A stretch of 64,000 bases of DNA. Origin: Halovivax gelatinilyticus (lineage in GTDB: Archaea; Halobacteriota; Halobacteria; Halobacteriales; Natrialbaceae). The notes below the pieces were generated by a model. The model did no database searches. It worked only from the letters and a program-made list of their open reading frames with translations, and had not been told where the DNA came from. The position numbers were made by a program, and so were the translations under genes. The DNA lies in the NCBI RefSeq assembly GCF_024300625.1, contig NZ_CP101322.1, positions 2,493,992 to 2,557,991 on the forward strand. Direction: 5' to 3'. Of the stretch, positions 1 to 64,000 are shown one piece after another (positions within the stretch are counted from its first letter, which is position 1; every line of letters starts with the position of its first letter).

Positions 1-1153
1 CACAGACGCCGACCGCCAATCTGGATCGTTCGACCCGATCGACTTTCTCGAGGCCGCTGTCGCGATTCCATCGTGTTCGTCGGTCGAACGGATGCGCGAG
101 TTCGTCCGTTCGACGCTCGAAGCGAGCGACGTCGACGTCCGCGTCGACGACGCCGGCACCCTCCTCGCGAGTCGCGGTCCGACCGGTTCGGACGGAACGC
201 ACCTCGTCTTCAACACCCACCTCGATACGGTCTCACCGCACCTCGACGTCGAGTGGTCCGACGACGGATCGCGGCTGTTCGGTCGCGGTGCGTGCGACGC
301 GAAGGGACCGCTCGCGTCGATGCTCGCCGCGTTTCTCGCGGCAGACATCGGTGACGGTCGGCTTTCGCTCGTGTTGACGCCGGACGAGGAAGTGTATTCG
401 ACCGGCGCCTACGCGCTGGCGAACCCCGATGACGGGTCGGCACAACCCGCACCGCCGTTCGGAACCGCAGACGCCGTGATCGTCGGCGAGCCGACGGGCC
501 TCGACGTCTGCACCGCCGCACCCGGCCGGTTCGAGGGTACGATCGAACTACGCGGCGAGCGCGCTCACGCCGCCGAGCCCGAGACCGGAGCGAACGCGGT
601 CGACGCGCTCGGTGACGTCGTACAGGCGCTCCGGACGTTTCACGACCGACCGGCGGCCCCGACGGCTCACCCGCAACTCGGCGAGCCGACGCTCACGCCG
701 ACGGTCGTCGAGGGCGGCGAGGCGACCAATCAGGTGCCGGCGAGCGCCGGTATAACCGTCGATCGCCGTCCCGTCCCGCCGGAGACCCCTGAATCATTTC
801 GCGCCTCGCTCGTCGACCACCTGCGAGCGCACTGTCCGCCCGGCGTCGACGTCTCCTTCTCGTTCACCGAGCGGCCGACGCCGTTCTTCGAGGCCTGGGC
901 GACCGAACCGTCGGAACCGATCGTCGAGACGCTCGCCGCGGCGGCCGGCGGCGAGGTTCGCCCGTTCGGGGCGGCGACCGAGGCGTCGTACTTTTCGCCC
1001 CGCGCCCCGACGGTCGTCTTCGGACCGGGTGTGCTCGCCGACGCGGAGGGGCCCGTCGCCCACGCCGATCGCGAATACGTCCGGGTGGACGACGTTCGCG
1101 CGGCCGCCGAGGCGCTGGAAACGACGGTTCGAGCGTTTTGTGGCGGGGTATGA
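1..1153 (+). CDS. M20 family metallopeptidase/deacylase (ArgE/DapE-like), 5' end cut by window
   Basis: The reading frame is open from base 2, upstream of the first ATG at 92. Those upstream codons give an M20 N-terminus (FLEAAVAIPSCSSVERM), so the true start lies outside the window; 383 residues are visible. M20 metal-site motifs follow in order: THLDTV, GACDAKGPLASM, TPDEEV, GEPT, and a late VAHADREYV carrying the last zinc ligand. The family hydrolyses N-acyl or peptide bonds with two zinc ions; ArgE and DapE (succinyl-diaminopimelate desuccinylase) are the classic members. In haloarchaea such a gene often sits at the end of a lysine (dap) cluster, which would make this DapE-like, but the upstream genes are not visible. 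Family is certain; substrate is inference. Confidence 0.9.
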   Translation, partial: TDADRQSGSFDPIDFLEAAVAIPSCSSVERMREFVRSTLEASDVDVRVDDAGTLLASRGPTGSDGTHLVFNTHLDTVSPHLDVEWSDDGSRLFGRGACDAKGPLASMLAAFLAADIGDGRLSLVLTPDEEVYSTGAYALANPDDGSAQPAPPFGTADAVIVGEPTGLDVCTAAPGRFEGTIELRGERAHAAEPETGANAVDALGDVVQALRTFHDRPAAPTAHPQLGEPTLTPTVVEGGEATNQVPASAGITVDRRPVPPETPESFRASLVDHLRAHCPPGVDVSFSFTERPTPFFEAWATEPSEPIVETLAAAAGGEVRPFGAATEASYFSPRAPTVVFGPGVLADAEGPVAHADREYVRVDDVRAAAEALETTVRAFCGGV

Positions 1154-1202
1154 AGCCGGCCGACTGATCTCCCGTCGGACGCGATGACCGCTACCTGATC
1201 TC

Positions 1203-2147
1203 TCAGACGGTTTCGAGGTCGTTCGTCGGAATCGTTCCTTGAACCCGTCCGAACCGGCCAGTTAGATCGTATGCGGGATCGGTCGGTCTTGTCAGTCCAT
1301 GTGTCTGGCCCATCAGCGAGTCGAGCCGTTCGACGGAGGCGTCCGTGTCGTCGGTGAAGGCGACGGTCATCGTAATATTCGTCGTCGCACCGTCGATCGC
1401 GTACGTGTATCCGATCGCGGGAGTCGTCTCCAATTCGCTGTCGGTGACGCCGTAGGTGGGTCCTGGCGACTGGACGTAACCGAGGTGACCGGGAGGAAGT
1501 CCTCTCACGACGACCGAGAGTGCCTGGCGGGACGGTTCGAGGAGGCCGTTTCCACATCCGCGGCCGCTGGCGGGATCGATTCCGTGTTGTCCGTTCGCAC
1601 AGTGGTACTGGTCGTAGACGGCGGAAACGGGGCGGTCGGAGTCGACCGATTCGAGCAGCCAGTCGTGATCGAACCCGATCGCCCGTCTCCCGTCCAGCCG
1701 ATACACGTCGAACGCTCCGCTGGTCGCGGTCGGTTCGATCGCGTGCGACTCGAAGAACTCGAGCTTTCGCGCGACGTCGATCGAACCCCGAAGGGCCACG
1801 ACACCGATCGAATCGGACGCGGTCCAGATCTGTTCGTCGACGCGTTCCAGCGCCGGGAACGGGTACGGGGTGTTTCGAAACGGGGCGAACTGACTCTCGA
1901 TGTACCCTTCGGGAAGGTGCGTCGAGACGGCTCGAAGTTCGTCGATCGACGCACCGCCGACCGCCGCGTGCGATGTCGGCTGGAGCGCTCGAAAATCGAG
2001 GTGGCGTCGCAGACGCCGGGCGGTGAGCAACCCATCGGATTCCGTCGCGGGTGTGTAATTGCTGTACCGCTGTAGCTGACCACACCCGGCCAATCCCACG
2101 GTACCTGCGACGGCGACTCCCCGCGACAGGACGGTGCGTCGGTCCAT
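1203..2147 (-). CDS. Predicted Tat lipoprotein, unknown function
   Basis: This 314-residue protein begins MDRRTVLSRGVAVAGTVGLA and continues GCGQLQ. That is a twin-arginine signal followed by a lipobox (LAGC), as in haloarchaeal lipoproteins exported by Tat and anchored outside the membrane. I chose the ATG at 2147 because 15 upstream in-frame residues would bury the signal peptide. The mature part has no motif I recognise. It contains a conserved-looking CANGQHGIDPASGRGCGNG segment with two cysteines. It converges on the M20 gene with about 50 bases between stops. Lipoprotein call is good; function unknown. Confidence 0.75.
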   Translation of the reverse strand: MDRRTVLSRGVAVAGTVGLAGCGQLQRYSNYTPATESDGLLTARRLRRHLDFRALQPTSHAAVGGASIDELRAVSTHLPEGYIESQFAPFRNTPYPFPALERVDEQIWTASDSIGVVALRGSIDVARKLEFFESHAIEPTATSGAFDVYRLDGRRAIGFDHDWLLESVDSDRPVSAVYDQYHCANGQHGIDPASGRGCGNGLLEPSRQALSVVVRGLPPGHLGYVQSPGPTYGVTDSELETTPAIGYTYAIDGATTNITMTVAFTDDTDASVERLDSLMGQTHGLTRPTDPAYDLTGRFGRVQGTIPTNDLETV

Positions 2148-2362
2148 CGATTTATTTCTTCCTTCGCTACGTTCGGCCAATACACGTTCCACGATTTGTA
2201 CGTTTTGTTCGGGGGGTCCTGCCGAGTCGCGGCTTCAGTAGCAAGCTTTTTGCGTACTGGTTGGTACCTGGCCGTCGTCGGCACTCGCAGGAGGCACCGT
2301 GGCGGCATTTGTACAATCTAATTCGATCGTGAAACCATCGGCGACGTCGAGCGAATCACCAC

Positions 2363-3640
2363 TTACCGATCGTATTCGTGCGCGTCGTCCACCGCGTCTT
2401 CGACCGCTGCCAGGACGTGTTCGTGCTGGGGGCCACGCGATTCGACGAGCGTGTCACGATCCAGCTCGGGAACGGCGCCGACGACGGTGAGATAACTCAT
2501 ACAGCCGAGCCGGTAGGTCGCCGTCGGGTCGATCGGCTCGTCGGCGACCAGCGGTACGGCGTCGTATTCTGCGGTGAGGCCGGCAGTGGCGAGTCCGCCG
2601 TGGATGGCGCTCGACGAATCCGCGCAGCGGGCGGCGATGGCCTGCAGCGATTCGCCCGATAGGCGGTGGACGTGCAGGCGCGATTCGAAGGGGACGACGC
2701 CGATGACGTCCCCTCGCGTGACGGTCGCGGGGAGTCCGCTCCTGACCGACGCGGCCGCGACGAGTCCGACGTCCGCCTCGCCGCGGGTGCGGTAGGCGTC
2801 GGCGACGAGCGTCACCGTCGCCGGGTGATCGAGCGGTTCTGCGAGCCGCCCCAGTTCGTCGGTCAGCCCGCACGCGGCGGTCAGGTCGCGATAGGTCGTC
2901 TCGACGGACTCGACGGGTTGAGCGTCGTCGATCGACCTGGTCGTGACCCCGGGCCGATCGTCGAGTTCGACGAGCTGGAACGTGCCGGCCTGGCCGCCTT
3001 CGGTGCGGGCGAGGAGCGTCCCGTCGACCCGCTCGCAGACCTCGTCGTGGTCGTGGCCGCCGAGGATCACGTCGACGTCGGTCCCAGCCGCGATCTCCCG
3101 GTCGATCGGGCCGGCGTGCGAGCAGACGACGAGCCAGTCCGGATCGCGTTCGCCGAGCCGGTCGACCGCCATCCGCACGGCCTGGACCGGGTCGGTAAAC
3201 TCCACGTCGAGGTCGAGTCCGCTCAGTTCGCACGTCTCCGGGTGGACGATCCCGATCAGTCCGATCCGCTGGCCGGCGCAGGTGACGACGGTGCTCGGCT
3301 CGATGCCGTTCCATCGGTCGTCGCCGGCCGCGTTGGCCACGAGGTGCGCCCCGGGCGTCGTCGTGGCCCACTCCAGGGCGCCGTCGACGCCGAGGTCGAA
3401 CTCGTGGTTGCCGAGCGTGTCCGCGTCCGGGGCGACGTGTTCGTAGAACGGGCGGGCGACGGCGCGACCCTCCCCGCGTTCGAACGCCAGCGCTCCCAGC
3501 GCGGTCGTGTCGCCGGTGCCGACGACGATCGTCCGGTCGTCGCGGGCGGCGTCTACGGCGCCCGCGAGCCGAGCGAGGCGGCGTGGATCGTCGTAAATCG
3601 TCTCCAGGTCGGACAGGTGGAGGAGTCGCGGGACCGACAT
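2363..3640 (-). CDS. 5'-nucleotidase / 2',3'-cyclic phosphodiesterase-like metallophosphatase
   Basis: The protein (425 residues) has the two-domain layout of the UshA/5'-nucleotidase family. The N-terminal calcineurin-like domain shows HLSDLET near residue 8, GTGD near 42, GNHEFDLG near 77, SHAG near 174 and GGHDHDE near 194, which are the di-metal ligands. The usual DxHG first motif is replaced by SDLE, so one ligand position differs. The C-terminal half (from about 250) matches the substrate-binding domain, including GVVPFES. No signal peptide is present, so it should act in the cytoplasm, unlike bacterial UshA. It is divergent from the M28 peptidase at 3774. Likely acts on nucleotides or cyclic nucleotides; exact substrate unknown. 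Confidence 0.85.
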   Translation of the reverse strand: MSVPRLLHLSDLETIYDDPRRLARLAGAVDAARDDRTIVVGTGDTTALGALAFERGEGRAVARPFYEHVAPDADTLGNHEFDLGVDGALEWATTTPGAHLVANAAGDDRWNGIEPSTVVTCAGQRIGLIGIVHPETCELSGLDLDVEFTDPVQAVRMAVDRLGERDPDWLVVCSHAGPIDREIAAGTDVDVILGGHDHDEVCERVDGTLLARTEGGQAGTFQLVELDDRPGVTTRSIDDAQPVESVETTYRDLTAACGLTDELGRLAEPLDHPATVTLVADAYRTRGEADVGLVAAASVRSGLPATVTRGDVIGVVPFESRLHVHRLSGESLQAIAARCADSSSAIHGGLATAGLTAEYDAVPLVADEPIDPTATYRLGCMSYLTVVGAVPELDRDTLVESRGPQHEHVLAAVEDAVDDAHEYDR

Positions 3641-3773
3641 CGCCCGATGTTCGAGTAAGCGACGTGAAATAGCTTCTGCACTGGCGGGTGGCGTTTCGAC
3701 GGAATCGATCCTCGTTCCGGCTGTCGGTTCCGCGACCAGAACGTTTAGGCGTCCGCCCGCGACACGCAGTCAC

Positions 3774-5084
3774 ATGACGGAGTGGATCGCGGAGACGTAC
3801 ACGAGCGACGTCGGCTGGTCGCTGCTCGAGGAACTGGTCGACGTGGGCAACCGGATGGCCGGCAGCGACGGTGAGCGCGAGGGGGCCGAACTGACGCGCG
3901 ACGCCCTCGCCGAGGTCGGCGCGCGAACCGTTCGACTGGAGGAGTACGACATTCAGGGCTGGACGCGCGGGACGAGTCGCCTCGCCGCCGGCGGAGCGGA
4001 GCAAGACTGCATCGCGCTGCCGCGGAGTCCGGCGGGCGAGGTGACGGCGGAACTCGTCGACGTCGGCTACGGCCTGCCCGAGGACTTCGCCGACGCCGAC
4101 CTCGACGGGGCGGTCGCGATGGCTCGATCGGACGTGCCGGATCACTTCGATCGGTACATTCACCGCCGCGAGAAGTATTACCACGCGGTGGAAGCCGGGG
4201 CCGCGGCGTTCGTCTACCGGAACCACGTCGAGGGCTGTCTCCCGCCGACGGGCAGCGTCGGGACGCCCGAGGACCCGATCGGCGATATTCCGGCGATCGG
4301 CGTCAGCTCCGAGGTCGGTGCCCGTCTCGCCCGCCGATTCGACGGGGATTCCGTTACCGTCGCGGTGGAAGCTGACGTCCACCCGGCGACGAGTCAGAAC
4401 GTTCACGCCGAACTCGGCCCGGAGACGGACGAGCGCGTGCTCGTGACGAGCCACGTCGACGCCCACGACATCGCCGAGGGTGCGATGGACAACGCCGCCG
4501 GAACGGCGATGGTCGTCGAGATCGCCAACGCGCTGGCGAGCCGGGAGGACGAACTCGAGACGCGCGTCGAGTTCGTCGCCTTCGGTTCGGAGGAGATCGG
4601 TCTCGTCGGTTCGGCCGTCGACGCCGATCGGCGCGACCACGACGGCGTCAAAGCGATTCTCAACAACGACGGCGTCACCCGCGGGCGAACGCTTCGGGCC
4701 TTTCCGAACGGATTCGACGAACTGGCGTCGCTCGCCGAGACGGTCGGCGATCGGTACGATCACCCGCTCTCGATCGCACCCGAACCCCAGCCCCACAGCG
4801 ATCACTGGCCGTACGTCCAGTGGGGCGTCCCGGGCTACATGATGATGAGCGAGACCGGCGAGAGCGGTCGGGGTTGGGGCCACACGTTCGCCGACACGTT
4901 CGACAAACTCGACCGACGCAACCACCGCGAGCAGTCGATCGTCCTCGCCGATCTCGCGGTCGAACTCGCGCGCGAGGACTTTGAGGTCGCCCATCGCGAC
5001 CCCGAATCCATCGCCGCGGATCTGGAGGAGGCGAACCTCGCGGAGGGAATGAAGATCATCGGCGACTGGCCCTACGACTTCTGA
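3774..5084 (+). CDS. M28 family zinc aminopeptidase with PA-type insert
   Basis: A 436-residue M28 peptidase. Residues about 80-190 resemble a protease-associated insert domain. The catalytic domain shows VTSHVDAHDIAEGAMDNAAG (first zinc ligands and the bridging Asp), FGSEEIGLVGS (catalytic Glu) and HSDHWPYVQWGVPG (last His). Family members remove N-terminal residues from peptides. No signal peptide or membrane segment, so it is probably cytosolic and works in peptide turnover. A TATA-like stretch (gtttagg, about 3743) lies about 28 bases before the ATG, consistent with a leaderless transcript, the common haloarchaeal arrangement. Substrate preference cannot be read from sequence. Confidence 0.9.
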   Translation: MTEWIAETYTSDVGWSLLEELVDVGNRMAGSDGEREGAELTRDALAEVGARTVRLEEYDIQGWTRGTSRLAAGGAEQDCIALPRSPAGEVTAELVDVGYGLPEDFADADLDGAVAMARSDVPDHFDRYIHRREKYYHAVEAGAAAFVYRNHVEGCLPPTGSVGTPEDPIGDIPAIGVSSEVGARLARRFDGDSVTVAVEADVHPATSQNVHAELGPETDERVLVTSHVDAHDIAEGAMDNAAGTAMVVEIANALASREDELETRVEFVAFGSEEIGLVGSAVDADRRDHDGVKAILNNDGVTRGRTLRAFPNGFDELASLAETVGDRYDHPLSIAPEPQPHSDHWPYVQWGVPGYMMMSETGESGRGWGHTFADTFDKLDRRNHREQSIVLADLAVELAREDFEVAHRDPESIAADLEEANLAEGMKIIGDWPYDF

Positions 5085-5245
5085 CGGGCCAGATTGGCCG
5101 ACTGGATCGAGTTTCCACGCCGGATTTTCGGTTCGGTCGACCTGGCCGGATTTTCGGCCCGGTCGTCGCGACTGGCTCGCCCCTGGATAGCTTCGCTCGC
5201 GACGAACACCCCAACAACTTTATCAGTTTGGTCCCCAGGACGGGT

Positions 5246-5713
5246 ATGGACCCGATGGACCCGGTGCCGTGGGAAGACGTCATCGCCGTTCGGGGTGTCC
5301 CGGGCGAGGAACTCCAGCCCTTCGTGCAGCGCCACGCGCCGGATTTCGACGACGAGGTGCCGGCGACGGCCGTCAAGACCGTTTACGACGACTGGAAGGA
5401 GTCACTCGGCGAGAATCGAACGCTCGACGACCAGGGGGCGGCGTACCTCATCGCCTACCTGTTAGAACACCGCGGTGCGATCCACTTAGACGACGGCGAC
5501 GGATTCGGCGGATCGTTGCTCGACCGACGACCGTCCGACGAGCGGCTTCGGACGATGTTCCACGAAGACGAGCTGACGAAGTGGTGGATCGCGATCGAGT
5601 GTGGCGTCCACTACGCGCTGGTGAGTCGGTGGCTCTACGAAGCCGACATTCCGCTTCTCGCGCGCAACCTCGGCGAGGAGACGATGGCGAAAATCACCGA
5701 ACGGTCGGTTTGA
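5246..5713 (+). CDS. Conserved haloarchaeal protein, unknown function
   Basis: A 155-residue protein starting MDPMDPVPWEDVIAVRGVPG. A TTG at 5228 is also in frame, but the ATG at 5246 sits about 25 bases after a TATA-like actttatc (about 5216-5224), which fits a leaderless message. The sequence is soluble and acidic, with no metal or nucleotide motif I recognise. Its middle (TKWWIAIECGVHYALVSRWLYEAD region) is aromatic-rich and may form a helical core. No functional hint comes from the neighbours. Confidence 0.7.
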   Translation: MDPMDPVPWEDVIAVRGVPGEELQPFVQRHAPDFDDEVPATAVKTVYDDWKESLGENRTLDDQGAAYLIAYLLEHRGAIHLDDGDGFGGSLLDRRPSDERLRTMFHEDELTKWWIAIECGVHYALVSRWLYEADIPLLARNLGEETMAKITERSV

Positions 5714-5796
5714 GTCGGTGGCGCGGGTTTCGGCGACGTCGAACCGCTCTGGTATATATTAAATACTCAACATAAGTCGCTCTTCTCCCGTACGCG

Positions 5797-5931
5797 TCAG
5801 TCCCAGTTGAGCGAGATGTACAGTAACGCGATCAGACAGATAAGGGCGACGACGAAGAGGAGTATCGTCGCGATCTCCGGAAAGAGCAAGTCGATCATTC
5901 CCGGCGCGTTCGAGGCGGCCTGGCCGATCAT
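5797..5931 (-). CDS. Small single-pass membrane protein (44 aa)
   Basis: Reading the minus strand from the ATG at 5931 gives a 44-residue protein beginning MIGQAASNAPGMIDLLFPEI and ending LYISLNWD before a TGA. A single strongly hydrophobic segment (about residues 21-40) is the only feature. It lies 79 bases upstream in map order from the end of purB on the same strand, so it is transcribed before no obvious partner. Haloarchaea carry many such one-helix proteins. The reading frame, start and hydrophobicity support it; function unknown. Confidence 0.6.
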   Translation of the reverse strand: MIGQAASNAPGMIDLLFPEIATILLFVVALICLIALLYISLNWD

Positions 5932-6009
5932 TGGGGGCAGTTAGGCAGCCGCGTAGAAAGTCCTACTGGATCGACGCCGCCTCGACCGACGGGTGCGACC
6001 TCTCCGTTG

Positions 6010-7398
6010 CTACTCGTCGAGTTTCTCGACCAGTTCCGAGGCGACGCCGGTGTAGCCGGCCGGGGTTAGCGCCCGAAGCTCCTCGCGGACCGCCTCGTCG
6101 ACGTCCAGCTCGGCAAAGAGATCGTGGAAGTCCTCGATGGTGACCTGCTGGCCCCGGGTGAGGTCCTTGACCCGTTCGTAGGCGTCGTCGCGACCTTCGC
6201 GCCGGAGGATGGTCTGGACCGCTTCGCCGATCACCGCCGGCGTCTCTGCGAGTTCGTCGTCCATCACCCGGTCTGTCGGCGTCACCTTCGAGAGGCCGTC
6301 GCGGCTCTTCGTGTAGCCGATCAGGCAGTGGGCGAACGCGGCGCCGATATTGCGCTTGACCGTCGAGTCGGAGAGGTCGCGCTGGAGGCGCGAGGTGGTG
6401 ACGTAGTCGGCCAGAAAGTGGAGGTCCGAGTTCGCCTTCGAGAGGTTGCCCTCGCTGTTTTCGAAGTCGATCGGGTTCACCTTGTGCGGCATCGTCGACG
6501 AACCGGTTTCGCCGGCGGCGGCCTCCTGGCCGAGGTACCGATCGGAGACGTAGAGCCACTCGTCCAGGTCGAGGTCGAGCAGAATTCGATTCGCACCGCG
6601 GAGTGCGTCGAACAGCGCCGCGAGATCGTCACACGGGTTGACCTGCGTGGTGAGCGGTTCGAAGTCGAGGCCGAGTTCGGTAACGAACGTTTCGGCGAAC
6701 GCAGACCAGTCGACGTCGGGGTAGGCGGCGTGGTGGGCGGCGTAGGTGCCCGAGGCCCCGCCGAGCTTGCCGCGGAGGTCGCCGGTCGCGGTCTCGACCC
6801 GATCGATCGCGCGTCCCAGCCGGGAGGCGTAGACGGCCATCTCCTTGCCGAACGTGGTCGGCGTCGCGGGCTGGCCGTGCGTCCGCGCGAGCATCGCTCG
6901 ATCCTGGTGCTCGCGAGCCTGGTCTCCGAGTTCGTCGCACACGTCGGTCAGGGCGGGCAGAATCACGTCGGTGACGGCGTCGCGGACGAGCAGTCGGTGG
7001 GCGAGGTTGTTGACGTCCTCGCTCGTCAGCCCGAAGTGGATCCACGGGACGGCGTCGCTCCCGTCCGGAAGCTGCAGGCGGAGGAAGTACTCGACGGCTT
7101 TCACGTCGTGGTTGGTCGCCTCGAACGGGCCGTGGCCGGTGGTCTCGATCTCCTTTACGATGGCCGCGTCGTCCGCGTCGAAGTCCTCGTATGCGGCCCG
7201 TAGCTCCTCACGCGTCCGCTCGTCGAGTTCGAGCGGTGTCGCCTCGAGGTCGGCCACTGCGATGAGGTATTCGACCTCGACGCGGACGCGTGCCCGCATG
7301 AGTCCGGCCTCACTGGCGTACGGTCGAAGCGGTTCCGTCCGATCGGCGTAGCGACCGTCGAGCGGGGAGACGGCGTACAGCGAATCCCTGTCTGTCAT
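6010..7398 (-). CDS. purB: Adenylosuccinate lyase
   Basis: A 462-residue fumarase/aspartase superfamily enzyme. It cleaves SAICAR to AICAR and adenylosuccinate to AMP, both releasing fumarate, in purine synthesis. The N-terminus YAVSPLDGRYADRTEPLRPY and the family signature GSSTMPHKVNPIDFENSEGN (about residues 297-316) identify PurB; ARTHGQPATPTTFGKEM (about 168) carries a catalytic histidine. It is divergent from the purN-AICAR transformylase fusion at 7552, whose product, made from AICAR, is the next pathway step, so the 150-base gap may hold shared regulation. Confidence 0.97.
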   Translation of the reverse strand: MTDRDSLYAVSPLDGRYADRTEPLRPYASEAGLMRARVRVEVEYLIAVADLEATPLELDERTREELRAAYEDFDADDAAIVKEIETTGHGPFEATNHDVKAVEYFLRLQLPDGSDAVPWIHFGLTSEDVNNLAHRLLVRDAVTDVILPALTDVCDELGDQAREHQDRAMLARTHGQPATPTTFGKEMAVYASRLGRAIDRVETATGDLRGKLGGASGTYAAHHAAYPDVDWSAFAETFVTELGLDFEPLTTQVNPCDDLAALFDALRGANRILLDLDLDEWLYVSDRYLGQEAAAGETGSSTMPHKVNPIDFENSEGNLSKANSDLHFLADYVTTSRLQRDLSDSTVKRNIGAAFAHCLIGYTKSRDGLSKVTPTDRVMDDELAETPAVIGEAVQTILRREGRDDAYERVKDLTRGQQVTIEDFHDLFAELDVDEAVREELRALTPAGYTGVASELVEKLDE

Positions 7399-7551
7399 GC
7401 CCGTGAGTCGTCTGCGAGCCCGAAAAAGCGTATCGAAAGGCCGAGCGCGAAACCTTCCGACGACCCCGACTGCGCCGACGACGGCTGATACCGGAGTGCA
7501 CGCACCGGCCGAATCAGAACCCCTTTGATTCGCCTCGGCGCAGTGTCGCCT

Positions 7552-9198
7552 ATGACGCGCATCGCCGGAATGGCGGGCAACCGGGGGCGAAACCTGATGA
7601 ACATCGCGGATCGGCGGCCGGGCGGGGCCGAGCTGTCGGTCGTACTAACCTACGACGCCGACGCGCCGATCCTGGCGTCGGCGGCCGAACGGGACGTTGC
7701 GACCGAGGTCGTTCCACTCGAAGACGGGATGGATCGACGCGACCACGAGCGGGCCGTCCTCGACGCGTTGTCGGGCTACGACGTCGACCTGGTCTGTCTC
7801 GACGGCTACATGCGGATCCTCTCGGAGACGTTTCTCGACGAGGCGCCGACGACGCTGAACGTTCACCCGTCGCTGCTGCCGGCGTTTCCCGGGATGGACG
7901 CCTGGGGCGACGCCATCGACGCCGGCGTCTCGGTGACGGGCTGTACCGTCCACGTGGTGACCGACGCGACGGACGACGACGGCGACGTGATCGAATCGGA
8001 GATCGACGCCGGGCCGATCGTCACCCAGGAGCCGGTTCCGATCTACGATGGTGACGACGTGGAGGCGCTCAAAGAGCGCGTCCTCTACGACGGCGAGTTC
8101 CGGGCCTACCCGCGAGCCGTCGAGTGGTTCGCACGCGACGCCGTCGACGTGGACCTTGAGGCGGGAACGGTCACCGTCGAGGCGGACGCGGCGAGTGCGG
8201 ACGGCGACCACGACGGTTTGCCCGCCCGTCGAATCGTCTCGAACGACCGGCTCGATACGCTTCGCTACGGCGAGAACCCACACCAAGATGCGGCGGTGTA
8301 CGCGGACCGAACCTGCGCGGAGGCGAGCGTCGTTCACGCCGAGCAGCTAAACGAGGGGGCGAAGGCGCTCTCGTACAACAACTACAACGACGCAGACGGC
8401 GCGTTGAACCTGATCAAGGAGTTCGACGAGCCAGCCGCGGCGGTCATCAAGCACACCAACCCGGCCGGCTGCGCCACGGCCGACAGCCTCGCCGAAGCCT
8501 ACGACCGCGCGCTCTCGACCGATCCGATGAGCGCGTTCGGCGGGATCGTCGCGATAAACCGTGAGTGCGACGCCGAGACGGCCGAGGCGATCACCGACTC
8601 GTTCAAGGAGGTCGTCGTCGCGCCCGGCTATTCCGACGACGCCCTGGACGTACTGTGTGCGAAGAAGAACCTCCGCGTACTGGACGTGGGGGCGTTCGAC
8701 TCGGGCGAGGGCGTCTACGCCGATCGATTCACCGAGAAACCGATCGTCGGCGGCCGACTCGTCCAGGAGCGAGACGGGCAGTCGATCGCGGTCGACGACC
8801 TGGAAGTCGTCACCGAACGCCAACCGACCGACGAGCAGTTAGAGACGATGGTCTTCGCCTGGCAAACCCTGAAACACGTCAAGTCGAACGGCATTCTCTT
8901 CGCGAAGGACACCGAGACCGTCGGCATCGGCATGGGACAGGTTTCGCGCGTCGACGCGGTTCGACTGGCGGCGATCAAAGCCGACGAGCACGCCGAGGGC
9001 AAGGACGCCGAGGGTGCCGTGATGGCGTCGGACGCCTTCTTCCCGTTCCCGGACGGGATCGAGGAGGCGGCGAAGGCCGGCGTCGAAGCGGTGGTTCAAC
9101 CCGGTGGCTCGAAGCGCGACGACCAGGTGATCGAGGCGGCGAACGAACACGAGATGGCGATGGCGTTTACGGGTCAACGGAGTTTCAGGCACGATTAG
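7552..9198 (+). CDS. purNH: Fused GAR formyltransferase / AICAR formyltransferase (PurN-PurH C-domain)
   Basis: This 548-residue protein joins two folate-dependent enzymes of purine synthesis. Residues 1 to about 200 are PurN-like: VCLDGYMRILS, NVHPSLLPAFPG (catalytic Asn-His) and ESEIDAGPIVTQE. Residues about 230-548 are the AICAR transformylase domain of PurH: RYGENPHQ, NYNDADGAL, VIKHTNPAGCA (catalytic Lys-His) and MSAFGG. The IMP cyclohydrolase domain of bacterial PurH is absent; archaea usually use PurO for that step. This fusion is known in haloarchaea. I start at the ATG at 7552; a TTG at 7525 is in frame but adds residues unrelated to the family. Confidence 0.93.
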   Translation: MTRIAGMAGNRGRNLMNIADRRPGGAELSVVLTYDADAPILASAAERDVATEVVPLEDGMDRRDHERAVLDALSGYDVDLVCLDGYMRILSETFLDEAPTTLNVHPSLLPAFPGMDAWGDAIDAGVSVTGCTVHVVTDATDDDGDVIESEIDAGPIVTQEPVPIYDGDDVEALKERVLYDGEFRAYPRAVEWFARDAVDVDLEAGTVTVEADAASADGDHDGLPARRIVSNDRLDTLRYGENPHQDAAVYADRTCAEASVVHAEQLNEGAKALSYNNYNDADGALNLIKEFDEPAAAVIKHTNPAGCATADSLAEAYDRALSTDPMSAFGGIVAINRECDAETAEAITDSFKEVVVAPGYSDDALDVLCAKKNLRVLDVGAFDSGEGVYADRFTEKPIVGGRLVQERDGQSIAVDDLEVVTERQPTDEQLETMVFAWQTLKHVKSNGILFAKDTETVGIGMGQVSRVDAVRLAAIKADEHAEGKDAEGAVMASDAFFPFPDGIEEAAKAGVEAVVQPGGSKRDDQVIEAANEHEMAMAFTGQRSFRHD

Positions 9199-9384
9199 GC
9201 GGTTCTCGGCCCTGAGCCGACAACTGCGTACTGGCGAGCGGGGAGGAACGACCCGTGAGCAGCGCGGTTCCGAGAGCGACGCGAGTGAGAAGCGCGATAT
9301 GGTGAACGGCGGCGTCGATCAGCAGACTCCGTCCGTCGTGGCAACCGATTCCTTCTTTATCTATCAGGAAGTCTACGGGTACAC

Positions 9385-9660
9385 ATGTCCGATTCGAACG
9401 CCGAAGACGGGTCCTATTCGGAGAAACCGTTCCGGACGCGCCTGTTACAGTTGCTCGTCTCGATCTGTATCCTCACCCTGGTGACGGTGGTCGTCGGCTA
9501 CGGCGGCGGGCTCCTCCTCGCGATCAGCGCGAAACTCGGTGGGCCGGATCCGCGGACTGAAGACGGCGACCTCCTGCGCGATCGATTGCTCGACTGGCCG
9601 GATCGGAACCGAGCGTTCATGCGCGAGAACGGACGCGGTGAACTGCCGATAAAACCCTGA
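9385..9660 (+). CDS. Small membrane protein, unknown function
   Basis: A 91-residue protein with a charged N-terminus and one long hydrophobic segment (about residues 20-50, LLQLLVSICILTLVTVVV continuing into GYGGGLLLAI). The C-terminal 40 residues are charged and end GRGELPIKP. A TATA-like ctttatc at about 9354 precedes the ATG by about 27 bases. No domain recognised. Confidence 0.65.
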   Translation: MSDSNAEDGSYSEKPFRTRLLQLLVSICILTLVTVVVGYGGGLLLAISAKLGGPDPRTEDGDLLRDRLLDWPDRNRAFMRENGRGELPIKP

Positions 9661-9678
9661 TCGTCGGCCATCCGGTCG

Positions 9679-10545
9679 TCACCAGCCCGCCTTCTTCACC
9701 CGGCGCCAGAGCGTACGCGAGAGTCCCTCGTACCGCCGGCACATGATGACGGCGCTGTCGGCCCGTCTACCAACGGATTCGGGGACGTCGCCGACGAGGA
9801 CGCGACGGACGAGTCCGCCGCGAGCGGCACCGAGCACCGTCACGTCGTGGTCGTCCGCTCGCTCGACGATCGCCTCGACCACGTCGTCGTTTCGAAGGAC
9901 CGTCTCGGTAACCGAGTCGACGGCGCCGAGCTCCGGCGAGATCCGGGTGAGTAAGTCCCGGGCGGCTTCAGTTTCTTCGGTCGTGGCCGCCGGCGGGATG
10001 ACCGTCACCAGTTCGACCGTCGCGTCGTGGCCGCGGGCGACCGATCCGGCGATCTGACCGGCGTACTCCGTGTGCGGACCGCCGGCGACCGGAACGAGGA
10101 TCGACTCGACCGGCCCGCCGTCGCGGTCGATCCGCTTTACCAGGACGTCGCAGTCGGCTTCGCCGAGGACGGTGTCGATGTAGCTGCCGAGGACGATGTT
10201 TCGTCGTCGGGGCCGACCGCGCCACCCGAGCAAAATTGCCTCGACGTCGCTACTGTCCGCCATGTTTACCAGGCTTCGGGCCACGTCCCGACCGAATCGG
10301 ATCAGACCCGTGGCGTCGACGCCGGACGCCTGGGCTCGTTCGACGGTGTCGCTGACGACGGACTCGCCCGACTCCGTGTCGAGTTCCTCTCTGGCGTATA
10401 CCAGCGAGAGTTGCATCGGCACCTCGACGACGTGGACGACCAGCAATTCGAGATCACGATCGCGAGCCACGTCGAGCGCCGTGTCCAGCAATCGGTCCGC
10501 CGTCTCCGGATTGGCAACCGGAAGGACGAGGCGATTTTCGCTCAT
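9679..10545 (-). CDS. Tandem universal stress protein (two UspA domains)
   Basis: A 288-residue protein with two UspA-like domains, roughly 1-140 and 145-275. The first begins NRLVLPVANPETADRLLDTA; the second begins VESILVPVAGGPHTEYAGQI and ends VTVLGAARGGLVRRVLVGDV, a weak form of the Gx2Gx9GS nucleotide-binding motif. The C-terminal tail (SRTLWRRVKKAGW) is basic. This tandem form resembles the stress-protein tail of archaeal cationic amino-acid transporters but no transporter is adjacent. Start chosen at 10545 (MSENR), skipping three residues of the longest frame. The role is general stress or transport regulation by family only. Confidence 0.82.
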   Translation of the reverse strand: MSENRLVLPVANPETADRLLDTALDVARDRDLELLVVHVVEVPMQLSLVYAREELDTESGESVVSDTVERAQASGVDATGLIRFGRDVARSLVNMADSSDVEAILLGWRGRPRRRNIVLGSYIDTVLGEADCDVLVKRIDRDGGPVESILVPVAGGPHTEYAGQIAGSVARGHDATVELVTVIPPAATTEETEAARDLLTRISPELGAVDSVTETVLRNDDVVEAIVERADDHDVTVLGAARGGLVRRVLVGDVPESVGRRADSAVIMCRRYEGLSRTLWRRVKKAGW

Positions 10546-10662
10546 GGCTAACACACCGTGGGACTGTCACCTAAGCCTTCGGTCGGTTCACGACGGTGGG
10601 ACGGTCAAATCAGCATTTTCGCTTGCCGAGACGTTTTGGTCGGCGCTGGTGGGGTACCGACC

Positions 10663-11454
10663 ATGCAGCGACGAGACGTACTCGGGGCGAGCGGAATCGC
10701 ACTCCTCACGGTTGCGGCCGGCTGTCTCTCCAGCGCGTTCGAAGACGGCGACGACCGGTCGAACGCCGACGACGGCTCGACGGATGCGGACACCGGGGTT
10801 CGCGGCGCTCCACCGGACGACGACCCGGGGAACGCGATCGAGGTGCGTGCGGACGGACTCGTCGAGGCCGAGCCAAATCGGGCGACGCTCACCGTCGGCG
10901 TCGAGGCACGCGGTGAGTCGGCTGCAGCCGTGACGGACGAACTCGCGGAGGCGGCTGAATCGCTGCGCGAGGCGTTCGCGGAACTCGGAATACCCGACGA
11001 GAACGTCGAATCGGGCCGATACGACGTTCGCCAGCCGCGAAATGGCACCCGGTACGAGGGCGTCCACCAGTTTCGGGCGATCGTCGACGATCCCGATCGC
11101 GTCGGCGAGGTGATCGACGAGACGGCGGCCGCCGGGGCCGACGACGTGGGCCGGATCAGATTCGGGGTGCGCGACGAGACGCGCGCGGAGCTGCGAACCC
11201 AGGCACTCGACGAGGCGCTCGCGAACGCCGATGCGGAAGCCGAGCACGTCGCGGACAACCGCGGCGTCGACCTCACCGGCACCCGGTCGGTCTCGACGAC
11301 CGCCGTGGACGTCGTCCCGGTCGAGGCGACGGTCGACGAGATGGACGTGGCGGACGACGATGCCGGGAGGCCGCCGACCGACGTCGAATCCGGACTGGTG
11401 ACGGTGTCGGCGTCGGTGACGGTTACGTACAGTTTCGACGACGCCGCGGAGTGA
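10663..11454 (+). CDS. SIMPL domain (DUF541) lipoprotein
   Basis: A 263-residue protein starting MQRRDVLGASGIALLTVAAG followed by the lipobox cysteine and an acidic linker. From about residue 55 it carries a SIMPL domain: NAIEVRADGLVEAEPNRATL, then the paired helices and GADDVGRIRFGVRDETRAEL. SIMPL (DUF541) proteins are periplasmic or surface proteins linked to oxidative-stress tolerance in bacteria; the role in archaea is unclear. Start chosen because the Tat/lipobox leader begins exactly there; the longer frame from 10558 adds unrelated residues. Divergent from the stress protein at 10545. Confidence 0.85.
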   Translation: MQRRDVLGASGIALLTVAAGCLSSAFEDGDDRSNADDGSTDADTGVRGAPPDDDPGNAIEVRADGLVEAEPNRATLTVGVEARGESAAAVTDELAEAAESLREAFAELGIPDENVESGRYDVRQPRNGTRYEGVHQFRAIVDDPDRVGEVIDETAAAGADDVGRIRFGVRDETRAELRTQALDEALANADAEAEHVADNRGVDLTGTRSVSTTAVDVVPVEATVDEMDVADDDAGRPPTDVESGLVTVSASVTVTYSFDDAAE

Positions 11455-11520
11455 TCCGTCGGCTCTGAGGCGGTATCTCACCGGTCAGCGGTTTTCACTG
11501 GTTCGAGGGCGCAGCCGCCG

Positions 11521-12957
11521 TCACTCGGCGTGCGGAGAGGCTGTCGTATGCAAGCGAATATCGCGTTCGGGTCCGAGATCGTTCGCTCGCTCCTCGAACC
11601 GATCGAACGCCATCGGCGGCGGGTGGGCGTACCGCGCGCGGATCGTCTCCGGGAGGTCCGCGTGGTATCGGACGTGGGTCTCGACGTCGTAGGGGAACTC
11701 GGCCTCGTCGACGCCGACGAAGCCGCTCCTGGTTCGCGCGGCCGACAATACCGACCGCCAGCGATCGATCGAGGCGAGGCCGGCGGACTCGATACCGTGG
11801 GCGAACAGCGTCGCCCAGATCTCGTCGTACGGCTCGGTCGCCGAGAGGTACGACTCCAGGGCGTCGGCGTTCGGCTGCGTGTTGAACGCCGTCCAGTACG
11901 GGACCGATCCGGTTCGCAGCGTCCACCAGGGTTCGAGGAGGGCGAACGACTGGACGAACAACCGATTCGACTCGACGGACCGGGTCGCGTAGTAGTCGCG
12001 ATACAGGTCCGCGACGAACGGACTCAGGTCCTCCGGGTGGTCGAACGAGAGGCGACGAACACCGTGTCCGCGTTCGCGGGCGAATCGTTCGACGTCGTCG
12101 CGAAGCTTCGGCTCGAACCCCCACTCCGATTCTGGGACCTCGACGTCCGGATCCGGCGTGTTCCACGCGCGGATGCCGGCTCCCTGATCGGCGAGAAAGT
12201 CGGCGACGAGTTCGCTCCCCTCGTAGTACTCCGTCGGTTCGAGACCGCCGTGACCGCCGACCTGAAACGTGTGCCGGTCGCCGAGGTCGATCGCCGGCCA
12301 CTCGTACGTACACTCCAGCGTGAGAATCGTTCCGCCCGGTTCGAGGACCGTCTCGAGGAACTCCTCGTACGCCGGGCCGAGGACGCGCGACTTCGTCCGG
12401 AAGTACGCCAGTTTTTCGACCATCAGGCGGTCCTGATTCGGGTCGTGCATCTGGGCGAGGGTGACGTCGGGATTCGCCCGAAGGAACTCGGGTGCGTGTT
12501 CTCGCCCCCAGGCGATGTCCGCCCGGATGGCGTCGGCGTCCATCGATCGACGAACGGGGACCAGAAACGTCTGGGGCAGGTACGGAATTCCGAGCAGCGC
12601 GGAGAGGTGCACCGCCGCGCCGTTGCTCGATCCGACGATGACGGCCGGGTAGCCGCGATCGGGATACTGCGCCGTGACCCACTCTCTAAAGCGTTCGACG
12701 TCGATATCGCCGAGGGAGTCCGGATCGACGCCTTCGTTCGCGCCACCTCTCGTGTACAACGACGTTCTGACCGATCTGGGGAGTCGATTCACCCGTTTTG
12801 CGAGCGGACGTAATGTGGGGTGGATCATGCCGAGCGCCGGAAATGCTTCGCCACGGAGTGCGCTCGCGCTGGCGCGAACGAACGCCGTCGTCGAGTCGAA
12901 GTTCGCCAATCCGGTGGGTGTCGACCGATCGCCGGCGAGCAGGTTCGATATCCGCAT
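11521..12957 (-). CDS. Conserved haloarchaeal protein, possible alpha/beta-hydrolase-like fold
   Basis: A 478-residue protein from the ATG at 12957; the open frame runs further upstream but those residues overlap the divergent gene's leader and look non-coding. Residues about 100-135 read YPAVIVGSSNGAAVHLSALL, a GxSxG-like nucleophile elbow. A possible acid or histidine partner (GHGGLEPTEYYEG) lies near residue 240. No Pfam family is recalled with certainty. It is soluble with no signal peptide. The hydrolase idea is inference from one motif. Confidence 0.7.
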   Translation of the reverse strand: MRISNLLAGDRSTPTGLANFDSTTAFVRASASALRGEAFPALGMIHPTLRPLAKRVNRLPRSVRTSLYTRGGANEGVDPDSLGDIDVERFREWVTAQYPDRGYPAVIVGSSNGAAVHLSALLGIPYLPQTFLVPVRRSMDADAIRADIAWGREHAPEFLRANPDVTLAQMHDPNQDRLMVEKLAYFRTKSRVLGPAYEEFLETVLEPGGTILTLECTYEWPAIDLGDRHTFQVGGHGGLEPTEYYEGSELVADFLADQGAGIRAWNTPDPDVEVPESEWGFEPKLRDDVERFARERGHGVRRLSFDHPEDLSPFVADLYRDYYATRSVESNRLFVQSFALLEPWWTLRTGSVPYWTAFNTQPNADALESYLSATEPYDEIWATLFAHGIESAGLASIDRWRSVLSAARTRSGFVGVDEAEFPYDVETHVRYHADLPETIRARYAHPPPMAFDRFEERANDLGPERDIRLHTTASPHAE

Positions 12958-13056
12958 CGGTAGTCGGCTACCACGGCCAGTCAGGTATAACTCGGGCGCC
13001 GGGGTGTGCGTTGCCGGGCCGGGATTCAACTGGCTGGTCGTCGAAGGGTGGTCACT

Positions 13057-13746
13057 ATGGGAGACGAATCCGCTGACACGGACCGTTCGACCACGCCGAT
13101 TCCGTCGATGGCGAGGCGTGCCAGGGACGGAACGTTCGCGCTCGTGGGCGGGGCCATCGCGTTGCTCGTCGCGGTTCGAGCGGCGGGGAGCAGTCGCCTG
13201 CGAGCGCTCGCGGGCGCGCTCGTCGGTATCGGCTTGATCCGGTACGGCATACGAAAGCGGCGGTTGGCTGACGACCGGAACGGGCCGGCGGGTCGAGATT
13301 CCGAGACCGAACAACTCGGTTCCGCCGACCAGCGCGAACCGCTCGTCGACGCCGCGGCTGGCGAGACCCACCGCCGCGAACCGTCCGGACCGGGCCACAC
13401 GTCGGACGAAGGCGTCTCGATCGACATCTCGTCGCCGGCGACGGCCGACGAACCCGGCGAAGCGGTCGGCCCCGACTCGGCTCACGCCCAGCCGACCCAG
13501 ACCGAAGCCACCGAACCCGAGGCGGATCCCGACGCTGACGTCGGCGGTGATCACGTAGACGACGGCGAATCGGGCGAGGCTGACACTGTCGACGACGGCG
13601 AATCGGGCGAGGCTGACATCGGGGATGAGAGGGCGGCAGACGCCGGAGCGGCGGACGCGGAATCGGACGTCGAGGACGCCGACGCGACTCGCTCGGGGGC
13701 CGGCCCGGACGACCCCGACGGGCCCGGCGGATCGCCGACGAACTGA
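13057..13746 (+). CDS. Membrane-anchored protein with long acidic low-complexity tail
   Basis: A 229-residue protein starting MGDESADTD. One or two hydrophobic segments (about residues 25-70, GTFALVGGAIALLVAVRAAG and LRALAGALVGIGLIRYGIRK) are followed by about 150 residues of acidic, Ala/Asp/Glu/Gly-rich sequence with no fold signal. The tail contains a perfect 28-base duplication giving DDGESGEAD twice, so the length of the tail probably varies between strains. Divergent from the gene at 12957. Function unknown. Confidence 0.65.
   Translation: MGDESADTDRSTTPIPSMARRARDGTFALVGGAIALLVAVRAAGSSRLRALAGALVGIGLIRYGIRKRRLADDRNGPAGRDSETEQLGSADQREPLVDAAAGETHRREPSGPGHTSDEGVSIDISSPATADEPGEAVGPDSAHAQPTQTEATEPEADPDADVGGDHVDDGESGEADTVDDGESGEADIGDERAADAGAADAESDVEDADATRSGAGPDDPDGPGGSPTN
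13558..13618 (+). repeat. 28-bp perfect direct repeat inside an acidic tail
   Basis: The 28 bases at 13558-13585 recur exactly at 13591-13618 with a period of 33 bases, so the reading frame is kept. They encode DDGESGEAD in both copies. Looks like recent in-frame slippage or unequal exchange. Confidence 0.9.
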
Positions 13747-13838
13747 CCTGCGACGCGGTGAGTCCGGAATCGCTTCCGTTCGGGTACAGGACGGTATCGA
13801 CGGCCCGTCGCCGGGATCTCTACGTCACTGGCGAGTGT

Positions 13839-14993
13839 ATGAACGGATCACGACCCGCGAACCGATTCGCACGATACTACGGGATCGAGGCGTGGCGCCG
13901 GCTCCGCCATTACGGCGTCACGCGAGTCCGTGGCTATCCCGACCGGGGCGACCCGACGGCCGCGGCGCGTCGTATCCTCGCAGAGCGAGCCACGTCCGGC
14001 GCGACCGCCGGCGGCCACTTCGAGGGCGTCTGGCCCAGAGACCTCTGTTTCGCCGCGCGCGGCTTTCGCGTCGCCGGATACGACGATTCCCTCCGGGAAG
14101 CGGGCGACCGGCTCACACACGTTCTCGAATCGGCGGACGTCTTCTACACCGACGTTCACGGGACGTACGCCGCGGCGACGCCAGCCGAGGGCGTCGATAC
14201 GTTTCCGGCGCTGGTGGTACTCCTGGCGGAGGTCGAGGCGCTCGAAACAAGCGCCGAACCGATCAGCGCGCTCGCCGAGCGTCATCGTGAGCGGTTTTTC
14301 GACGACGAGCGCGCGATCGTCACCGGTAGCGGCAGTTCGTGGTGGGACTCGGCCGCCGCGCCGAGAGAGACGTACAACACGGCGATGCTCCTCGCTGCGG
14401 TCGAGCGACTCGACGCGCTTGGCGTCGAGACGACGTACGCCGGTTGCGCCCAGCCCATCCGCGACGGCCTCCTGACCCACCTCTGGACTGGAACCCACTT
14501 CGCGGAGCATCGGGACTCGAGCGTGCTCGCTTGCGACGCGAACGTCGTCCCGCTGTACTTCGATCTCATCGACGGCGACCGGACCCGATCGATCGTCAAC
14601 GCGCTCGACCGGCTCGAGACGCCGAACGGGCTGTGTATGCGCGAACGACCGTTCTCGCGCCGAGAGGTCCACCCGTTCTTCGTCTACCACCGCGACTACC
14701 ACTACCACGTCTGGCCGTGGAATAGCCTCATGTACGCGAACGCGACCTACCGGGACGGGTTTCGCCGCCGGGCGGCCCGCGAGCGAGAACGCGTCGAGGC
14801 GACCTGCCGCGAGCACGGCACGTTCCTCGAAGTGGTGTCGCTCTCCGGGCGACCGTACGCCCGCCTCGGCTACGCCAGCGCCGGCGACTTTACGGTGGCC
14901 GCCGCGCTGTGGCTGGAGTTAGCCGATCGGCGCGGCTCGCTCGAGCTGATCGAACCGAACCGTCAGGAGAACACCGGCAGAAGAGAGACGTGA
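13839..14993 (+). CDS. Six-hairpin glycosidase, GH15/glycogen-debranching-like
   Basis: A 384-residue protein from the ATG at 13839; a GTG at 13758 is possible but adds no family sequence. The motif EGVWPRDLCFAARGF near residue 65 is typical of the (alpha/alpha)6 barrel of GH15 glucoamylase and amylo-alpha-1,6-glucosidase-like proteins, with FEGVWPRD holding a putative substrate-binding Trp-Pro-Arg-Asp. Later segments (SWWDSA, ETYNTAMLL, HYHVWPWNSLMYA) also fit barrel helices. No signal peptide, so cytoplasmic. Likely acts on alpha-glucans or a disaccharide; substrate not determined. Confidence 0.78.
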   Translation: MNGSRPANRFARYYGIEAWRRLRHYGVTRVRGYPDRGDPTAAARRILAERATSGATAGGHFEGVWPRDLCFAARGFRVAGYDDSLREAGDRLTHVLESADVFYTDVHGTYAAATPAEGVDTFPALVVLLAEVEALETSAEPISALAERHRERFFDDERAIVTGSGSSWWDSAAAPRETYNTAMLLAAVERLDALGVETTYAGCAQPIRDGLLTHLWTGTHFAEHRDSSVLACDANVVPLYFDLIDGDRTRSIVNALDRLETPNGLCMRERPFSRREVHPFFVYHRDYHYHVWPWNSLMYANATYRDGFRRRAARERERVEATCREHGTFLEVVSLSGRPYARLGYASAGDFTVAAALWLELADRRGSLELIEPNRQENTGRRET

Positions 14994-15006
14994 GCCGTCG
15001 AGGGAT

Positions 15007-16086
15007 TCAGTCGTCGCAGGCGAGAGCCGCCGAGGTCCGCGGCGCGTCGGCCATCGCGAGGACGTCGTCGAAGAAGTCGAAGGTGTCTTCGGGGCCGGGG
15101 TTGGCTTCGGGGTGGTACTGGCGGGTGAGGACGGAGCAGTCGACGCCGTCTAAGCCCTCGGGCGTGTCGTCGTTGACGTTTCGCTGTGAGACTTCGAGGC
15201 GCGGGCCGGGGTCGTCGACGGTGTAGCCGTGGTTCTGGGTGGTCATGACGACCGTCCCCGTTTCGAGGTCGATGACGGGCTGGTTGACGCCGCGGTGGCC
15301 GAAGGCCATCTTTTCGGTGGTGCCGCCGAGTGCGAGCGAGACGATCTGCTGGCCGAGACAGATGCCGGCGATCGGGAGCTCGTCGACGTACTCCTGGACG
15401 AGCGAGACGGCCGCCCGGTAGTTCTGCGGATCGCCCGGTCCGTTCGAGACGAAGAGGATGTCGGCGTCGATGGCGTCGACGTCGGCGGGCGCCGCGTCGT
15501 GGGCCAGGACGTGAACCGTCGCGTCGCGTTCGACCAGCGACTCGATGATCGAGCCTTTGGTTCCGCAGTCGACGAGCGCGACGGTCGCGCCGTCGTTGTC
15601 GGCGCCGTGGATTTCGGTCTCGGCGACGCTGACTTGCGCGCCGATCTCGGTGTGGTCGCTCATGGCGATGCAGCGCTCGAGTTCGGCGAGTGCGTCTTCC
15701 GGTGTCGCGTGCTCGCCGACGGCGATCCCACACTGCATGGCGCCGCCGTCGCGGACGTCGGTGACGATGTCTCGAGTGTCGAGGTGATCGACGGCCGGCA
15801 CGCCCTCGTCGGCGAGCCAGTCTGCGACCTCGTCGGTCAGCTCCCGGGCCAGGACGGCTCGGGGGTGAACGCGATCGGACTCGAAGCGCTCCTCGCGAAC
15901 GCCGTAGTTGCCGATCAGCGGGTACGAGAACGTCAGGATCTGTTCTTCGTACGATGGGTCTGTCAAACTCTCTTCGTATCCCGTGTAGGCGGTCGTGAAA
16001 ACCAGTTCCCCACGGGCCGTCCCCGGTGAACGACCACGCCCCTCGATCACGTGGCCGCCCTCCAGTGCTACGTAGGCCGGTGGCAT
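15007..16086 (-). CDS. carA: Carbamoyl-phosphate synthase small (glutaminase) subunit
   Basis: A 359-residue protein. The N-terminal domain has the CarA signature ELVFTTAYTGYEESLTDPSY. The C-terminal class I glutamine amidotransferase domain shows SNGPGDPQ, GICLGQQ with the nucleophile Cys243, and YHPEANPGPEDT with the catalytic His-x-Glu. It releases ammonia from glutamine for CarB, feeding arginine and pyrimidine synthesis; carB is not in the window. A TATA-like cttatgac (about 16111-16118) lies about 27 bases before the ATG. The gene faces an Lrp/AsnC regulator across a 102-base gap holding a perfect palindrome, which suggests amino-acid-dependent control. Confidence 0.97.
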   Translation of the reverse strand: MPPAYVALEGGHVIEGRGRSPGTARGELVFTTAYTGYEESLTDPSYEEQILTFSYPLIGNYGVREERFESDRVHPRAVLARELTDEVADWLADEGVPAVDHLDTRDIVTDVRDGGAMQCGIAVGEHATPEDALAELERCIAMSDHTEIGAQVSVAETEIHGADNDGATVALVDCGTKGSIIESLVERDATVHVLAHDAAPADVDAIDADILFVSNGPGDPQNYRAAVSLVQEYVDELPIAGICLGQQIVSLALGGTTEKMAFGHRGVNQPVIDLETGTVVMTTQNHGYTVDDPGPRLEVSQRNVNDDTPEGLDGVDCSVLTRQYHPEANPGPEDTFDFFDDVLAMADAPRTSAALACDD

Positions 16087-16137
16087 TACGAGATACGTAC
16101 CAGTGGAAGGGTCATAAGTGTTGTCTTCGAAGCGGAG

Positions 16138-16152
16138 TTACGATTTTCGTAA
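16138..16152. promoter_or_regulatory. Perfect palindrome in carA-lrp divergent promoter (Lrp operator candidate)
   Basis: The sequence TTACGATTTTCGTAA is an exact inverted repeat (six-base arms, three-base spacer). It lies about 50 bases before the carA start and 37 before the Lrp start. Archaeal Lrp/AsnC proteins bind short AT-rich palindromes as dimers, so it is a natural operator for the adjacent regulator and may control both genes. Confidence 0.65.
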
Positions 16153-16188
16153 TCATCAAGTACGATCCGTCCGTACCGTCGCACCTCC

Positions 16189-16602
16189 ATGGACGACCTC
16201 GACCGACAGATTCTCGACGTGCTCCGTCGGGACGCCCGCACCCCGTACACCGAGATCGCAGCACAGGTCGGCACCAGCGAGGGCACCGTTCGAAACCGCG
16301 TCGACCGGATGGTCGAGTCGGACGTCATCGAGCGGTTTACCGTTACCACGCGCACGGGGAACGTAAAAGCGATGCTCGAGATCGGCGTCGCCGTCGACGT
16401 CGACACCCGGGAGACGACGAAGCGGATGGCCGAATGGGAGGAAGTCGACTACGCCTGGCAGGTTTCCGGTGAAGACGATATCGTCCTCGTCGTCGACGCG
16501 GCCGACACCAGGGGGATAAACGGTCTCATCACGCGCGCACGCGAGCAGGACGAAGTCGTCAACACGAAGACCCGCCTGATCCTCGACGAACAGCGCGGAT
16601 GA
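16189..16602 (+). CDS. Lrp/AsnC family transcriptional regulator
   Basis: A 137-residue regulator. Residues 1-50 form the winged helix-turn-helix (LDRQILDVLRRDARTPYTEI, then GTSEGTVRNRVDRM as recognition helix). Residues 65-137 form the RAM ligand-binding domain (MLEIGVAVDVDTRETTKRMA, GEDDIVLVVDAADTRGINGL). Family members sense amino acids and form octamers. Its position opposite carA suggests it links carbamoyl-phosphate supply to an amino acid. The carA pairing is seen in other haloarchaea as far as I recall. After the stop codon, a second in-frame copy of its C-terminal codons is present (16623-16638). Confidence 0.93.
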   Translation: MDDLDRQILDVLRRDARTPYTEIAAQVGTSEGTVRNRVDRMVESDVIERFTVTTRTGNVKAMLEIGVAVDVDTRETTKRMAEWEEVDYAWQVSGEDDIVLVVDAADTRGINGLITRAREQDEVVNTKTRLILDEQRG

Positions 16603-16638
16603 CTGTCTCGAACCGTACAGCGGATCCTCGACGAACAG
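16578..16638 (+). repeat. Duplicated Lrp C-terminal codons beyond the stop
   Basis: The 16 bases gatcctcgacgaacag occur at 16578-16593 inside the Lrp gene and again at 16623-16638, after the stop at 16600. The spacing of 45 bases keeps the frame. Read through the stop, the second copy would give RILDEQ before another stop. Confidence 0.85.
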
Positions 16639-16659
16639 TGCAGGTGAGGCCACACTCGG

Positions 16660-17709
16660 TTACACGGCTACTACCTCGAGTCGCCAGATCTTCGGGAGTC
16701 CGTCTGCCAGTACGCGCCACGTCTCTCCGGCGTCGTCGCTGAGATACAGGCTACTCGACTCGCCGTCTTCGGGTTCGTCGCCTGCGTACAGCAACGTCTC
16801 GTCTGTTCCGGGAACGAGCCGAAGCGTATCGGCCGGTCGGGCGGCCGGAAGTTCCGAGCCGATCGACTCCCACGTCGTCCCGCCGTCGTCGCTGCGAACC
16901 AGCGGATCGCCGTCGCGATCGGCGTAGGCGAAGAGCCGGTTCGGCCGGTTCGGATCGAATATGATCGCGTGGAGATACCGTCCCTGAAGGGCTTCGATCG
17001 ACTTCCACGTCCCGCCCGCATCCTCACTAACCTCCAGTCCGCTTCCAGTCGCGGCGAGCACTCGATCCGGATCGGTCGGGTCGATCTCGATCCGGTGGAG
17101 GTCGCGTCCGACGAGCGCCTCGTGCCACGTCTCGCCCGCATCGTGCGTGTAAACGAGCGCGCCGTGTTCGACGCCGGCGAAGAGGCGATCCGGGCGGTCG
17201 GGGTGGATCGCGATGCCGTGGACGTGGCCGGCGCGAAACGGTTCGTGAAAGAACGTCCACGACGGGCGACTCGTGAGCGACTCGAGCGCTCGATACGCCT
17301 CGAACGTGCGGCCGCCGTCGCGTGAGACGTACAGCATCGGCGGCTCGGTCCCGACGTACACCGTCTCGGGGTCGGTCGGATCGCGCGTGACGCCCCAGAC
17401 CCACTGGTCTTCGAAGCCGACAGTTTCCGTCGTTCGTCCACCGTCTTCCGTGTGATACAATCCCCAGCCGCGCAGGCCACAACCGACGTACGCGTCTAGC
17501 GGATCGTCCGGGTTGATCGCGACGTCTCGCACGGCGTTCCCCTCGGCGCCGTGGCCGACCGCGTCGAAGTCGTCGCCGACCCACCGATACGTGGCGAGTC
17601 CCTCCGCGGTGCCGAGGTAAGCGAGGTAGGCTCCGGCCCCGTCGGTCACGGTGGTCGAGGTGGAGGCGTCCGTCCGCTCGTTCGTTCCAGTCGTCGGTTC
17701 GGGGGTCAT
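16660..17709 (-). CDS. BNR/Asp-box beta-propeller protein (sialidase/VPS10-like)
   Basis: A 349-residue protein made of repeated Asp-box blades: HTEDGGRTTE, SRDGGRTFE, THDAGETWHE, SEDAGGTWKS, SDDGGTTWES and SDDAGETWRV. The spacing of about 45 residues indicates a six- or seven-bladed propeller. Between boxes are phrases such as IHPDRPDRLFAGVEHGALVY. The family includes sialidases and photosynthesis assembly factor Ycf48, but catalytic sialidase residues are not evident. No signal peptide, so probably cytoplasmic; enzyme or scaffold role unknown. Confidence 0.82.
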   Translation of the reverse strand: MTPEPTTGTNERTDASTSTTVTDGAGAYLAYLGTAEGLATYRWVGDDFDAVGHGAEGNAVRDVAINPDDPLDAYVGCGLRGWGLYHTEDGGRTTETVGFEDQWVWGVTRDPTDPETVYVGTEPPMLYVSRDGGRTFEAYRALESLTSRPSWTFFHEPFRAGHVHGIAIHPDRPDRLFAGVEHGALVYTHDAGETWHEALVGRDLHRIEIDPTDPDRVLAATGSGLEVSEDAGGTWKSIEALQGRYLHAIIFDPNRPNRLFAYADRDGDPLVRSDDGGTTWESIGSELPAARPADTLRLVPGTDETLLYAGDEPEDGESSSLYLSDDAGETWRVLADGLPKIWRLEVVAV

Positions 17710-17833
17710 ACTGGAGCGTAGGTGAACCGACGTAATAACGACTCGCTGAAACGAATTTCCGTCACCCTCGTGATCGGTACGCCGACGTTGCTGCGCTCAC
17801 CCCGTCGACAGTGTCGGTTTCGACCGACGGCGC

Positions 17834-18604
17834 TCACCGGGTTCGCTCGCGCTCGTCCCGGACGTCCTCGCCGTCGGATTTCGAGTCGGCGGCTTCCTCG
17901 CCCGACGGTGTCCCGACGCCCGGCGTGGGTCCGACGTCGCCGTCGAGGGCGCCGATCGTCCCCTTCTTCCGGTGGACGCTCCGGTAGAGGCGACGGATTC
18001 CGCGATCGATCAAGCCGTTCGCGACCTCGAAGTCGACGCGCCCGTCGCGTATCGCGTCGACGACCGATTCGGGCGTCAGCTCGTCGGCGTCGATCCGCGT
18101 GTAGGCGCGACCGACCTCGACGGGGAAGTGAGCGTCGCTCCCGCCGATCAGCGGCAGGTCGAGCTGGTCGGCCACCGCTTCGACGAGCGGTCGCGAGCGC
18201 GGGTGTTTGCCGTTGACCTCGACCGCGTCGAACGGGACGTCCGCTGCCTCGCGGACGGTGCTGTTTCGAAACGGGTGGGCGACGATCGCCGCGCAGTCGC
18301 GTTCGTGTGCCAGCTCGACCGCTTCGGCGGGGGTGAGGGTACCCGGCTCGGTCGCCTCGGGTGGATTCGGACCGACGACGAGGACGTGCCCCCGGTCGGT
18401 CGAGATCTCGATTCCGGGGATCGTCACCGGAGTGGTCGAGTCAAATCGCGTAAAGTAGTCGTGGTTCGTCGTCGCGACGCCGTCTAAGCCGCGTCTCCCG
18501 GCCGTCGCGAGCAGCAGCCGGTGGCCGAGCGGGTCGAATCGGTCGCCGAGGCCCTTCCGGCCGTGGAAGAACCGGGTGTGTGCGTGGAGATCGACGTGAT
18601 ACAC
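17834..18604 (-). CDS. PHP domain metal-dependent phosphoesterase
   Basis: A 256-residue protein starting at a GTG (18604) directly before YHVDLHAHTRFFHG, the first PHP motif. Further metal-site motifs follow: TTNHDYF, PGIEISTDRGHV, AIVAHPFRN, VEVNGKHPRSR and GGSDAHFPVEVG. PHP proteins hydrolyse phosphate esters, for example in polymerase-associated phosphatases or histidinol phosphatases. The last 50 residues are charged and variable. The open frame runs far upstream but opposite a well-supported gene, so the GTG start is preferred. Divergent from the lipid kinase with 61 bases between. Confidence 0.85.
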   Translation of the reverse strand: MYHVDLHAHTRFFHGRKGLGDRFDPLGHRLLLATAGRRGLDGVATTNHDYFTRFDSTTPVTIPGIEISTDRGHVLVVGPNPPEATEPGTLTPAEAVELAHERDCAAIVAHPFRNSTVREAADVPFDAVEVNGKHPRSRPLVEAVADQLDLPLIGGSDAHFPVEVGRAYTRIDADELTPESVVDAIRDGRVDFEVANGLIDRGIRRLYRSVHRKKGTIGALDGDVGPTPGVGTPSGEEAADSKSDGEDVRDERERTR

Positions 18605-18665
18605 GGCTTCGTTCGACGTATGCCTGCGAGCCCCTTTTTCGCTTTCTACTCGTACCGATTCGTGC

Positions 18666-19580
18666 ATGGCCTCCGAGCGACGTGTCGTCATCCTCAATCC
18701 GGTCAGCGGGAGCGAAGACCACGTGGACACGGTCGTCGAATTGGCGGGCGAGTACGACGCCGAGGTTCGCGTCACAGACGCCGCCGGCGACGCGCGGGAG
18801 CTCGCCCGCGAGGCCGCACCCGACGTCGACGTGGTCGTCGCTGCCGGCGGCGACGGAACGGTCAACGGGGTCGTAAACGGCATCGCCGACGCCGACGCCC
18901 TCGATTCGACGACGCTCTGTGTGGTGCCGGTGGGGACGGGAAACAACTTCGCGTCGAACGTCGGCGTCGACGACGTAGAGATGGCGTTCTCCGTGCTCGA
19001 AGGCGGTCGTCGTCGCCCCCTCGATCTCGGCCTCGCGAACGACCGGGCGTTCATCAACTCCTGCGTCGGCGGAATCACCGCCGAGGCGAGCGGCGCCACG
19101 ACGTCGAAGCAAAAACGCGAGTTCGGCGTCCTCGCGTACGTTCGCGAGACCGTAGACCGCGTCACCGAGTTCGACCCCCTCCCGCTTCGCGTCGAGACGA
19201 CGGCGGGGCCCGACGGTGGACCGACCTCCTGGACCGGCGAGGCGCTGTTCGTCTTCGTCGGCAACGCCCGGCGGTTTTCCGGCCGTCGAACGGCCCAGGC
19301 GAACGTCGAGGACGGCTGTTTCGAGGTGATCGTGATCGGCGAACTCCCGACGGGCGGGCTCGTCGGCGAGAACGGGTTGGAGCGGTTGTTCGATCGCGAA
19401 ACCGAGCACATCGTCCGCCGCCGGACGCCGTCGGTTTCGATCGAGAGTGCTGGTGGTCCCGTTCCGTACAGCCTCGACGGCGAAGTGCTGGAGACGGATC
19501 GGCTCTCGGTGGCGGTGGCACCGACACGGTTGTCCGTGGCCGTCGGTGACGGATATCGAATCGAACCGGACGACCGGTGA
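18666..19580 (+). CDS. Diacylglycerol kinase/YegS-like lipid kinase
   Basis: A 304-residue protein with the DAGK catalytic fold: VVILNPVSGSED at the N-terminus, VVAAGGDGTVNGVVNGI (the GGDGT nucleotide site) near residue 55, and VPVGTGNNFASNVGV near 95. The C-terminal half is the beta-sandwich domain ending with DGYRIEPDDR. Members phosphorylate diacylglycerol, sphingosine or related lipids; in archaea the substrate may be an ether-lipid intermediate. The next gene downstream is idi, an isoprenoid enzyme, 48 bases away, a hint (only inference) of a lipid context. Confidence 0.88.
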   Translation: MASERRVVILNPVSGSEDHVDTVVELAGEYDAEVRVTDAAGDARELAREAAPDVDVVVAAGGDGTVNGVVNGIADADALDSTTLCVVPVGTGNNFASNVGVDDVEMAFSVLEGGRRRPLDLGLANDRAFINSCVGGITAEASGATTSKQKREFGVLAYVRETVDRVTEFDPLPLRVETTAGPDGGPTSWTGEALFVFVGNARRFSGRRTAQANVEDGCFEVIVIGELPTGGLVGENGLERLFDRETEHIVRRRTPSVSIESAGGPVPYSLDGEVLETDRLSVAVAPTRLSVAVGDGYRIEPDDR

Positions 19581-19628
19581 TAGCCACGAGCCGATAGGCG
19601 TTTGGGCCCGGTCGTGCTGGGTGGAGGT

Positions 19629-20192
19629 ATGCCCAGCCAGTCCGACGACGCGTCCGACCATCCGAACGCGAAACAGGACGTCATCGCGGTCGACGCCGAC
19701 GACACCGAACAGGGGCTCGTCAACCGGCTCGAAGCGCACACCGGCGACGGGATCAGACACCGGGCGTTCACCTCGCTCGTCTTCGATCGCGACGGTAACA
19801 TCTTACTCGCCCAGCGGGCGCCGGAAAAGCGTCTGTGGGGAACCTACTGGGACGGAACGGTCGCCTCGCACCCGGTCAGCGGTCAGAGTCAGGAGGCCGC
19901 CACGCGACAGCGCCTCGAAGAGGAACTCGGCGTCACCCCCGACCAGTACGACGACCTTCGGCTCACCGACCGATTCGAGTACAAGCGCTACTTCGAGAAC
20001 GCCGGCGTCGAGCACGAGGTCTGTGCGGTCCTCAAGGTGACGCTCGACGACCGCCGTCTCGACCCGGACGAATCGGAGATTGCGGGACTGCTGTGGGTGC
20101 CATACGATCGACTTCGAACCCGCCCCGAGTGGTACCGTCAGCTCCGCCTCTGTCCCTGGTTCGAAATCGCGATGCGTCGGGACGAACCGTGA
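19629..20192 (+). CDS. idi: Isopentenyl-diphosphate delta-isomerase, type I
   Basis: A 187-residue Nudix-fold enzyme interconverting IPP and DMAPP, the starter units for archaeal lipids and carotenoids. The active-site block GTYWDGTVASHPVSGQSQEA with its histidine and the following ATRQRLEEELG (Nudix helix) identify the type I enzyme; the Glu-rich EHEVCAVL and WVPYDRL segments also match. I start at the ATG at 19629, preceded immediately by ggaggt. That sequence is Shine-Dalgarno-like but too close to the start for normal spacing, so it may be chance. It follows the lipid kinase gene on the same strand. Confidence 0.92.
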   Translation: MPSQSDDASDHPNAKQDVIAVDADDTEQGLVNRLEAHTGDGIRHRAFTSLVFDRDGNILLAQRAPEKRLWGTYWDGTVASHPVSGQSQEAATRQRLEEELGVTPDQYDDLRLTDRFEYKRYFENAGVEHEVCAVLKVTLDDRRLDPDESEIAGLLWVPYDRLRTRPEWYRQLRLCPWFEIAMRRDEP

Positions 20193-20421
20193 GGGGACGG
20201 ACGGTACCGCCATCGACGAGGCCCGTTCGGCCGTAATCGCGGCGTTGTTCGATCGTCGTCGAACGCAGTACGCAGAACGTTCGATTCGGTAGTCGCTCGT
20301 TTCGTCGATCGCCCGACGGCGCCACCACGCCTCACTATTGAGTTGGATGCTAACAAGCAACAAGGTTTATGAACGCCACCTCCGTATCGACGCCCGTGAG
20401 CCGACAACGGCTCCGATCCAA

Positions 20422-20724
20422 ATGAGTTCAGCGCCGACGGAATCACAGACGTACGACGTCGACTTCACCAGAGAACAGCTGTGGGTCGTCCACCACCGCC
20501 TCGTCACACTGGCCGACGAGGCGTTCATCGACGGCGACCAGCCGCCGGAGTGGCTCGTCGACTGTTTCGACCGGATCGAAGACGGCGAGCCGACGCTCAC
20601 CGCGCGTCAAGTGACGGAACTGCAATCTGCGCTGGCAACGTACGTCAGTCACCCGGAGACGCCGCCGTCGGACGAACAGGCCGGGACGGCCGTCATCGAA
20701 CGGTTGGCCGAGTACGCCGACTAG
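20422..20724 (+). CDS. Small conserved haloarchaeal protein, unknown function
   Basis: A 100-residue soluble acidic protein starting MSSAPTESQTYDVDFTREQL. A TATA-like gtttatg lies about 20370. The composition and the helical pattern (WVVHHRLVTLADEAFIDGDQ, then TLTARQVTELQSALATYV) suggest an all-helical fold. It resembles short haloarchaeal DUF proteins but I cannot name one. It is the last ordinary gene before the insertion-sequence island. Confidence 0.65.
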   Translation: MSSAPTESQTYDVDFTREQLWVVHHRLVTLADEAFIDGDQPPEWLVDCFDRIEDGEPTLTARQVTELQSALATYVSHPETPPSDEQAGTAVIERLAEYAD

Positions 20725-20801
20725 GTCGCGTTCGCTAGGGGTTCGAAAATTGTACGACTCTGCTGGGCATGAGTTGAGAATCCTCTAGTCGAACTACTTT
20801 G

Positions 20802-21786
20802 ATGGGCCTTGTTTAGGCGCCTGAATTCATTGGTTTGAGCGGTCGAGCGCTAGTTCGACGTTTCTGACGGCACATTTCAGCACGAGCTCACGAAACTGCC
20901 CGAACCAGGTTCGAGCTCGGACGATCTCGCCGTATTTTCGTCGGAGCGCGAAAAACGTCGCTTCGATATTCGGTCGTTGATGGTACGTTGTATCATCGAG
21001 CAAGACATTGTTTGCGACGCCGTGCCAGCCGAATTCGCGGTGCTTGATCACCGGCGTAACACCCTCAGACCGCAATTTATGACGAAGTAGTTCCCAGTCG
21101 TAGCCTTTGTCGGCAGTCAGTATCGTCAATTTCACTAGGTTCCGCGTGAGCAGTTGCCACGCAATTTGAGAGTCGTGCGGTTGTTTCATCGAGCAATGAA
21201 TGTCGAGAATCACACCGGTCTCGCAGCCGATCAACGCCGTCGTTTTCACTGCTCTGAACGTGTAATTCGTTCGTTTGGCGAATTGCTGGCTCGCCGCGAC
21301 GCGATCCATCCCGGTTGCGTCGATTGCCTGAATTTCGCCGGTGTCATGCAATTGCGCCGATAGTCAGGGGAAATCGCGCCAGATCGGCATTTTCAGCGGC
21401 TGCATGCGCGCACAGACAGTCGTAATATCGGGCAATTCAGCGGGTTCTTGGTCTATAATTCGACCAATTCGCGGCATTTCTGAGAATACGTCGAGCAGCC
21501 GTCGATACGGCAAATCGAGGTAGGTTTTGAGGCCGTGGATCGTCACAATTACCCAGTCGGCGTAGCCGCCCTTACCTGGTTGAAACGCCAGCTCCGGCTG
21601 TCCAGCGACGGCTTTTTGGGCGAGCGAAACGACTTGTTCGGTGAAGCGGGTGATCTTCGTTTGCACAACCGAACCGTCCCGCTTCACTTCCTAGTACTTT
21701 CGACAAGTGGCAGCGTTGACTAGGACCCTAGGACTTACTAGTGACGACTCCTCCGTAGTGATCTCGGACATCTAAACAAGGCCCAT
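20802..21786 (-). mobile_element. IS5-family insertion sequence with intact inverted ends
   Basis: Both ends carry the exact 15-base inverted repeat ATGGGCCTTGTTTAG (20802-20816 and, reversed, 21772-21786). Between them lies one DDE transposase gene on the minus strand that is broken by a single stop. No convincing target-site duplication is seen at these borders. Size (about 985 bp) is typical for short IS5 elements. The intact ends suggest recent arrival, and the element could still be moved by a transposase acting in trans. Confidence 0.85.
20827..21687 (-). pseudogene. IS5-family DDE transposase interrupted by an in-frame TGA
   Basis: Two same-frame pieces, 21687-21364 and 21363-20827, are separated only by TGA at 21366-21364. 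The first piece (MKRDGSVVQTKITRFTEQVV...) is the IS5 N-terminal helix region. The second carries the DDE triad: IQAIDATGMDR, LTADKGYDWE and RPNIEATFFALRRKYGEI. No frameshift is present, so one base change (for example CGA or TGG to TGA) would explain the break. Probably inactive as a full protein unless the stop is read through. Confidence 0.88.
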
Positions 21787-21859
21787 TGTTGTAGCCTGTT
21801 TAAGAACGGTCGTGTTCAGATCCGCTGATTCCATGCAAATGCTAGCGATCCTAACTACT

Positions 21860-22440
21860 GGTCGACCGTTTCTAGTTATGCATGACTGAATTAGTTGAAA
21901 AACAAATACGTACATCGTTTGATTTCTCGAAAGACTCGTTCGACGCTATTTCGTTCACCGTGTCTTTCGTATGTGAACGAGAGTTTGTGACGTTGACAGG
22001 CGTATTGAAGCGAATAATCACCGTCGATGAGGCTGAATCTCTCATCGACGTCGTATTTTTCTCGAAGGTCTGCGAAGAATGTACTCACAATCACCTTGTT
22101 TCTGGTCGGTACGAGCGTTGTATACAACAATTCATTTTTAATGCGTATCGACCGCAGCGTACAGCCAGTATCGTTCACCGTTGAGTTGGATCACCGTTTC
22201 GTTGACCGCGACGTGATCCTGATATAGCCCTAATTGTCGGTGTCATTCTACCTTGTGAACCAGTTTGAACCGTCGATAGAGCCCGGTGAATGCTGAATAC
22301 GTCGAGAATCGAGACCGTGTTTGCGAGCCTGAGACCAGTCAGATTACGTTGAATGCCGAGTAATAATCAGTTGTGGAGTTGCTTCGCGCTCCACAAAATC
22401 CAGGTCAACTGGCCGATACTACCAGCAAAGTGGTCGGTTC
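21860..22440 (-). pseudogene. Decayed IS6-family transposase remnant
   Basis: On the minus strand, shifting frames recover typical haloarchaeal IS6 transposase segments in order: DLDFVERE (about 22410), LGIQRNLTGLRLANTVSILD (about 22360-22300), DHVAVNETVIQLNGERYWLY (about 22220-22160), NELLYTTLVPTRNKVIVSTF, then RHGERNSVERVFREIKR and FSHA near 21870. At least two frameshifts and internal stops break it, so it is old. The 95-residue open piece at 21891-22178 is only a fragment, and the opposite-strand frame is a shadow. Confidence 0.82.
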
Positions 22441-22532
22441 CTGCTATTATACTCGAAACCGCTACCGCCTCACTCCTTCAAAATCCTATTTGATCACCGC
22501 CATTCCAACGGACGAAAACAGCTTTTATAGAT

Positions 22533-22928
22533 TTATAACCGACCAAGTCTGGAGCGAATCAACCGGGGCACCCCAGTCTCAAAGTGTGCATATTTGCTGG
22601 CGAGGTATACCAGCAGAACCATACTAGTAAACACTCCATATGCATTTGCCTCTAACAGTCTGAGCGACATATCCAGTATTAGAGCCAACATTCCCAACGC
22701 CCAAGCCCATGTTTGTAGCAACCAAAGTCCGTATACTATACCGAATATGATCAAACAAAACACCAGATATCCCACTCCAAGCACAATATTGTTCCCTTCG
22801 CCGGCGAGAAGGAGAAGAACTGCGTTATATAGGATCCACCCACCACCTATGATGAAGAGTATGCAAAGCAATTTGATCCCGAGCGGTGTTTTTACGGGTT
22901 GGGTTGGTGAGATGCTTGTGTATGTCAT
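22533..22928 (-). CDS. Small four-helix membrane protein, island gene
   Basis: A 131-residue protein with about four hydrophobic segments: IKLLCILFIIGGGWILYNAV, NNIVLGVGYLVFCLIIFGIV, TWAWALGMLALILDMSLRLL and VFTSMVLLVYLASKYAH. It starts 15 bases after the stop of the exported cysteine-rich protein on the same strand, so the two are almost certainly co-transcribed. Codon use is AT-richer than in the rest of the window. It could be an immunity, anchoring or export partner for the upstream product. No family recognised. Confidence 0.75.
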   Translation of the reverse strand: MTYTSISPTQPVKTPLGIKLLCILFIIGGGWILYNAVLLLLAGEGNNIVLGVGYLVFCLIIFGIVYGLWLLQTWAWALGMLALILDMSLRLLEANAYGVFTSMVLLVYLASKYAHFETGVPRLIRSRLGRL

Positions 22929-22943
22929 GTAAATATCAAAAAA

Positions 22944-24026
22944 CTATATTCTAATATATGTTGCTGTGTCGTCCGAGTGGTGATCTTGTGGTGCTATGGG
23001 GTATTTCGAAGGGTTCTTTCGGATTTCACCAAACTCAACCCGCTGTAATCCTTTGTTGTTCAGTTGAGATTCCGTCATTGAAATGTAGTCCTCTGGATTG
23101 TTGTTCGGTGCCTGCACAGTTAACGAGGTGTTCGTCCCCCAATTACCTTCGAGTCCTCCTTCTGTGACATTAACTGTTACCGTTTGCCCTGGATCCATCT
23201 GTTGCAAACTGACACGTGCCCAAGTTGAGAACTCACCACCGATATTAAGGTCATAATTAAAATTAATAGACGTGCCATGACCAGGATCATTTGTAAGCAT
23301 ATTATGCATACTGCCGAGATATTCACCAGTATCCACTCCAGCACCTAAAAACGGCACCCAACCAAGAATGTATTCCGCTGTTCTACCAGCGACATTGGAT
23401 ACGTCGTAGTTCTGATATTGCGTCAGATCCTCAGTAGCGCCAACCCAGTCTTCTTCGTCATAGATATTGGTGTAGGTATATAGGTCTGCTGGCTCCGGTC
23501 CGATGGACGCAGTAGTGCTATACTCCGTTAGCCACGTCCCCGGATCACCAGTATCTTCATGAACCATCGATACCCCACTATGGATTATGAAATCAACCGC
23601 CCAGTGCGGTGATTGCCCTTCTATCGGATACCAGCCATAATTCCACGCGAGCAGTGTTCCTACGTTGACTTCGTATCGATTCCCGGCCAAGAACTCACTC
23701 CTTGTCATACTATCCATATCGACGAGTGGAGATTCGTAACAACATTCTCTCGTGTACCACCCATCATATTGACAGTTCCCTTCATCCCAGCACGCGTCAA
23801 CGGTGTTGACTTCAGAATCTTCTCTAAATTCCATCTTCGTCGGACAGAAAGGGTCGTTGTATTCCCATTGACCGCATTCAGTGGAAGATTCTTCGCGGAT
23901 AAATTGTTGTGAGTTTGTTTCGGAGGCGGTAACCATTCCAATGATTCCAATAGCAACTCCGCTCGAAGCGACCGAGTTAAGTACGGCTCGTCTACTGGGA
24001 GACTGCTGGAAATTTTTACCCTCCAT
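22944..24026 (-). CDS. Tat-exported cysteine-rich protein, unknown function (island gene)
   Basis: A 360-residue protein. Residues 11-35 form a twin-arginine signal (SRRAVLNSVASSGVAIGIIG). All six cysteines fall in residues 51-96 (C51, C61, C79, C85, C95, C96), just after the leader, which suggests a disulfide-bonded domain, unusual in haloarchaea. The remainder is rich in Trp, Tyr, Asn and Thr and looks like a beta-rich surface domain; residues about 210-240 (AEYILGWVPFLGAGVDTGEY) are weakly hydrophobic. A TATA-like ttttatc (about 24047) lies about 25 bases before the start. AT-rich codon use and flanking insertion-sequence remains point to horizontal transfer. I know no family for it. Confidence 0.78.
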   Translation of the reverse strand: MEGKNFQQSPSRRAVLNSVASSGVAIGIIGMVTASETNSQQFIREESSTECGQWEYNDPFCPTKMEFREDSEVNTVDACWDEGNCQYDGWYTRECCYESPLVDMDSMTRSEFLAGNRYEVNVGTLLAWNYGWYPIEGQSPHWAVDFIIHSGVSMVHEDTGDPGTWLTEYSTTASIGPEPADLYTYTNIYDEEDWVGATEDLTQYQNYDVSNVAGRTAEYILGWVPFLGAGVDTGEYLGSMHNMLTNDPGHGTSINFNYDLNIGGEFSTWARVSLQQMDPGQTVTVNVTEGGLEGNWGTNTSLTVQAPNNNPEDYISMTESQLNNKGLQRVEFGEIRKNPSKYPIAPQDHHSDDTATYIRI

Positions 24027-24300
24027 ATCTTGTAGTTGTCATGCTAGGTGATAAAACCTTCTTTGATACTAATCATAGTATTCTCTAATGCATCTGTTTG
24101 TGCGGGTTACAAATATAGTGGGAAACACATAGACAAATCGCCGAAAGACGTACAACTGTTTTACAAACACTCCAATCAAAACCAATATGGTGAATATCCA
24201 TTTCTTGGGGCGCTTCTATACATCTCTAATAACACATATATAATTTTGTATATTTATATTATTAGAATTATGGAGTAGTGGTGGAGGTCATAAGGTGTCC
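24027..24300. other. AT-rich spacer, no gene recognised
   Basis: Apart from the promoter of the gene at 24026, this stretch is strikingly AT-rich (runs such as tatataattttgtatattt near 24235). Open frames on the plus strand have no protein-like features. It is consistent with foreign island DNA. Confidence 0.6.
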
Positions 24301-24607
24301 ATGTCCAAATCTCTCGCTTCACCGGGACAGTCGTGACGTTGGCAAAAAATTGTTGGTGGCCGTGGCGAAGTCGCCGCCCCGTAGAGTGGCGGCGGATTCG
24401 CCGACCTCGCGGTCGTTTTGCACTACTATCCCCGGATTTACCTGGAGAAACCCTACGGCGAAGCGCTCAATCTGCTGAGTGAAACGCCACAAATACTGGC
24501 CGAGATCAACCTTGAGAAGGTTGATCTCTCCGATCACTCGACGCTAGTGAAGCCGTTTGAAAAATCAAGATGGCGGTCTGGCGTGTATTACACCGTTCTC
24601 AGCCAAT
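24301..24607 (+). pseudogene. Remnant of a second IS5-family transposase (N-terminal part)
   Basis: From the ATG at 24301 one frame gives MSKSLASPGQS, a TGA at 24334, RWQKIVGGRGEVAAP, a TAG at 24382, then GGGFADLAVV and IYLEKPYGEALNLLSETPQI and DHSTLVKPFEKS. A further frameshift restores IKMAVWRVLHRSQP. These are the N-terminal helices of an IS5 transposase of a different subgroup from the one at 20.8 kb. The catalytic domain is missing. Two stops, a shift and a deletion make this an old fossil at the other edge of the island. Confidence 0.82.
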
Positions 24608-24811
24608 AATATCATACCATTTAAATATAAGAAATATCATGGCTCCAAAGGACCGACTCTAACAGATAGGTACCAATCCGGACCCGTAATCCGATCACCA
24701 TCTCAATTTAACGAATTCCGCCTCGTCATCCATCGGTTCCACGACCTGATTTGGGTTTCACTCTCTGGTGATTAATTATCCGACTACTAGGAATTCGTTG
24801 GTTACGTCCAC

Positions 24812-25150
24812 TTACGGACGCGTCGTCGCCCACACCGCCGTGACGGCGAGCAGAATCGCCGGGAGCAGCGGGAGTAACACGAGCGCGAAGAGGTAACTCT
24901 CCCCGCCGGGCGGGAGGAGGTAGATGGTGAGCGGAGCGAAGACGAACGCGACGATGATGACGCCGACGAGAATCCAGCCGCGTCGGCCGAACGTTCGGTC
25001 GACGGCCGTCGGGTGCGTGCCCATCAGGTCGGCGTCGGCTCGATCGGAATCGGTCGTTTCGTCGCCGTCGATCAGCGCGCCGTCTTCGTCGATCCGCTCT
25101 CCATCCTCGTCGTAGGCGTCCGGATCGTGGACGTACCTGTCATCGCTCAC
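24812..25150 (-). CDS. Two-helix membrane protein with acidic N-terminus
   Basis: A 112-residue protein. Residues 1-55 are very acidic and hydrophilic (MSDDRYVHDPDAYDEDGERI...); two hydrophobic segments follow (WILVGVIIVAFVFAPLTIYL and YLFALVLLPLLPAILLAVTA). It returns to the high-GC, acidic style of the chromosome right after the island. It lies 67 bases downstream-facing of the dehydrogenase gene on the same strand direction. Function unknown. Confidence 0.7.
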   Translation of the reverse strand: MSDDRYVHDPDAYDEDGERIDEDGALIDGDETTDSDRADADLMGTHPTAVDRTFGRRGWILVGVIIVAFVFAPLTIYLLPPGGESYLFALVLLPLLPAILLAVTAVWATTRP

Positions 25151-25217
25151 GGCTGCCGGTTGTCGTTCGGAGCCTATGTGTGTGCCGTTTCGACCGTCAG
25201 GGACAGCGTGACGACCG

Positions 25218-26258
25218 TCAGAACTCGCTGTCGGGAACGACGACGACCTTTCCGAAGCCCTCGCGCTCTTCGAGCAGTTGGTGTGCTCGTGCGCTCTCGC
25301 TCATCGGGAGCACCTCCCTGATCGCCGGTTCGAAGGTGCCGTCCCAGACGAGGCTCATCACGTCGTCGACCTGTCCCGGCGTCGCCATCGTCGAACCGAT
25401 TATCTTGAGCTGGTTCCAGAAGATGCGCGGGATGTCGGTCTCCGGATTCGGCCCCGTCGTACCGCCGCAGGTGACGAGTCGTCCGCCCTTCGCGAGGCTC
25501 TTGATCGAGTCGCGCCAGGTAGCGGCTCCGACGTGATCGACGACGACGTCGACGCCGCGCTTTCCGGTCTCCGCGCGAATCCACTCCGCGAAGTTTTCGG
25601 TCTCGTAGTTGCAGACGTGGTCGGCGCCGTACTCGCGGGCGGCGTCGAGTTTCGCCTCGGTCGATCCGGTCGCGTACACCTCGGCGCCGACGTAGTCGGC
25701 GATCTGGACGGCCGCGTGCCCGACGCCGCCGCTCGCGCCGAGGACGAGCACGGACTCGGTCGGGCGCAGGTCGGCTCGGTCGACGAGCATCCGCCAGGCC
25801 GTCTGGAAGACGAGACACGACGACCCGGCGACCGCCCAGTCGACGCCGTCGGGAACCGGAATCAGGTTGTCCTCGGCGATCGCGGCGTACTCGGCGTGAA
25901 TTCCGGGGACGTGCTCGCCGATGACGTGGTAGCGCACACAGCGGGTCGGGTCGCCGTCCCGACAGAACTCACACTGGCCGCAGCTGACGCCCGCCGAGAG
26001 TGCCACCCGATCGCCGACCTCGAATCGCGTGACGTCGTCGCCGACCGCTTCGACGACGCCGGCCCCGTCGCTCCCGGGAACGTGGGGAAGTTCGAGGTCG
26101 AGCGTCGGCAGGCCCCGGCGGACCCAGACGTCGAGGTGGTTCAGGGCTCCGGCTTTGACGTCGACGAGCACCTCGTCGTCGCCCACGTCGGGATCCTGGT
26201 GCTCGCCGTACTCGATCACGTCGCGATCGCCGTGTTCGGTGAACGTGACTGCGTCCAT
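25218..26258 (-). CDS. Zinc-type alcohol dehydrogenase/quinone oxidoreductase (MDR family)
   Basis: A 346-residue medium-chain dehydrogenase. The N-terminal GroES-like domain shows GALNHLDVWVRRG and HVPGSDGAGVV. The structural zinc loop is CGQCEFCRDGDPTRC (four Cys). The Rossmann domain has VLVLGASGGVGHAAVQIADY, giving NAD(P) binding, and VDVVVDHVGAATW. The family oxidises alcohols or reduces carbonyls or quinones; the catalytic zinc Cys of classic ADH is replaced by Asn (GALNHLD), a pattern common in the quinone-reductase-like subgroup. Substrate unknown. Divergent from the 5-FCL-like gene. Confidence 0.9.
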   Translation of the reverse strand: MDAVTFTEHGDRDVIEYGEHQDPDVGDDEVLVDVKAGALNHLDVWVRRGLPTLDLELPHVPGSDGAGVVEAVGDDVTRFEVGDRVALSAGVSCGQCEFCRDGDPTRCVRYHVIGEHVPGIHAEYAAIAEDNLIPVPDGVDWAVAGSSCLVFQTAWRMLVDRADLRPTESVLVLGASGGVGHAAVQIADYVGAEVYATGSTEAKLDAAREYGADHVCNYETENFAEWIRAETGKRGVDVVVDHVGAATWRDSIKSLAKGGRLVTCGGTTGPNPETDIPRIFWNQLKIIGSTMATPGQVDDVMSLVWDGTFEPAIREVLPMSESARAHQLLEEREGFGKVVVVPDSEF

Positions 26259-26319
26259 GTGCGTCCCTTGGTCACCGAACCCATAACGGTTGATACATCG
26301 CCGCTCGATCGGGACGCCT

Positions 26320-27081
26320 ATGTCCGTCCCGGTCCCGTCGGGGAGTGTGACGTCGAAACAGGACCTCCGCGAACGCGTCTGGGACGACCTCGAAGCGTCG
26401 GGCGTCGCCCGCTTTCCGTTTCCGCCCCACGGGAGAATTCCGAACTACGCGGGTGCGAGTGAGGCGGCCGACCGACTCGCCTCAACCGCCGCCTGGCGAG
26501 ACGCAGAGACGATCAAGGCGAATCCGGACGCCCCGCAACTCCCCGTCCGTAGGCGTGCCTTACGCGACGGAAAACGACTCTACGTGGCCGTTCCCCGCCT
26601 CCGTGACGAGCGGTGTTTTCTCGAACTCGATCCGGCAGAAATCGACGATTACGACGCTGCCACCACCGTCTCCGGTATCTCGACGCACGGGGTTGCCCGG
26701 ACGCCGGACGCACTCCCGCCGATCGACCTGATCGTCGCGGGCAGCGTCGCCGTCTCCGAAGACGGCGGACGCATCGGTAAGGGAGAGGGCTACAGCGACA
26801 TCGAGTGGGCGGTCCTCTCCGAGTTCGACCGCGTCGACGAGACGACGTCCGTCGTCACGTCGGTCCACGAACGCCAGATCGTTCCGTCGGTCGACGCCGA
26901 CGAACACGACGTGCGTCTCGACCACGTCGTCACGGCCGATCGAACGATTTCGACCGACGGGTTCGATCAACCGAGCGGGATCGACTGGTCGCTCCTCTCT
27001 GCGGAGCGAATCGAAGCAATTCCCGTTCTCGCGGCGATACAGGCGTCACGGAGCGGTGACGATAGCCCGTCGAACTCGTAG
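26320..27081 (+). CDS. 5-formyltetrahydrofolate cyclo-ligase family protein
   Basis: A 253-residue protein with the 5-FCL/MTHFS fold: TSKQDLRERVWDDLEASGVA at the N-terminus, the basic ALRDGKRLYVAVPRL, and the phosphate loop GGRIGKGEGYSDIEWAVL, matching the GxGxGYYD motif of the family. True 5-FCL converts 5-formyl-THF to methenyl-THF using ATP. The haloarchaeal protein lacks part of the canonical N-terminal motif, and related archaeal proteins may have other roles. Start at the ATG at 26320. Confidence 0.82.
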   Translation: MSVPVPSGSVTSKQDLRERVWDDLEASGVARFPFPPHGRIPNYAGASEAADRLASTAAWRDAETIKANPDAPQLPVRRRALRDGKRLYVAVPRLRDERCFLELDPAEIDDYDAATTVSGISTHGVARTPDALPPIDLIVAGSVAVSEDGGRIGKGEGYSDIEWAVLSEFDRVDETTSVVTSVHERQIVPSVDADEHDVRLDHVVTADRTISTDGFDQPSGIDWSLLSAERIEAIPVLAAIQASRSGDDSPSNS

Positions 27082-27278
27082 TCGACACGCAACCGATCGG
27101 ACGAACGCGTGTACTCGTCGACGAACGCGACCGCTGCTGGGCCGATCTATCCGCTACACGATCGAACTATGCCCTACTCGATCGACCTGTGCGGTACTTA
27201 GTCGGTCTACGTACTACCCGGTCGAGTCTACGTACTACCTTGTCAGCCGCTACGCTGATCGTTCGTTCTCAGCAAAAA

Positions 27279-27411
27279 CGTACCGCCGGGAGGTGCTAGG
27301 CCCGGCCGTACGCGATGTGGCACACCTGACGGGTGCTGTGGTGGGATGCTGGAAGTCACGGGCTTCGACCGTTGACGTCGTGCTGCCCCGTGTCCTCCAT
27401 CAAGTCGATGG
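27279..27411. ncRNA. Candidate structured non-coding RNA (strong hairpin cluster)
   Basis: The stem CGTAC-c-GCCGGG / CCCGGC-c-GTACG (27279-27290 and 27301-27312) pairs 11 of 12 positions around the loop aggtgctagg. Downstream, cacggg (27357-27362) pairs with cccgtg (27387-27392) and ccatc (27397-27401) with gatgg (27407-27411). Signature cores of SRP RNA and RNase P RNA are not found, so no known class is assigned. Strand is undetermined. It could instead be a terminator or a decayed element. Confidence 0.3.
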
Positions 27412-27491
27412 TGAGTGATGGACTTCAACCGCCACGACCGTCCAGAACAGTTACCGGTCGATCAATCCGAATTGCGCCGATTTTACTTCGG

Positions 27492-27620
27492 TTGAACGGT
27501 CGGCAGGCCGGGCCTACTTCACCCCTTTTCGGCCCGATCATACGCCTTATCTGGTGGATGTGGCCATTAATTATTACTTACTACTCGTTCGCTGATCTGT
27601 TCGAATTACTGTCAAATTGA
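27492..27620 (+). CDS. Possible small membrane peptide (42 aa, TTG start)
   Basis: A TTG at 27492 would open a 42-codon frame whose product contains SPLFGPIIRLIWWMWPLIIT followed by YYSFADLFELLSN. This is a proline-kinked single membrane helix with a short amphipathic tail, a pattern seen in small haloarchaeal membrane proteins. There is no ATG nearby, and the frame runs open far upstream through hairpin DNA. Support is the hydrophobicity only. Confidence 0.35.
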   Translation: MNGRQAGPTSPLFGPIIRLIWWMWPLIITYYSFADLFELLSN

Positions 27621-27653
27621 CTTCGAGCAAAACGCCGATCGTGGGGTCGATAC

Positions 27654-28049
27654 TCAGGCCGTTCCAGCCAGCTCTTCGGCGACGATCGTCGGGCCCATCG
27701 CCTGCGGATCGATCGCCAGGTCGAGCTGGCCGCGAACGAACTCCGGAACCGAACCGCTCGCGTAGGCGACGATCCGCAGCCGCGTCGTGAGATCTCTGGC
27801 GATCGGAACCGACGTCGCGTCCGCGTACTCGGTAAAGACGTAGAGATCGACGTCCGTGATGCCGGCCGTCTCGAGCGCCGGCCGCGTCGGCGGTTCGTCC
27901 AGTCGCGTAACCGCGACTCCTTCGGCTTCCAGCGCGCCGGCGATCTGGCCGTCGTCCGGACCGGCGACGATCGCGGTCGACGCCGGTTCGTTGCTCGACG
28001 CCCGCGGCTCGTCGTCCGTTCGGTCCGTGGTGTCTGCTGGATTCGTCAT
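27654..28049 (-). CDS. Small conserved protein linked to GMP/CTP synthase genes (DUF7126-like)
   Basis: A 131-residue protein. After an acidic N-terminus it has a receiver/Rossmann-like core: [40 protein letters not shown] and [20 protein letters not shown]. It overlaps the start region of the upstream guaA subunit B by four bases (ATGA-type), so it is translated from the same message. Haloarchaeal genomes often keep this gene beside pyrG and guaA subunit B; I recall the name DUF7126 but am not certain. Function unknown, perhaps regulatory for nucleotide synthesis. Confidence 0.75.
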
Positions 28050-28963
28050 TCGTACTCGATCGTCGCCGGTGGCTTGTGCGTCACGTCGTAGACGACGCGC
28101 GCGACGTTCTCGTTCTGACCGGTGATGCGCGACTGGATCCGCTGGAGGGTCTCCCAGTCGAGTTCCTGTGCCCGGGCGGTCATGCCGTCCCGAGAGTCGA
28201 CCGAGCGGACCGAGACGACCCAGCCGTGGACCCGGTTGTCGCCTTTGACGCCCGTCGCCTTGCCGATCACGGCGGCGAGCGCTTGCCAGGGCTCGTACTC
28301 TTCGAGTTCGTCCTCGACGACGTGACAGGCCTCGCGGGCCACCTCGAGTTTCTCGTCGGTCACCTCGCCGATGACGCGGACGGCGAGGCCGGGGCCGGGA
28401 AACGGCATCCGCTCGGCGACGATCTCCTCCAGACCGAGGTGACGAGCCACCTCGCGAACTTCGTCCTTGTAGAGGTCGCGAACCGGTTCGACGATGCCGT
28501 CGAAGTCGACGACGTCCGGGAGGCCGCCAACGTTGTGGTGTGACTTGATTCCGCCTTCGGACTCGATCCGATCGGGGTAGATCGTCCCTTGCACCAGATA
28601 GTCGGCGTCTGCGTCTTTCGCCTCGCGTTCGAACTCGCGGATGAACTCTTCGCCGATGACGGCTCGCTTTTCCTCGGGATCGGTTACGCCGGCGAGCGCG
28701 TCGAGAAACCGCTCCTTTGCGTCGACGATCTGCAACGAGTCCATGTAAGCGAACGTTTCGCGAATCTGGTCGGTCTCGCCCTTTCGCATCAGGCCGGTGT
28801 CTACGTAGACAGGCGTCAGTTGTTCACCGATCGCCTCGTAGGCGAGAGCGGCCGAGACGGACGAGTCGACCCCGCCGGAGAGGCCGATGACGGCATTGGC
28901 GTCGCCGATTTCGTCTGCGATCTCGTCTATCGCCTGCGGGACGAAGGTCTCGACGTCGACCAT
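28046..28963 (-). CDS. guaAb: GMP synthase subunit B (ATP pyrophosphatase subunit)
   Basis: A 305-residue protein of the split archaeal GMP synthase. The PP-loop [20 protein letters not shown] binds [13 protein letters not shown] and [16 protein letters not shown] and the C-terminal DSRDGMTAR and KPPATIEYE match the GuaA synthetase and dimerisation domains. It amidates XMP using ammonia from the separate glutaminase subunit (GuaAa), which is not in this window. Start and pyrG stop share one base, and the next small gene overlaps its end, so the three form an operon. Confidence 0.95.
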
Positions 28964-30642
28964 CAGGCGCTCACCTCCGTGTCGCGGACCGATTCACGGT
29001 CGTCGGCAGACTGGCTGTCGTCGGCGCCGTCGACGACGGCCTCGACGAACCCGACGAACGGCGGGCTCGGGTCGTCCGGCCGGGAGCTGTACTCGGGGTG
29101 GAACTGGGTGCCGAGGAAGAACGGGTGGCCCTCGAGTTCGAGGATCTCCATTCGGTTACCCGCTGTGCCGGAGAAGACCATCGGTTCGTCGTCGAAGTCG
29201 TCGAAGTACTCGGGGTTGACCTCGTACCGGTGGCGGTGGCGCTCCGTACAGGACGTATCGCCGTAGAGGTCGTACGCCAGCGTCTCCGGTTCGATGACGG
29301 TCGTGTGCTCGCCTAGGCGCATCGTCCCGCCCATGTTCTCGACCTCGTACTGCTCCGGGAGGATGTCGATGACCGGGTGTGGCGTGTCGGCTTCCATCTC
29401 GGCGGAGTGGGCCTCGTCGTAGCCCAGGACGTTGCGGGCGTACTCGACGACGGCCATCTGGAAGCCCAGACAGAGCCCGAGGAAGGGGACGTCGTTCTCG
29501 CGAGCGTACTGGACCGCCTCGATCTTTCCTTCGGTGCCGCGCATCCCGAAGCCGCCGGGGACGATGATCCCGTCCGCGCCGTTTAACCGTTCGACGTGGT
29601 GGTCGGCCATCTCGTCGGCGTCGACCCAGCGAGTCTCGACGTCGACGCCGAGTTCGAATCCGGCGTGTTTTAACGACTCGTGAATCGACATGTAGGCGTC
29701 TTCGAGGTCGTACTTGCCGACGAGGGCCACTTCGACGGTTCCGGACTTCTCGGTCGTGACGATCTCGCGCCACTCGCTGGCGCGTTCGCCCTGCGGAAGC
29801 GCTTCCGCCGCGAGGCCGAGTCGTTCGAGTACGTACTGATCCAGCCCCTCCTCCTCGACGACGAGCGGGACGTGGTAGATGTCCTCGACGTCCGGGTTCG
29901 AGAAGACCGCCTCGGTCGGGATGTCACAGAAGAGTGCGATCTTCTCTTTCGTCGCCGGATCGAGTTTGTTCGGACTCCGTCCGACGATGACGTCCGGGTG
30001 GAGACCGATCGAGCGAACCTCCTTGACGGAGTGCTGGGTCGGTTTCGTCTTCTGCTCGCCGTTCTTCGAGTACGGGACGAGCGTGACGTGGATGAACAGG
30101 ACGCTCTCTTCGGATTCTTCGTGGGCGAACTGGCGCAGCGCTTCGAGGTAGGGCATTCCCTCGATGTCGCCGACCGTGCCGCCGACCTCGACGATGCAGA
30201 CGTCGCTCCCGTCGGCCGCCTCGCGAATGCGTCGCTTGATGTCGTCCGTGATGTGCGGGATGATCTGGACCGTCTTGCCCAGGTAGTCGCCGGCCCGCTC
30301 CTTCTCGATGACGTGCTGGTAGGTCTTGCCCGTCGTCACGTTGTGGTCCGAGGTCATGTCGATCCCGAGAAACCGCTCGTAGTTCCCCAGGTCGAGGTCG
30401 ACCTCGCCACCGTCTTTGAGTACGTACACTTCCCCGTGCTGGAAGGGATTCATCGTCCCCGCGTCGACGTTCAGGTAGGGATCGATCTTCACCGCGGTCA
30501 CGTCGAACCCGGCGTTTTCGAGCAGTCGGCCGGTGCTCGCGGCCGTGATGCCCTTCCCGAGTCCCGACATAACGCCGCCGGTGACGAAAATGAACTTCCT
30601 TCCCAGCGAGGGATCGTAATCGGTGTCCGATTCCGTCGGCAT
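28963..30642 (-). CDS. pyrG: CTP synthase
   Basis: A 559-residue enzyme converting UTP to CTP with ATP and glutamine. The N-terminal synthetase domain shows [40 protein letters not shown] and [20 protein letters not shown]. The C-terminal amidotransferase domain has [20 protein letters not shown] (nucleophile Cys) and [12 protein letters not shown]. The start at 30642 ([17 protein letters not shown]) is family-like; a longer frame adds unrelated residues. First gene of the pyrG-guaAb-small gene operon. Confidence 0.97.
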
Positions 30643-30872
30643 ACCGACTCTGCGCGGGTCCGGTTGAAAACGATTTCGGAGAGCCACCGTGCGTGCGATA
30701 GTATCGCTTCCGAGCGCATCGGTTGGTCTGGGCCTCGCATTACCGTGCGTCTCGCGAACGGTGTCTCGCTGGCTTTCGGAATCGTTCCGTATCGACAACC
30801 AGTGGCTCGAGTTGTCACTGTCTGATCAGCCATCGATCCGCAGTCCACTAGAGTAAGTGCGACGGCCGAGCG

Positions 30873-31148
30873 CTACGGTTCGACGTACCGCTCGACCCAC
30901 TCCTGACGGTTTTCGAGCGCGCGTTTGCCACTCGGCGTCAGCGCGTAGTAGTTCGTCCGTCGGTCGAGCTGGCCCTTCTCGACGAGGCCCTGTTCGACCA
31001 GGGCGTCGAGGTTTGGGTAGAGCCGCCCGTGGGTTACGGGCTGGTCGACGTAGTCGTTTATCACGTCGAGTATCTCCTGACCGGACGGCCGGTCCATGCC
31101 GGTGATGACGTACAGCAGGTCGCGTTGAAAGCCGGTGAGCTGATCCAT
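30873..31148 (-). CDS. PadR-family transcriptional regulator
   Basis: A 91-residue winged-helix regulator: QLTGFQRDLLYVITGMDRPS, GQEILDVINDY, HGRLYPNLDALVEQGLVEKG and LDRRTNYYALTPSGKRALEN. The HGRLYPNLDALVEQGLV region is the recognition helix and wing of the PadR fold. It lacks the long C-terminal dimerisation helix, typical of the short haloarchaeal type. Start at 31148 (MDQL). Two copies of acgaactagt lie 23 and 56 bases upstream, one inside a near-perfect palindrome, which suggests self-regulation. Confidence 0.9.
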   Translation of the reverse strand: MDQLTGFQRDLLYVITGMDRPSGQEILDVINDYVDQPVTHGRLYPNLDALVEQGLVEKGQLDRRTNYYALTPSGKRALENRQEWVERYVEP

Positions 31149-31170
31149 GTGACTCAGAAATCGATGGTTC

Positions 31171-31218
31171 ACGAACTAGTGTCTTTGTTATGCGATATGT
31201 ACGACGAACTAGTACGTC
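31171..31218. promoter_or_regulatory. Repeated operator-like sites upstream of padR
   Basis: The 10-mer ACGAACTAGT occurs at 31171-31180 and 31204-31213. The second copy sits in the 16-base GACGAACTAGTACGTC (31203-31218), palindromic except for one base pair. An AT-rich promoter-like stretch (catatcgcataac on the minus strand) lies between the two sites. This layout fits repression by a dimeric regulator such as the adjacent PadR. Confidence 0.6.
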
Positions 31219-31361
31219 CAAACATCGCGTATGGGTGCCCGAAACGGCCTGGTACGGGCCGTAATACCCGACTTTGGGGGGTTTAATTTCGAGCGCCTGT
31301 CAACCGCTCGTCCGAGCGTCGCAGCCGGACCCTTTTTCGCTCGCCGCCCGTATCGGCGCGT

Positions 31362-31925
31362 ATGACCGACGATTCCCTCGCCTGGGAGACGCGCGATCGG
31401 ACGGTAGCGTACTCCTGTCCCGGATTCGATGTGATTACCGAGGACGTCCGGCTGCCCGACGGAACGGAGACCGACTTCGACTACCTCTCCGAACCCGAGA
31501 GCGTGGCGATCCTTCCGCTCACCCCCGACGGATCGGTCGTCGCGATCGAGGAGTGGCGCCAGGCTGTCGGTCGCGTGAACCTGGGCATTCCCGTCGGCGG
31601 CGTCGAACCCGACGATACCGACCTGGAGGCATCCGCTCGCCGGGAACTCACGGAGGAGACGGGATACGAAGCCGAGCGGATCGAATCGCTCTGTACGGTC
31701 GAGCCCGCGAACGGTCTCGCCGACAGCGTCACGCACTTCTTCGTCGCGAGGGGGTGTCGACCGACGGCCGAGCAGGACTTAGACGCCGACGAGACGATTC
31801 GCGTCGAAGAGCGCTCGCTCGAATCGCTCGAACGCGCCGCGCTCTCTGGCGAACTCAGCGATGCCAGGCCGGTGCTGGCCATCGCGTACTATCGGCTCGC
31901 AGAATCTTCCGACGTCGGCGAGTGA
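31362..31925 (+). CDS. Nudix hydrolase (ADP-ribose pyrophosphatase-like)
   Basis: A 187-residue protein with a full Nudix box in GGVEPDDTDLEASARRELTE and the following ETGYEAE (GX5EX7REUXEEXGU). The upstream VAILPLTPDGSVVAIEEWRQ and downstream VEPANGLADSVTHFFVARGC fit the ADP-ribose or nucleoside-diphosphate-sugar pyrophosphatase group. Such enzymes clear toxic nucleotide sugars with Mg2+. Substrate not certain. Confidence 0.88.
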   Translation: MTDDSLAWETRDRTVAYSCPGFDVITEDVRLPDGTETDFDYLSEPESVAILPLTPDGSVVAIEEWRQAVGRVNLGIPVGGVEPDDTDLEASARRELTEETGYEAERIESLCTVEPANGLADSVTHFFVARGCRPTAEQDLDADETIRVEERSLESLERAALSGELSDARPVLAIAYYRLAESSDVGE

Positions 31926-32022
31926 GAGCTCTCGGCACCGAAGACGAATAACGGACACGTCGCTCGTGCGGCGAGCGCGGGTCGAAAAATAACCGAAGCG
32001 TCACGTCGTGCCGATCGAACGC

Positions 32023-33429
32023 TTAGATCAGCGCGCCGATCGACGGTGCGGCGTCGTCAGCTTCGTCGTCATCGTCCATCTCGTCGTCATCGTCCATCTC
32101 GTCGTCATCCATTTCGTCATCGTCCATCTCTTCGTCATCCGTTTCGTCGTCGACCTCATCGTCCTCTAGTTCCTGTTCGAGCTGGTCTGCGTCGAGCGTG
32201 ACGGTGTCTGCACTCCCGTCAGAGATCACCATCGACGTGGCACTGGCCATCTCGATGGTCTCCGTTTCGCCCACGTCGTTCTCTTCGTCGTCGACGGCGT
32301 CATCATCATCCATCTCGTCGTCATCCGTTTCCTCGTCGTCCATCTCGTCATCATCGACGCCGTTGTCCTCATCGTCGACGCCAGCTTCGTCATCCATTTC
32401 GTCATCGTCCATCTCTTCGTCATCGACTTCTTCGTCGTCAGCCTCTTCGTCCTCCTCTTCGTGGTCCTGCAGCGTGTCGATCGTGAAGGACTCGACGGTC
32501 ACGTCCTCGATGTCGAACTGTTCGATGGTCAGGTGGTCGAGTTCCTGAACGTCGTTGTCCTCGTCGTCGACGCCGTTGTCGTCATCGACTGCTTCGTCAT
32601 CCATTTCGTCATCGTCCATCTCTTCGTCGTCATCGACGCCGTTGTCCTCGTCGTCGGCGGCGTCTTCGTCATCCGCCTCGTCGTTGTCGTCGTCATCGTC
32701 GTCGAACAGTCCACCGAACCAGTCGCTGATTCGGTCGACGATGCCGTCGTCCTCACCGACTTCGAGGTCCTCTAGCATCATCTGGTCGACGTTCATCTCT
32801 TCGATCGTCAGATCCTGGACGTCGAGTTCGGATGCATCCTCGTCGAGGACGGTGTCTTCGTCATCCATCTCGTCGTCATCCATTTCCTCGTCGTCCATCT
32901 CGTCATCGTCGACGCCGTTCTCTTCGTCGTCGACGGCGTCTTCGTCATCCATCTCGTCGTCATCCATCTCTTCGTCGTCCATCTCGTCGATCTCGCCCTC
33001 TTCGAAGTCTCCGATGGAGACGTCCTCGAGTTCGAGCGATTCGATCTCGATGTCGGAGATCGTGACGTCTTCGATCACGTCGTTCTCTTCGGCGTCGTCG
33101 GCGCCGTTGTCGTCATCGGCGGCATCTTCGTCGTCGACGTCGTTCTCGTCCGTATCTACGTCGTCTTCGTCGTCCGCGTCGTCATCGAGTTCCTCCTCGA
33201 GTTCTTCGCGGTCTTCGACGTGGAGTTCATCGACGTTGAGTTCCTCGATCGTCACGTTCTCGACCGTGACGTCGTCGAAGGATAGTTCGCCCACCTGTAC
33301 GTTTTCGAGCGTCGCGCTCATCTCTCCGGTGTCTTCACCGCCCGCGGCCGCCGTCGCCATTCCCGGTCCGGACAGAGCGACGGTTAGCGCGATGAGTACG
33401 ACACCGATTGCCTGTAGTCGTGAGACCAT
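32023..33429 (-). CDS. Exported, extremely acidic protein with pentapeptide-period blocks
   Basis: A 468-residue protein with a Sec-type signal (MVSRLQAIGVVLIALTVALS, cleavage near AAAG at 27-31). The mature chain is dominated by Asp and Glu. Five hydrophobic-patterned blocks (about residues 39-73, 119-145, 201-226, 297-322, 389-420) alternate with linkers made of DDDEMDDE-type repeats. In blocks 1-4 hydrophobic residues occur strictly at positions i and i+2 of a five-residue period, e.g. DVTVENVTIEELNVDELHVE. That matches the register of pentapeptide-repeat beta-helices, though the residues are not the canonical A(D/N)LXX. One aromatic stretch, DRISDWFGGLF (about 232-242), stands out. Possible surface, cation-binding or spacer role; unknown. 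Confidence 0.8.
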   Translation of the reverse strand: MVSRLQAIGVVLIALTVALSGPGMATAAAGGEDTGEMSATLENVQVGELSFDDVTVENVTIEELNVDELHVEDREELEEELDDDADDEDDVDTDENDVDDEDAADDDNGADDAEENDVIEDVTISDIEIESLELEDVSIGDFEEGEIDEMDDEEMDDDEMDDEDAVDDEENGVDDDEMDDEEMDDDEMDDEDTVLDEDASELDVQDLTIEEMNVDQMMLEDLEVGEDDGIVDRISDWFGGLFDDDDDDNDEADDEDAADDEDNGVDDDEEMDDDEMDDEAVDDDNGVDDEDNDVQELDHLTIEQFDIEDVTVESFTIDTLQDHEEEDEEADDEEVDDEEMDDDEMDDEAGVDDEDNGVDDDEMDDEETDDDEMDDDDAVDDEENDVGETETIEMASATSMVISDGSADTVTLDADQLEQELEDDEVDDETDDEEMDDDEMDDDEMDDDDEMDDDDEADDAAPSIGALI

Positions 33430-33788
33430 ACGGGCCCATCAAACCCAGGTATCGGGCTAAAACGCACAGACTGTTTCACCCCCTTCCCGAAGAAAGGACG
33501 AATTTGAGCGGGAGGGGTACGAAGTAACCCCGTATTCATGGATCGGGCCGTTGGCGGTCGTTCCGACTCGAAGCAGGTGGTGGATACGGCCGACCCGGCG
33601 ATACGCGGGACGGTCTTCGGTTTCGAATCGTAATCGACGCTTCAGCGCCACCGTCGTCTGATCGGTCTCGACACGGTCGTCCGATCGATCTCGATGCCGA
33701 GCCGAACCGATCGACTCGCGGAGCCGTCGATACCGTTCGACGCCGGCCAGAACGCAACGTTTACCGACGGCGCCACGTCAGGACACTC
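33430..33788. other. Intergenic region between acidic protein gene and tgtA
   Basis: Holds the promoters of two divergent genes. A short inverted repeat (ggggt ... acccc, about 33507-33524) lies upstream of the acidic protein gene. A TATA-like cgtttacc (about 33759-33766) precedes tgtA by about 25 bases. Frames of 31 codons (plus) and 64 codons (minus) exist but show no protein-like features. Confidence 0.55.
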
Positions 33789-35267
33789 ATGCGCGAGTGT
33801 TTCGAGGTCCGAACCGTCGACGCCGGGGGCCGTATCGGTGAACTCTCGGTTCCGCGGGCCGGGACGACGATCGAGACGCCGGTGCTCTTACCCGTAATTA
33901 ACCCACACCTCGACACCCTCTTACCGCGGCGACTCGCCGACGAATTCGGTGCCGAGGCGCTCATAACGAACGCGTACATCTTTCACGGCTCTGAGGACTT
34001 TCGAGAGCGGGCGCTCGAAGACGGACTCCACGACGTCCTCGACTTTCCAGGGGTAATCATGACCGATTCGGGCTCGTTCCAGCTGGCCGAGTACGGTGAA
34101 ATCGACGTTACCACGGAGGAAATCATCGACTTCCAGGCGTCGATCGGCTCCGACATCGCGACGCCGGTCGACATCCCGACGCCCCCGGACGTCCCCAGAG
34201 ACCGGGCCGAATCCGAACTGGAGACGACCCGTGAGCGACTCGAACTCGCCGCGTCGATCGAGACCGGCGACATGCTCGTCACCGCACCGGTCCAGGGGTC
34301 GACGTACCCCGATCTCCGGGAGGCCGCCGGGGCGCACGCGGCCGCCACCACTCTCGACGTCTTCCCGATCGGCGCGGTCGTTCCGCTCTTGAACGAGTAC
34401 CGTTACGCCGACGTGGTCGACGTCGTCGCCGCCGCCAAGCGCGGACTCGGCACCGACGCGCCGGTCCACCTCTTTGGCGCCGGCCATCCGATGATGTTCG
34501 CCCTCGCCGTCGCGATGGGCTGTGACCTCTTCGACTCGGCCGCCTACGCGCTCTACGCACGCGACGACCGGTATCTCACGGTTCGCGGAACCCGACACGT
34601 AGACGACCTAGAGCACCTGCCGTGTTCGTGTCCGGTCTGTCTCGAACACGGGGCGGATGGGCTCGCCTCCCTCCCCGACGATCGCCGGGAAACGGCGTTG
34701 GCCGCCCACAACCTCCACGTGAGTTTCGCGGAGATCAGGCGGATCAAGGCCGCGATCCGGGCAGGCAACCTCCTCGAACTGGTCGACGAGCGCGCACGGG
34801 CCCACCCGGCGATGCTCGACGGCTATCGGGCGCTGCTCGATCACGCAGACCAGCTAGAGCGCACCGATCCGGCCTCGAAGGGGACCTTCTTCTACACCTC
34901 CCACGAGAGCGCCCACAGACCGGAGGTCCGACGCCACCACGACCGCCTCGACCGACTCTCGGTTCCGGACCGGCTCTTTCTCTCCCAGTCCGGTGACGAT
35001 CCGCTCGAACCGTACGACGAAACCTGGCGCGTCGTCCCGCCGTTCGGACCGTTTCCGCGCGCGCTGTCGAAGAGCTACCCCGTAAACGCTGAGGTGCCCG
35101 ACCGGACCGATCGATCGGCGATCGAAGCCGCCGCACGCGGCGTGAAACGTCTGGTCGAGGAGAATCCGGAGACGTCGGTCGGCCTCGGTCACGAGGGGTG
35201 GCCGCGTGACGTCCTCGAATCGCTTTCCGATCGGGTCGAACTCGTCGATCAGTCGGGTGCCGACTGA
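33789..35267 (+). CDS. tgtA: tRNA-guanine(15) transglycosylase (archaeosine pathway)
   Basis: A 492-residue enzyme replacing guanine-15 of tRNA with preQ0, the first tRNA step to archaeosine. The TIM-barrel domain shows [39 protein letters not shown] (the catalytic Asp region) and [14 protein letters not shown]. The zinc motif is [12 protein letters not shown] with the later AAHNLHVSF histidine. The C-terminal part is shorter than in TgtA with a PUA domain; PUA is instead found in ArcS (36506). The leader is likely absent. It heads a run of genes ending with arcS. Confidence 0.96.
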
Positions 35268-35383
35268 CTTCCGGGTTGCGCGCTTGCCTCGGTCACTTCT
35301 CTACGAGTCGGCGTCGACGGGCGTCGTTCTCGTTCGAGTCGGATAGAAACACCGAATAGGGAGGACTCGCCTCTCTCGGAACG

Positions 35384-35812
35384 ATGCGCGAACAGGCCGT
35401 CGATCTGTGGGACGCCGTCCGGACGCTGGATCCGGAGACGCTGTCGAGCGTCGAGCTCGCGGCGGTGGTCGCCGGTGCGGTCGTGGCGGTCATCCTCGTC
35501 GGTTGGCTCTTCGTGCGGTTCCGGCGCTGGTGGCGCGTCCGTCGCGAGCGTCGTCGCTCGTGGAACCGCCACGCCGACGCCCAGGACCGCGAGCCGCCGG
35601 TCTCCGTCGGCGAGACGTACACGGTGGCGATCCAGGAGTTTTCACACCACCACTCCGGCGAACGACACGCCGTCGCCAAAATCGAGGGATTCGTCGTCTT
35701 CGTCAGAGACGTTCCGCGGACCATCTCACCGACGGAGACGATTCGCGTCTCGATCCTCTCGTTCAACCGCGGGCGGACCTCGGCGACCGCGACGTTCGTC
35801 GAGCGAACTTAA
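35384..35812 (+). CDS. Membrane-anchored TRAM domain protein
   Basis: A 142-residue protein. One helix (VELAAVVAGAVVAVILVGWL, about residues 26-45) is followed by a basic patch (FRRWWRVRRERRRSWNRH) and a TRAM domain: VGETYTVAIQEFSHHHSGER, AVAKIEGFVVFVRDVP, and VRVSIL-like RVSILSFNRGRTSATATFVE. TRAM is a small beta-barrel that binds RNA; free-standing archaeal TRAM proteins act as RNA chaperones. Here it seems tethered to the membrane. Its position between tgtA and arcS is suggestive of RNA work but not proof. Confidence 0.82.
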   Translation: MREQAVDLWDAVRTLDPETLSSVELAAVVAGAVVAVILVGWLFVRFRRWWRVRRERRRSWNRHADAQDREPPVSVGETYTVAIQEFSHHHSGERHAVAKIEGFVVFVRDVPRTISPTETIRVSILSFNRGRTSATATFVERT

Positions 35813-35976
35813 CGCTCGTCGACGTTGACCGTCTTCGCACGTGTCGATGCCGCGTGCTGGGGCTGACTTCCCTTTACACCAACACGAGTGATCGAGTCAC
35901 GTTCAGGCCGCGAACGTCCGCCAGACCGTGGCGAATACCCCCGCAATTTTTGGCGGTCCGCTGAGTTGGAGCGGCC

Positions 35977-36435
35977 ATGGATCGAGGACTGATCGTCGTC
36001 GGCGACACTGACCGCCACCGGGCGCTGCTCGAGACGGCCGGGGAGTTCGCCGTCGGTTCCGGCGCCGAACTGGTATTGCTGTCAACACTTCGACAGAGCG
36101 AGTACGAAGACGACCGCGACGCGCTCCAGGGGTTCGAACGGATCGAGGGGGCGAGCTACGGTATCGACACGTTCCGGAACAACCTCACCCAGAAAGCCCA
36201 GGCGCTGGCGAACGAGACGATCGCCGATCTCGACGTCGACTACGAGATCGAACCGCGCGTCGTCGAGGATCGCTCGCTCGCCGAAGAGATTCTGGCGGTC
36301 GCAGACCAGGCCGACGTCGATCACATCTTCATCGTCGGCCAGAAGCGCTCCCCGACGGGGAAGGCGATCTTCGGCAACGTCGCCCAGTCGGTTATTCTCG
36401 GCTTCGACGGACGGGTCACCGTCGACCTCGAGTGA
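35977..36435 (+). CDS. Universal stress protein family (UspA-like)
   Basis: A 152-residue single-domain Usp: GLIVVGDTDRHRALLETAGE at the start, helix pairs through residue 110, then HIFIVGQKRSPTGKAIFGNV with AQSVI, matching the Gx2Gx9G-type nucleotide site in degenerate form. Located between the TRAM gene and arcS, same strand. Function by family only. Confidence 0.85.
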   Translation: MDRGLIVVGDTDRHRALLETAGEFAVGSGAELVLLSTLRQSEYEDDRDALQGFERIEGASYGIDTFRNNLTQKAQALANETIADLDVDYEIEPRVVEDRSLAEEILAVADQADVDHIFIVGQKRSPTGKAIFGNVAQSVILGFDGRVTVDLE

Positions 36436-36505
36436 CCGCACGGCCGAGTAACTCCGGCCGATCGAGTTTCGATACGCTCTTTCGCGTGCTGGTCTCAGAT
36501 ACCGT

Positions 36506-38275
36506 ATGACCGAGTTCTTCGAAATTCACGCGCGCGACGGCGCGGCGCGGCTGGGCGAACTGCGCCTTCGCGAGTCGCACCCGACGCCGGCGCTCGTGGA
36601 CGACCTCCTCGACGACGCCGGTTCGACGTGGGTCGGCGATCGCGAACAACCGACCGGTGATCCGTCGACGCTCACCGTACTCCCCCACCGGGCGTTTCCC
36701 GGCGGAACGGCCCCCGAAGTTCGCGATTCGTTCGCGCCCGAGTATCCCGACGTCGACTTCCCTGCGGCGGCCGTCGTCTCGAGCGAATCGCCCGCCGATC
36801 ACGGCACTGACGCCTACGTCGTCTCCGACGCCCAGTCGATCAGGGGCCACGGTGCGGCGTTTACCGAGGCGATCGTCGCCGTCCGCGAGGCCGTTCCGGC
36901 CGACACGGCGCTCGTTCTCTCCGGGATCGCGACGCCGCGAAACGTCTCGCTTCTCGCCTACGCGGGCGTCGATGCGGTCGACGCCGCCTTCGCGACCGCC
37001 GAGGGAACGCGCGGGAACTACCTGACGACCGACGGATCGCACTATCTCGACGATCTGGACGAGCTGCCGTGTTCCTGTCCCGTCTGTCAGGGACCCCGCG
37101 AGTCGTTCACGCTCGCCGATTGCGCAGAGCACAACCGGAACGCGCTGGCCGCCGAACTCGCGACGGTGCGCCAGCGGATTCGCGACGGGCGTCTGCGCGA
37201 TTATCTCGAAGGGCAGGTCAGACACGACCAGTGGCTCACCGCGGCGATGCGCGAACTCGACGACCAGTGGGCCTACCTGGAGGAGCGAACGCCGATCCTC
37301 CGCGAGGCCGAGATCACGGCGGCGACGGAGGACACCCTCCGCCGGGTCGAGATCCAGCGCTACGCCGACCGGGTGACCAGTCGGTACCGGAATCGCTTTC
37401 GAAACCCGCTGGTGCTCGTCCCCTGTTCTGCTCGCAAACCCTACAGCGAATCCCAGAGCCACCGCCAGTTCCACGACGCGATCCAGTGGCGCGCCCACCT
37501 CGTCTCGATGACGAGCCCGATCGGCGTCGTCCCGCAGGAACTCGAGACGACCTACCCCGCCCAGCACTACGACACCGTCGTCACCGGCCGCTGGTCGGCC
37601 GACGAGATCGACTTCGTCGCCCGGGTTCTGAGACGGTACCTGGAGCGAAACGAGTACCGGAAGATAGTCGCTCACGTTCCCGACGACGGCTATCGTGAGA
37701 TCGTCGAGCGCGTCGAGGCCGACCTCGACCTCTCGGATCGACTCACCTACACCGTCCCCGAGGGCGGTCACCCCACCGACGAGGAGTCGCTTTCGAACCT
37801 CTCGACCGCGCTTTCGGGCGAACTCAAGTATTCCAAACGCGAGCGAGAGCACAACACGATTCGGGCGATCGCCGACTACGTCCTCGGCGACGGCGCCGGC
37901 GACGACCTCTTCGACGCCGTCGACGTGCAGACGACGAGTCGGTACCCCAAGATCCAGGTCAGAGACGGTGAGGGCACACAACTCGCGACGATGGTTCCGA
38001 AGTACGGGACCCTCTCGTTCACCCTGGAAGGTGCCCGGCTGTGGGTCGACAGCGACGCCCCGACCAAGCGCGTCGAGATCGACGGCTTCGTCCCGCACGG
38101 GAGCGTCCTCGCACCGGGCGTCGTCGACGCCGACGACGAGATTCGCGTCGGCGACGAGGTCGTCGTCGAGGGGCCGAAGGCGTTCGCGGTCGGTCGTGCG
38201 GAGATGTTCGGCCGGGAGATGACAGAAAGCACGCGTGGCGAGGCGGTGACGGTTCGCCACGTCGAAGAGCGATAG
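36506..38275 (+). CDS. arcS: Archaeosine synthase subunit alpha
   Basis: A 589-residue TgtA-like protein with a C-terminal PUA domain. The N-terminal third is a divergent TGT barrel. [20 protein letters not shown] resembles the TgtA zinc site. PCSARKPYSESQSHRQFHDA (about residue 310) is the ArcS-specific motif. The last 80 residues form a PUA domain (VDVQTTSRYPKIQVRDGEGT to GRAEMFGREM). ArcS attaches lysine to preQ0 in tRNA position 15; the partner RaSEA then cleaves the adduct to archaeosine. RaSEA is at 56920 in this window, about 19 kb away. Last gene of the tgtA-led run. Confidence 0.95.
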   Translation: MTEFFEIHARDGAARLGELRLRESHPTPALVDDLLDDAGSTWVGDREQPTGDPSTLTVLPHRAFPGGTAPEVRDSFAPEYPDVDFPAAAVVSSESPADHGTDAYVVSDAQSIRGHGAAFTEAIVAVREAVPADTALVLSGIATPRNVSLLAYAGVDAVDAAFATAEGTRGNYLTTDGSHYLDDLDELPCSCPVCQGPRESFTLADCAEHNRNALAAELATVRQRIRDGRLRDYLEGQVRHDQWLTAAMRELDDQWAYLEERTPILREAEITAATEDTLRRVEIQRYADRVTSRYRNRFRNPLVLVPCSARKPYSESQSHRQFHDAIQWRAHLVSMTSPIGVVPQELETTYPAQHYDTVVTGRWSADEIDFVARVLRRYLERNEYRKIVAHVPDDGYREIVERVEADLDLSDRLTYTVPEGGHPTDEESLSNLSTALSGELKYSKREREHNTIRAIADYVLGDGAGDDLFDAVDVQTTSRYPKIQVRDGEGTQLATMVPKYGTLSFTLEGARLWVDSDAPTKRVEIDGFVPHGSVLAPGVVDADDEIRVGDEVVVEGPKAFAVGRAEMFGREMTESTRGEAVTVRHVEER

Positions 38276-38423
38276 CGTCGCCGGCGATCGGTTGCGCTCG
38301 TCGAGGTATCGAATTCGTCACTCGAACCCGCCCGGATCGAGACCGGTCCGGTTCTGGGAGGTACTGTCATATCGTTAATGGGTTATATCTACTCACGCAG
38401 CGTTCGTTCATTCGGTGACTTTC

Positions 38424-39017
38424 ATGGCTTCGACAACGCAACCAGCCTCGTACGAGGCACAGCTCGAGTCGAACTGGCGGACGCTCGCACTCGCGGGGAT
38501 CGTCGTGGGACTGCTCGGAATCCTCGCGATCTCGTTTCCGTTCGCCACTGGGCTCTCTATCACCTACGGGATCGGTCTGTTGTTGATCCTGAGCGGGATC
38601 GTTCACGGCGGCCACGCGCTGACTGTCCGGGGCTGGCGAGGTCAACTCTGGCAACTCGTGGTTGGAGTCGTCAGCGTCGTCGCCGGTCTCGTCATCGTCG
38701 CGAATCCCGTCCTCGGACTGGCGAGCCTGACGCTGCTGGCGGCCGCGTACCTGCTTGCCGACGGCGTCGCGGAACTCTGGCTCAGCAGCCGACTGGAGTC
38801 GCGGTCCGGCCGGTGGTCGGTCGCCCTGAGCGGCTTCCTGTCGGCCGTGCTGGCCGGGTTACTCCTCGCCGGCTTTCCCGCCGATTCGGCGTGGGCCATC
38901 GGAGTGCTGGTCGGGGTGAGTTTGCTCCTGACCGGCCTCTCGATGGTCGTCGTCTCGTCCGACGGACGGCGAGCGAGCCGCGCGTTTTCTCCGGAGACGC
39001 GCGATGAGGCCGTTTAA
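38424..39017 (+). CDS. HdeD/DUF308-family membrane protein
   Basis: A 197-residue protein with six predicted helices in three repeated pairs: LALAGIVVGLLGILAISFPF, YGIGLLLILSGIVHGGHAL, LVVGVVSVVAGLVIVANPVL, LLAAAYLLADGVAELWL, VALSGFLSAVLAGLLLAGFP and IGVLVGVSLLLTGLSMVV. This matches the HdeD/DUF308 family, named from an E. coli acid-resistance membrane protein. Start taken at the ATG at 38424. Role in haloarchaea unknown, perhaps stress related. Confidence 0.88.
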   Translation: MASTTQPASYEAQLESNWRTLALAGIVVGLLGILAISFPFATGLSITYGIGLLLILSGIVHGGHALTVRGWRGQLWQLVVGVVSVVAGLVIVANPVLGLASLTLLAAAYLLADGVAELWLSSRLESRSGRWSVALSGFLSAVLAGLLLAGFPADSAWAIGVLVGVSLLLTGLSMVVVSSDGRRASRAFSPETRDEAV

Positions 39018-39146
39018 TCTGCCTCTACGCTAGCGGCATCGACACCCGTCGGTCCAACGGTGTCCCGTCCGTTTTCGCTCGCACGTTCACGCGTTCTGGT
39101 CGATCTACTGCGTTCTATGTAGGGATCTATAGTGATCTGGGCCAAA

Positions 39147-39174
39147 CTATATATAAATTATAAGTCTATTTATC
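39147..39174 (+). promoter_or_regulatory. Double TATA-rich promoter of the pst operon
   Basis: An AT-rich run ctatatataaattataag (39147-39164) is followed by ctatttatc (39166-39174). The second is about 28 bases before the pstS ATG, right for a leaderless start. The first could be an alternative promoter used under phosphate starvation. Confidence 0.65.
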
Positions 39175-39197
39175 CTCTTCAGTCGGACTCGTATTCG

Positions 39198-40229
39198 ATG
39201 TCCGACGACAGATTCGGGCGAGACGGTGGCGGAGTATCGAGACGGGAATTTGCTGCGGGTGCAGGCGCCGTCGGGGCCATCGGCCTCGCCGGGTGTGGCG
39301 GTGTCCTCGGTGGCGGTAGTGGTGAGCTATCCGGAACGATCGATGCCTCGGGATCGAATACCGTCGCACCGATCACCGACTGGGCGGGCGAGCAGTTCTC
39401 GAACGAGTTCCCGGACGTACTCGTCGATGTCGCTCCGGAAGGGACGGGCGCCGGCTTTCAGGAGTTTTGCCGGGCGAATTCGGCCGTCCAGAGTGCGAGT
39501 CGAGAGATCACCGACGACGAGGTCGATCTCTGTGGGGAGAACGACGTCGACTACGACTTCCTCGAAGTCGGCCTCGACGGACTGTCGGTCGTCAAGAATT
39601 CGGAGAACGATTGGGTCGACACCATCACCCTCGACGAGCTCCGACAGATCTGGGAGTTCCAGTCCGACGTCGAAACGTGGAGCGACGTTCGCTCGGAGTG
39701 GCCCGACGAGGAAATCCAGCTCCACGCCCGCGACAGCGCGTCCGGGACGTTCGATTACTTCACGCGCGAGATCAACGGCGAGATCGGCAACGTCCGCGAC
39801 GACTATTCCGCGACCAGCCAGACCAACGAGATCATGGGCGCGGTCGCCGACAATCTGCACGGCTTCGGCTGGGGTGGCCTCGGGTACCTCCGGGCCATCG
39901 AGGACGACCAGCCGATCGAAGCCGTCCCCGTCGAAAGCGACGTCGACGGAGACTTCTATCTCCCGACCGAGGCGAACATCGAGGAGGGGTTGTACTCGCC
40001 CCTCGCCCGCCCGTTGTTCGCGTACTTCAATATGGCGAGCCTGGAGGAGGAACCGGATCTCATCGGTTCGTTCGCCCGGTTCTACGCGAACAACGCCCAG
40101 GGGTTCGCCAGGGACGAGGGCTTCTACGCGGCTCCGGACGAAGTCACCGAGGAGAACCACGACAAGATCGACTCCTGGCTCGATCAGGTCGGATCGTCGC
40201 CGGACGACCTCACCGTGGATCGTGACTGA
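39198..40229 (+). CDS. pstS: Phosphate ABC transporter substrate-binding lipoprotein
   Basis: A 343-residue lipoprotein. Tat motif and lipobox are in VSRREFAAGAGAVGAIGLAG followed by Cys. The mature part shows the phosphate-binding segments GTIDASGSNTVAPITDWAGE, VAPEGTGAGFQEFCRANSAV and HARDSASGTFDYFTREI, as in PstS. It captures phosphate outside the cell and delivers it to PstCA. Start at 39198, since the longer frame runs through the promoter. First gene of pstS-C-A-B-phoU; gaps are tiny or negative. Confidence 0.95.
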   Translation: MSDDRFGRDGGGVSRREFAAGAGAVGAIGLAGCGGVLGGGSGELSGTIDASGSNTVAPITDWAGEQFSNEFPDVLVDVAPEGTGAGFQEFCRANSAVQSASREITDDEVDLCGENDVDYDFLEVGLDGLSVVKNSENDWVDTITLDELRQIWEFQSDVETWSDVRSEWPDEEIQLHARDSASGTFDYFTREINGEIGNVRDDYSATSQTNEIMGAVADNLHGFGWGGLGYLRAIEDDQPIEAVPVESDVDGDFYLPTEANIEEGLYSPLARPLFAYFNMASLEEEPDLIGSFARFYANNAQGFARDEGFYAAPDEVTEENHDKIDSWLDQVGSSPDDLTVDRD

Positions 40230-40244
40230 CGACGGACACACACG

Positions 40245-41240
40245 ATGAGCACTGAAACCACGCCTGGACCGGGGATCACCCGCGACGCTGCCGCACAGTC
40301 CGACATTGCGGCCAACCGTCGGGCCAGACGCGTACTCTTCGGATTCGCGGCGATCACGGTCATCACGACGCTCGCGATCTTTTTCGTGCTGATCGACAAC
40401 GCCGCGAGTTACTTCTTCGGCGCCAAACTCACCGAGATGCTCACCGGCGCGAGCGTCGAGCGGACGGTGACTTTCACCGAGTTCTTCACCGGAACGCGGT
40501 GGGCGCCCGATCACGCGACTCCGGCTCACGGTGCGCTGCCAGTCATCTTCGGGACGCTCGCGATCACTGTCGGCGCGGCGTTCGTCTCGATCCCGATCGG
40601 GACGGCGACCGCGATCTACCTCTCGGAGTACGCCTCACCCGGGGTCCGATCGAAACTCAAACCGACGCTCGAGGTACTCGCCGGCATCCCGACGATCGTC
40701 TACGGCTACTTCGCGATCGCGTTCATCAATCCGATCGTTCTGGCGCCGATCGCGGACGCGCTATTCGGAATCAACCTCGGTCGCTACAGCATGCTCTCGG
40801 GGATGCTCGTGGTCGGAATCATGACGATTCCGATGGTCTCCTCGATCAGCGAGGACGCGATGTCCGCGGTGCCGGACGATCTCCGGAACGGCGCCTACGC
40901 CCTCGGCGCGACGAAGTACGACGTGTCGACGCGCATCGTGCTTCCGGCCTCGATATCCGGCGTATTCGCCTCGTACATCCTCGCCGTCTCCCGGGCGATC
41001 GGCGAGACGATGGCGGTGACGTTGGCGGCCGGGTTCAACGCGAACATCACCGCGAACCCGTTCGACGAGATCATGACGATGACCGCCTACATGGTGTCGA
41101 TGGCTCGCGGGACGACCGCCGTCGGGACCGTCGAGTACCAGAGCCTGTTCGCGGTCGGGCTGTTGTTATTCGTTATGACCCTGACGATGAACTTACTCAA
41201 CGACGCACTCAAGCGACGGTTCCAGGAGGAGTACCGATGA
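40245..41240 (+). CDS. pstC: Phosphate ABC transporter permease PstC
   Basis: A 331-residue permease with six membrane helices and the ABC permease coupling loop EDAMSAVPDDLRNGAYALGA (EAA motif). GTLAITVGAAFVSIPIGTAT, YLSEYASPG and GIPTIVYGYFAI are typical PstC segments. It forms the channel with PstA. Its stop overlaps the pstA start (ATGA). Confidence 0.95.
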   Translation: MSTETTPGPGITRDAAAQSDIAANRRARRVLFGFAAITVITTLAIFFVLIDNAASYFFGAKLTEMLTGASVERTVTFTEFFTGTRWAPDHATPAHGALPVIFGTLAITVGAAFVSIPIGTATAIYLSEYASPGVRSKLKPTLEVLAGIPTIVYGYFAIAFINPIVLAPIADALFGINLGRYSMLSGMLVVGIMTIPMVSSISEDAMSAVPDDLRNGAYALGATKYDVSTRIVLPASISGVFASYILAVSRAIGETMAVTLAAGFNANITANPFDEIMTMTAYMVSMARGTTAVGTVEYQSLFAVGLLLFVMTLTMNLLNDALKRRFQEEYR

Positions 41241-42160
41241 GTACCGACTCCGAAGATCGATTGTCGCCGGAGACGGGCGGTGGAGTGTTTACCGACGTCG
41301 ACCTCAGCCGAGAACACCTGAAGAATCGAGCCTTTCGCTGGCTCCTCTTCGCCGCGTCGATGTTCGGCGTCGTCGTGCTGGCGCTGCTGTTGCTCGACGT
41401 CGCAACTGACTTCTACGCTGGCCTGACCGAGTTCGACATCAGTCTCGTCGATTTCTTCACGCGGGACGGCTCGCGACGGGAGGAACTCGCCGGCTTCAGG
41501 GGAGCGATCGTCGCGTCGGTTATGCTGATGATCGTGACGGCGATCCTTTCATTTTTCGTCGGCGTCGGGTCGGCGATCTACCTGGAGGAGTACGCTCCGG
41601 ACACGCGAACGACTCGACTGATCGAGGCGAACCTGGCGAACCTCGCCGGCGTTCCGTCGATCGTCTACGGCCTGCTCGCGCTGGCGGCGCTGGTCAACGG
41701 GATCGGTATGGGGCCGATTCTGCTGGCGGGCGCGGTTGCACTCGCCCTGCTAGTGATGCCGATCATCATCGTCTCGACGCAGGAAGCGCTACGTTCGGTC
41801 CCCGACGGCGTCAGGAACGGGTCGTACGCGACGGGCGCCACGAAGTGGCAGACGATTCGCCAGGTCGTGTTGCCGGCGGCACTGCCCGGGATAATGACGG
41901 GCACCATCCTGGCGCTCGCCCGCGCGATCGGCGAGACGGCGCCGCTGATCATGGTCGGGGCGCTGTTCACCAACCGGATGCCGTTCGGGCCGTTGGATCG
42001 CTTCAGCGCGATGCCGACCCAGATCTACAACTGGGCGGCGGAGCCGAGTCCCCACTTCATTCACCTCGCGGCGACCGGCATCGTCGTCCTGCTCGCGTTC
42101 ATGTTCGTCATGAACGGGGTTGCGATCTACCTGCGCCACAAGTACGAGACGGAGATATAA
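41237..42160 (+). CDS. pstA: Phosphate ABC transporter permease PstA
   Basis: A 307-residue permease. The ATG at 41237 overlaps the pstC stop by four bases; a longer open frame upstream is a pstC shadow. Key segments: [36 protein letters not shown], the EAA loop [20 protein letters not shown] and [19 protein letters not shown]. Pairs with PstC in the membrane. Confidence 0.95.
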
Positions 42161-42161
42161 C

Positions 42162-42998
42162 ATGTCCACACAACAGAACACGGATTCACTGATCACGACC
42201 GACGTACAGGCAACCGACACCGAGCGGGAGACGAAACCGGACGAGACGGTTCTCGAGGCCCAAAACCTCGACGTCTATTACGGAGACGACCGGGCGCTCT
42301 CGGACGTCACCATCGAGATTCCCGAGCACAAGGTGACCGCAATCATCGGTCCCTCGGGCTGTGGAAAGTCGACGTTCCTTCGCTCGATCAACCGGATGAA
42401 CGACCAGATCGACGTCGCTCGTATCGAGGGGGAACTCTACTTCCACAACAAGAACGTCTACGACGAGGACGTCGATCCCGTCGCGTTGCGCCGAAAGATC
42501 GGACAGGTGTTCCAGAAACCCAACCCGTTCCCGAAGTCGATCTACGACAACGTCGCCTACGGGTTGCGGGTCCAGGGGAAGGCCGACACGGTCGACCTCG
42601 ACGACGCCGTCGAGCGCGCACTTCGCGGGTCGGCCCTCTGGGACGAGGTGAACGACAAGCTCGACTCGTCCGGGCTCGACCTCTCCGGCGGCCAGCAACA
42701 GCGACTCTGCATCGCCCGCGCGATCGCGACCGACCCCGAGGTGCTCCTGATGGACGAGCCGACGTCCGCGCTCGACCCAGTCGCCGCCTCGAAAATCGAG
42801 GACCTCATCGACGACCTGGTCGAAGAGTACACCGTCGTCATCGTCACTCACAACATGCAACAGGCCGCCCGAATCTCCGACAAGACGGCCGTTTTCCTCA
42901 CCGGCGGCGAACTCGTCGAGTTCGACGACACGAGCACCATCTTCGCGGATCCGGCCGACGACCGCGTCGAGGACTACATCACCGGTAAATTTGGCTAA
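42162..42998 (+). CDS. pstB: Phosphate ABC transporter ATPase PstB
   Basis: A 278-residue ABC ATPase. Walker [11 protein letters not shown]-loop [20 protein letters not shown], signature [16 protein letters not shown], Walker [14 protein letters not shown] and the switch [10 protein letters not shown] are all present. The [15 protein letters not shown] stretch is diagnostic for PstB. It powers phosphate import. The start at 42162 follows the pstA stop by one base. Confidence 0.97.
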
Positions 42999-43000
42999 CC

Positions 43001-43690
43001 ATGGCACGAAAATCCTACCAGGCGGAGCTGGACGCTCTCGAAGCCGGCGTTCTCGAGATGAGCGATCTCGTCTGCGAACGGTTCCGACTCGCATTGTCAG
43101 CGTACGAACAGCGTGACGAGGAACTCGCCGAGGGAGTCATCACCGGCGATCACGAGATCAATCGGCGCTACCTCGAGCTGGAGGGCGAGTGTATCGGTCT
43201 GCTGGCGCTCCAGCAACCGGTCGCCGGTGACCTGCGCTTTATCACCGCGTCGTTCAAGATCATCACCGACCTCGAACGCGTCGCCGACCTGGCGACCAAC
43301 GTCGGCCGCTACGCGATCGAGGGAGGCCGCGATCGCTATCCCGAGATCCCGGTCGTTCAGATCGGCGAGACGACGATCGAACTGGTCGAGGATGCGATGA
43401 GCGCGTACGCGACCAACGACGCCGCTGCGACGTACGAAATCGCCACTCGCGACGACGATATCGACGCCCGATGTGAGTCGGCCAGCGAGGTCGTCGTCCG
43501 TGACGTACTCGCATCCGGGGCCGCCGTCGGGGAGGCGACGGACGGCACCGGTGACGTCTCTCCACTCTTCGAAGACGTCTCGCGGATGCTGCTGACGATC
43601 CGCGACGTCGAACGGGTCGGCGACCACGCCGTCAACATCGCCGCTCGAACCCTCAATATGGTCGAAAACGACGACGAACTGATCTACTGA
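43001..43690 (+). CDS. phoU: Phosphate-signalling regulator PhoU
   Basis: A 229-residue protein made of two three-helix PhoU bundles. Motifs: GDHEINRRYLELEGECIGLL, LQQPVAGDLRFITASFKIIT, DLERVADLATNVGRYAIEGG and the second-domain RDVERVGDHAVNIAARTLNM. The E/DxxxD motifs bind metal clusters. PhoU restrains Pst and conveys phosphate status. Two bases separate it from pstB. Confidence 0.95.
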   Translation: MARKSYQAELDALEAGVLEMSDLVCERFRLALSAYEQRDEELAEGVITGDHEINRRYLELEGECIGLLALQQPVAGDLRFITASFKIITDLERVADLATNVGRYAIEGGRDRYPEIPVVQIGETTIELVEDAMSAYATNDAAATYEIATRDDDIDARCESASEVVVRDVLASGAAVGEATDGTGDVSPLFEDVSRMLLTIRDVERVGDHAVNIAARTLNMVENDDELIY

Positions 43691-43732
43691 TTAACCAGCC
43701 AGTTTCTCGGACCACTCGAGTGATTCGCAAGG

Positions 43733-43760
43733 GATATATGAATGCTTGTTCAGATATTCA
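43733..43760 (+). promoter_or_regulatory. TATA box and palindromic operator of the arsenic operon
   Basis: The TATA-like gatatatg (43733-43740) is about 30 bases before the arsR ATG at 43768. It overlaps a 22-base sequence 43739-43760 whose ends tgaat and attca are an exact inverted pair. A bound ArsR dimer would block the promoter, the usual arsenic-responsive design. Confidence 0.55.
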
Positions 43761-43767
43761 GCTACCG

Positions 43768-44166
43768 ATGGCCCACCCTGATCGACTGCATCGACTCATC
43801 GAAGACGAACTCGGCGAGTGCTGCGAGGCGGACGTCGACGATCGTCTGTCGGCGCTCGGCGCGCTCGACGAGGGGGTGCCGGACGACCCGACGCCGGACC
43901 TCATCGCGTTGTCGACGCTCGGCGACGCGACCCGCCACCGCCTCGTTCGACTACTCGTGGCGGCAGAAGGCGAACTGTGCGTCTGCGAACTCTCGCCGCT
44001 CGTCGACGTCAGCGACAGCGCGATCAGCCACGCGCTCTCGGACCTGACCGACGCCGGACTCGTCTCCCGCCGAAAGGAGGGAACCTGGCGCTACTACCGT
44101 CCGACCGAGCGCGCCGAGCGACTCGTCGCCGCGCTCGACGATACCCGAGGTGTCGACGGTGTTTGA
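43768..44166 (+). CDS. arsR: ArsR-family arsenic-responsive repressor
   Basis: A 132-residue winged helix-turn-helix regulator: LIALSTLGDATRHRLVRLLV, the metal-binding helix ELCVCELSPLVDVSDSAISH, DLTDAGLVSRRKEGTWRYYR. The C-x-C pair in ELCVCEL is the classic arsenite site of ArsR; an extra ECC near residue 15 may add a third ligand. The ATG at 43768 suits the promoter; an ATG at 43738 would place the operator in the coding region. Overlaps the next gene by 17 bases. Confidence 0.9.
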   Translation: MAHPDRLHRLIEDELGECCEADVDDRLSALGALDEGVPDDPTPDLIALSTLGDATRHRLVRLLVAAEGELCVCELSPLVDVSDSAISHALSDLTDAGLVSRRKEGTWRYYRPTERAERLVAALDDTRGVDGV

Positions 44167-44593
44167 GCGGTCGGATGCGGACGTCACTCTCGGCTTCGTC
44201 TGCGTCCAGAACGCCGGTCGAAGCCAGATGGCGACCGCGTTCGCCGAGCGCGAACGGGACCGTCGTGGCCTCGACGGCGTCGAGATACTCACGGGTGGAA
44301 CGCACCCCGCCGACGCGGTACACCAGGTCGTCGTCGACGCGATGAACGACGTGGCTATCGACCTCGCCGACCGATCACCGCGCGAGATCTCCGCCGAGGA
44401 ACTACACTCGTGTGACGTCGTCGCCACGATGGGGTGTTCGACGCTCGAACTCGACGCGGACGTCAACGTTCGAGACTGGGACCTCGACGATCCTCACGGC
44501 GAGGACCTGGAGGCGGTTCGAGAAATCCGTGACACGGTCGAGCGCCGAGTGATGCGCCTGTTCGACGAACTGAAGGCCGACCGCGATGGCTAA
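44150..44593 (+). CDS. arsC: Arsenate reductase, low-molecular-weight phosphatase type
   Basis: A 147-residue protein with VTLGFVCVQNAGRSQMATAF, the CX5R loop of the tyrosine-phosphatase-like arsenate reductases (C-V-Q-N-A-G-R). Later cysteines in EELHSCDVVATMGCSTLEL could serve as the resolving pair. It reduces arsenate to arsenite for export by the pump downstream. The start is a GTG at 44150, inside arsR; a GTG at 44159 is also possible. It overlaps the pump gene by eight bases. Confidence 0.9.
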   Translation: MSTVFERSDADVTLGFVCVQNAGRSQMATAFAERERDRRGLDGVEILTGGTHPADAVHQVVVDAMNDVAIDLADRSPREISAEELHSCDVVATMGCSTLELDADVNVRDWDLDDPHGEDLEAVREIRDTVERRVMRLFDELKADRDG

Positions 44594-45776
44594 TCCGACC
44601 GACGGAGTCGGTCACGAACACGGCTCCGACTGCGGCTGTCCGGACTGTGGCGATCCACGTTCGATGGACTTCCTGGATAAGTACCTCACCGTCTGGATCT
44701 TCCTCGCGATGGGGATCGGCGTCGGTCTCGGCTCCATCGCGCCGTCCGTCGTCGACCCCATCCAGGACTACTATCTCGTCGAGATCGGTCTCATCATGAT
44801 GATGTATCCGCCGCTGGCGAAGGTCAACTATCGCCAGCTGCCGCGGGTGTTCAGCGCCTGGCGCGTGCTCAGTCTGAGTCTGATTCAGAACTGGCTCATC
44901 GGTCCGACGCTGATGTTCGCCCTCGCGGTCGTCTTCTTCAGCGGGCTCGCCCCGCCGTTTCCGGCTCATCCGGAGTACTTCCTGGGACTAATCTTCATCG
45001 GCATGGCCCGCTGTATCGCGATGGTCCTCGTCTGGAACGACCTCGCCGAGGGATCGAGCGAGTACGCCGCCGGCCTCGTCGCGTTCAACAGCATCTTCCA
45101 GATCCTCACGTACGGGGTCTACATCGCCTTTTTCGCACTCTACCTCCCCGAGTTGCTGGGAATGGATGCGCTGGTCGCCGGTATCGGTGAGTTCGACATC
45201 ACCGTCACCCAGGTATTCTGGGCGATCGCGATCTTCCTCGGTCTCCCGTTCGCCGGCGGCATCCTCACCCGTCTCGGCGGGGTGCGAGTCAGGGGCGAGA
45301 CGTGGTACGAGGAGACGTTCGTTCCTGCGATCAGCCCCGTGACCCTGCTCGCACTGTTGTTCACCGTGATCGTCATGTTCGCCACGCAGGGCGAGGCGAT
45401 CCTCGCTCGACCGACCGACGTCCTCTGGATCGCCGTTCCGCTGACGATCTACTTCGTCGTCATGTTCCTCGTCAGCTTCGCGATGGGGCGCGGCATCGGC
45501 GCCGATTACTCGACGACGACGGCGATCGGCTTCACCGCCGCCTCGAACAACTTCGAACTCGCGATCGCCGTCGCCGTCGCGGTCTTCGGCGTCGGCTCCG
45601 GCGTCGCCTTCGCGACCGTCGTCGGCCCGCTGATCGAGGTGCCGGTGTTGCTCGCGCTCGTCCACGTCGCCGTATACTTCCAGCACCGATTCGACTGGGC
45701 CGGCTACGAGACCGGGCGACTCGACGGAGTTTCCTCGATGGATGACGACCCGCCAGAACCAACCGTAAACGACTGA
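44586..45776 (+). CDS. arsB: ACR3-family arsenite efflux transporter
   Basis: A 396-residue transporter with about ten helices. ACR3 hallmarks: LTVWIFLAMGIGVGLGSIAP, MMYPPLAKVNYRQLPRVF, GMARCIAMVLVWNDLAEGSS (with the conserved pump cysteine), TAASNNFELAIAVAVAVFGV and VVGPLIEVPVLLALVHVA. An N-terminal SDCGCPDCGDP segment adds a cysteine cluster that may bind arsenite before transport. It expels arsenite using the membrane potential or proton gradient. Confidence 0.95.
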   Translation: MANPTDGVGHEHGSDCGCPDCGDPRSMDFLDKYLTVWIFLAMGIGVGLGSIAPSVVDPIQDYYLVEIGLIMMMYPPLAKVNYRQLPRVFSAWRVLSLSLIQNWLIGPTLMFALAVVFFSGLAPPFPAHPEYFLGLIFIGMARCIAMVLVWNDLAEGSSEYAAGLVAFNSIFQILTYGVYIAFFALYLPELLGMDALVAGIGEFDITVTQVFWAIAIFLGLPFAGGILTRLGGVRVRGETWYEETFVPAISPVTLLALLFTVIVMFATQGEAILARPTDVLWIAVPLTIYFVVMFLVSFAMGRGIGADYSTTTAIGFTAASNNFELAIAVAVAVFGVGSGVAFATVVGPLIEVPVLLALVHVAVYFQHRFDWAGYETGRLDGVSSMDDDPPEPTVND

Positions 45777-46225
45777 CCACGACCTTCGAAACGCTCCTCG
45801 TCCCGACCGATGGTAGCGAACCGGCCGAACACGCGGCGCGACGGGGATTCGACCTCGCATCGGACCTCGACGCAACCGTCCACATCCTCTCGGTCGCCGA
45901 CGTCGCACTCGCAACGGGCGTCGGTTACGCCGGCGATTCCGAATCGATCCGAACGCGGCTCCGCGACGCGGCGACAACCCGTGCCGAATCACTCCACGAC
46001 GAGGCGGTCGAACGGGGAATCGAGGCTATCGTCGCCACGCGCGAAGGCATCCCGGCCGACGAGATCGTCTCCTACGCCGACGACCACGCGATCGACGCCA
46101 TCGTCATCGGAACCACTGGTCGTGGCGGTTTCGCTCGGGCGATCGTCGGCAGTGTCGCCGACAAAGTCGTCAGAACGTCACCGGTTCCAGTCTGCACCGT
46201 AGGGCCGAACGAAACTGGCGAGTAG
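45773..46225 (+). CDS. Universal stress protein, probable CTG start
   Basis: From base 45779 the frame reads TTFETLLVPTDGSEPAEHAA, a textbook Usp N-terminus, and ends with DAIVIGTTGRGGFARAIVGS then VADKVVRTSPVPVCTVGP. The motif G-T-T-G-R-G-G-F..GS is the ATP-binding Usp type. No ATG, GTG or TTG is available; the frame is closed by TGA at 45743. A CTG at 45773 overlaps the pump stop as CTGA, exactly where relatives would have ATGA. I take CTG as start (150 residues). It is the last gene of the arsenic operon. Confidence 0.8.
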   Translation: MTTTFETLLVPTDGSEPAEHAARRGFDLASDLDATVHILSVADVALATGVGYAGDSESIRTRLRDAATTRAESLHDEAVERGIEAIVATREGIPADEIVSYADDHAIDAIVIGTTGRGGFARAIVGSVADKVVRTSPVPVCTVGPNETGE

Positions 46226-46241
46226 ATCGCCGCGAGTCGAT

Positions 46242-48638
46242 TCACCCGCCGAACGCCGACAGCGACGTTGTCTCCGTATCGGCGAGGTACCGTCGAATTC
46301 GCGCGCGGTCCCACCCGAGCGGCGAGACGACGCTCTCGGCCGCCCGAATCAAGAGCGTCGCGTAGTAGTCCGAATCGTACGCTACTCCGCCGTCCTCGAG
46401 CGCGAGCCTGACTCGCTCGCGCGTCCGTCGTGCACCGTCGTCGACAACGACGTACGCGACCGACTGGCCCGGCTTGCGGGAAACCCCGAGTTCGTCGTAC
46501 CGCTCGAGGGCGGCGACCGTATGGGTCGCCTGTGTGTACTCGCCCAGCGACTTCGAAACGCGCTTCGTAATCACGAGGTCGACCGGATCGACGCTCCCGC
46601 GTTCGAGTTCGCCGATGTGCCGTTGCAGGCGGTCGCAGACGACAGCGGGGTCGCGCGCGTCGTCGAGCGTCTCGATGAACTCACGCTGACAGTCGGAGAC
46701 GTACGTCGGCGTCGATCGCTGGCGCACCTCGATACCCCGGTACTTGTACGTCCCGTCCTCGCGTTTGCCGAAGTACCGGGTGAGCGCGCCGGCGAGGGCG
46801 GACGAGGGAACCGTTCGCTCGTCCGTCGTCGCGTTCGCGGCGATCGACGACCGGCGCGGGACGAAACAGACCCACTCGTAGGCGCCGTCGTGTTCGAGCG
46901 GGATTCCCACGCTCGCCGACACGTCCGCACACACCGTCTTAAGCGGCTCCGGGTCGTCGACGGCCGCCGTCACCCAGAGGCTGTCGACGATACCGTGGAC
47001 GATCCGCCACCCGCCGGCTTCGAGTCGCTCCTTTGCGGTCAATGCGATGTCGCGCGCGTAGTCGTTGATCGCCTCGTGGCACTCGATGCGACCGAACTTG
47101 GCGTTTCGATACCCCTGGTAGCCGAAACACGAGACCAGCACCCACTTGATCGCGCCGGATTCGCCGCGCCACCGACGTCGTTCGGCGTCGGAGGGGTCGT
47201 CCTCGCGAAGCGCTCGCTTCAGGTTGGCTCGGTCGTCGAGCAGACCCTCGAGCACGTCGGGCAGGAATCCCTCCCGACGGCAGATTCGGTAGTCGAGTCC
47301 CGGGGTCCGGTCTCGCGGCGTTCCGTCGGCGCCCGGGCGACAGCACGCACAATCGACCGTCTCCGGGCTCACGTTGTGCTCGCAGATGATCCGCGGATAG
47401 AGCGACGCGAAGTCGATCTCGTGGACGGTCTCGTGAAAGCCGACCTCGGGTGCGAACGTGAACCCGCCGCGGTCGGCTTCGTGAAGCGTCCGCGCGTCTT
47501 TGAACCGCTCGGGCTCCCACTTGTTCCAGGGGGCCAGCACGTCCCACTCTCGGGCCTGCCGAATCTGGCGCGACGTGAGTATCGTTCCGATGCTCCCCCA
47601 CGCCGCCTCCTGGAGTGGTCGTCCACTCTCTTGGACCATATACAGCAACCCGGACAGCCCGGACTGGTGCCAGAGAAAGCTGTTCGACTCGTCGACGATC
47701 GCTCGCCCGGGAACCCGGTAGCGCGCCGGCGAGTGGCCGATCTGACCGTAACTCGCGTACGTGTTTTCCCCGGCGACGCGGGACCACCCCGCCAGCCGAC
47801 CCAGTTCGAACGAATCGAGTCCGTTCGCGTCGGCCGTCTCGGAAAGGAGCGGAACCAGGTCGGCGTGACTCAGTACGAGCACGTCCGGATCCGTTCGTTC
47901 GAGCCGTGAAGACAGCGTTTCGAGGACGCTCGCCGGTTTCCCCTCGATCGTTTCCCGCTCGACCGCTCCATCGTCGACCGTCCCGCTTCCGACCCGGAGC
48001 GTCGAGACGTCGCGGTTTGCCAGCGCTCGCTCGTCGATTTCGATGTGAAATCGTCGAAGCGCTCGGTTCGGCGCACTCGCGGCCGGATCGACCTCCCGAT
48101 CCAGGCAGTACCGAAATCCGGGTTCGAGGTCGACGTCGAACAGTCTGATCGTTCCGGGTGCCGGCGACCAATCCGGTGAGCCGGCGGTTGCTTCGACACC
48201 GGATGACCGACCGGTATCGAACGATCCGTCGGCTGCTGACCGCTCGCCGCCGACCGTCGCGTCGCGATCGAACGATCGGTGCGATCCCTGCGACGTTCGA
48301 TACGCGAGTTCCCTCGCGAGCGTTCGAACCTCGCCGATCCGCTCTATCGCCACTCGAAGCACCGGTTCTGGCGACGATCGACCTTTCGTATCGTGTAATG
48401 TGGTGTATCGATCGACGACGGCCGTCTCCGTTACCTTCGGATCCGCGGCGAGTTCGTTCGCGAGCCGGTCTAACGCCCGGTCGGGACCGGCGACGAACAC
48501 CGCCGGCTCGTAGGATTCGTCGACGATCGGAACCGCCCCCGTCTCGGTCAGTCGCCAGGCCCGGACAGCCCCGTCGGGGAACTCGAACGTGAACGGATCG
48601 GGTTCCGACTCGGTCGAATCGGAATCGGCTCGCGTCAC
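46242..48638 (-). CDS. polB2: Archaeal family B DNA polymerase PolB2 (mutasome component)
   Basis: A 798-residue family B polymerase of the archaeal PolB2 type. Motif A DFASLYPRII keeps its Asp409. Motif B KWVLVSCFGYQGYRNAKFG keeps Lys498 but has Val for the usual Asn. Motif C reads HGIVDSLWV: the first Asp of the usual DTD is Ile550, only Asp552 remains. The exonuclease DIE motif is also not canonical (FHIEIDER). PolB2 proteins were described as inactivated polymerases and later linked to translesion synthesis. The GTG start overlaps the upstream gene stop (GTGA), so it is the third gene of an operon with the PolB2 partner and RadA-like protein. Confidence 0.92.
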   Translation of the reverse strand: MTRADSDSTESEPDPFTFEFPDGAVRAWRLTETGAVPIVDESYEPAVFVAGPDRALDRLANELAADPKVTETAVVDRYTTLHDTKGRSSPEPVLRVAIERIGEVRTLARELAYRTSQGSHRSFDRDATVGGERSAADGSFDTGRSSGVEATAGSPDWSPAPGTIRLFDVDLEPGFRYCLDREVDPAASAPNRALRRFHIEIDERALANRDVSTLRVGSGTVDDGAVERETIEGKPASVLETLSSRLERTDPDVLVLSHADLVPLLSETADANGLDSFELGRLAGWSRVAGENTYASYGQIGHSPARYRVPGRAIVDESNSFLWHQSGLSGLLYMVQESGRPLQEAAWGSIGTILTSRQIRQAREWDVLAPWNKWEPERFKDARTLHEADRGGFTFAPEVGFHETVHEIDFASLYPRIICEHNVSPETVDCACCRPGADGTPRDRTPGLDYRICRREGFLPDVLEGLLDDRANLKRALREDDPSDAERRRWRGESGAIKWVLVSCFGYQGYRNAKFGRIECHEAINDYARDIALTAKERLEAGGWRIVHGIVDSLWVTAAVDDPEPLKTVCADVSASVGIPLEHDGAYEWVCFVPRRSSIAANATTDERTVPSSALAGALTRYFGKREDGTYKYRGIEVRQRSTPTYVSDCQREFIETLDDARDPAVVCDRLQRHIGELERGSVDPVDLVITKRVSKSLGEYTQATHTVAALERYDELGVSRKPGQSVAYVVVDDGARRTRERVRLALEDGGVAYDSDYYATLLIRAAESVVSPLGWDRARIRRYLADTETTSLSAFGG

Positions 48639-48943
48639 TCGTCACCCACCTCTCGACCGTCGCGATTGCAATCGGTTCCCGTCCGCTCGCCCGACTTGAG
48701 TTCGTCGATGCGCTCGTGGAGTCGACGGAGCTCGACCTCGTGTGCCAGTAGCAGCGACAGGTAGAACGCTCGCTCCGGAACCGGCGGGTTGGCGTATCCC
48801 GCCGCGTCCGCGTAGCCGCGCGCCCGGTCGAACAGTCGATCGAAGTCCGATTGATACTCCCGCCTGAGCGCCCGTCGCATCGGAGACCACTCCGATTCGA
48901 GCTGTCGGATCACGTCGCGATAGGTCGGGTTCGTTCGCCCCAT
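48635..48943 (-). CDS. Small PolB2-associated protein
   Basis: A 102-residue helical protein starting MGRTNPTYRDVIRQLESEWS, then MRRALRREYQSDFDRLFDRA and PPVPERAFYLSLLLAHEVEL. It lies between the RadA-like gene and polB2, sharing one base with the former and four with the latter. This matches the small partner (PPB2-type) in the archaeal mutasome gene cluster proposed by comparative genomics. Charged and alpha-helical, it probably bridges the other two proteins. Confidence 0.8.
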   Translation of the reverse strand: MGRTNPTYRDVIRQLESEWSPMRRALRREYQSDFDRLFDRARGYADAAGYANPPVPERAFYLSLLLAHEVELRRLHERIDELKSGERTGTDCNRDGREVGDE

Positions 48944-49647
48944 CAGGATCCCTCCGCGATCGCCGGTTCGAGCGGGCCGTCCGTCGGATCCCACGCGCGG
49001 GTGAGTTCTGGTTCGAGCAGCCCCTGATCGTGGGCGGCGACGACCGGATCGATCCCGTCGGCCGCGCCGCAGAGATCGACCCAGTAGGGAATCGTCGTCT
49101 GCCAGCCGGCGCAGTCCCAGTAGCCGACCTGTTCGACGCCGTCGCCGTCGAGCCTGACGCCCGCGCGCGTTCGACTGCACTCGATCGTGTGATCGGCGTG
49201 CGTCTCCAGTATCTCCGGCGGCTGCTCGCTCGTCGTGGCGAGAACCGGCACGTCGAGTGCGGTACCGAGTTCTCGGAGCGTCACGAGCGCCGATTCGCAC
49301 AGTCGTTCGCGTTCGTACGCCGCGAGGTCGTCGTCGCGATAGAGCGAGACGACGTTCGTCGCGACGATCAGCGCCGATCGCTCCGTCGCCCGACGGGCGA
49401 GCGTACGGACCAGCGAGTGATGCTGGTACGCGGTGAACGCGCGGGCGATGCGAAGCGTCGAGAGCGACCGCGGACTCGGCGCCCGGTCGTACAGCGCGCG
49501 GGTGCTCGCGGCGTTTCTCGCGTCGATCCAGTAGACCGGTCCGCGCCGATCGAGCAGCCTCGAACAGACGAGTTCCGGTACGATCGCCGATCGGGGCGTG
49601 GGCACCTGAAGCACCGTCACCCCGGATTCGTACTCGACGTGATGCAT
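48943..49647 (-). CDS. RadA/RecA-like protein of the mutasome (aRadC-type)
   Basis: A 234-residue RecA-fold protein lacking a clear Walker A loop. Recognisable parts are VTVLQVPTPRSAIVPELVCS, PVYWIDARNAASTRALYD, PRSLSTLRIARAFTAYQHHS and the Walker B-like SALIVATNVVSLYRDDDL. The pattern fits the short archaeal RadA paralogue found with PolB2. It may load or stimulate the polymerase on damaged DNA. First gene of the three-gene operon. Confidence 0.8.
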   Translation of the reverse strand: MHHVEYESGVTVLQVPTPRSAIVPELVCSRLLDRRGPVYWIDARNAASTRALYDRAPSPRSLSTLRIARAFTAYQHHSLVRTLARRATERSALIVATNVVSLYRDDDLAAYERERLCESALVTLRELGTALDVPVLATTSEQPPEILETHADHTIECSRTRAGVRLDGDGVEQVGYWDCAGWQTTIPYWVDLCGAADGIDPVVAAHDQGLLEPELTRAWDPTDGPLEPAIAEGS

Positions 49648-49994
49648 ACCCGATGGTCGCGCTCGCGGGGGTTAAGCGCGAGAGCCCCGTTTCCGGCATT
49701 TCCGATACGCGACGACGCTATCGTCGGCTCACTTCAGATCTCCACGCTGCGACGTCGACGACGCGTGCGAACGCTATCGAATACGTCGTCGTCCGCACGG
49801 TCCGGACGCGAACTCGCCCGATTTTGGGTCACTATCGGAAACCACTGTCCCGTTCGCGTCGCGGTCGACGGTGGCGATCGAACTATCGGACGAACGAGCC
49901 GATATCGGAACGTATCGGAAAATCGGCCGGGACCGTCTTCGATCCTAGCACAGCCGTGGGCCCGCGTGATCATTGAGCTGTGTCGGTCGGCGTA
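49648..49994. promoter_or_regulatory. Promoter region of the mutasome operon with repeated TATCGGAA motif
   Basis: No gene is seen in these 347 bases. The 8-mer TATCGGAA is present at 49833-49840, 49903-49910 and 49913-49920, and inverted at 49700-49707; a seven-base match lies at 49884-49890. Chance would predict far fewer than one copy. The motif may serve damage-responsive control of the operon or belong to a replication origin with the adjacent orc1. Confidence 0.6.
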
Positions 49995-51029
49995 CTACCG
50001 TCCGTCGACCGGTTTTGCGTCGGCGAGCGGTTCGACGACCCGATAGGTTCGTCCGCGGCGCTCGCCCGTGGCGGCGATCAGGTCGTAGTGGGCCATCTTG
50101 GTCAGGTAGTTACGAACCGTCCGGCGGGTCTTGGGGTTCTCGACGCGCGCTTCGTACGTCTCGTAGAGTTCGTTCGGTTCGATCTCGCCGCGCTCGTCGA
50201 TCACCTCGTACAGGGTTCGCTGGTGGTCGGGAAGGCCCTCGATCGTCTCACGTCGAATAGCGATTCGGGCGTCCGGAATCGCGTCGGCGAGGAGGTCGTC
50301 GGTGAGTCGGTCGTCGCCGCGACTGTGAGCGCGCTGGGCGGCCGACCGGAGAATGCCGATGGCGACGCGCGCGTCGCCGGCGGCGGCGTCGGCGATCGTC
50401 CGAAGCTGACTCTCGCCCACGACGTCCGGTTCGAGCCCCTGGCGGGCGCGCTCGTCCAGGATCGCGACGAGTTCGTCGCCGCCGTAGCGATCGAAGGTGA
50501 CGCGAGTTCCGGCTCGAAACCGGGATCTGACGCGGTCGTCGAACTGCGCGAAGAGTTCCTCCTCGCGGTTGGCGATCAGGACGAGCGAGACGTGTGGGAG
50601 CTGGTTCAGATCGTAGAGAACCTCGGTCTCCTCTAACTGGTCGACTTCGTCCAGGATGGCGACGATCGGTGCGTCGTCGGCGGCGCGCAGCCGACCGAAC
50701 AGTTCGTCCTTTGCGGTCGATCGGTGGACGTCGAACGCTCGCCCGACCGTTTCGAGGAGGTTGTAGAGAACGCGAAACCGGGTGTACTCCTGCCAGCAGT
50801 TGACGTACGCGACGCGAACTGACGGGAGCTGTTCGCCCAGTCGATGGAGGGTGTATCGGGCGATACAGGTCTTTCCGACGCCCGTCGGTCCGAACAAGAA
50901 CGCCGGGTCCGGTCGCCCGCCCGAGACCAGCGGTTCGACGGCTTCCGAGAGGCGATTCACCTCGTCATGGCGGTGGACCACTTCGCTGGGGACGAAGTCC
51001 TCAGAGAGGACCCGGTCGTCGACGATCAC
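49995..51029 (-). CDS. orc1: Orc1/Cdc6 replication initiator
   Basis: A 344-residue AAA+ initiator. Walker A FLFGPTGVGKTCIARYTL, Walker B PIVAILDEVDQLEE, sensor 1 VSLVLIANREEELF, and sensor 2 near GDARVAIGILRSAAQRAHSR are present. The C-terminal winged helix (LPDHQRTLYEVIDERGEIEP to KTRRTVRNYLTKMAHYDL) binds origin DNA. The GTG start at 51029 lies about 25 bases after a TATA-like cttaatatt (minus strand, 51051-51059), fitting a leaderless message. Haloarchaea have several orc genes; one lying beside repeats can mark an origin. Paralogue number cannot be assigned. Confidence 0.95.
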   Translation of the reverse strand: MIVDDRVLSEDFVPSEVVHRHDEVNRLSEAVEPLVSGGRPDPAFLFGPTGVGKTCIARYTLHRLGEQLPSVRVAYVNCWQEYTRFRVLYNLLETVGRAFDVHRSTAKDELFGRLRAADDAPIVAILDEVDQLEETEVLYDLNQLPHVSLVLIANREEELFAQFDDRVRSRFRAGTRVTFDRYGGDELVAILDERARQGLEPDVVGESQLRTIADAAAGDARVAIGILRSAAQRAHSRGDDRLTDDLLADAIPDARIAIRRETIEGLPDHQRTLYEVIDERGEIEPNELYETYEARVENPKTRRTVRNYLTKMAHYDLIAATGERRGRTYRVVEPLADAKPVDGR

Positions 51030-51352
51030 GTCGTTCGGTTCGTCGTCCAGAATATTAAGCGATCGTGACCGATTTCCGATTTTCCGAATCTCGTATCGAC
51101 GGTGAGTTCGCTCGCCCCGATCGACATCTGTCGCGCCTCTATTTATATACTAAACTCTATATCGCAATACGAAAGATTTCGGCGGAGCGGATCAGGTGGA
51201 CGGCGAATATCTGGGGTAGGGCGGTTGAGGGTCGAGATATCGGGCAAAACGGTTGTTCGGAACGACAGAGTCGGACGCCGCTGCTGCTCACTGTGGGTGG
51301 TCTGTGTAGATGTGAGACGGGTATCCGTTCACGCCGCCGACGAACGAGCCGG
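51030..51352. promoter_or_regulatory. orc1 upstream region, AT-rich, with inverted copy of flanking repeat
   Basis: Holds the orc1 promoter. The 12-mer ccgattttccga (51076-51087) is the reverse complement of TCGGAAAATCGG found at 49915-49926 on the other side of orc1. An AT-rich run (ctatttatatactaaactct, about 51138-51157) could be an unwinding element. Classic haloarchaeal origin boxes with G-strings were not found, so origin status is open. Confidence 0.5.
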
Positions 51353-53380
51353 CTACGCGAACGGGTAGAACGGTGGTTCGTCCGGTCGCCAGTGAATCTC
51401 GTCGTCGACGATGGGGACGACGTTCTCGGCGCCGACCAGCGTCGCGAGCTTCGGTCCCGACGCGGAGAAGTGAAACGGCTGGGCGCACAGTCTCGCCGGC
51501 ACGTCGTCGAGGCCGGGTCGCCAGATGAATCCGGGCTTCGGGATGTACAGGTGGGCGTGGACGTGGAACTGACCGGCGTCGATCGATTCGATCGTCGCCG
51601 GCGTACAGTAGAGCTTCATCGACTGGGTGAACTGACTGAACGCGTCCCCGAGCGCCCGATAGACGGGCGATCCATCAGATCCGATCGTGTACCGCGTCGC
51701 CTGATCGATCGTGAACCCGCGCGTGAGAAGTCCGAGCAACGTTTGCGCGTCCGTCGGGTCGGTCGGCGTCTCCCCGGTCCTGACGATACCTGCTTCGCTG
51801 CCGCGTCGAACGCACGCTAGCCCGGTTTCGTACCCCTCCGCGCCGTCCAGGACGACGAGACGGACGTTCGATCGCCCGATCGAGTTCGGATCGACCGTTC
51901 CGTCCGGACAGGAAAAGCCGTCGCGTCCGTCGCCGATGAAGTAGAGCACGCCGACGCCCGCTTCGAACAACTCGTACAGCTCGTCCGTGTGCACGTCGGA
52001 TCGGACGTCGAGAGACAGGGAATCCGGGCCGAACCGTTCGAGGACGTCGGCGACGGCGTCGCGGACGTCTCGGTCGCGCCCGTCGTTACAGACGACGGTC
52101 ACCGACTGCGAGTCGCCGTAGTGATCGAGGTACCGCGGTGCCTGTTCGTATCCGTCGGGATCTGGGACGAACAGCGTCTCTGACGGCGGTGGCGCCGATC
52201 CGATCCAGGCGAGCGCGCTCCCGTGGGGACCGCCGTCGATCACCCGTGACGGAACCGCTTTCGGACACCAGTTTGCCGGATCGATACCGTCCGGTTCGCC
52301 GCGTCCCGGTGCCGCCTCGGGGCCCATCACTGCGGCGAGATTGCGAACCAGGTACGGCAGCGCTCGCGCGTTCTCGAACGTCGGATCGACGTAGCTCACG
52401 TAGTGCCACTCGGGGAGCGCGTCGCTAATCTGGGCGAAGTTCGTCTCGAGCGTGGCTGTGAGTCGGTCGACGACGGACGCTTCGACAAACGACTCCGGGT
52501 TTATATCGAGCTGTGGAAGGACTTCGACGTCGGCCGGCGACGACGTCGAAATCTGGTCGTAGCGTACGAGACTCTCGACGAGAAAGACTCGACGGAGCAG
52601 CGAAGCGATCTCGTACTGGTAGGTCGGTTGCGCTTCGAATTCGACCAGTACCGACCCGTCGGCCGTTCGGATGTGTGGCGTTTCGTCCGACGTGGTGATG
52701 ACGCGCAGACCGAGGTAGTACGCGAGCGGAGCGGCCGGAAACAGGTAGGCCAGTCGGTCGGGAACGACGAGTTCGACGCCGGTGTCCGGAACGTGGGCGT
52801 CGACCGCTTCGGGAACGTCGTAGGCGTTGCCGAAGAGGATTCTTGGCGGGTGTCGTTGGTTCGCGTGGATCGATCGCGTGAGGTCGGTTTCGAGCAGGGA
52901 CGCGCTGAAGTAGGTGATCGCGGTCGCGACGCCGTCGGTCGTTCGAGGAATCGTGACGGCCTCGCGCGGGTAGCTAACGTGGCTTTCGAACCCGATCGTC
53001 ACAGCCGTCGGTTGCTCGAACGAAGCGGCGAGCGTCCCGCCCTCGTTGTGTTCGATGCGGGCCGGCCCGTCGAACCGAACGTGGATGGTGATCGGCCCTT
53101 CGGCGGCCAGCAACGACGAGGTGTTCGTCGCACGGATCGGTGGTTCGTCGGGGTCGATCAGTTCGCGGTGGACTCGCTCGCCGTCTTCGAACCCCTCGAG
53201 CTGGGCGAAACTGGCGGTCATCGAGAGCGAGGTGACGCGACCGCCGACGTGTCCGTCGAGCGGGGAGGAAAACGAGTGAGATGGCGGAATCTCGTCCCAG
53301 CCGACTGTTTCGACCTCGGTGACGTTGTCGACCCGGTCGACCGCGCGGATCGTCGTGTCGATGACGTCGATCTCGACCAT
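51353..53380 (-). CDS. Large haloarchaeal protein with degenerate CHAT-like segment
   Basis: A 675-residue soluble protein. Residues about 380-600 resemble a CHAT/caspase-like fold: VTVVCNDGRDRDVRDAVADV, VGVLYFIGDGRDGFSCPDG (residues 477-494, in place of the HFAGHG histidine motif), VRLVVLDGAEGYETGLACVR (506-525, in place of the NACES cysteine motif), then GIVRTGE and LLGLLTRGFTIDQATRYTIG. The catalytic His is Asp484 and the Cys position is Ala514, so protease activity is unlikely. The first 300 residues are beta-rich and unassigned. Last 90 residues (FHVHAHLYIPKPGFIWRPGL) also unassigned. The CHAT link is my reading, moderate at best. Confidence 0.65.
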   Translation of the reverse strand: MVEIDVIDTTIRAVDRVDNVTEVETVGWDEIPPSHSFSSPLDGHVGGRVTSLSMTASFAQLEGFEDGERVHRELIDPDEPPIRATNTSSLLAAEGPITIHVRFDGPARIEHNEGGTLAASFEQPTAVTIGFESHVSYPREAVTIPRTTDGVATAITYFSASLLETDLTRSIHANQRHPPRILFGNAYDVPEAVDAHVPDTGVELVVPDRLAYLFPAAPLAYYLGLRVITTSDETPHIRTADGSVLVEFEAQPTYQYEIASLLRRVFLVESLVRYDQISTSSPADVEVLPQLDINPESFVEASVVDRLTATLETNFAQISDALPEWHYVSYVDPTFENARALPYLVRNLAAVMGPEAAPGRGEPDGIDPANWCPKAVPSRVIDGGPHGSALAWIGSAPPPSETLFVPDPDGYEQAPRYLDHYGDSQSVTVVCNDGRDRDVRDAVADVLERFGPDSLSLDVRSDVHTDELYELFEAGVGVLYFIGDGRDGFSCPDGTVDPNSIGRSNVRLVVLDGAEGYETGLACVRRGSEAGIVRTGETPTDPTDAQTLLGLLTRGFTIDQATRYTIGSDGSPVYRALGDAFSQFTQSMKLYCTPATIESIDAGQFHVHAHLYIPKPGFIWRPGLDDVPARLCAQPFHFSASGPKLATLVGAENVVPIVDDEIHWRPDEPPFYPFA

Positions 53381-53422
53381 GGCTACTGAAGCGAGCGAGA
53401 CAATATACGTATGGTGGCCCGC

Positions 53423-55753
53423 TCATTCGTGGCGTTCGACCCCGTCGATCGACGGAATCGACGATTCGACGTCCTCGGCTGTCGCCGATGTGCCGTCGGG
53501 GGCGTCGTCGACCGACGCTGTTCGATCGTCGTCAGTTTCCTCGGCGACGTCTCGGTCGCGATCGAAGCGGAGTTCGAACCGGGCACCGCCGCAGTCGCTG
53601 TCGGTTACCTCGACGTCCCAGCCGTGACCGGCGGCGACCTGCGTGACGATCGAGAGGCCGAAGCCGGTGCCGCCGTCTCCTTTCGCCGTCGAGACGCCCA
53701 TCTCGAGGATCTCCGATTTCAATTCGTCGGGGACGCCCGGGCCGTCGTCGGCGACGTAGACGCCGCCTTCGAACGAGGCGACCGTTACGTCGACGTCGTC
53801 GCCGCCGTGGAGGACGGCGTTTCGAAAGAGATTCTCGAACAGCTGGCGAACCCGTGGCGCATCGGCTTCGACGGTGGGGAGTCGTCCGATCGACACCGTT
53901 GCGTCGGCCGTGTCGACGCCGTCCCACGCCTGCTCGACGACTTCGTCGAGTTCGACCGCGGTGACGTCGCCGACGGCCTCGCCCTCGCGGGCAAGCGTCA
54001 ACAGATCTTCGACCATGCGGCGCATGCGATCGAGTTCTTCCGCGACAATTTCTATGTGTTCGCGCTCGCCCGTATCGAGCCCCGCCTGGAGGTATCCCTC
54101 GGCGACGGACAGCGGATTCCGGAGGTCGTGGCTGACGATCGACGCGAACGTGTCGAGGCGTTCGTTCTTCGCTTTCAGCTCGTGCTCTCGTTCGACGAGC
54201 GTCGATATGTCGGTGTAGATGAAGTAGCCGCGCTGGCTGTCGTCGTCCGATTGGACCGGAACGCTTCGAAGCAAGAACGGGGCGGATCCGTCTACGGTGT
54301 GGCGCGTCACCTCTGCGTCGACGCGGTCGCCGTCTTTGACCGTCTCGTACAGTGTCCTCGCGTCGTCTCGGTCGTCGTCGGGAACGAGCAGATCGAGGAC
54401 CGATTCGCCGACGGCGTGGTCCGGTTCGTAGCCGAACAGTCTGACGAACGCCGAGTTGACGGACTCGATGCGTGGTTCTGCGCCGTCGAAAACGTACTGG
54501 ATCGAGGCGTCGGGAATGTTCTGAAAGAGCGCGGCGAACCGATCGCGTTCGTGCGTCAGGGCGCGCTCGAATCTGAGTTTCGCGATCGCGTGCGTCGCGT
54601 ACACGACGAGCAACTCCCCGAGTTTGCGGTCGAGTTCGGTATACGCGTTCGGCTCGGTCGAAATCGCCTGGAAGACGCCGTAGGCGCCCATCGGTATCGA
54701 GAGGACGGACCGATAGGCGTCGTTCGTCGGTGCGGCCGTCGGCTCGTCGTCGAGATCGTCGATCACGTGGGTCCGACCCGTTTCGACGGTTCGGCCGGCG
54801 ATTCCGTCGCCGGCGGCGAGCGTGGTCGACGACGCGTACGGCTCGGCTGCCGTGGCTGCGAGGACGTCGAACGCGTCGCCCTTCGCTTCGCCGATGACGC
54901 ACGCGTCGAAGTCGACGAGTCGAGAGACGGTCTCGACGACGAACTCACAGACGCGTTCGACATCGCCGTGGTCGTCTAACTGCTGGGTTATCTCCCGCAA
55001 CTGTTCGATCCGTTCGCGGATCGTCCGCTCGTCTGCCGCGACCGAACGTGAGGCGACGACCGCTTCGTAGCGGGCGATCGCGTATCCGTCGACGGTTGTC
55101 GCCGGCTCGGTTTCGACGCGAATCGGGCGCTCGTCGACCGTGATCTGGGTGACGTGCGGTTCGCCGTCGAGAGCGGCATCGTAGCCCGCGCGAACGCGTG
55201 CGATCGCGCTCGAATCGAGCGGGGACGTCTCGAGCGTTCTCCCTTCGAACCGATCGGGGGTCAGTCCATCGGCGGGCTCGGTTCCGACCGCGGTGACGTG
55301 TCGGTACGCGTCGTCGACGAGACAGACTAGCGTTCGTTCGCCGTCGACGGTCGCCGCGAGCGCGTCGGCGTGTGCACGGTGGATGTCCCTGGTAGCCGAC
55401 CCCAGCGCGGAGTCGACGCGTCGTTCGATGAGGGTTTCCCATCCTGTCCCCTCGTCTGCGACGGTAACGCAGTCGGTCGCGCCGGCGTCCAGTGCGGTGG
55501 CTGGGCTCACGTCGTCCGGCAGGATGGCGACGATCGGAACCGAGGCGTCGATCGATCGCACCGCTTCGACGCCGGGGCCCTTGTCGTCGACGGTGCAGAC
55601 GACGACGTCGACGCCTCGATCGCGTATCGACCGGGCGATTGCGTCGGCGTCCGATTCGATCGATACCGATCGCGTCGCCGTCTTCAGTGACTCGCGAACG
55701 CGGGTGAACCGATCGGAGCCGTCGACGAACAGAACGGACTCGTGACGGCCCAT
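53423..55753 (-). CDS. Multi-domain sensor histidine kinase (receiver-like, GAF, PAS, HisKA, HATPase)
   Basis: A 776-residue kinase. Residues 1-115 look like a receiver domain (SVLFVDGSDRFTRVRESLKT, VDVVVCTVDDKGPGVEAVRS, VPIVAILPDDVSPATALDAG). A PAS-like region follows to about 260, a GAF domain about 265-420 (LVDFDACVIGEAKGDAFDVL), and a PAS about 430-545 (FQNIPDASIQYVFDGAEPRI). The HisKA motif is FASIVSHDLRNPLSVAEGYL with the phosphorylated His. The ATPase has NLFRNAVLHGG, DDGPGVPD and GGTGFGLSIV. No membrane helix, so it senses cytoplasmic signals. No response regulator is adjacent. Start at 55753. Confidence 0.92.
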   Translation of the reverse strand: MGRHESVLFVDGSDRFTRVRESLKTATRSVSIESDADAIARSIRDRGVDVVVCTVDDKGPGVEAVRSIDASVPIVAILPDDVSPATALDAGATDCVTVADEGTGWETLIERRVDSALGSATRDIHRAHADALAATVDGERTLVCLVDDAYRHVTAVGTEPADGLTPDRFEGRTLETSPLDSSAIARVRAGYDAALDGEPHVTQITVDERPIRVETEPATTVDGYAIARYEAVVASRSVAADERTIRERIEQLREITQQLDDHGDVERVCEFVVETVSRLVDFDACVIGEAKGDAFDVLAATAAEPYASSTTLAAGDGIAGRTVETGRTHVIDDLDDEPTAAPTNDAYRSVLSIPMGAYGVFQAISTEPNAYTELDRKLGELLVVYATHAIAKLRFERALTHERDRFAALFQNIPDASIQYVFDGAEPRIESVNSAFVRLFGYEPDHAVGESVLDLLVPDDDRDDARTLYETVKDGDRVDAEVTRHTVDGSAPFLLRSVPVQSDDDSQRGYFIYTDISTLVEREHELKAKNERLDTFASIVSHDLRNPLSVAEGYLQAGLDTGEREHIEIVAEELDRMRRMVEDLLTLAREGEAVGDVTAVELDEVVEQAWDGVDTADATVSIGRLPTVEADAPRVRQLFENLFRNAVLHGGDDVDVTVASFEGGVYVADDGPGVPDELKSEILEMGVSTAKGDGGTGFGLSIVTQVAAGHGWDVEVTDSDCGGARFELRFDRDRDVAEETDDDRTASVDDAPDGTSATAEDVESSIPSIDGVERHE

Positions 55754-55861
55754 TTCGCTCCTAGTCGGCCCACCGATACCTAAATGCTTGCGGCCGGTTA
55801 GCACACGGAATCGACGGCCGATGACGGACGTTCGGGCCGTCTCGCCGTCCGAGCGCGGCGA

Positions 55862-56047
55862 TCACAACAGCAGTGCGACGATCGCGAGGACGATGAACAG
55901 CAGGACGAAGATACGGGCGATCTCCATCGAGATTCCGGCGATTCCGCGGGCGCCGACCGCGGCGGCGACGAGCGCCAGGACGAAAAAGGCGATCGCCCAG
56001 TACAGGAATCCGCCCTCTCCGATCTGGAAGACGACTCCGTCGAACAT
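55862..56047 (-). CDS. DUF1328-family small membrane protein
   Basis: A 61-residue protein starting [20 protein letters not shown] with two hydrophobic helices and a central [20 protein letters not shown], matching the DUF1328 (YtjA-like) family. Such proteins are linked to envelope stress in bacteria but lack a defined role. The frame runs further upstream through repeat DNA, but the ATG at 56047 begins the family sequence. Confidence 0.85.
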
Positions 56048-56614
56048 GGCTGAGGGGTGGACGAACTGGTACATAAAGTCTGTACACCCTCCAATCGGGT
56101 CGTCCGTCGGTCGACGGAAGTAACGGGTTCGTACTCGGCGATCGGTCTCGACGCCGACGGATCTCGCCGACCCGCCCGCTCGAAAGCGCACCCTTTGGGG
56201 AAGTGACTCGCAGTTAAGGGGATGAGTGGCTGCCGGGAGACTGGTGAGGACTGCCGGGGGACGGGGGAGGACTGCCGGGGGACGGGGGAGGACTGCCGGG
56301 GGACGGGGGAGGACTGCCGGGGGACGGGGGAGGACTGCCGGGGGACGGGGGAGGACTACCGGGGGACGGGGGAGGACTACCGGGGGACGGGGGAGGACTA
56401 CCGGGGGACGGGTGAGGACTGCTGTTGCGACGCTCAGGGGTTCGCAGCTAGACGGGTGCGTAGGCGTCCGGTGGGTATGTGAGACACGCTGGGTCCGGTA
56501 CCAATTCAGCCGCTCGTCACGTTCGAACTGACTGTCGTCGACGGTCGACGGTCTGGTTGGGCAGGAGGTAGGAACAGCATTATTACGTACTGTGTACAAT
56601 GGTAGCATGGGTCA
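56048..56614. other. Intergenic region dominated by a minisatellite
   Basis: Contains the promoter of DUF1328, the 21-bp tandem array (56225-56421) and the promoter of the zinc-finger gene at 56615. Frames crossing the array on either strand (an EDCRGTG repeat on plus, a proline-rich LPRPPAV repeat on minus) have no supporting features. Confidence 0.6.
56225..56421. repeat. 21-bp tandem repeat (minisatellite), eight near-perfect copies
   Basis: Unit gaggactgccgggggacggg plus one g repeats exactly from 56246 to 56413: five copies with tgcc then three with tacc, the last with one end change. A degenerate copy (56225-56245) and a partial copy (56414-56421) flank it. Purine-rich on one strand with runs of five G. 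The block order of variants suggests unit duplication. Not CRISPR, because there are no unique spacers. Confidence 0.95.
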
Positions 56615-56800
56615 ATGAGTACTGGAAACCCCTTCGAACGACTCCGCCAGTCGTACGCCGAGACGGCGTCTCGGTGTTCCTCCTGTGGGTCGGGTACCGA
56701 CTCGAGCGACTGGCGGGTTCGTACGTCCGGAGCGCGGATCCGATACGAGCACAATTGCAGGAGTTGTGGCGCCGCGGACAGGCGCGACCTTCGATTGTGA
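56615..56800 (+). CDS. Small zinc-finger protein (HVO_0649-type)
   Basis: A 61-residue protein: STGNPFERLRQSYAETASRC, then CSSCGSG and CRSCGAADRRDLRL. Two CxxC pairs 29 residues apart form a zinc ribbon. The N-terminus FERLRxxYxxT and the layout match the haloarchaeal HVO_0649-type zinc-finger micro-proteins as I recall them. The gene precedes RaSEA on the same strand with a 119-base gap. Function unknown; such proteins may regulate or bind nucleic acids. Confidence 0.75.
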   Translation: MSTGNPFERLRQSYAETASRCSSCGSGTDSSDWRVRTSGARIRYEHNCRSCGAADRRDLRL

Positions 56801-56919
56801 GCCGGTCGCGCATTCGCGAGCCGTCGCTTCGGTTGTCACCGCTGTTTCGTTGCTCGACGTCAGCCGACGGGTCACCGGGAGACGAAGCGGCTATACGCGC
56901 CCGGGCGCTTGACACGACA

Positions 56920-58017
56920 ATGAGTACGCCCACGCCCGAGGTATACGAACAGGGCAAGGGGATGGACGCCCACAACCAGGTGATGCGCGAGATCCGCTCG
57001 CGCAAGGAGGCGAGCTACGATCCCCACGAACCCACGCGCGTCTGGCTCGACGAGGACAACACGCCGGACGGCGTAATGCGGAGTCTGACGATCATCTTAA
57101 ACACCGGCGGCTGTCGCTGGGCCCGCGCCGGCGGCTGTACGATGTGTGGCTACGTCGCAGAGAGCGTCGACGGCGGCAGCGTCGGTCACGACGCGCTGAT
57201 GGATCAGATTCAGGTCTGTCTCGATCACGAAGCGGACAACGCCGACGAACCCGCCGATCTCATCAAGATCTACACCTCCGGGTCGTTCTTGGACGAGCGC
57301 GAAGTCGGCGCGGAGACGCGCGCGGCGATCGGCGAGACGTTCGCCGATCGCGAGCGGATGGTCGTCGAATCGCTGCCGGACTTCGTCGACCGCGAGAAGA
57401 TCGCCGACTTCACCCGACACGGCCTCGATACCGACGTCGCCATCGGTCTGGAGACGGCGACCGACCGAGTCCGTCACGACTGCGTGAACAAGTACTTCGA
57501 CTTCGCCGACTTCGAAGCGGCGTGTGCGGAGGCCGCCGCCGCTGATGCAGAGACGGACGACGCAGCCGCCGGAATCAAAGCCTACCTCCTGATGAAGCCG
57601 CCGTTTCTCGCAGAGTCCGAGGCCGTCTCCGACATGATCGCCTCGATCGAGCGCTGCGCGGCCGTCGAGGGCTGTCACACGGTCTCGATGAATCCCTGCA
57701 ACGTCCAGCGCTACACGATGGTTGACGAACTCTACTTCAACGACGGCTACCGCCCGCCGTGGCTCTGGTCGGTCGCCCACGTCCTCGAGGAAACCGCCGA
57801 GATCGACGCGATCGTCGTCTCCGATCCGGTCGGTCACGGCTCCGATCGCGGCCCCCACAACTGCAAGGAGTGTGACGACCTCGTCCAGAAGGCGATCAAG
57901 GACTTCAACCTCCGACAGGATCCGTCGGTCTTCTCGCAGGTCTCGTGTGACTGCGAAGCGACCTGGGAGACGGTGATGGAACTCGAGACGAGTTACAACA
58001 TGCCGCTGGTTCGGTGA
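56920..58017 (+). CDS. Archaeosine biosynthesis radical SAM protein RaSEA
   Basis: A 365-residue radical SAM enzyme. The cluster motif is in ILNTGGCRWARAGGCTMCGY (Cys-x7-Cys-x2-Cys); downstream are KIYTSGSFLDEREVG, VAIGLETATDRVRHDCVNKY and LMKPPFLAESEAVSDMIASI, as in the Elp3-like RaSEA group. It splits the lysine adduct made by ArcS on preQ0-tRNA to give archaeosine. Start at 56920 (MSTPTPEVYEQGKG); the longer frame covers the zinc-finger gene in another frame. With tgtA and arcS the window holds the three late archaeosine genes. Confidence 0.92.
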   Translation: MSTPTPEVYEQGKGMDAHNQVMREIRSRKEASYDPHEPTRVWLDEDNTPDGVMRSLTIILNTGGCRWARAGGCTMCGYVAESVDGGSVGHDALMDQIQVCLDHEADNADEPADLIKIYTSGSFLDEREVGAETRAAIGETFADRERMVVESLPDFVDREKIADFTRHGLDTDVAIGLETATDRVRHDCVNKYFDFADFEAACAEAAAADAETDDAAAGIKAYLLMKPPFLAESEAVSDMIASIERCAAVEGCHTVSMNPCNVQRYTMVDELYFNDGYRPPWLWSVAHVLEETAEIDAIVVSDPVGHGSDRGPHNCKECDDLVQKAIKDFNLRQDPSVFSQVSCDCEATWETVMELETSYNMPLVR

Positions 58018-58144
58018 GTAGGCACCGTAGTCCGAACCTCGTCCGTCGTAAATGACTTTCGGGAACCGGCGATCGTCACTACTCAGTTCTTATCTCTGTG
58101 GGACATCAATACCGTTAATACGTGGTGGATATTATTGGATTTAG

Positions 58145-58576
58145 ATGCCTGGGGCGAATACGAAGTCGGAACACTCTGGTCAAACGACGAGTGAAGTTTA
58201 TCGAACCGTCGCTTTTGCGAGCGTTACCATCGCGCTAATTGGGCTACTCGGTGGCGCGGCAACCGGCTATTTCCTTTCAGGAGCGGTCGTCTATGTTGCA
58301 GGCATGTGGATCGCCGTCGGCGTTGCACTTTTCGAGTGGCGTTCATCCCAAGGTGATGGTGCGGATGGGCCTCACGAAGTCGCGTTCGAACGGGCTAGTT
58401 ACTGGACGGTCGTGACGATACTCGTGGTGACCGCAACGCTGTTCCCGCCAGTAACTCTCCTAGCGGCCGGAGATTGGATCGGTACTGTCCCTGGATTCCG
58501 TTTCATTTTGCTTACACAGTCTACACTCATCCTCTTTTTTACTGTACTCTACGTAATATTCCGAGTGGAAACGTAG
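58145..58576 (+). CDS. Four-helix membrane protein
   Basis: A 143-residue protein with about four hydrophobic segments: VAFASVTIALIGLLGGAATG, GAVVYVAGMWIAVGVALFEW, YWTVVTILVVTATLFPPVTL and ILLTQSTLILFFTVLYVIFR. It starts 127 bases after RaSEA and converges on the Tat-exported gene at 59568-58657, with 80 bases between stops. Codon use is AT-richer than neighbours. No family recognised. Confidence 0.7.
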   Translation: MPGANTKSEHSGQTTSEVYRTVAFASVTIALIGLLGGAATGYFLSGAVVYVAGMWIAVGVALFEWRSSQGDGADGPHEVAFERASYWTVVTILVVTATLFPPVTLLAAGDWIGTVPGFRFILLTQSTLILFFTVLYVIFRVET

Positions 58577-58656
58577 ACATCTGGATACTCGGCATCGTAT
58601 CGACAGGACGAATGCCGATTGAAAAAACGGTGATGATCAGCAGCGACCGAAACTGC

Positions 58657-59568
58657 TCAGGCTCCTTGGATTGTGATGTTCTCGTAGTTGATGCCCCATT
58701 GACCGACATCGTGTTCCATATCTACGCTCGCTTGTGCCAGACCCAAGGCACCAATAGCACACCCCGACGTCAGGATGAAACGGTGGGTGTGATCCGGATC
58801 AACGTTCTGCAGGGTAATCTGTTCGCTGAAGCTTTGATCCCGATCGTGGCTGAAGTTCCCTGAATCTTCGAAGTTTACGAATGAACCGGAATCGACGATT
58901 CGCGATGTCGGGTCAGTTTCGCTCTCTTCTACTCGGTCAATCGCGTATCCGAGATCGTAGCTCGCACCGGACCCGCTGAGTGCTACGAGGAGACCGCTAA
59001 CGCCGGCCCCGGCGCCGATTGCAACGACGACTGGCGGCGCTTGCGGTTCAAACTCGTCTCCGTCGACGTAAGTACGCGTGGATGTTCCTGATGTTTTGGC
59101 GACCGGTTCTGTCGCCGCGTCATCACGTGTTTCTTCCTCGAAAGGGTTTATGCTCCTTCCGGACGCCTCGACTTTGAGATCAAAGTCAAGGGATATCTCG
59201 ACTTCGTCGACATCGTTTGCAATGTCGAAATACTGCCACGCTGCAGCTGCCCGGACTGTTTCACTGCGGAACATTCTTCCCCCTGTGTAGAGGTTCACGC
59301 GTTTGCCGGTGTCGCCGACGATGGCTGTCGTATTGCCACCACCGGATTCGGCGATCGTGTATCCGTGGAAATTGTGGTAGCTGACCGCTCCACTCTGACC
59401 GACCTCGCGGATCTGATTTCCGCCCGAGTTAACCGATGCGGGGAATTCGAATTCGGCTAGCCCGCCACTATTGGGGTCTGGGCTGGCAGATCCAGTTCCA
59501 AAACTCGATGCACCTAAGACGCCAACAGTGCTTAATGCGGCGCCCTTCGTGAATGTTCTTCGATCCAT
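58657..59568 (-). CDS. Tat-exported protein, unknown function
   Basis: A 303-residue protein starting MDRRTFTKGAALSTVGVLGA, a twin-arginine leader ending near SASP. The mature part is Gly/Ser/Asn-rich and beta-like (AEFEFPASVNSGGNQIREVG, SYHNFHGYTIAESGGGNTTA). Residues about 175-200 (PPVVVAIGAGAGVSGLLVAL) are hydrophobic and could insert in or cross a membrane. It ends WGINYENITIQGA. Codon use is less GC-rich than the chromosome average. Convergent with the small membrane protein at 58145. Unknown. Confidence 0.72.
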   Translation of the reverse strand: MDRRTFTKGAALSTVGVLGASSFGTGSASPDPNSGGLAEFEFPASVNSGGNQIREVGQSGAVSYHNFHGYTIAESGGGNTTAIVGDTGKRVNLYTGGRMFRSETVRAAAAWQYFDIANDVDEVEISLDFDLKVEASGRSINPFEEETRDDAATEPVAKTSGTSTRTYVDGDEFEPQAPPVVVAIGAGAGVSGLLVALSGSGASYDLGYAIDRVEESETDPTSRIVDSGSFVNFEDSGNFSHDRDQSFSEQITLQNVDPDHTHRFILTSGCAIGALGLAQASVDMEHDVGQWGINYENITIQGA

Positions 59569-59765
59569 GCTGCATTAAAACCGGCCAACCCAAACAGCAA
59601 TAAACTTTGCTAATTTCCATACGTTATAAATAGTTTAACAAATTTGGATATGTGTGGTCTTGGGCGATGGTTTCTTAAGATCGGGGCGGAATTTGCCCAG
59701 AAACATTACGCGGAGTGGATCGACAGTGTGACGAATGAAGCCCTATCGGCGATCCGATGTCCTCT

Positions 59766-59930
59766 TCACGACGGGTGCTGGTGTTTGAGTCGCTCGCCAA
59801 CCATCCCCGGGACCGGCGTCAGGCAGTCTTTGCACTTCCAGGTCGGGTAGATTCCCGTCTCTTCTTTCTCGATGTCCTGGCGATACCGGAGCGTCGCACC
59901 GCACTGACAGCGATAGGTCGATCCGGTCAT
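59766..59930 (-). CDS. Small zinc-binding protein (54 aa)
   Basis: The minus-strand ATG at 59930 opens MTGSTYRCQCGATLRYRQDI, continues to WKCKDCLTPVPG and ends KHQHPS before TGA. Four cysteines (C8, C10, C33, C36) in CxC and CxxC pairs, with late histidines, give a probable zinc ribbon. The frame is intact and of native composition. Function unknown. Opposite frames at this site are shadows. Confidence 0.72.
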   Translation of the reverse strand: MTGSTYRCQCGATLRYRQDIEKEETGIYPTWKCKDCLTPVPGMVGERLKHQHPS

Positions 59931-60041
59931 TGGTGACGCTGAGTCCGTCCAGCCCGATAACGCTCACGCCAGTCGTGGCTCGATCCGTGGGAGAGACCTG
60001 ATACCACGAAACACTGTCTCTCCGGGAGCACAGACCACCAG

Positions 60042-60051
60042 AGATAAATAC
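60042..60051 (+). promoter_or_regulatory. TATA box of the fba-fbp operon
   Basis: The AT stretch agataaatac (about 60042-60051) is centred about 30 bases before the fba ATG, matching a haloarchaeal leaderless promoter. Confidence 0.5.
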
Positions 60052-60075
60052 GCTACCGTAGCACCACTCAATCAG

Positions 60076-60864
60076 ATGATTCCGATCGACGATTCCCCGA
60101 TCGTTCGCGACGGAAAGGTACTGATTCTCGCGATGGACCACGGCCTGGAGCACGGTCCGGTCGACTTCGAGGATGTCCCGGAGAAACTCGACCCATCGAC
60201 GGTGTTCGAGACGGCGACCCACGACGCGGTGACCGCGATGGCCGTCCAGAAAGGGATCGCGGAGGGCTACTACCCGAGCTTCGAAGACGACGTCAACCTG
60301 CTGCTCAAGATCAACGGCACGTCGAACCTCTGGATGGGCGAGCCTGACTCGGCGGTCAACTGCTCGGTCGAGTACGCCGCCGAACTCGGCGCCGACGCCC
60401 TCGGCTTTACGGTGTACGGCGGTTCGAACCACGAGATCGAGATGGTCGAGGAGTTCCGCGACGTCCAGGAGGCTGGACGCGCCCACGCCCTCCCGACCGT
60501 CATGTGGTCGTACCCGCGCGGACAGGGACTCAAAAACGACACCAAGCCGAGCACGATCTCTTACGCGACCCGGCTCGCGCTCGAACTCGGCGCCGACGTG
60601 GCGAAGGTCAAGTACCCGGGAAGCAAGGAGGCCATGGCCCACGCCGTCCAGTGTGCCGGCGACATGAAGGTCGTCATGAGCGGCGGCTCGAAGACCTCCG
60701 ATTACGAGTTCCTCTCGACCGTCGAGGCCGTCATGGACGCCGGCGCGAAGGGACTCGCCGTCGGGCGCAACGTCTGGCAGCGCGAGGACCCGACGCGCCT
60801 ACTCGACGCCCTCGAGAAAGTCATCTACGAGGGCGAGACCGCCGACGCCGCCCTCGACGGATGA
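60076..60864 (+). CDS. fba: Class I (archaeal type IA) fructose-1,6-bisphosphate aldolase
   Basis: A 262-residue aldolase: VLILAMDHGLEHGPVDFEDV at the start, YPRGQGLKND, then VAKVKYPGSKEAMAHAVQCA with the Schiff-base Lys, VVMSGGSKTSDYEF and GAKGLAVGRNVWQRE for phosphate binding. These fit the DhnA/archaeal FBA family. Related aldolases make ADTH for the archaeal shikimate route, but the DHGLEHGPVDF motif and the overlapping fructose bisphosphatase gene favour gluconeogenesis. Stop overlaps the next start (ATGA). Confidence 0.9.
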   Translation: MIPIDDSPIVRDGKVLILAMDHGLEHGPVDFEDVPEKLDPSTVFETATHDAVTAMAVQKGIAEGYYPSFEDDVNLLLKINGTSNLWMGEPDSAVNCSVEYAAELGADALGFTVYGGSNHEIEMVEEFRDVQEAGRAHALPTVMWSYPRGQGLKNDTKPSTISYATRLALELGADVAKVKYPGSKEAMAHAVQCAGDMKVVMSGGSKTSDYEFLSTVEAVMDAGAKGLAVGRNVWQREDPTRLLDALEKVIYEGETADAALDG

Positions 60865-61730
60865 CGGCCGCGAACGCCGAGAACGACGCCGTCGCGGAGA
60901 TCGTCGACGTGATCGCCGATTCGGCAGCCGAGATACGTCGCGGCCTGGTCGGCCGGCGAGAGGACGTCGACGCGGAGAACCCGAGCGGCGAGACCCAGGC
61001 CGAGGCGGACGTCTGGGCCGACGAACTGCTCGCCGAGCGGCTGGCGGCGATCGAGGGCGTCGCCGAGTACGCGAGCGAAGAGCGCGTCGAAATCTCACAG
61101 GTCGGCGACGGCGACCTGTACGTCGCCGTCGACCCGCTCGACGGCTCGTCTAACCTCAAATCGAACAACACGATGGGGACGGTGTTCGGGATCTACGACG
61201 AACCGCTCCCGGCGCCCGGAACGTCGCTGGTCGCCTCCGGCTGGATCCTCTACGGTCCCATCACGACGATGGCGTTCGCCCGCGACGGAACGGTCACCAA
61301 GTACGAACTGACCGGCGGTGAACGTACCGTCGTCGACCCGGACGTCACCATCCCGGACGAGCCGCTGGTCTACGGCTTCGGCGGTCGGGTACCCGACTGG
61401 CCGGCGGACTTCGAGGCCTACGTGCGCGAGATCGAGTCCGACGACTCGCTCAAACTCCGCTACGGCGGCGCGATGATCGGCGACGTCAATCAGGTACTCA
61501 CCTACGGCGGAATCTTCGCGTATCCCGCCCTCGAGGGCAGCCCCGAGGGCAAACTCCGGCTGCAGTTCGAGTGCAACCCGATCGCCCACCTCGTCGAGAC
61601 GGCGGGCGGGCGCTCCTCTGACGGCTCGCAGTCGATCCTCGCTGTCGAGCCGACGGAACTCCACCAGCGCGTCCCGCTCCACGTCGGGACCGAGTCGCTG
61701 ATCGATCGACTCGAATCCGCGCTCGCCTGA
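60861..61730 (+). CDS. fbp: Fructose-1,6-bisphosphatase
   Basis: A 289-residue class I FBPase: GETQAEADVWADELLAERLA, EYASEERVE, the metal-site VAVDPLDGSSNLKSNNTMGT, VASGWILYGP, LRYGGAMIGDVNQVLTYGGI and AHLVETAGGRSSDGSQSIL. It hydrolyses fructose-1,6-bisphosphate to fructose-6-phosphate. Its start shares four bases with the aldolase stop, so the pair makes consecutive steps of gluconeogenesis from one message. Confidence 0.93.
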   Translation: MTAANAENDAVAEIVDVIADSAAEIRRGLVGRREDVDAENPSGETQAEADVWADELLAERLAAIEGVAEYASEERVEISQVGDGDLYVAVDPLDGSSNLKSNNTMGTVFGIYDEPLPAPGTSLVASGWILYGPITTMAFARDGTVTKYELTGGERTVVDPDVTIPDEPLVYGFGGRVPDWPADFEAYVREIESDDSLKLRYGGAMIGDVNQVLTYGGIFAYPALEGSPEGKLRLQFECNPIAHLVETAGGRSSDGSQSILAVEPTELHQRVPLHVGTESLIDRLESALA

Positions 61731-61750
61731 GTCCGTTCGGAGACGGACCG

Positions 61751-62167
61751 TCACCGTCGTTCGTCGTCGAGTACTCGGTCTCGATCGGATTCCATCGCTT
61801 TCGTTCGCTCGTCGAGTTGTCGATTCCAATCTGGCTTCGAGACGTCGTCTCGATCGGGTGTCGACAGGTGCCGGTCGATCGCTCGTTCGAATTCGTCTTC
61901 TGAGAGTTCGCCAGCGACGTAACGCTCGCGGAGTTCCGAGACTGGGTCGCTGACCGACTCGGCGTTCGACGAGAGAACGGAATCACCACTCAGCAGGGTC
62001 ACCGGGAGTACGACGAAGACGAGAATAATCGAGGCGAGCGCGGCGAGCGTGGTGAATCCGAACAGGGCGAGCGCCGAGATGACGACGAGGAACGGAACGG
62101 AGACGAGCACGACCAGATCGCCGACGTCTTCGAGTAGTCCGTTCGACCGAAACCAGGTGAGCGCCAT
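61751..62167 (-). CDS. Membrane protein with C-terminal SHOCT-like domain
   Basis: A 138-residue protein. Two hydrophobic segments (DLVVLVSVPFLVVISALALF and LAALASIILVFVVLPVTLLS) are followed by LRERYVAGELSEDEFERAID, the SHOCT short helical domain, and a charged tail. SHOCT domains are thought to aid oligomer formation. Start at 62167 (MALTWFRSNG). Convergent with fbp. Confidence 0.78.
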   Translation of the reverse strand: MALTWFRSNGLLEDVGDLVVLVSVPFLVVISALALFGFTTLAALASIILVFVVLPVTLLSGDSVLSSNAESVSDPVSELRERYVAGELSEDEFERAIDRHLSTPDRDDVSKPDWNRQLDERTKAMESDRDRVLDDERR

Positions 62168-62242
62168 CGGTTCTTGCCACCCTCTAGATCGGACGCGCAC
62201 ATAATTTCCGGGGCGACGCGAGGCGGTGACTCGCTGTCATCG

Positions 62243-62467
62243 TCACGACGTCGAGCGCTCTGTACTGCTGCCTACGAGGCCGGGGTCGAACAGCAAGACG
62301 AACGCGAGCGTCCCGCCGATCAACAGCGGGTAGAACGCCCACCGCGGCCAGCCGGTGGCCAGAAATACGAGACCGAGTCCGAGGACCCAGCCGGTGACGA
62401 CGAGGACGAGCCACGCCCCGACGAGCAGGGAACGGAGGATCGATCGAACGGAGATGTCGCGTTTCAT
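62243..62467 (-). CDS. Two-helix membrane protein
   Basis: A 74-residue protein starting MKRDISVRSILRSLLVGAWL with two helices (LVVTGWVLGLGLVFLATGWP and FYPLLIGGTLAFVLLF). It starts just one base after the stop of the protease gene on the same strand, so both are probably in one operon. Unknown function. Confidence 0.72.
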   Translation of the reverse strand: MKRDISVRSILRSLLVGAWLVLVVTGWVLGLGLVFLATGWPRWAFYPLLIGGTLAFVLLFDPGLVGSSTERSTS

Positions 62468-62468
62468 G

Positions 62469-63722
62469 TTAGAAGTGATAGCCGTGGCGTTCGGTGAGCG
62501 TGTGGGCGGAGACACCCCAGACGTGATCCTGGCCGGGCCACCAGGTTCGAGCGCTGTTGACCGAGGCGACGATCGCGCCGTCGACCTCGTCGTGATCCGG
62601 ATAGATCGTGACGGAGCCGCTGTCGCCGTCGCTGATGTCGGCTTCGGTTCCCCACTTCAGCTGGCCGCCCTGGCAGCGGTCGGTCGTCACGCACGTCGCG
62701 GCGTCGATCCCGTGAACGTCGCCGGTCGTACGTCCGCTCGTTCCGCCGATCTTCGCGACCGACTCGCCGCGAGCGACGAGGTCTGCGAGTCCCCAGCGCG
62801 TAAACTGTCCGGCGATCGGAATCCCGTTCGTTCGGCCGACGACGCTCCCGGGTCTGATCGCGCTGACCGGCCGCGCGATCGCGACGTCCACGTCGGGAAG
62901 CGTGTCGACGACGTGACCGATCGTCAGCGGGCGTCGGTCGACGAGAGTCGGAAGCGACAGCGTCTCTCCGACCGAATCGTCCCATCCCGGGAACGCGTGT
63001 AACGCCGTCGCGAACAGCGGTTCGGCCTCGCCCGATCGGTACACCGCCGGCGTCAACGTCGCGTAGCTGCTCGAGACGGCACACCGAACGCCGCCGGGGA
63101 CGGGGTCGACGTTCGCGTTTCGAACCAGCTGCGTCGGCTCGGGCGACGCGTCACGTTCGAGTTCGTCGATGCTGTCTTCGTCCTCGATGTCGATTTCGAT
63201 CCCCTCCAGGGTTCCGTCCCACTCGATACCGATCCGGGAGAGCACCGACGCGACGTCGCCGGGAAGCGACCAGAGATCGTCGCTTTCGACGCCGATCGAC
63301 AGGGTGACCGTCCCCGACTCGTACGATCCGGGAACGACCGCGCTGTTTAGGTATCCCGGTAGTTGCGTTCGAACCAGCGTGGCGTGTACGTCGAGGGCCG
63401 TCTCGACGCGGTGATACCAGTCGGCCGGAACGGTTCGCGTGATCGGTTCGAGGGTGGTTCTCGACCCCGGTTCGCCGAAGAGCTGACCGTCGTCTGACCG
63501 AACGTAGGCCGTCTCGATTTCGACCGTGCCGTCGGGCGGATCGAGCGCGCTGTCTATTCCCAGGTAGTGACCGACGCCGAGTGCGTATCCGACGCTTCCG
63601 ACGCACGTGAGCGCGGTACGACGATCGACGCGCCGACTCGACGTATTCGGTGCTGACTCGTCCGTCGACGTCGATAGCGCGCTCGACTCACGTCTCTCGG
63701 CTGGTGTTTCTGAATCGCCCAT
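62469..63722 (-). CDS. Membrane-anchored trypsin-like serine protease
   Basis: A 417-residue protein. A basic N-terminus and one hydrophobic stretch (RRTALTCVGSVGYALGVGHY, residues 34-53) suggest a signal anchor. The chymotrypsin-fold triad is readable: His242 in LFATALHAF, Asp277 or Asp279 in LPDVDVAIARP, and Ser368 in ISDGDSGSVTIY. A cysteine pair TCVTTDRC lies near residue 344. The first 200 residues after the anchor are a charged, unassigned region. Likely cleaves proteins at the cell surface; the substrate is unknown. Start at 63722. Confidence 0.8.
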   Translation of the reverse strand: MGDSETPAERRESSALSTSTDESAPNTSSRRVDRRTALTCVGSVGYALGVGHYLGIDSALDPPDGTVEIETAYVRSDDGQLFGEPGSRTTLEPITRTVPADWYHRVETALDVHATLVRTQLPGYLNSAVVPGSYESGTVTLSIGVESDDLWSLPGDVASVLSRIGIEWDGTLEGIEIDIEDEDSIDELERDASPEPTQLVRNANVDPVPGGVRCAVSSSYATLTPAVYRSGEAEPLFATALHAFPGWDDSVGETLSLPTLVDRRPLTIGHVVDTLPDVDVAIARPVSAIRPGSVVGRTNGIPIAGQFTRWGLADLVARGESVAKIGGTSGRTTGDVHGIDAATCVTTDRCQGGQLKWGTEADISDGDSGSVTIYPDHDEVDGAIVASVNSARTWWPGQDHVWGVSAHTLTERHGYHF

Positions 63723-63947
63723 GGCTGCCTGTCTCTCCGGCGGCGAACTCGCCCACCGCGGTATCGCAGGGACGCCGGTGTCGCCAATGTCGATTGTGCT
63801 TGCACACGGTAGCACGCCGAGTAATCACAGACTGAGCGCTCGTGACGCCGATCGACTCGGTCCGACCGACGACGATCCGTTCGAGTGCGTTACTTTCTGC
63901 GCGTTCGAATGGAAAACGGTTTGGGCTGGACACTCCCAGCCTACGGT

Positions 63948-64000
63948 ATGAAGGTACGAATCGGTGCGGAGGCGTCGGAGGCCGAGGCCTCCGCGATCGC
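63948..64000 (+). CDS. Start of an unidentified gene, cut by window end
   Basis: An ATG at 63948 opens MKVRIGAEASEAEASAIA with no stop before the window ends. Codon use and composition look haloarchaeal. Only 17 complete codons are visible, so no function can be given. Divergent from the protease. Confidence 0.5.
   Translation, partial: MKVRIGAEASEAEASAI

What the first reader, a model, noticed from the sequence alone, without database searches (positions are those of the whole stretch)
22533..24026. Cysteine-rich Tat-exported protein paired with a small membrane protein, inside an insertion-sequence island
Two co-directional genes 15 bases apart encode a 360-residue Tat-exported protein whose six cysteines all fall in residues 51-96, and a 131-residue four-helix membrane protein. 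They are AT-richer than the host and lie between decayed transposases at 21.9-22.4 and 24.3-24.6 kb. Secreted effector plus membrane immunity or anchor is one reading, as with halocins and their immunity proteins. No family was recognised.
Basis: partly seen in the sequence, partly recalled or inferred. Interest (0 to 1): 0.65.

Follow-up and report, generated by a model that had tools for sequence, protein, structure and literature searches.

The report
Halocin H4-like toxin with membrane partner
A salt-loving archaeon carries, on a small foreign DNA insert, a secreted protein that is a distant relative of the known archaeal antibiotic protein halocin H4; relatives of it mostly sit beside a small membrane-anchored protein, as one would expect of a toxin stored next to its own antidote.

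Summary
In detail: 22944-24026(-) encodes a 360-aa twin-arginine exported protein with all six cysteines at residues 51-96, and 22533-22928(-), 15 bases downstream, a 131-aa multi-helix membrane protein. Both lie in a 46-47% GC block (host 64%) that is an insertion: in all four congeneric genomes the flanking genes are 40-68 bp apart. The block carries an IS5-family element and relics of an IS6 and another IS5 element.
"No family recognised" is wrong. The 360-aa protein belongs to the halocin H4 superfamily: a 10-member profile without H4 finds H4 at E=2e-18, and orthologues 53% identical to H4 turn up in the same archaeal family. It is a subtype with an extra N-terminal six-cysteine module.
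The exact pair is not conserved: no homologue has this membrane protein next door, and its relatives lie elsewhere. But 16 of 20 superfamily members have some small membrane-anchored neighbour (13 lipoproteins, 3 membrane proteins) within 200 bp, versus 5 of 70 background genes. The effector/immunity reading is therefore partly supported, with the partner interchangeable. Killing, protease activation and immunity are inferred. New variant of a known kind.

The parts
22944..24026 (-). 360-aa Tat-exported precursor, halocin H4 superfamily (candidate pro-halocin)
   Evidence: ORF; profile of 10 homologues without H4 hits H4 at E=2.3e-18 and reciprocal H4-group profile hits this family; hhalign 99.3%
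23739..23876 (-). Six-cysteine module, residues 51-96; present only in this protein and L011-L014
   Evidence: cysteine positions; alignments A3 and A1
22998..23735 (-). Superfamily-conserved region, residues 98-343: predicted beta-sandwich core plus conserved APxxxP and C-terminal segment
   Evidence: alignments; AlphaFold2 model, pLDDT about 70-90 over most of 101-185 and 251-335
23295..23402 (-). Moderately hydrophobic helical insert, residues 209-244 (VPFLGAGVDTGEYLG), aligned to the hydrophobic stretch of halocin H4
   Evidence: alignments; hydropathy peaks; low-confidence helices
22533..22928 (-). 131-aa membrane protein, candidate immunity partner; member of a widespread, uncharacterised haloarchaeal small membrane protein family
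   Evidence: ORF; homologues at E<1e-3 in about 30 genomes of 391
20725..24811 (.). Inserted AT-rich island between genes that are adjacent in all four congeneric genomes
   Evidence: flank comparison; GC profile
20802..21786 (-). IS5-family element with 28-nt terminal inverted repeats; transposase split into two ORFs (20827-21351, 21364-21687)
21891..22178 (-). Relic of IS6-family transposase
   Evidence: 73% identity to annotated IS6 transposase
24300..24586 (.). Relic of a second IS5-family transposase
   Evidence: 82% DNA identity to annotated IS5 transposase

Best explanation
This is a horizontally acquired halocin locus. The 360-aa protein is a pro-halocin of the halocin H4 superfamily. 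It is exported by the Tat pathway, its N-terminal six-cysteine module is probably disulphide-bonded and acts as a targeting or pro-domain, and an extracellular subtilisin (halolysin) then frees the conserved C-terminal beta-rich part with its hydrophobic helical insert. That part perforates the envelope of susceptible haloarchaea. The 131-aa membrane protein, probably cotranscribed 15 bases downstream, protects the producer from within its own membrane, the role that small lipoproteins would play at most other loci of the superfamily. Shown: homology to H4, conserved cysteines, insertion, enrichment of membrane-anchored neighbours; predicted from sequence: the export signal. Inferred: killing, proteolytic activation, perforation, immunity.
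For: H4 homology; H4 orthologues L129 and L130 at 53% identity in genomes of the same family; H4 sequence anchored at four points by published primers. Partner enrichment 16/20 vs 5/70, Fisher 3.5e-10; collapsed to 14 clusters 10/14, p=8e-7, with the partner on varying sides and strands. Halolysin HlyR4 cleaves H4 and frees an active C-terminal fragment (PMC12893001). Loss of halH4 removes surface pinholes and DNA uptake (PMC6759562). The own genome has about 14 subtilisin genes; at least L148-L151 carry twin-arginine N termini. Island is an insertion.
Against: The exact pair occurs only here; L011, the closest homologue, has no partner; L017 and L018 neither, and L014's is 560 bp away. The membrane protein's relatives are general haloarchaeal proteins not next to halocins. 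Similarity of this protein to H4 is only visible with profiles (no direct BLASTP hit at E<1e-2). The hydrophobic insert is weaker here (peak 0.81) than in H4 (1.37). No activity data.
Confidence: 0.55

Rival explanations
1. The secreted protein is a halocin H4-type toxin, but the membrane gene is an unrelated neighbour captured when the island formed; immunity is encoded elsewhere or is not needed.
For: L011 has no partner; the membrane protein belongs to a widespread family that is not near halocins elsewhere; the island is made of fragments.
Against: 15-base spacing on the same strand; superfamily-wide enrichment of membrane-anchored neighbours; the membrane gene shares the low GC of the toxin gene.
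Confidence: 0.25
2. The protein acts on the producer's own or kin cells, opening the envelope for DNA uptake rather than killing rivals, with the membrane partner as a docking or uptake component.
For: Deletion of halH4 abolished DNA uptake and smoothed the cell surface in Haloferax mediterranei (PMC6759562).
Against: H4 fragments are antimicrobial (PMC12893001); partners are mostly unrelated lipoproteins, not one conserved uptake protein.
Confidence: 0.1
3. A cell-surface structural or adhesive beta-sandwich protein, not a toxin.
For: The model matches Ig-like adhesin domains as well as pore-forming toxins at tied Z about 10-11.
Against: Sequence homology to a known halocin; patchy distribution in a minority of haloarchaeal genomes, roughly 3-4%; mobile context.
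Confidence: 0.1

Closest known systems
Halocin H4 (HalH4, HFX_5264, Haloferax mediterranei)
   Same: Tat-exported protein of about 360 aa; homologous over the mature part (H4 residues 56-303), including the DWVG motif, the hydrophobic stretch, the AP motif and the segment ending EEGIxRV.
   Different: Similarity visible only with profiles; extra N-terminal six-cysteine module absent from H4; weaker hydrophobic stretch; partner is a membrane protein, while H4 orthologues L129 and L130 have a convergent lipoprotein gene.
Halocin C8 (ProC8/HalI)
   Same: Exported haloarchaeal precursor with a cysteine-rich part (from memory; the C8 self-immunity paper is cited in PMC12893001).
   Different: C8 is the cysteine-rich C-terminal peptide and its own N-terminal part is the immunity protein; here cysteines are N-terminal and the partner is a separate gene. 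A sequence link was not specifically tested.
Staphylococcal alpha-haemolysin/leukocidin beta-sandwich
   Same: Predicted beta-sandwich of residues 98-308 with an insert between strands; VIA Z up to 10.9 over 142 residues.
   Different: Tied with unrelated Ig-like adhesins; Foldseek TM only 0.1-0.2; no sequence match in PDB; insert predicted helical and of low confidence.

Membership tests
Halocin H4 superfamily | Sequence homology to HalH4 over the mature protein | tested here: met
   10-member profile without H4: E=2.3e-18; reciprocal H4-group profile finds L011 at 2.5e-8 and the window protein at 2.9e-4; hhalign 98.4-99.3%; 54.7 bits over H4 residues 56-303 without the signal.
Halocin H4 superfamily | Twin-arginine export signal | tested here: met
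   SRRAVL motif followed by a hydrophobic stretch; RR aligned in nearly all members.
Halocin H4 superfamily | Release of an active C-terminal fragment by halolysin | not testable with these tools
   Known for H4 (PMC12893001); the own genome has about 14 subtilisins; cleavage not tested.
Halocin H4 superfamily | Inhibits growth of other haloarchaea | not testable with these tools
   Needs an inhibition assay.
Halocin C8 family | Cysteine-rich peptide at the C terminus of the precursor | tested here: not met
   All six cysteines lie in residues 51-96 of 360.
Toxin-immunity pair | Toxin homologues regularly adjacent to a membrane-anchored small protein | tested here: met
   16/20 within 200 bp vs 5/70 background, Fisher 3.5e-10; 10/14 after collapsing relatives.
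Toxin-immunity pair | The same partner family conserved next to this toxin | tested here: not met
   No homologue has this membrane protein next to it; partners fall into several unrelated types.
Toxin-immunity pair | Partner protects against the toxin | not testable with these tools
   Needs expression and challenge.
Polymorphic toxin | Conserved N-terminal part with variable C-terminal toxin domain | tested here: not met
   The C-terminal part is conserved and the N-terminal module varies.
Leukocidin/alpha-haemolysin superfamily | Cap beta-sandwich fold with prestem | tested here: inconclusive
   VIA Z 10.9 but tied with adhesins; model pLDDT 60, pTM 0.62.

The most novel reading that the evidence does not exclude
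Halocin H4 is one branch of a larger haloarchaeal toxin superfamily built as two-gene modules: a Tat-exported beta-rich pro-toxin beside an interchangeable membrane-anchored immunity protein. At least two unrelated lipoprotein types and several unrelated small membrane proteins fill the second slot. The locus here is a subtype with a six-cysteine module and a polytopic membrane immunity protein.
Probability: 0.5. Interest if true: 0.72.

Novelty: new variant of a known kind. Interest (0 to 1): 0.55.

Why it matters
I found no account of how halocin H4 producers protect themselves in the papers I could read. If the membrane-anchored neighbours are immunity proteins, self-protection in this halocin superfamily can be tested directly, gene by gene, including on the lipoprotein neighbours of close H4 orthologues. 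It would also show how such toxins can move on insertion-sequence islands between species with an antidote attached. Whether the family has been catalogued before (for example in the 2019 mBio survey of archaeal toxins and halocins, which is not held) could not be checked.

Tried and rejected
Pfam, NCBIfam, PADLOC and PHROGs gave no family for either protein (AlaE at 11 bits against a cut-off of 25 is noise). Viral contigs and plasmids gave no homologue of the 360-aa protein, so a viral or plasmid-borne origin is not shown. An H4 search of plasmids and of 146 genomes of G041's family did not find the Haloferax mediterranei gene itself; the H4 sequence is from memory and was checked against published primers instead. 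Membrane-protein relatives were followed in 33 loci to look for hidden halocins: none. Foldseek on both models gave TM about 0.1-0.26 to the query, with adhesins and toxins mixed; I do not claim a pore-forming fold. A first background count for neighbours was biased by loci chosen for the membrane protein and was replaced. The many weak hits are shared Tat signals, not relatives. The 2019 mBio survey of archaeal toxins, the 1997 halH4 paper and the 2024 HalH4-HlyR4 paper are not held.

Full report
Observation. Both genes are present as described. The 360-aa product has a twin-arginine N terminus and six cysteines at 51, 61, 79, 85, 95 and 96; the four closest homologues (L011-L014) keep all six. 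The 131-aa gene follows after 15 bases on the same strand. GC is 0.46-0.47 against 0.64 for the window.

Island. The block 20725-24811 is an insertion. In four congeneric genomes the homologues of the two flanking genes are convergent and 40-68 bp apart. Within it are an IS5-family element with 28-nt inverted ends at 20802-21786 and a split transposase, an IS6 transposase relic and a second IS5 relic. The closest homologue of the 360-aa gene, in G043 of the same genus (52% identity, GC 0.60), sits at a different chromosomal site between GC-rich genes, so the window copy is not at a shared ancestral place. The host belongs to the same GTDB family as Natrialba (G163 equals Natrialba hulunbeirensis).

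Family. No curated library recognises the protein. Profile searches of whole genomes found about 20 relatives in haloarchaea, in roughly 3-4% of the genomes searched. A profile of the first members hit my recalled sequence of halocin H4 at 54.7 bits over H4 residues 56-303. Because that sequence came from memory, I checked it against the halH4 primers printed in PMC6759562: all four encode the expected peptides MSKDRD, YTDFAL, DEMVYV and QRSRKQ at the right places. With a background of 655 called proteins and 1500 shuffles, a 10-member profile without H4 found H4 at E=2.3e-18. The reciprocal H4-group profile found the family back, the window protein itself at 2.9e-4, and hhalign gave 98-99%. 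L129 and L130 are clear H4 orthologues (53% identity), and L050, L052 and L128 are 30-31%. In the tree H4 groups with L129 and L130; the window protein groups with L011, L012 and L013. Membership in the H4 superfamily is therefore shown; membership in the H4 clade is not.

Anatomy. The part shared with H4 is residues 98-343 or so. AlphaFold2 predicts a beta-sandwich there (mean pLDDT about 80 over most of residues 101-185 and 251-335) interrupted by a poorly predicted helical insert at 199-247. That insert aligns with the hydrophobic stretch of H4 but is less hydrophobic here. The structural matches (VIA Z up to 10.9) are mostly pore-forming toxins of the haemolysin family but tie with Ig-like adhesins, so they decide nothing. 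The six-cysteine module is confined to this subfamily.

Partner. The 131-aa membrane protein has relatives in about 30 of 391 genomes at E<1e-3; 33 of their neighbourhoods hold no halocin relative. None of the 360-aa protein's homologues has it next door. The strict claim of a conserved pair fails. But the neighbourhoods share something more general: of 20 members with usable flanks, 13 have a lipoprotein of 73-181 aa (one of them decayed) and 3 a small multi-helix membrane protein within 200 bp, against 5 of 70 background genes (Fisher 3.5e-10). Collapsing close relatives and counting a mixed cluster as negative leaves 10 of 14 (p=8e-7). The partner lies downstream, convergent, divergent or upstream, so adjacency survives rearrangement. 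The lipoproteins fall into at least two unrelated types (groups A, B and L133 alike; D with E; C apart; group comparisons, L133 by eye). Limits: gene calling was mechanical, lipoboxes were pattern-based, background genes came from the same loci, and members are related.

Function. HlyR4 cleaves H4 and frees the active C-terminal fragment (PMC12893001); loss of halH4 removes surface pinholes and DNA uptake (PMC6759562). I infer by homology that this protein is an exported precursor whose C-terminal part attacks envelopes, activated by one of the host's many subtilisins, and that the membrane protein gives self-protection. The first step is likely, the second plausible, the third is the least certain. 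A TATA-like TTTTATC at 24050-24056, 24-30 bases upstream of the start, would suit a leaderless transcript; this is by eye only.

Verdict. A real and recognisable halocin-type locus on a mobile island. The part that deserves follow-up is the superfamily-wide association with membrane-anchored neighbours.

Noticed in passing
L049:1195-2268 and 6893-8020; L127:6590-7705 (same genome as the window): Three further halocin H4-superfamily paralogues in the same chromosome, each followed within 50 bp by a lipoprotein gene of one family; two loci carry tandem lipoprotein copies and one has a decayed copy.
   Followed up: partly
L127:1615-4560: A 981-aa Tat-exported subtilisin lies just beyond the lipoprotein genes of the L127 halocin paralogue, with one gene between; it could be a dedicated activating protease.
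   Followed up: no
L131:447-1238: A halocin H4 orthologue in G263 is broken by an in-frame stop and has no lipoprotein neighbour in the stretch read.
   Followed up: no
window 58145-59568: Another AT-rich block: a 303-aa Tat-exported protein convergent, 81 bp apart, with a 143-aa membrane protein; not a halocin H4 relative by these profiles.
   Followed up: no

Follow-up and report, generated by a model that had tools for sequence, protein, structure and literature searches.

What does a cluster of short repeats do beside an orc gene and an operon for a RadA-like protein and a PolB2-type DNA polymerase? The original prediction for this locus of Halovivax gelatinilyticus offered two answers, a replication origin with lineage-specific binding boxes or a shared damage-response site. 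We analysed the whole stretch of 64,000 nucleotides (the window) together with related genomes. Our preferred reading, with a probability of about 0.7, is that the repeats contain an activator site responding to DNA damage, for which the linked Orc paralogue is the most likely binding protein.

The orc and PolB2 locus and its repeats

The locus comprises four genes:

49995..51029, minus strand: orc, the candidate regulator, a 344-residue Orc1/Cdc6-family AAA+ protein with a C-terminal winged helix (TIGR02928, 193 bits; Cdc6_lid; structure model)
48943..49647, minus strand: RadA-like mutasome protein of 234 residues, named from the original prediction, gene order and the PolB2 literature
48635..48943, minus strand: conserved mutasome protein of 102 residues, with a homologue in 41 of 41 loci examined
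46242..48638, minus strand: PolB2-type family B DNA polymerase of 798 residues (PF00136; NF004418, 816 bits)

This is the arrangement of a PolB2 mutasome operon, with a RadA-like gene, a gene for a small protein and polB2, adjoined by orc; the RadA-like assignment is by name and position, and the 234-residue protein had no match in Pfam or NCBIfam. Close relatives keep the order and strand of all four genes, the exceptions being loci where orc is absent or elsewhere. The predicted structure of Orc (pLDDT 83.6) has the full Orc1 fold with a winged helix (H302-314 plus wing), in which R303, R306, K311, H314 and Y315 are invariant, and its best Foldseek matches include the complexes 2qby and 2v1u of Orc1 with origin DNA. 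The polymerase (46242-48638) has HGIVDSLW where YGDTDS would be expected, a placement made by eye that fits the altered motif C of PolB2 proteins. Elsewhere in the window, a 21-bp tandem repeat within an ORF (56230-56415) encodes a Pro-rich repeat, and two low-GC stretches, 22001-24000 (0.466) and 58001-60000 (0.541), against 0.64 for the window, are possibly acquired DNA.

The four exact TATCGGAA copies reported near the RadA-like/PolB2 operon were all found (49700-49707 on the minus strand; 49833-49840, 49903-49910 and 49913-49920 on the plus strand), as was the seven-base match TATCGGA at ~49885. They are the only exact copies in the window, where 1.65 are expected, and at least four occurred in 8 of 100 window shuffles. 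With 88 copies in the 3.70 Mb genome, the 8-mer is rare, but it does also occur outside the orc/mutasome locus. The cluster is unusual (four of the 88 copies in 221 bp, scan probability ~2e-6), yet because this probability becomes 0.065 once multiplied by all 8-mers, and because TCGGAA on its own shows no excess in the window (56 against 68 expected), the 8-mer by itself is weak, suggestive evidence. The longer TCGGAAAATCGG is present at 49915-49926 (plus strand) and 51076-51087 (minus strand).

After reading the promoters of relatives, we dropped TATCGGAA as the conserved unit and replaced it by a tandem pair of NCGGAA half-sites. The original prediction had overlooked that the copy at 49700 is one half of such a tandem (49691-49705) and the copy at 51082 one half of another (51074-51087). 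A pair flanking orc, as had been proposed, is too simple a description of these two units, each of which lies in a minus-strand promoter of its own.

A tandem promoter element with fixed geometry

The conserved unit is NCGGAA-N2..3-NCGGAA, followed after 14 nt by a TATA-like YTTA and then, after ~26 nt, by the start codon. It precedes both orc (51056-51087, minus strand) and the RadA-like/PolB2 operon (49673-49705, minus strand). The elements of the window are:

51074..51087, minus strand: orc tandem box TCGGAA-AA-TCGGAA, located in the sequence and present in relatives
51082-51087 and 51074-51079, minus strand: its half-sites, both TCGGAA, from the sequence
51056..51059, minus strand: orc TATA-like CTTA(AT), 14 nt downstream of the tandem box
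51029, minus strand: orc start codon GTG
49905..49920, plus strand: distal pair TCGGAA-CGTA-TCGGAA, opposite in orientation to the promoter units, with no TATA box at 14 nt
49833..49840, plus strand: single distal TATCGGAA, an exact match
49691..49705, minus strand: tandem box TCGGAA-ATG-CCGGAA of the RadA-like/PolB2 operon, located in the sequence and at the same place in relatives
49700-49705 and 49691-49696, minus strand: its half-sites TCGGAA and CCGGAA, from the sequence
49673..49676, minus strand: mutasome TATA-like CTTA(AC), 14 nt downstream of the tandem box and 25 nt before the start codon
49647, minus strand: start codon ATG of the RadA-like gene

The conserved part of the cluster consists of the two promoter-proximal tandem units. 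The plus-strand copies at 49833, 49903 and 49913 point in the opposite direction, and no TATA box lies at the proper distance from them; a distal upstream pair, mostly with 12-bp spacing, is also seen in several relatives. We regard these three copies as additional distal sites, which may still be due to chance. Upstream of the orc box is an AT-rich stretch (51140-51185), which in relatives reads roughly ATAAAYCNNATANNNCGATANNRAA; similar stretches occur in some Natrialba, which are without the tandem box.

For comparison, we fetched the loci of PolB2 homologues from relatives by protein homology. In a 6-mer count over 14 upstream regions, TCGGAA ranked first, with occurrences in all 14; the core motif, whose absence from orthologous orc and polB2 loci had been named as a check, is found there. 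The pattern TCGGAA-N2..4-NCGGAA-N13..15-YTTA, searched in 61 Natrialbaceae genomes, yielded 58 sites spread over 29 of them. The distance from box to YTTA was exactly 14 nt in 56 of the 58, though 13-15 were permitted, and moving the TATA window to 9-11 nt or to 17-19 nt left three and four sites, respectively, one of the latter being an orc site seen again. A reversed-pattern control gave no sites, but its dinucleotides differ, and we relied on the spacing controls instead. Across all collected loci, some of which had been fetched using the pattern itself, 81 of 143 distinct tandem pairs had a TATA-like box at 14 nt, one at 13 and none at 15. Five of six other hexamers gave nothing at 13-15 in the same test, and the sixth, the natural variant CTGGAA, gave 2 of 9. 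At 61 mutasome loci fetched by homology, the strict unit occurred in 23 (shuffled mean 0.0) and a relaxed form in 24 (shuffled mean 0.005).

The idea that the 8-mer cluster arose by chance can draw on the unenriched TCGGAA and on the shuffles that reached four copies. Set against a position, spacing and choice of genes conserved over 61 genomes, with spacing controls, it has hardly any plausibility left, and for the two promoter-proximal pairs we consider it refuted.

The targets are few. The first gene downstream of the 58 sites belonged to the orc family in 27 cases and was RadA-like in 18, a provirus-type integrase in five, the 102-residue gene in two and another gene in six. The genome of the window has three sites, at orc, at the mutasome and at the integrase operon of an SNJ2-like element. 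Three genomes showed further peculiarities. One genome (G008; L144, L145) has orphan homologues of the 102-residue protein, each behind a tandem box of its own; another (G038; L142, L143) has two orc copies, 63% identical to that of the window, with the box within the duplicated stretch and a second box-like site; and upstream of a RadA-like gene in a third (L066, G096), CRISPR-like repeats GTTTCAGACGAACCTGTGAGGGATTGAAGC lie beside a partial orc-like match near the mutasome.

In favour of an origin with lineage-specific Orc boxes, repeats lie near an orc gene, Orc proteins bind repeats, and the cumulative GC skew passes through a local minimum at about 50 kb. Over the window and 20 sampled stretches of 20 kb, however, the skew is noisy and uninformative. 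Canonical ORB-type repeats, GAAACGGAGGGG, flank a different Orc1 gene of the same genome (L197), and at the orc gene of the window we found no adjoining ORB repeats with a G-string, in agreement with the earlier failure to find the classic haloarchaeal origin box there. The tandem repeats are, moreover, locked 14 nt from a TATA box at many loci, some of them without orc. The proximal half-site does continue as GGAAACGG in many promoters, resembling the GAAACGG of the oriC1 ORB, but the tandem box differs from the ORB in having neither the G-string nor an inverted ORB pair and in its fixed relation to TATA. On the ORB search and the promoter geometry we rejected the origin reading, which we now hold to be very improbable.

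The Orc family, the damage response and proviruses

Judged from the sequences, the tandem site follows the Orc family of the window across genomes and unlinked loci. An Orc with ~70% identity or more is found in 28 of 100 relatives, and many more-distant Orcs (45-56%) have a tandem or a single box, of the form TCGGAA, CCGGAA or CTGGAA, ahead of TATA. All 24 mutasome loci with the relaxed pattern lie in genomes that have an Orc of at least 40% identity. The box is present at orc in six genomes in which no PolB2 homologue of the window's group was detected (G014, G023, G031, G039, G045, G051), and in G025 it is present at both orc and the mutasome although the two are unlinked. The three other orc paralogues of the window's genome have no box (0/3). 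A tree built from 69 Orc rows (44 tandem, 4 single, 21 none) shows clustering of the tandem label, which requires 7 changes against 20.6 when shuffled, with several losses, notably in Natrialba.

The association has exceptions. As the box is lacking at several orc genes within this clade (Natrialba, G018, G028, G049, G009, G055), autoregulation is not universal, and among the 23 mutasome loci whose genomes have a close Orc, 7 do not show the pattern. In G009, the orc promoter lacks the box while the mutasome has an ACGGAA variant, so covariation at unlinked loci is not seen there; in G095, an Orc relative has a CTGGAA tandem, yet both mutasomes have the UV box described below.

Based on these promoters, we propose two upstream activating sites, each beside the BRE/TATA of a weak and presumably leaderless promoter, one serving orc and the other the RadA-like/102-residue/PolB2 operon. 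The NCGGAA half-sites are 8-9 bp apart, about one helical turn, which would place two DNA-binding units on roughly the same side of the helix and 14 nt from TATA, where they may bind cooperatively. Upon DNA damage, a regulator, for which the winged-helix Orc paralogue of the adjacent gene is the most likely candidate, would bind the pair and help TFB and TBP to assemble, thereby activating, rather than repressing, its own transcription and that of the mutasome. Some proviruses would have taken over the same box for their integrase operons.

A damage-response activator site could also be read by a different factor, either another transcription factor or a TFB variant recognizing an extended BRE, with orc merely among the regulated genes. 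The box does abut the BRE/TATA region, binding by Orc is itself a prediction, and some orc genes of the clade have no box. Against this reading, box and Orc family go together from genome to genome and at unlinked loci, and Orc has a predicted winged helix and, by analogy, a precedent as regulator in Sulfolobus; we judge it unlikely.

A known element bears on the link to damage. In Halobacterium, the UV-B-induced box TTTCACTTTCA is described as preceding radA1, top6B and other genes (Boubriak et al. 2008, PMC2556686), and the same sequence lies upstream of radA in the genome of the window (G000:C1:1315707-1315741, plus strand, L228), a location conserved in many haloarchaea. An order-wide survey with a related pattern, in which genes were named from their own sequences, found UV boxes also at radA, RPA, top6B and threonine-deaminase-like genes of other haloarchaea. 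Like the CGGAA element, the UV-B box is repeated in tandem and precedes TATA at damage-response genes; it differs in sequence, and the two never share a mutasome promoter (0/61). Mutasome promoters carry either the tandem or, at 7 of 61 loci (4 of these 7 in genomes with an Orc of at least 40% identity), the core ACTTTCAC of the UV box before TATA; by these patterns 30 of 61 have neither, among them some loci where the box is single or decayed or the start is uncertain. The mutasome promoter of the window does not contain the 11-mer TTTCACTTTCA. The proposal of a shared damage-response site is supported in two ways, by the tandem with fixed TATA spacing at orthologous orc and RadA-like/PolB2 promoters and by the published UV-B box that stands in its place in some other lineages.

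The third site of the window's genome (2218044) heads an operon ending in an integrase gene, whose product shares 59-60% identity with the integrase of the temperate pleolipovirus SNJ2. It belongs to an SNJ2-like integrated element (G000:C1:2212000-2226000, L148) with a match to gp1 (60%), a gp9 homologue upstream (41%) and weak matches to gp13 and gp14. An integrase operon behind such a box is present in all five Halovivax genomes (G000-G004; the G004 integrase was named from sequence), and G041 has one more. SNJ2 and five other integrase-bearing haloviruses had no box with TATA, HHPV4 had two loose matches to the relaxed pattern, and a scan of viral contigs with the N3 box gave three matches, all to one AT-rich unrelated sequence, and so lends no support. 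The UV box occurs in viruses: SNJ1, described as mitomycin-inducible (PMC12642351), has TTTCACTTTCA (L336, 2903), followed by TTTTAAG 19 nt past the second TTTC, and Halfgib1 (L339, 3789) has the core ACTTTCAC with a downstream TATA-like box. These may be damage-inducible viral promoters.

Comparison with known systems

The closest parallel is the damage regulator Orc1-2 of Sulfolobus, an Orc paralogue whose reported binding motif, A(N)TTTC, lies upstream of BRE/TATA and occurs in the Orc1-2 promoter as well (PMC9738581, PMC5817253). The orc of the window likewise encodes an Orc1/Cdc6-family AAA+ protein with a winged helix, and its own promoter has the tandem box upstream of BRE/TATA, so that both systems combine an Orc1-family winged-helix protein with a hexanucleotide box at its own gene; the damage-response role is that of Sulfolobus Orc1-2 and is proposed for the haloarchaeal Orc by analogy. 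A further likeness to the Sulfolobus element, the DDRE, is that the second half-site in haloarchaea frequently has the sequence N(C/G)TTTCGGAA, with the same orientation. Unlike the DDRE, the haloarchaeal box is a tandem with a period of 8-9 bp, 14 nt from TATA, and its core is CGGAA, not A(N)TTTC: TTTC precedes the core in only part of the promoters, and neither box of the window has A(N)TTTC. The haloarchaeal target set is also far smaller than the Orc1-2 regulon, and the likeness stops short of demonstrated orthology to Orc1-2.

The enrichment of orc1/cdc6 beside archaeal polB2, with a possible link to damage regulation, has been published (PMC11791011), but the available main text of that study names no promoter element and does not contain the word 'promoter'. 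The available text on the Halobacterium UV-B box (PMC2556686) likewise gives no binding factor. Open-licence papers, at the level of titles and abstracts, yielded no description of a TCGGAA box in haloarchaea, and in one of them the string occurred in primers only; a prior report outside this literature is possible. Open-licence papers on Orc and DNA damage in haloarchaea did not appear to describe the box either.

Euryarchaeal DNA-damage regulation is poorly known, with the Halobacterium UV box published without its binding factor, and our analysis supplies a sharply defined cis element of fixed geometry, an adjacent candidate regulator and a short, testable list of targets. If our reading is true, it would extend the role of Orc as a transcription factor from Sulfolobus to haloarchaea.

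In the bacterial LexA/SOS regulon, a single box governs the regulator, an error-prone polymerase and genes of proviruses. We tentatively suggest, at somewhat less than even odds, that haloarchaea have an SOS-like circuit in which a dedicated Orc paralogue reads the tandem CGGAA box and controls itself and the mutagenic PolB2 operon, in which the tandem took the place of an older UV box, TTTCACTTTCA, at the mutasome of some lineages, and which SNJ2-like proviruses tap to tie integration or excision to DNA damage in the host. The likeness to SOS is that regulator, error-prone polymerase and provirus genes again lie behind one box; the differences are that Orc is unrelated to LexA and that its site, lying upstream of TATA, is predicted to activate and not to repress. 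Were this circuit to exist, it would suggest that archaeal proviruses exploit the damage signals of their hosts, as lambda does with SOS.
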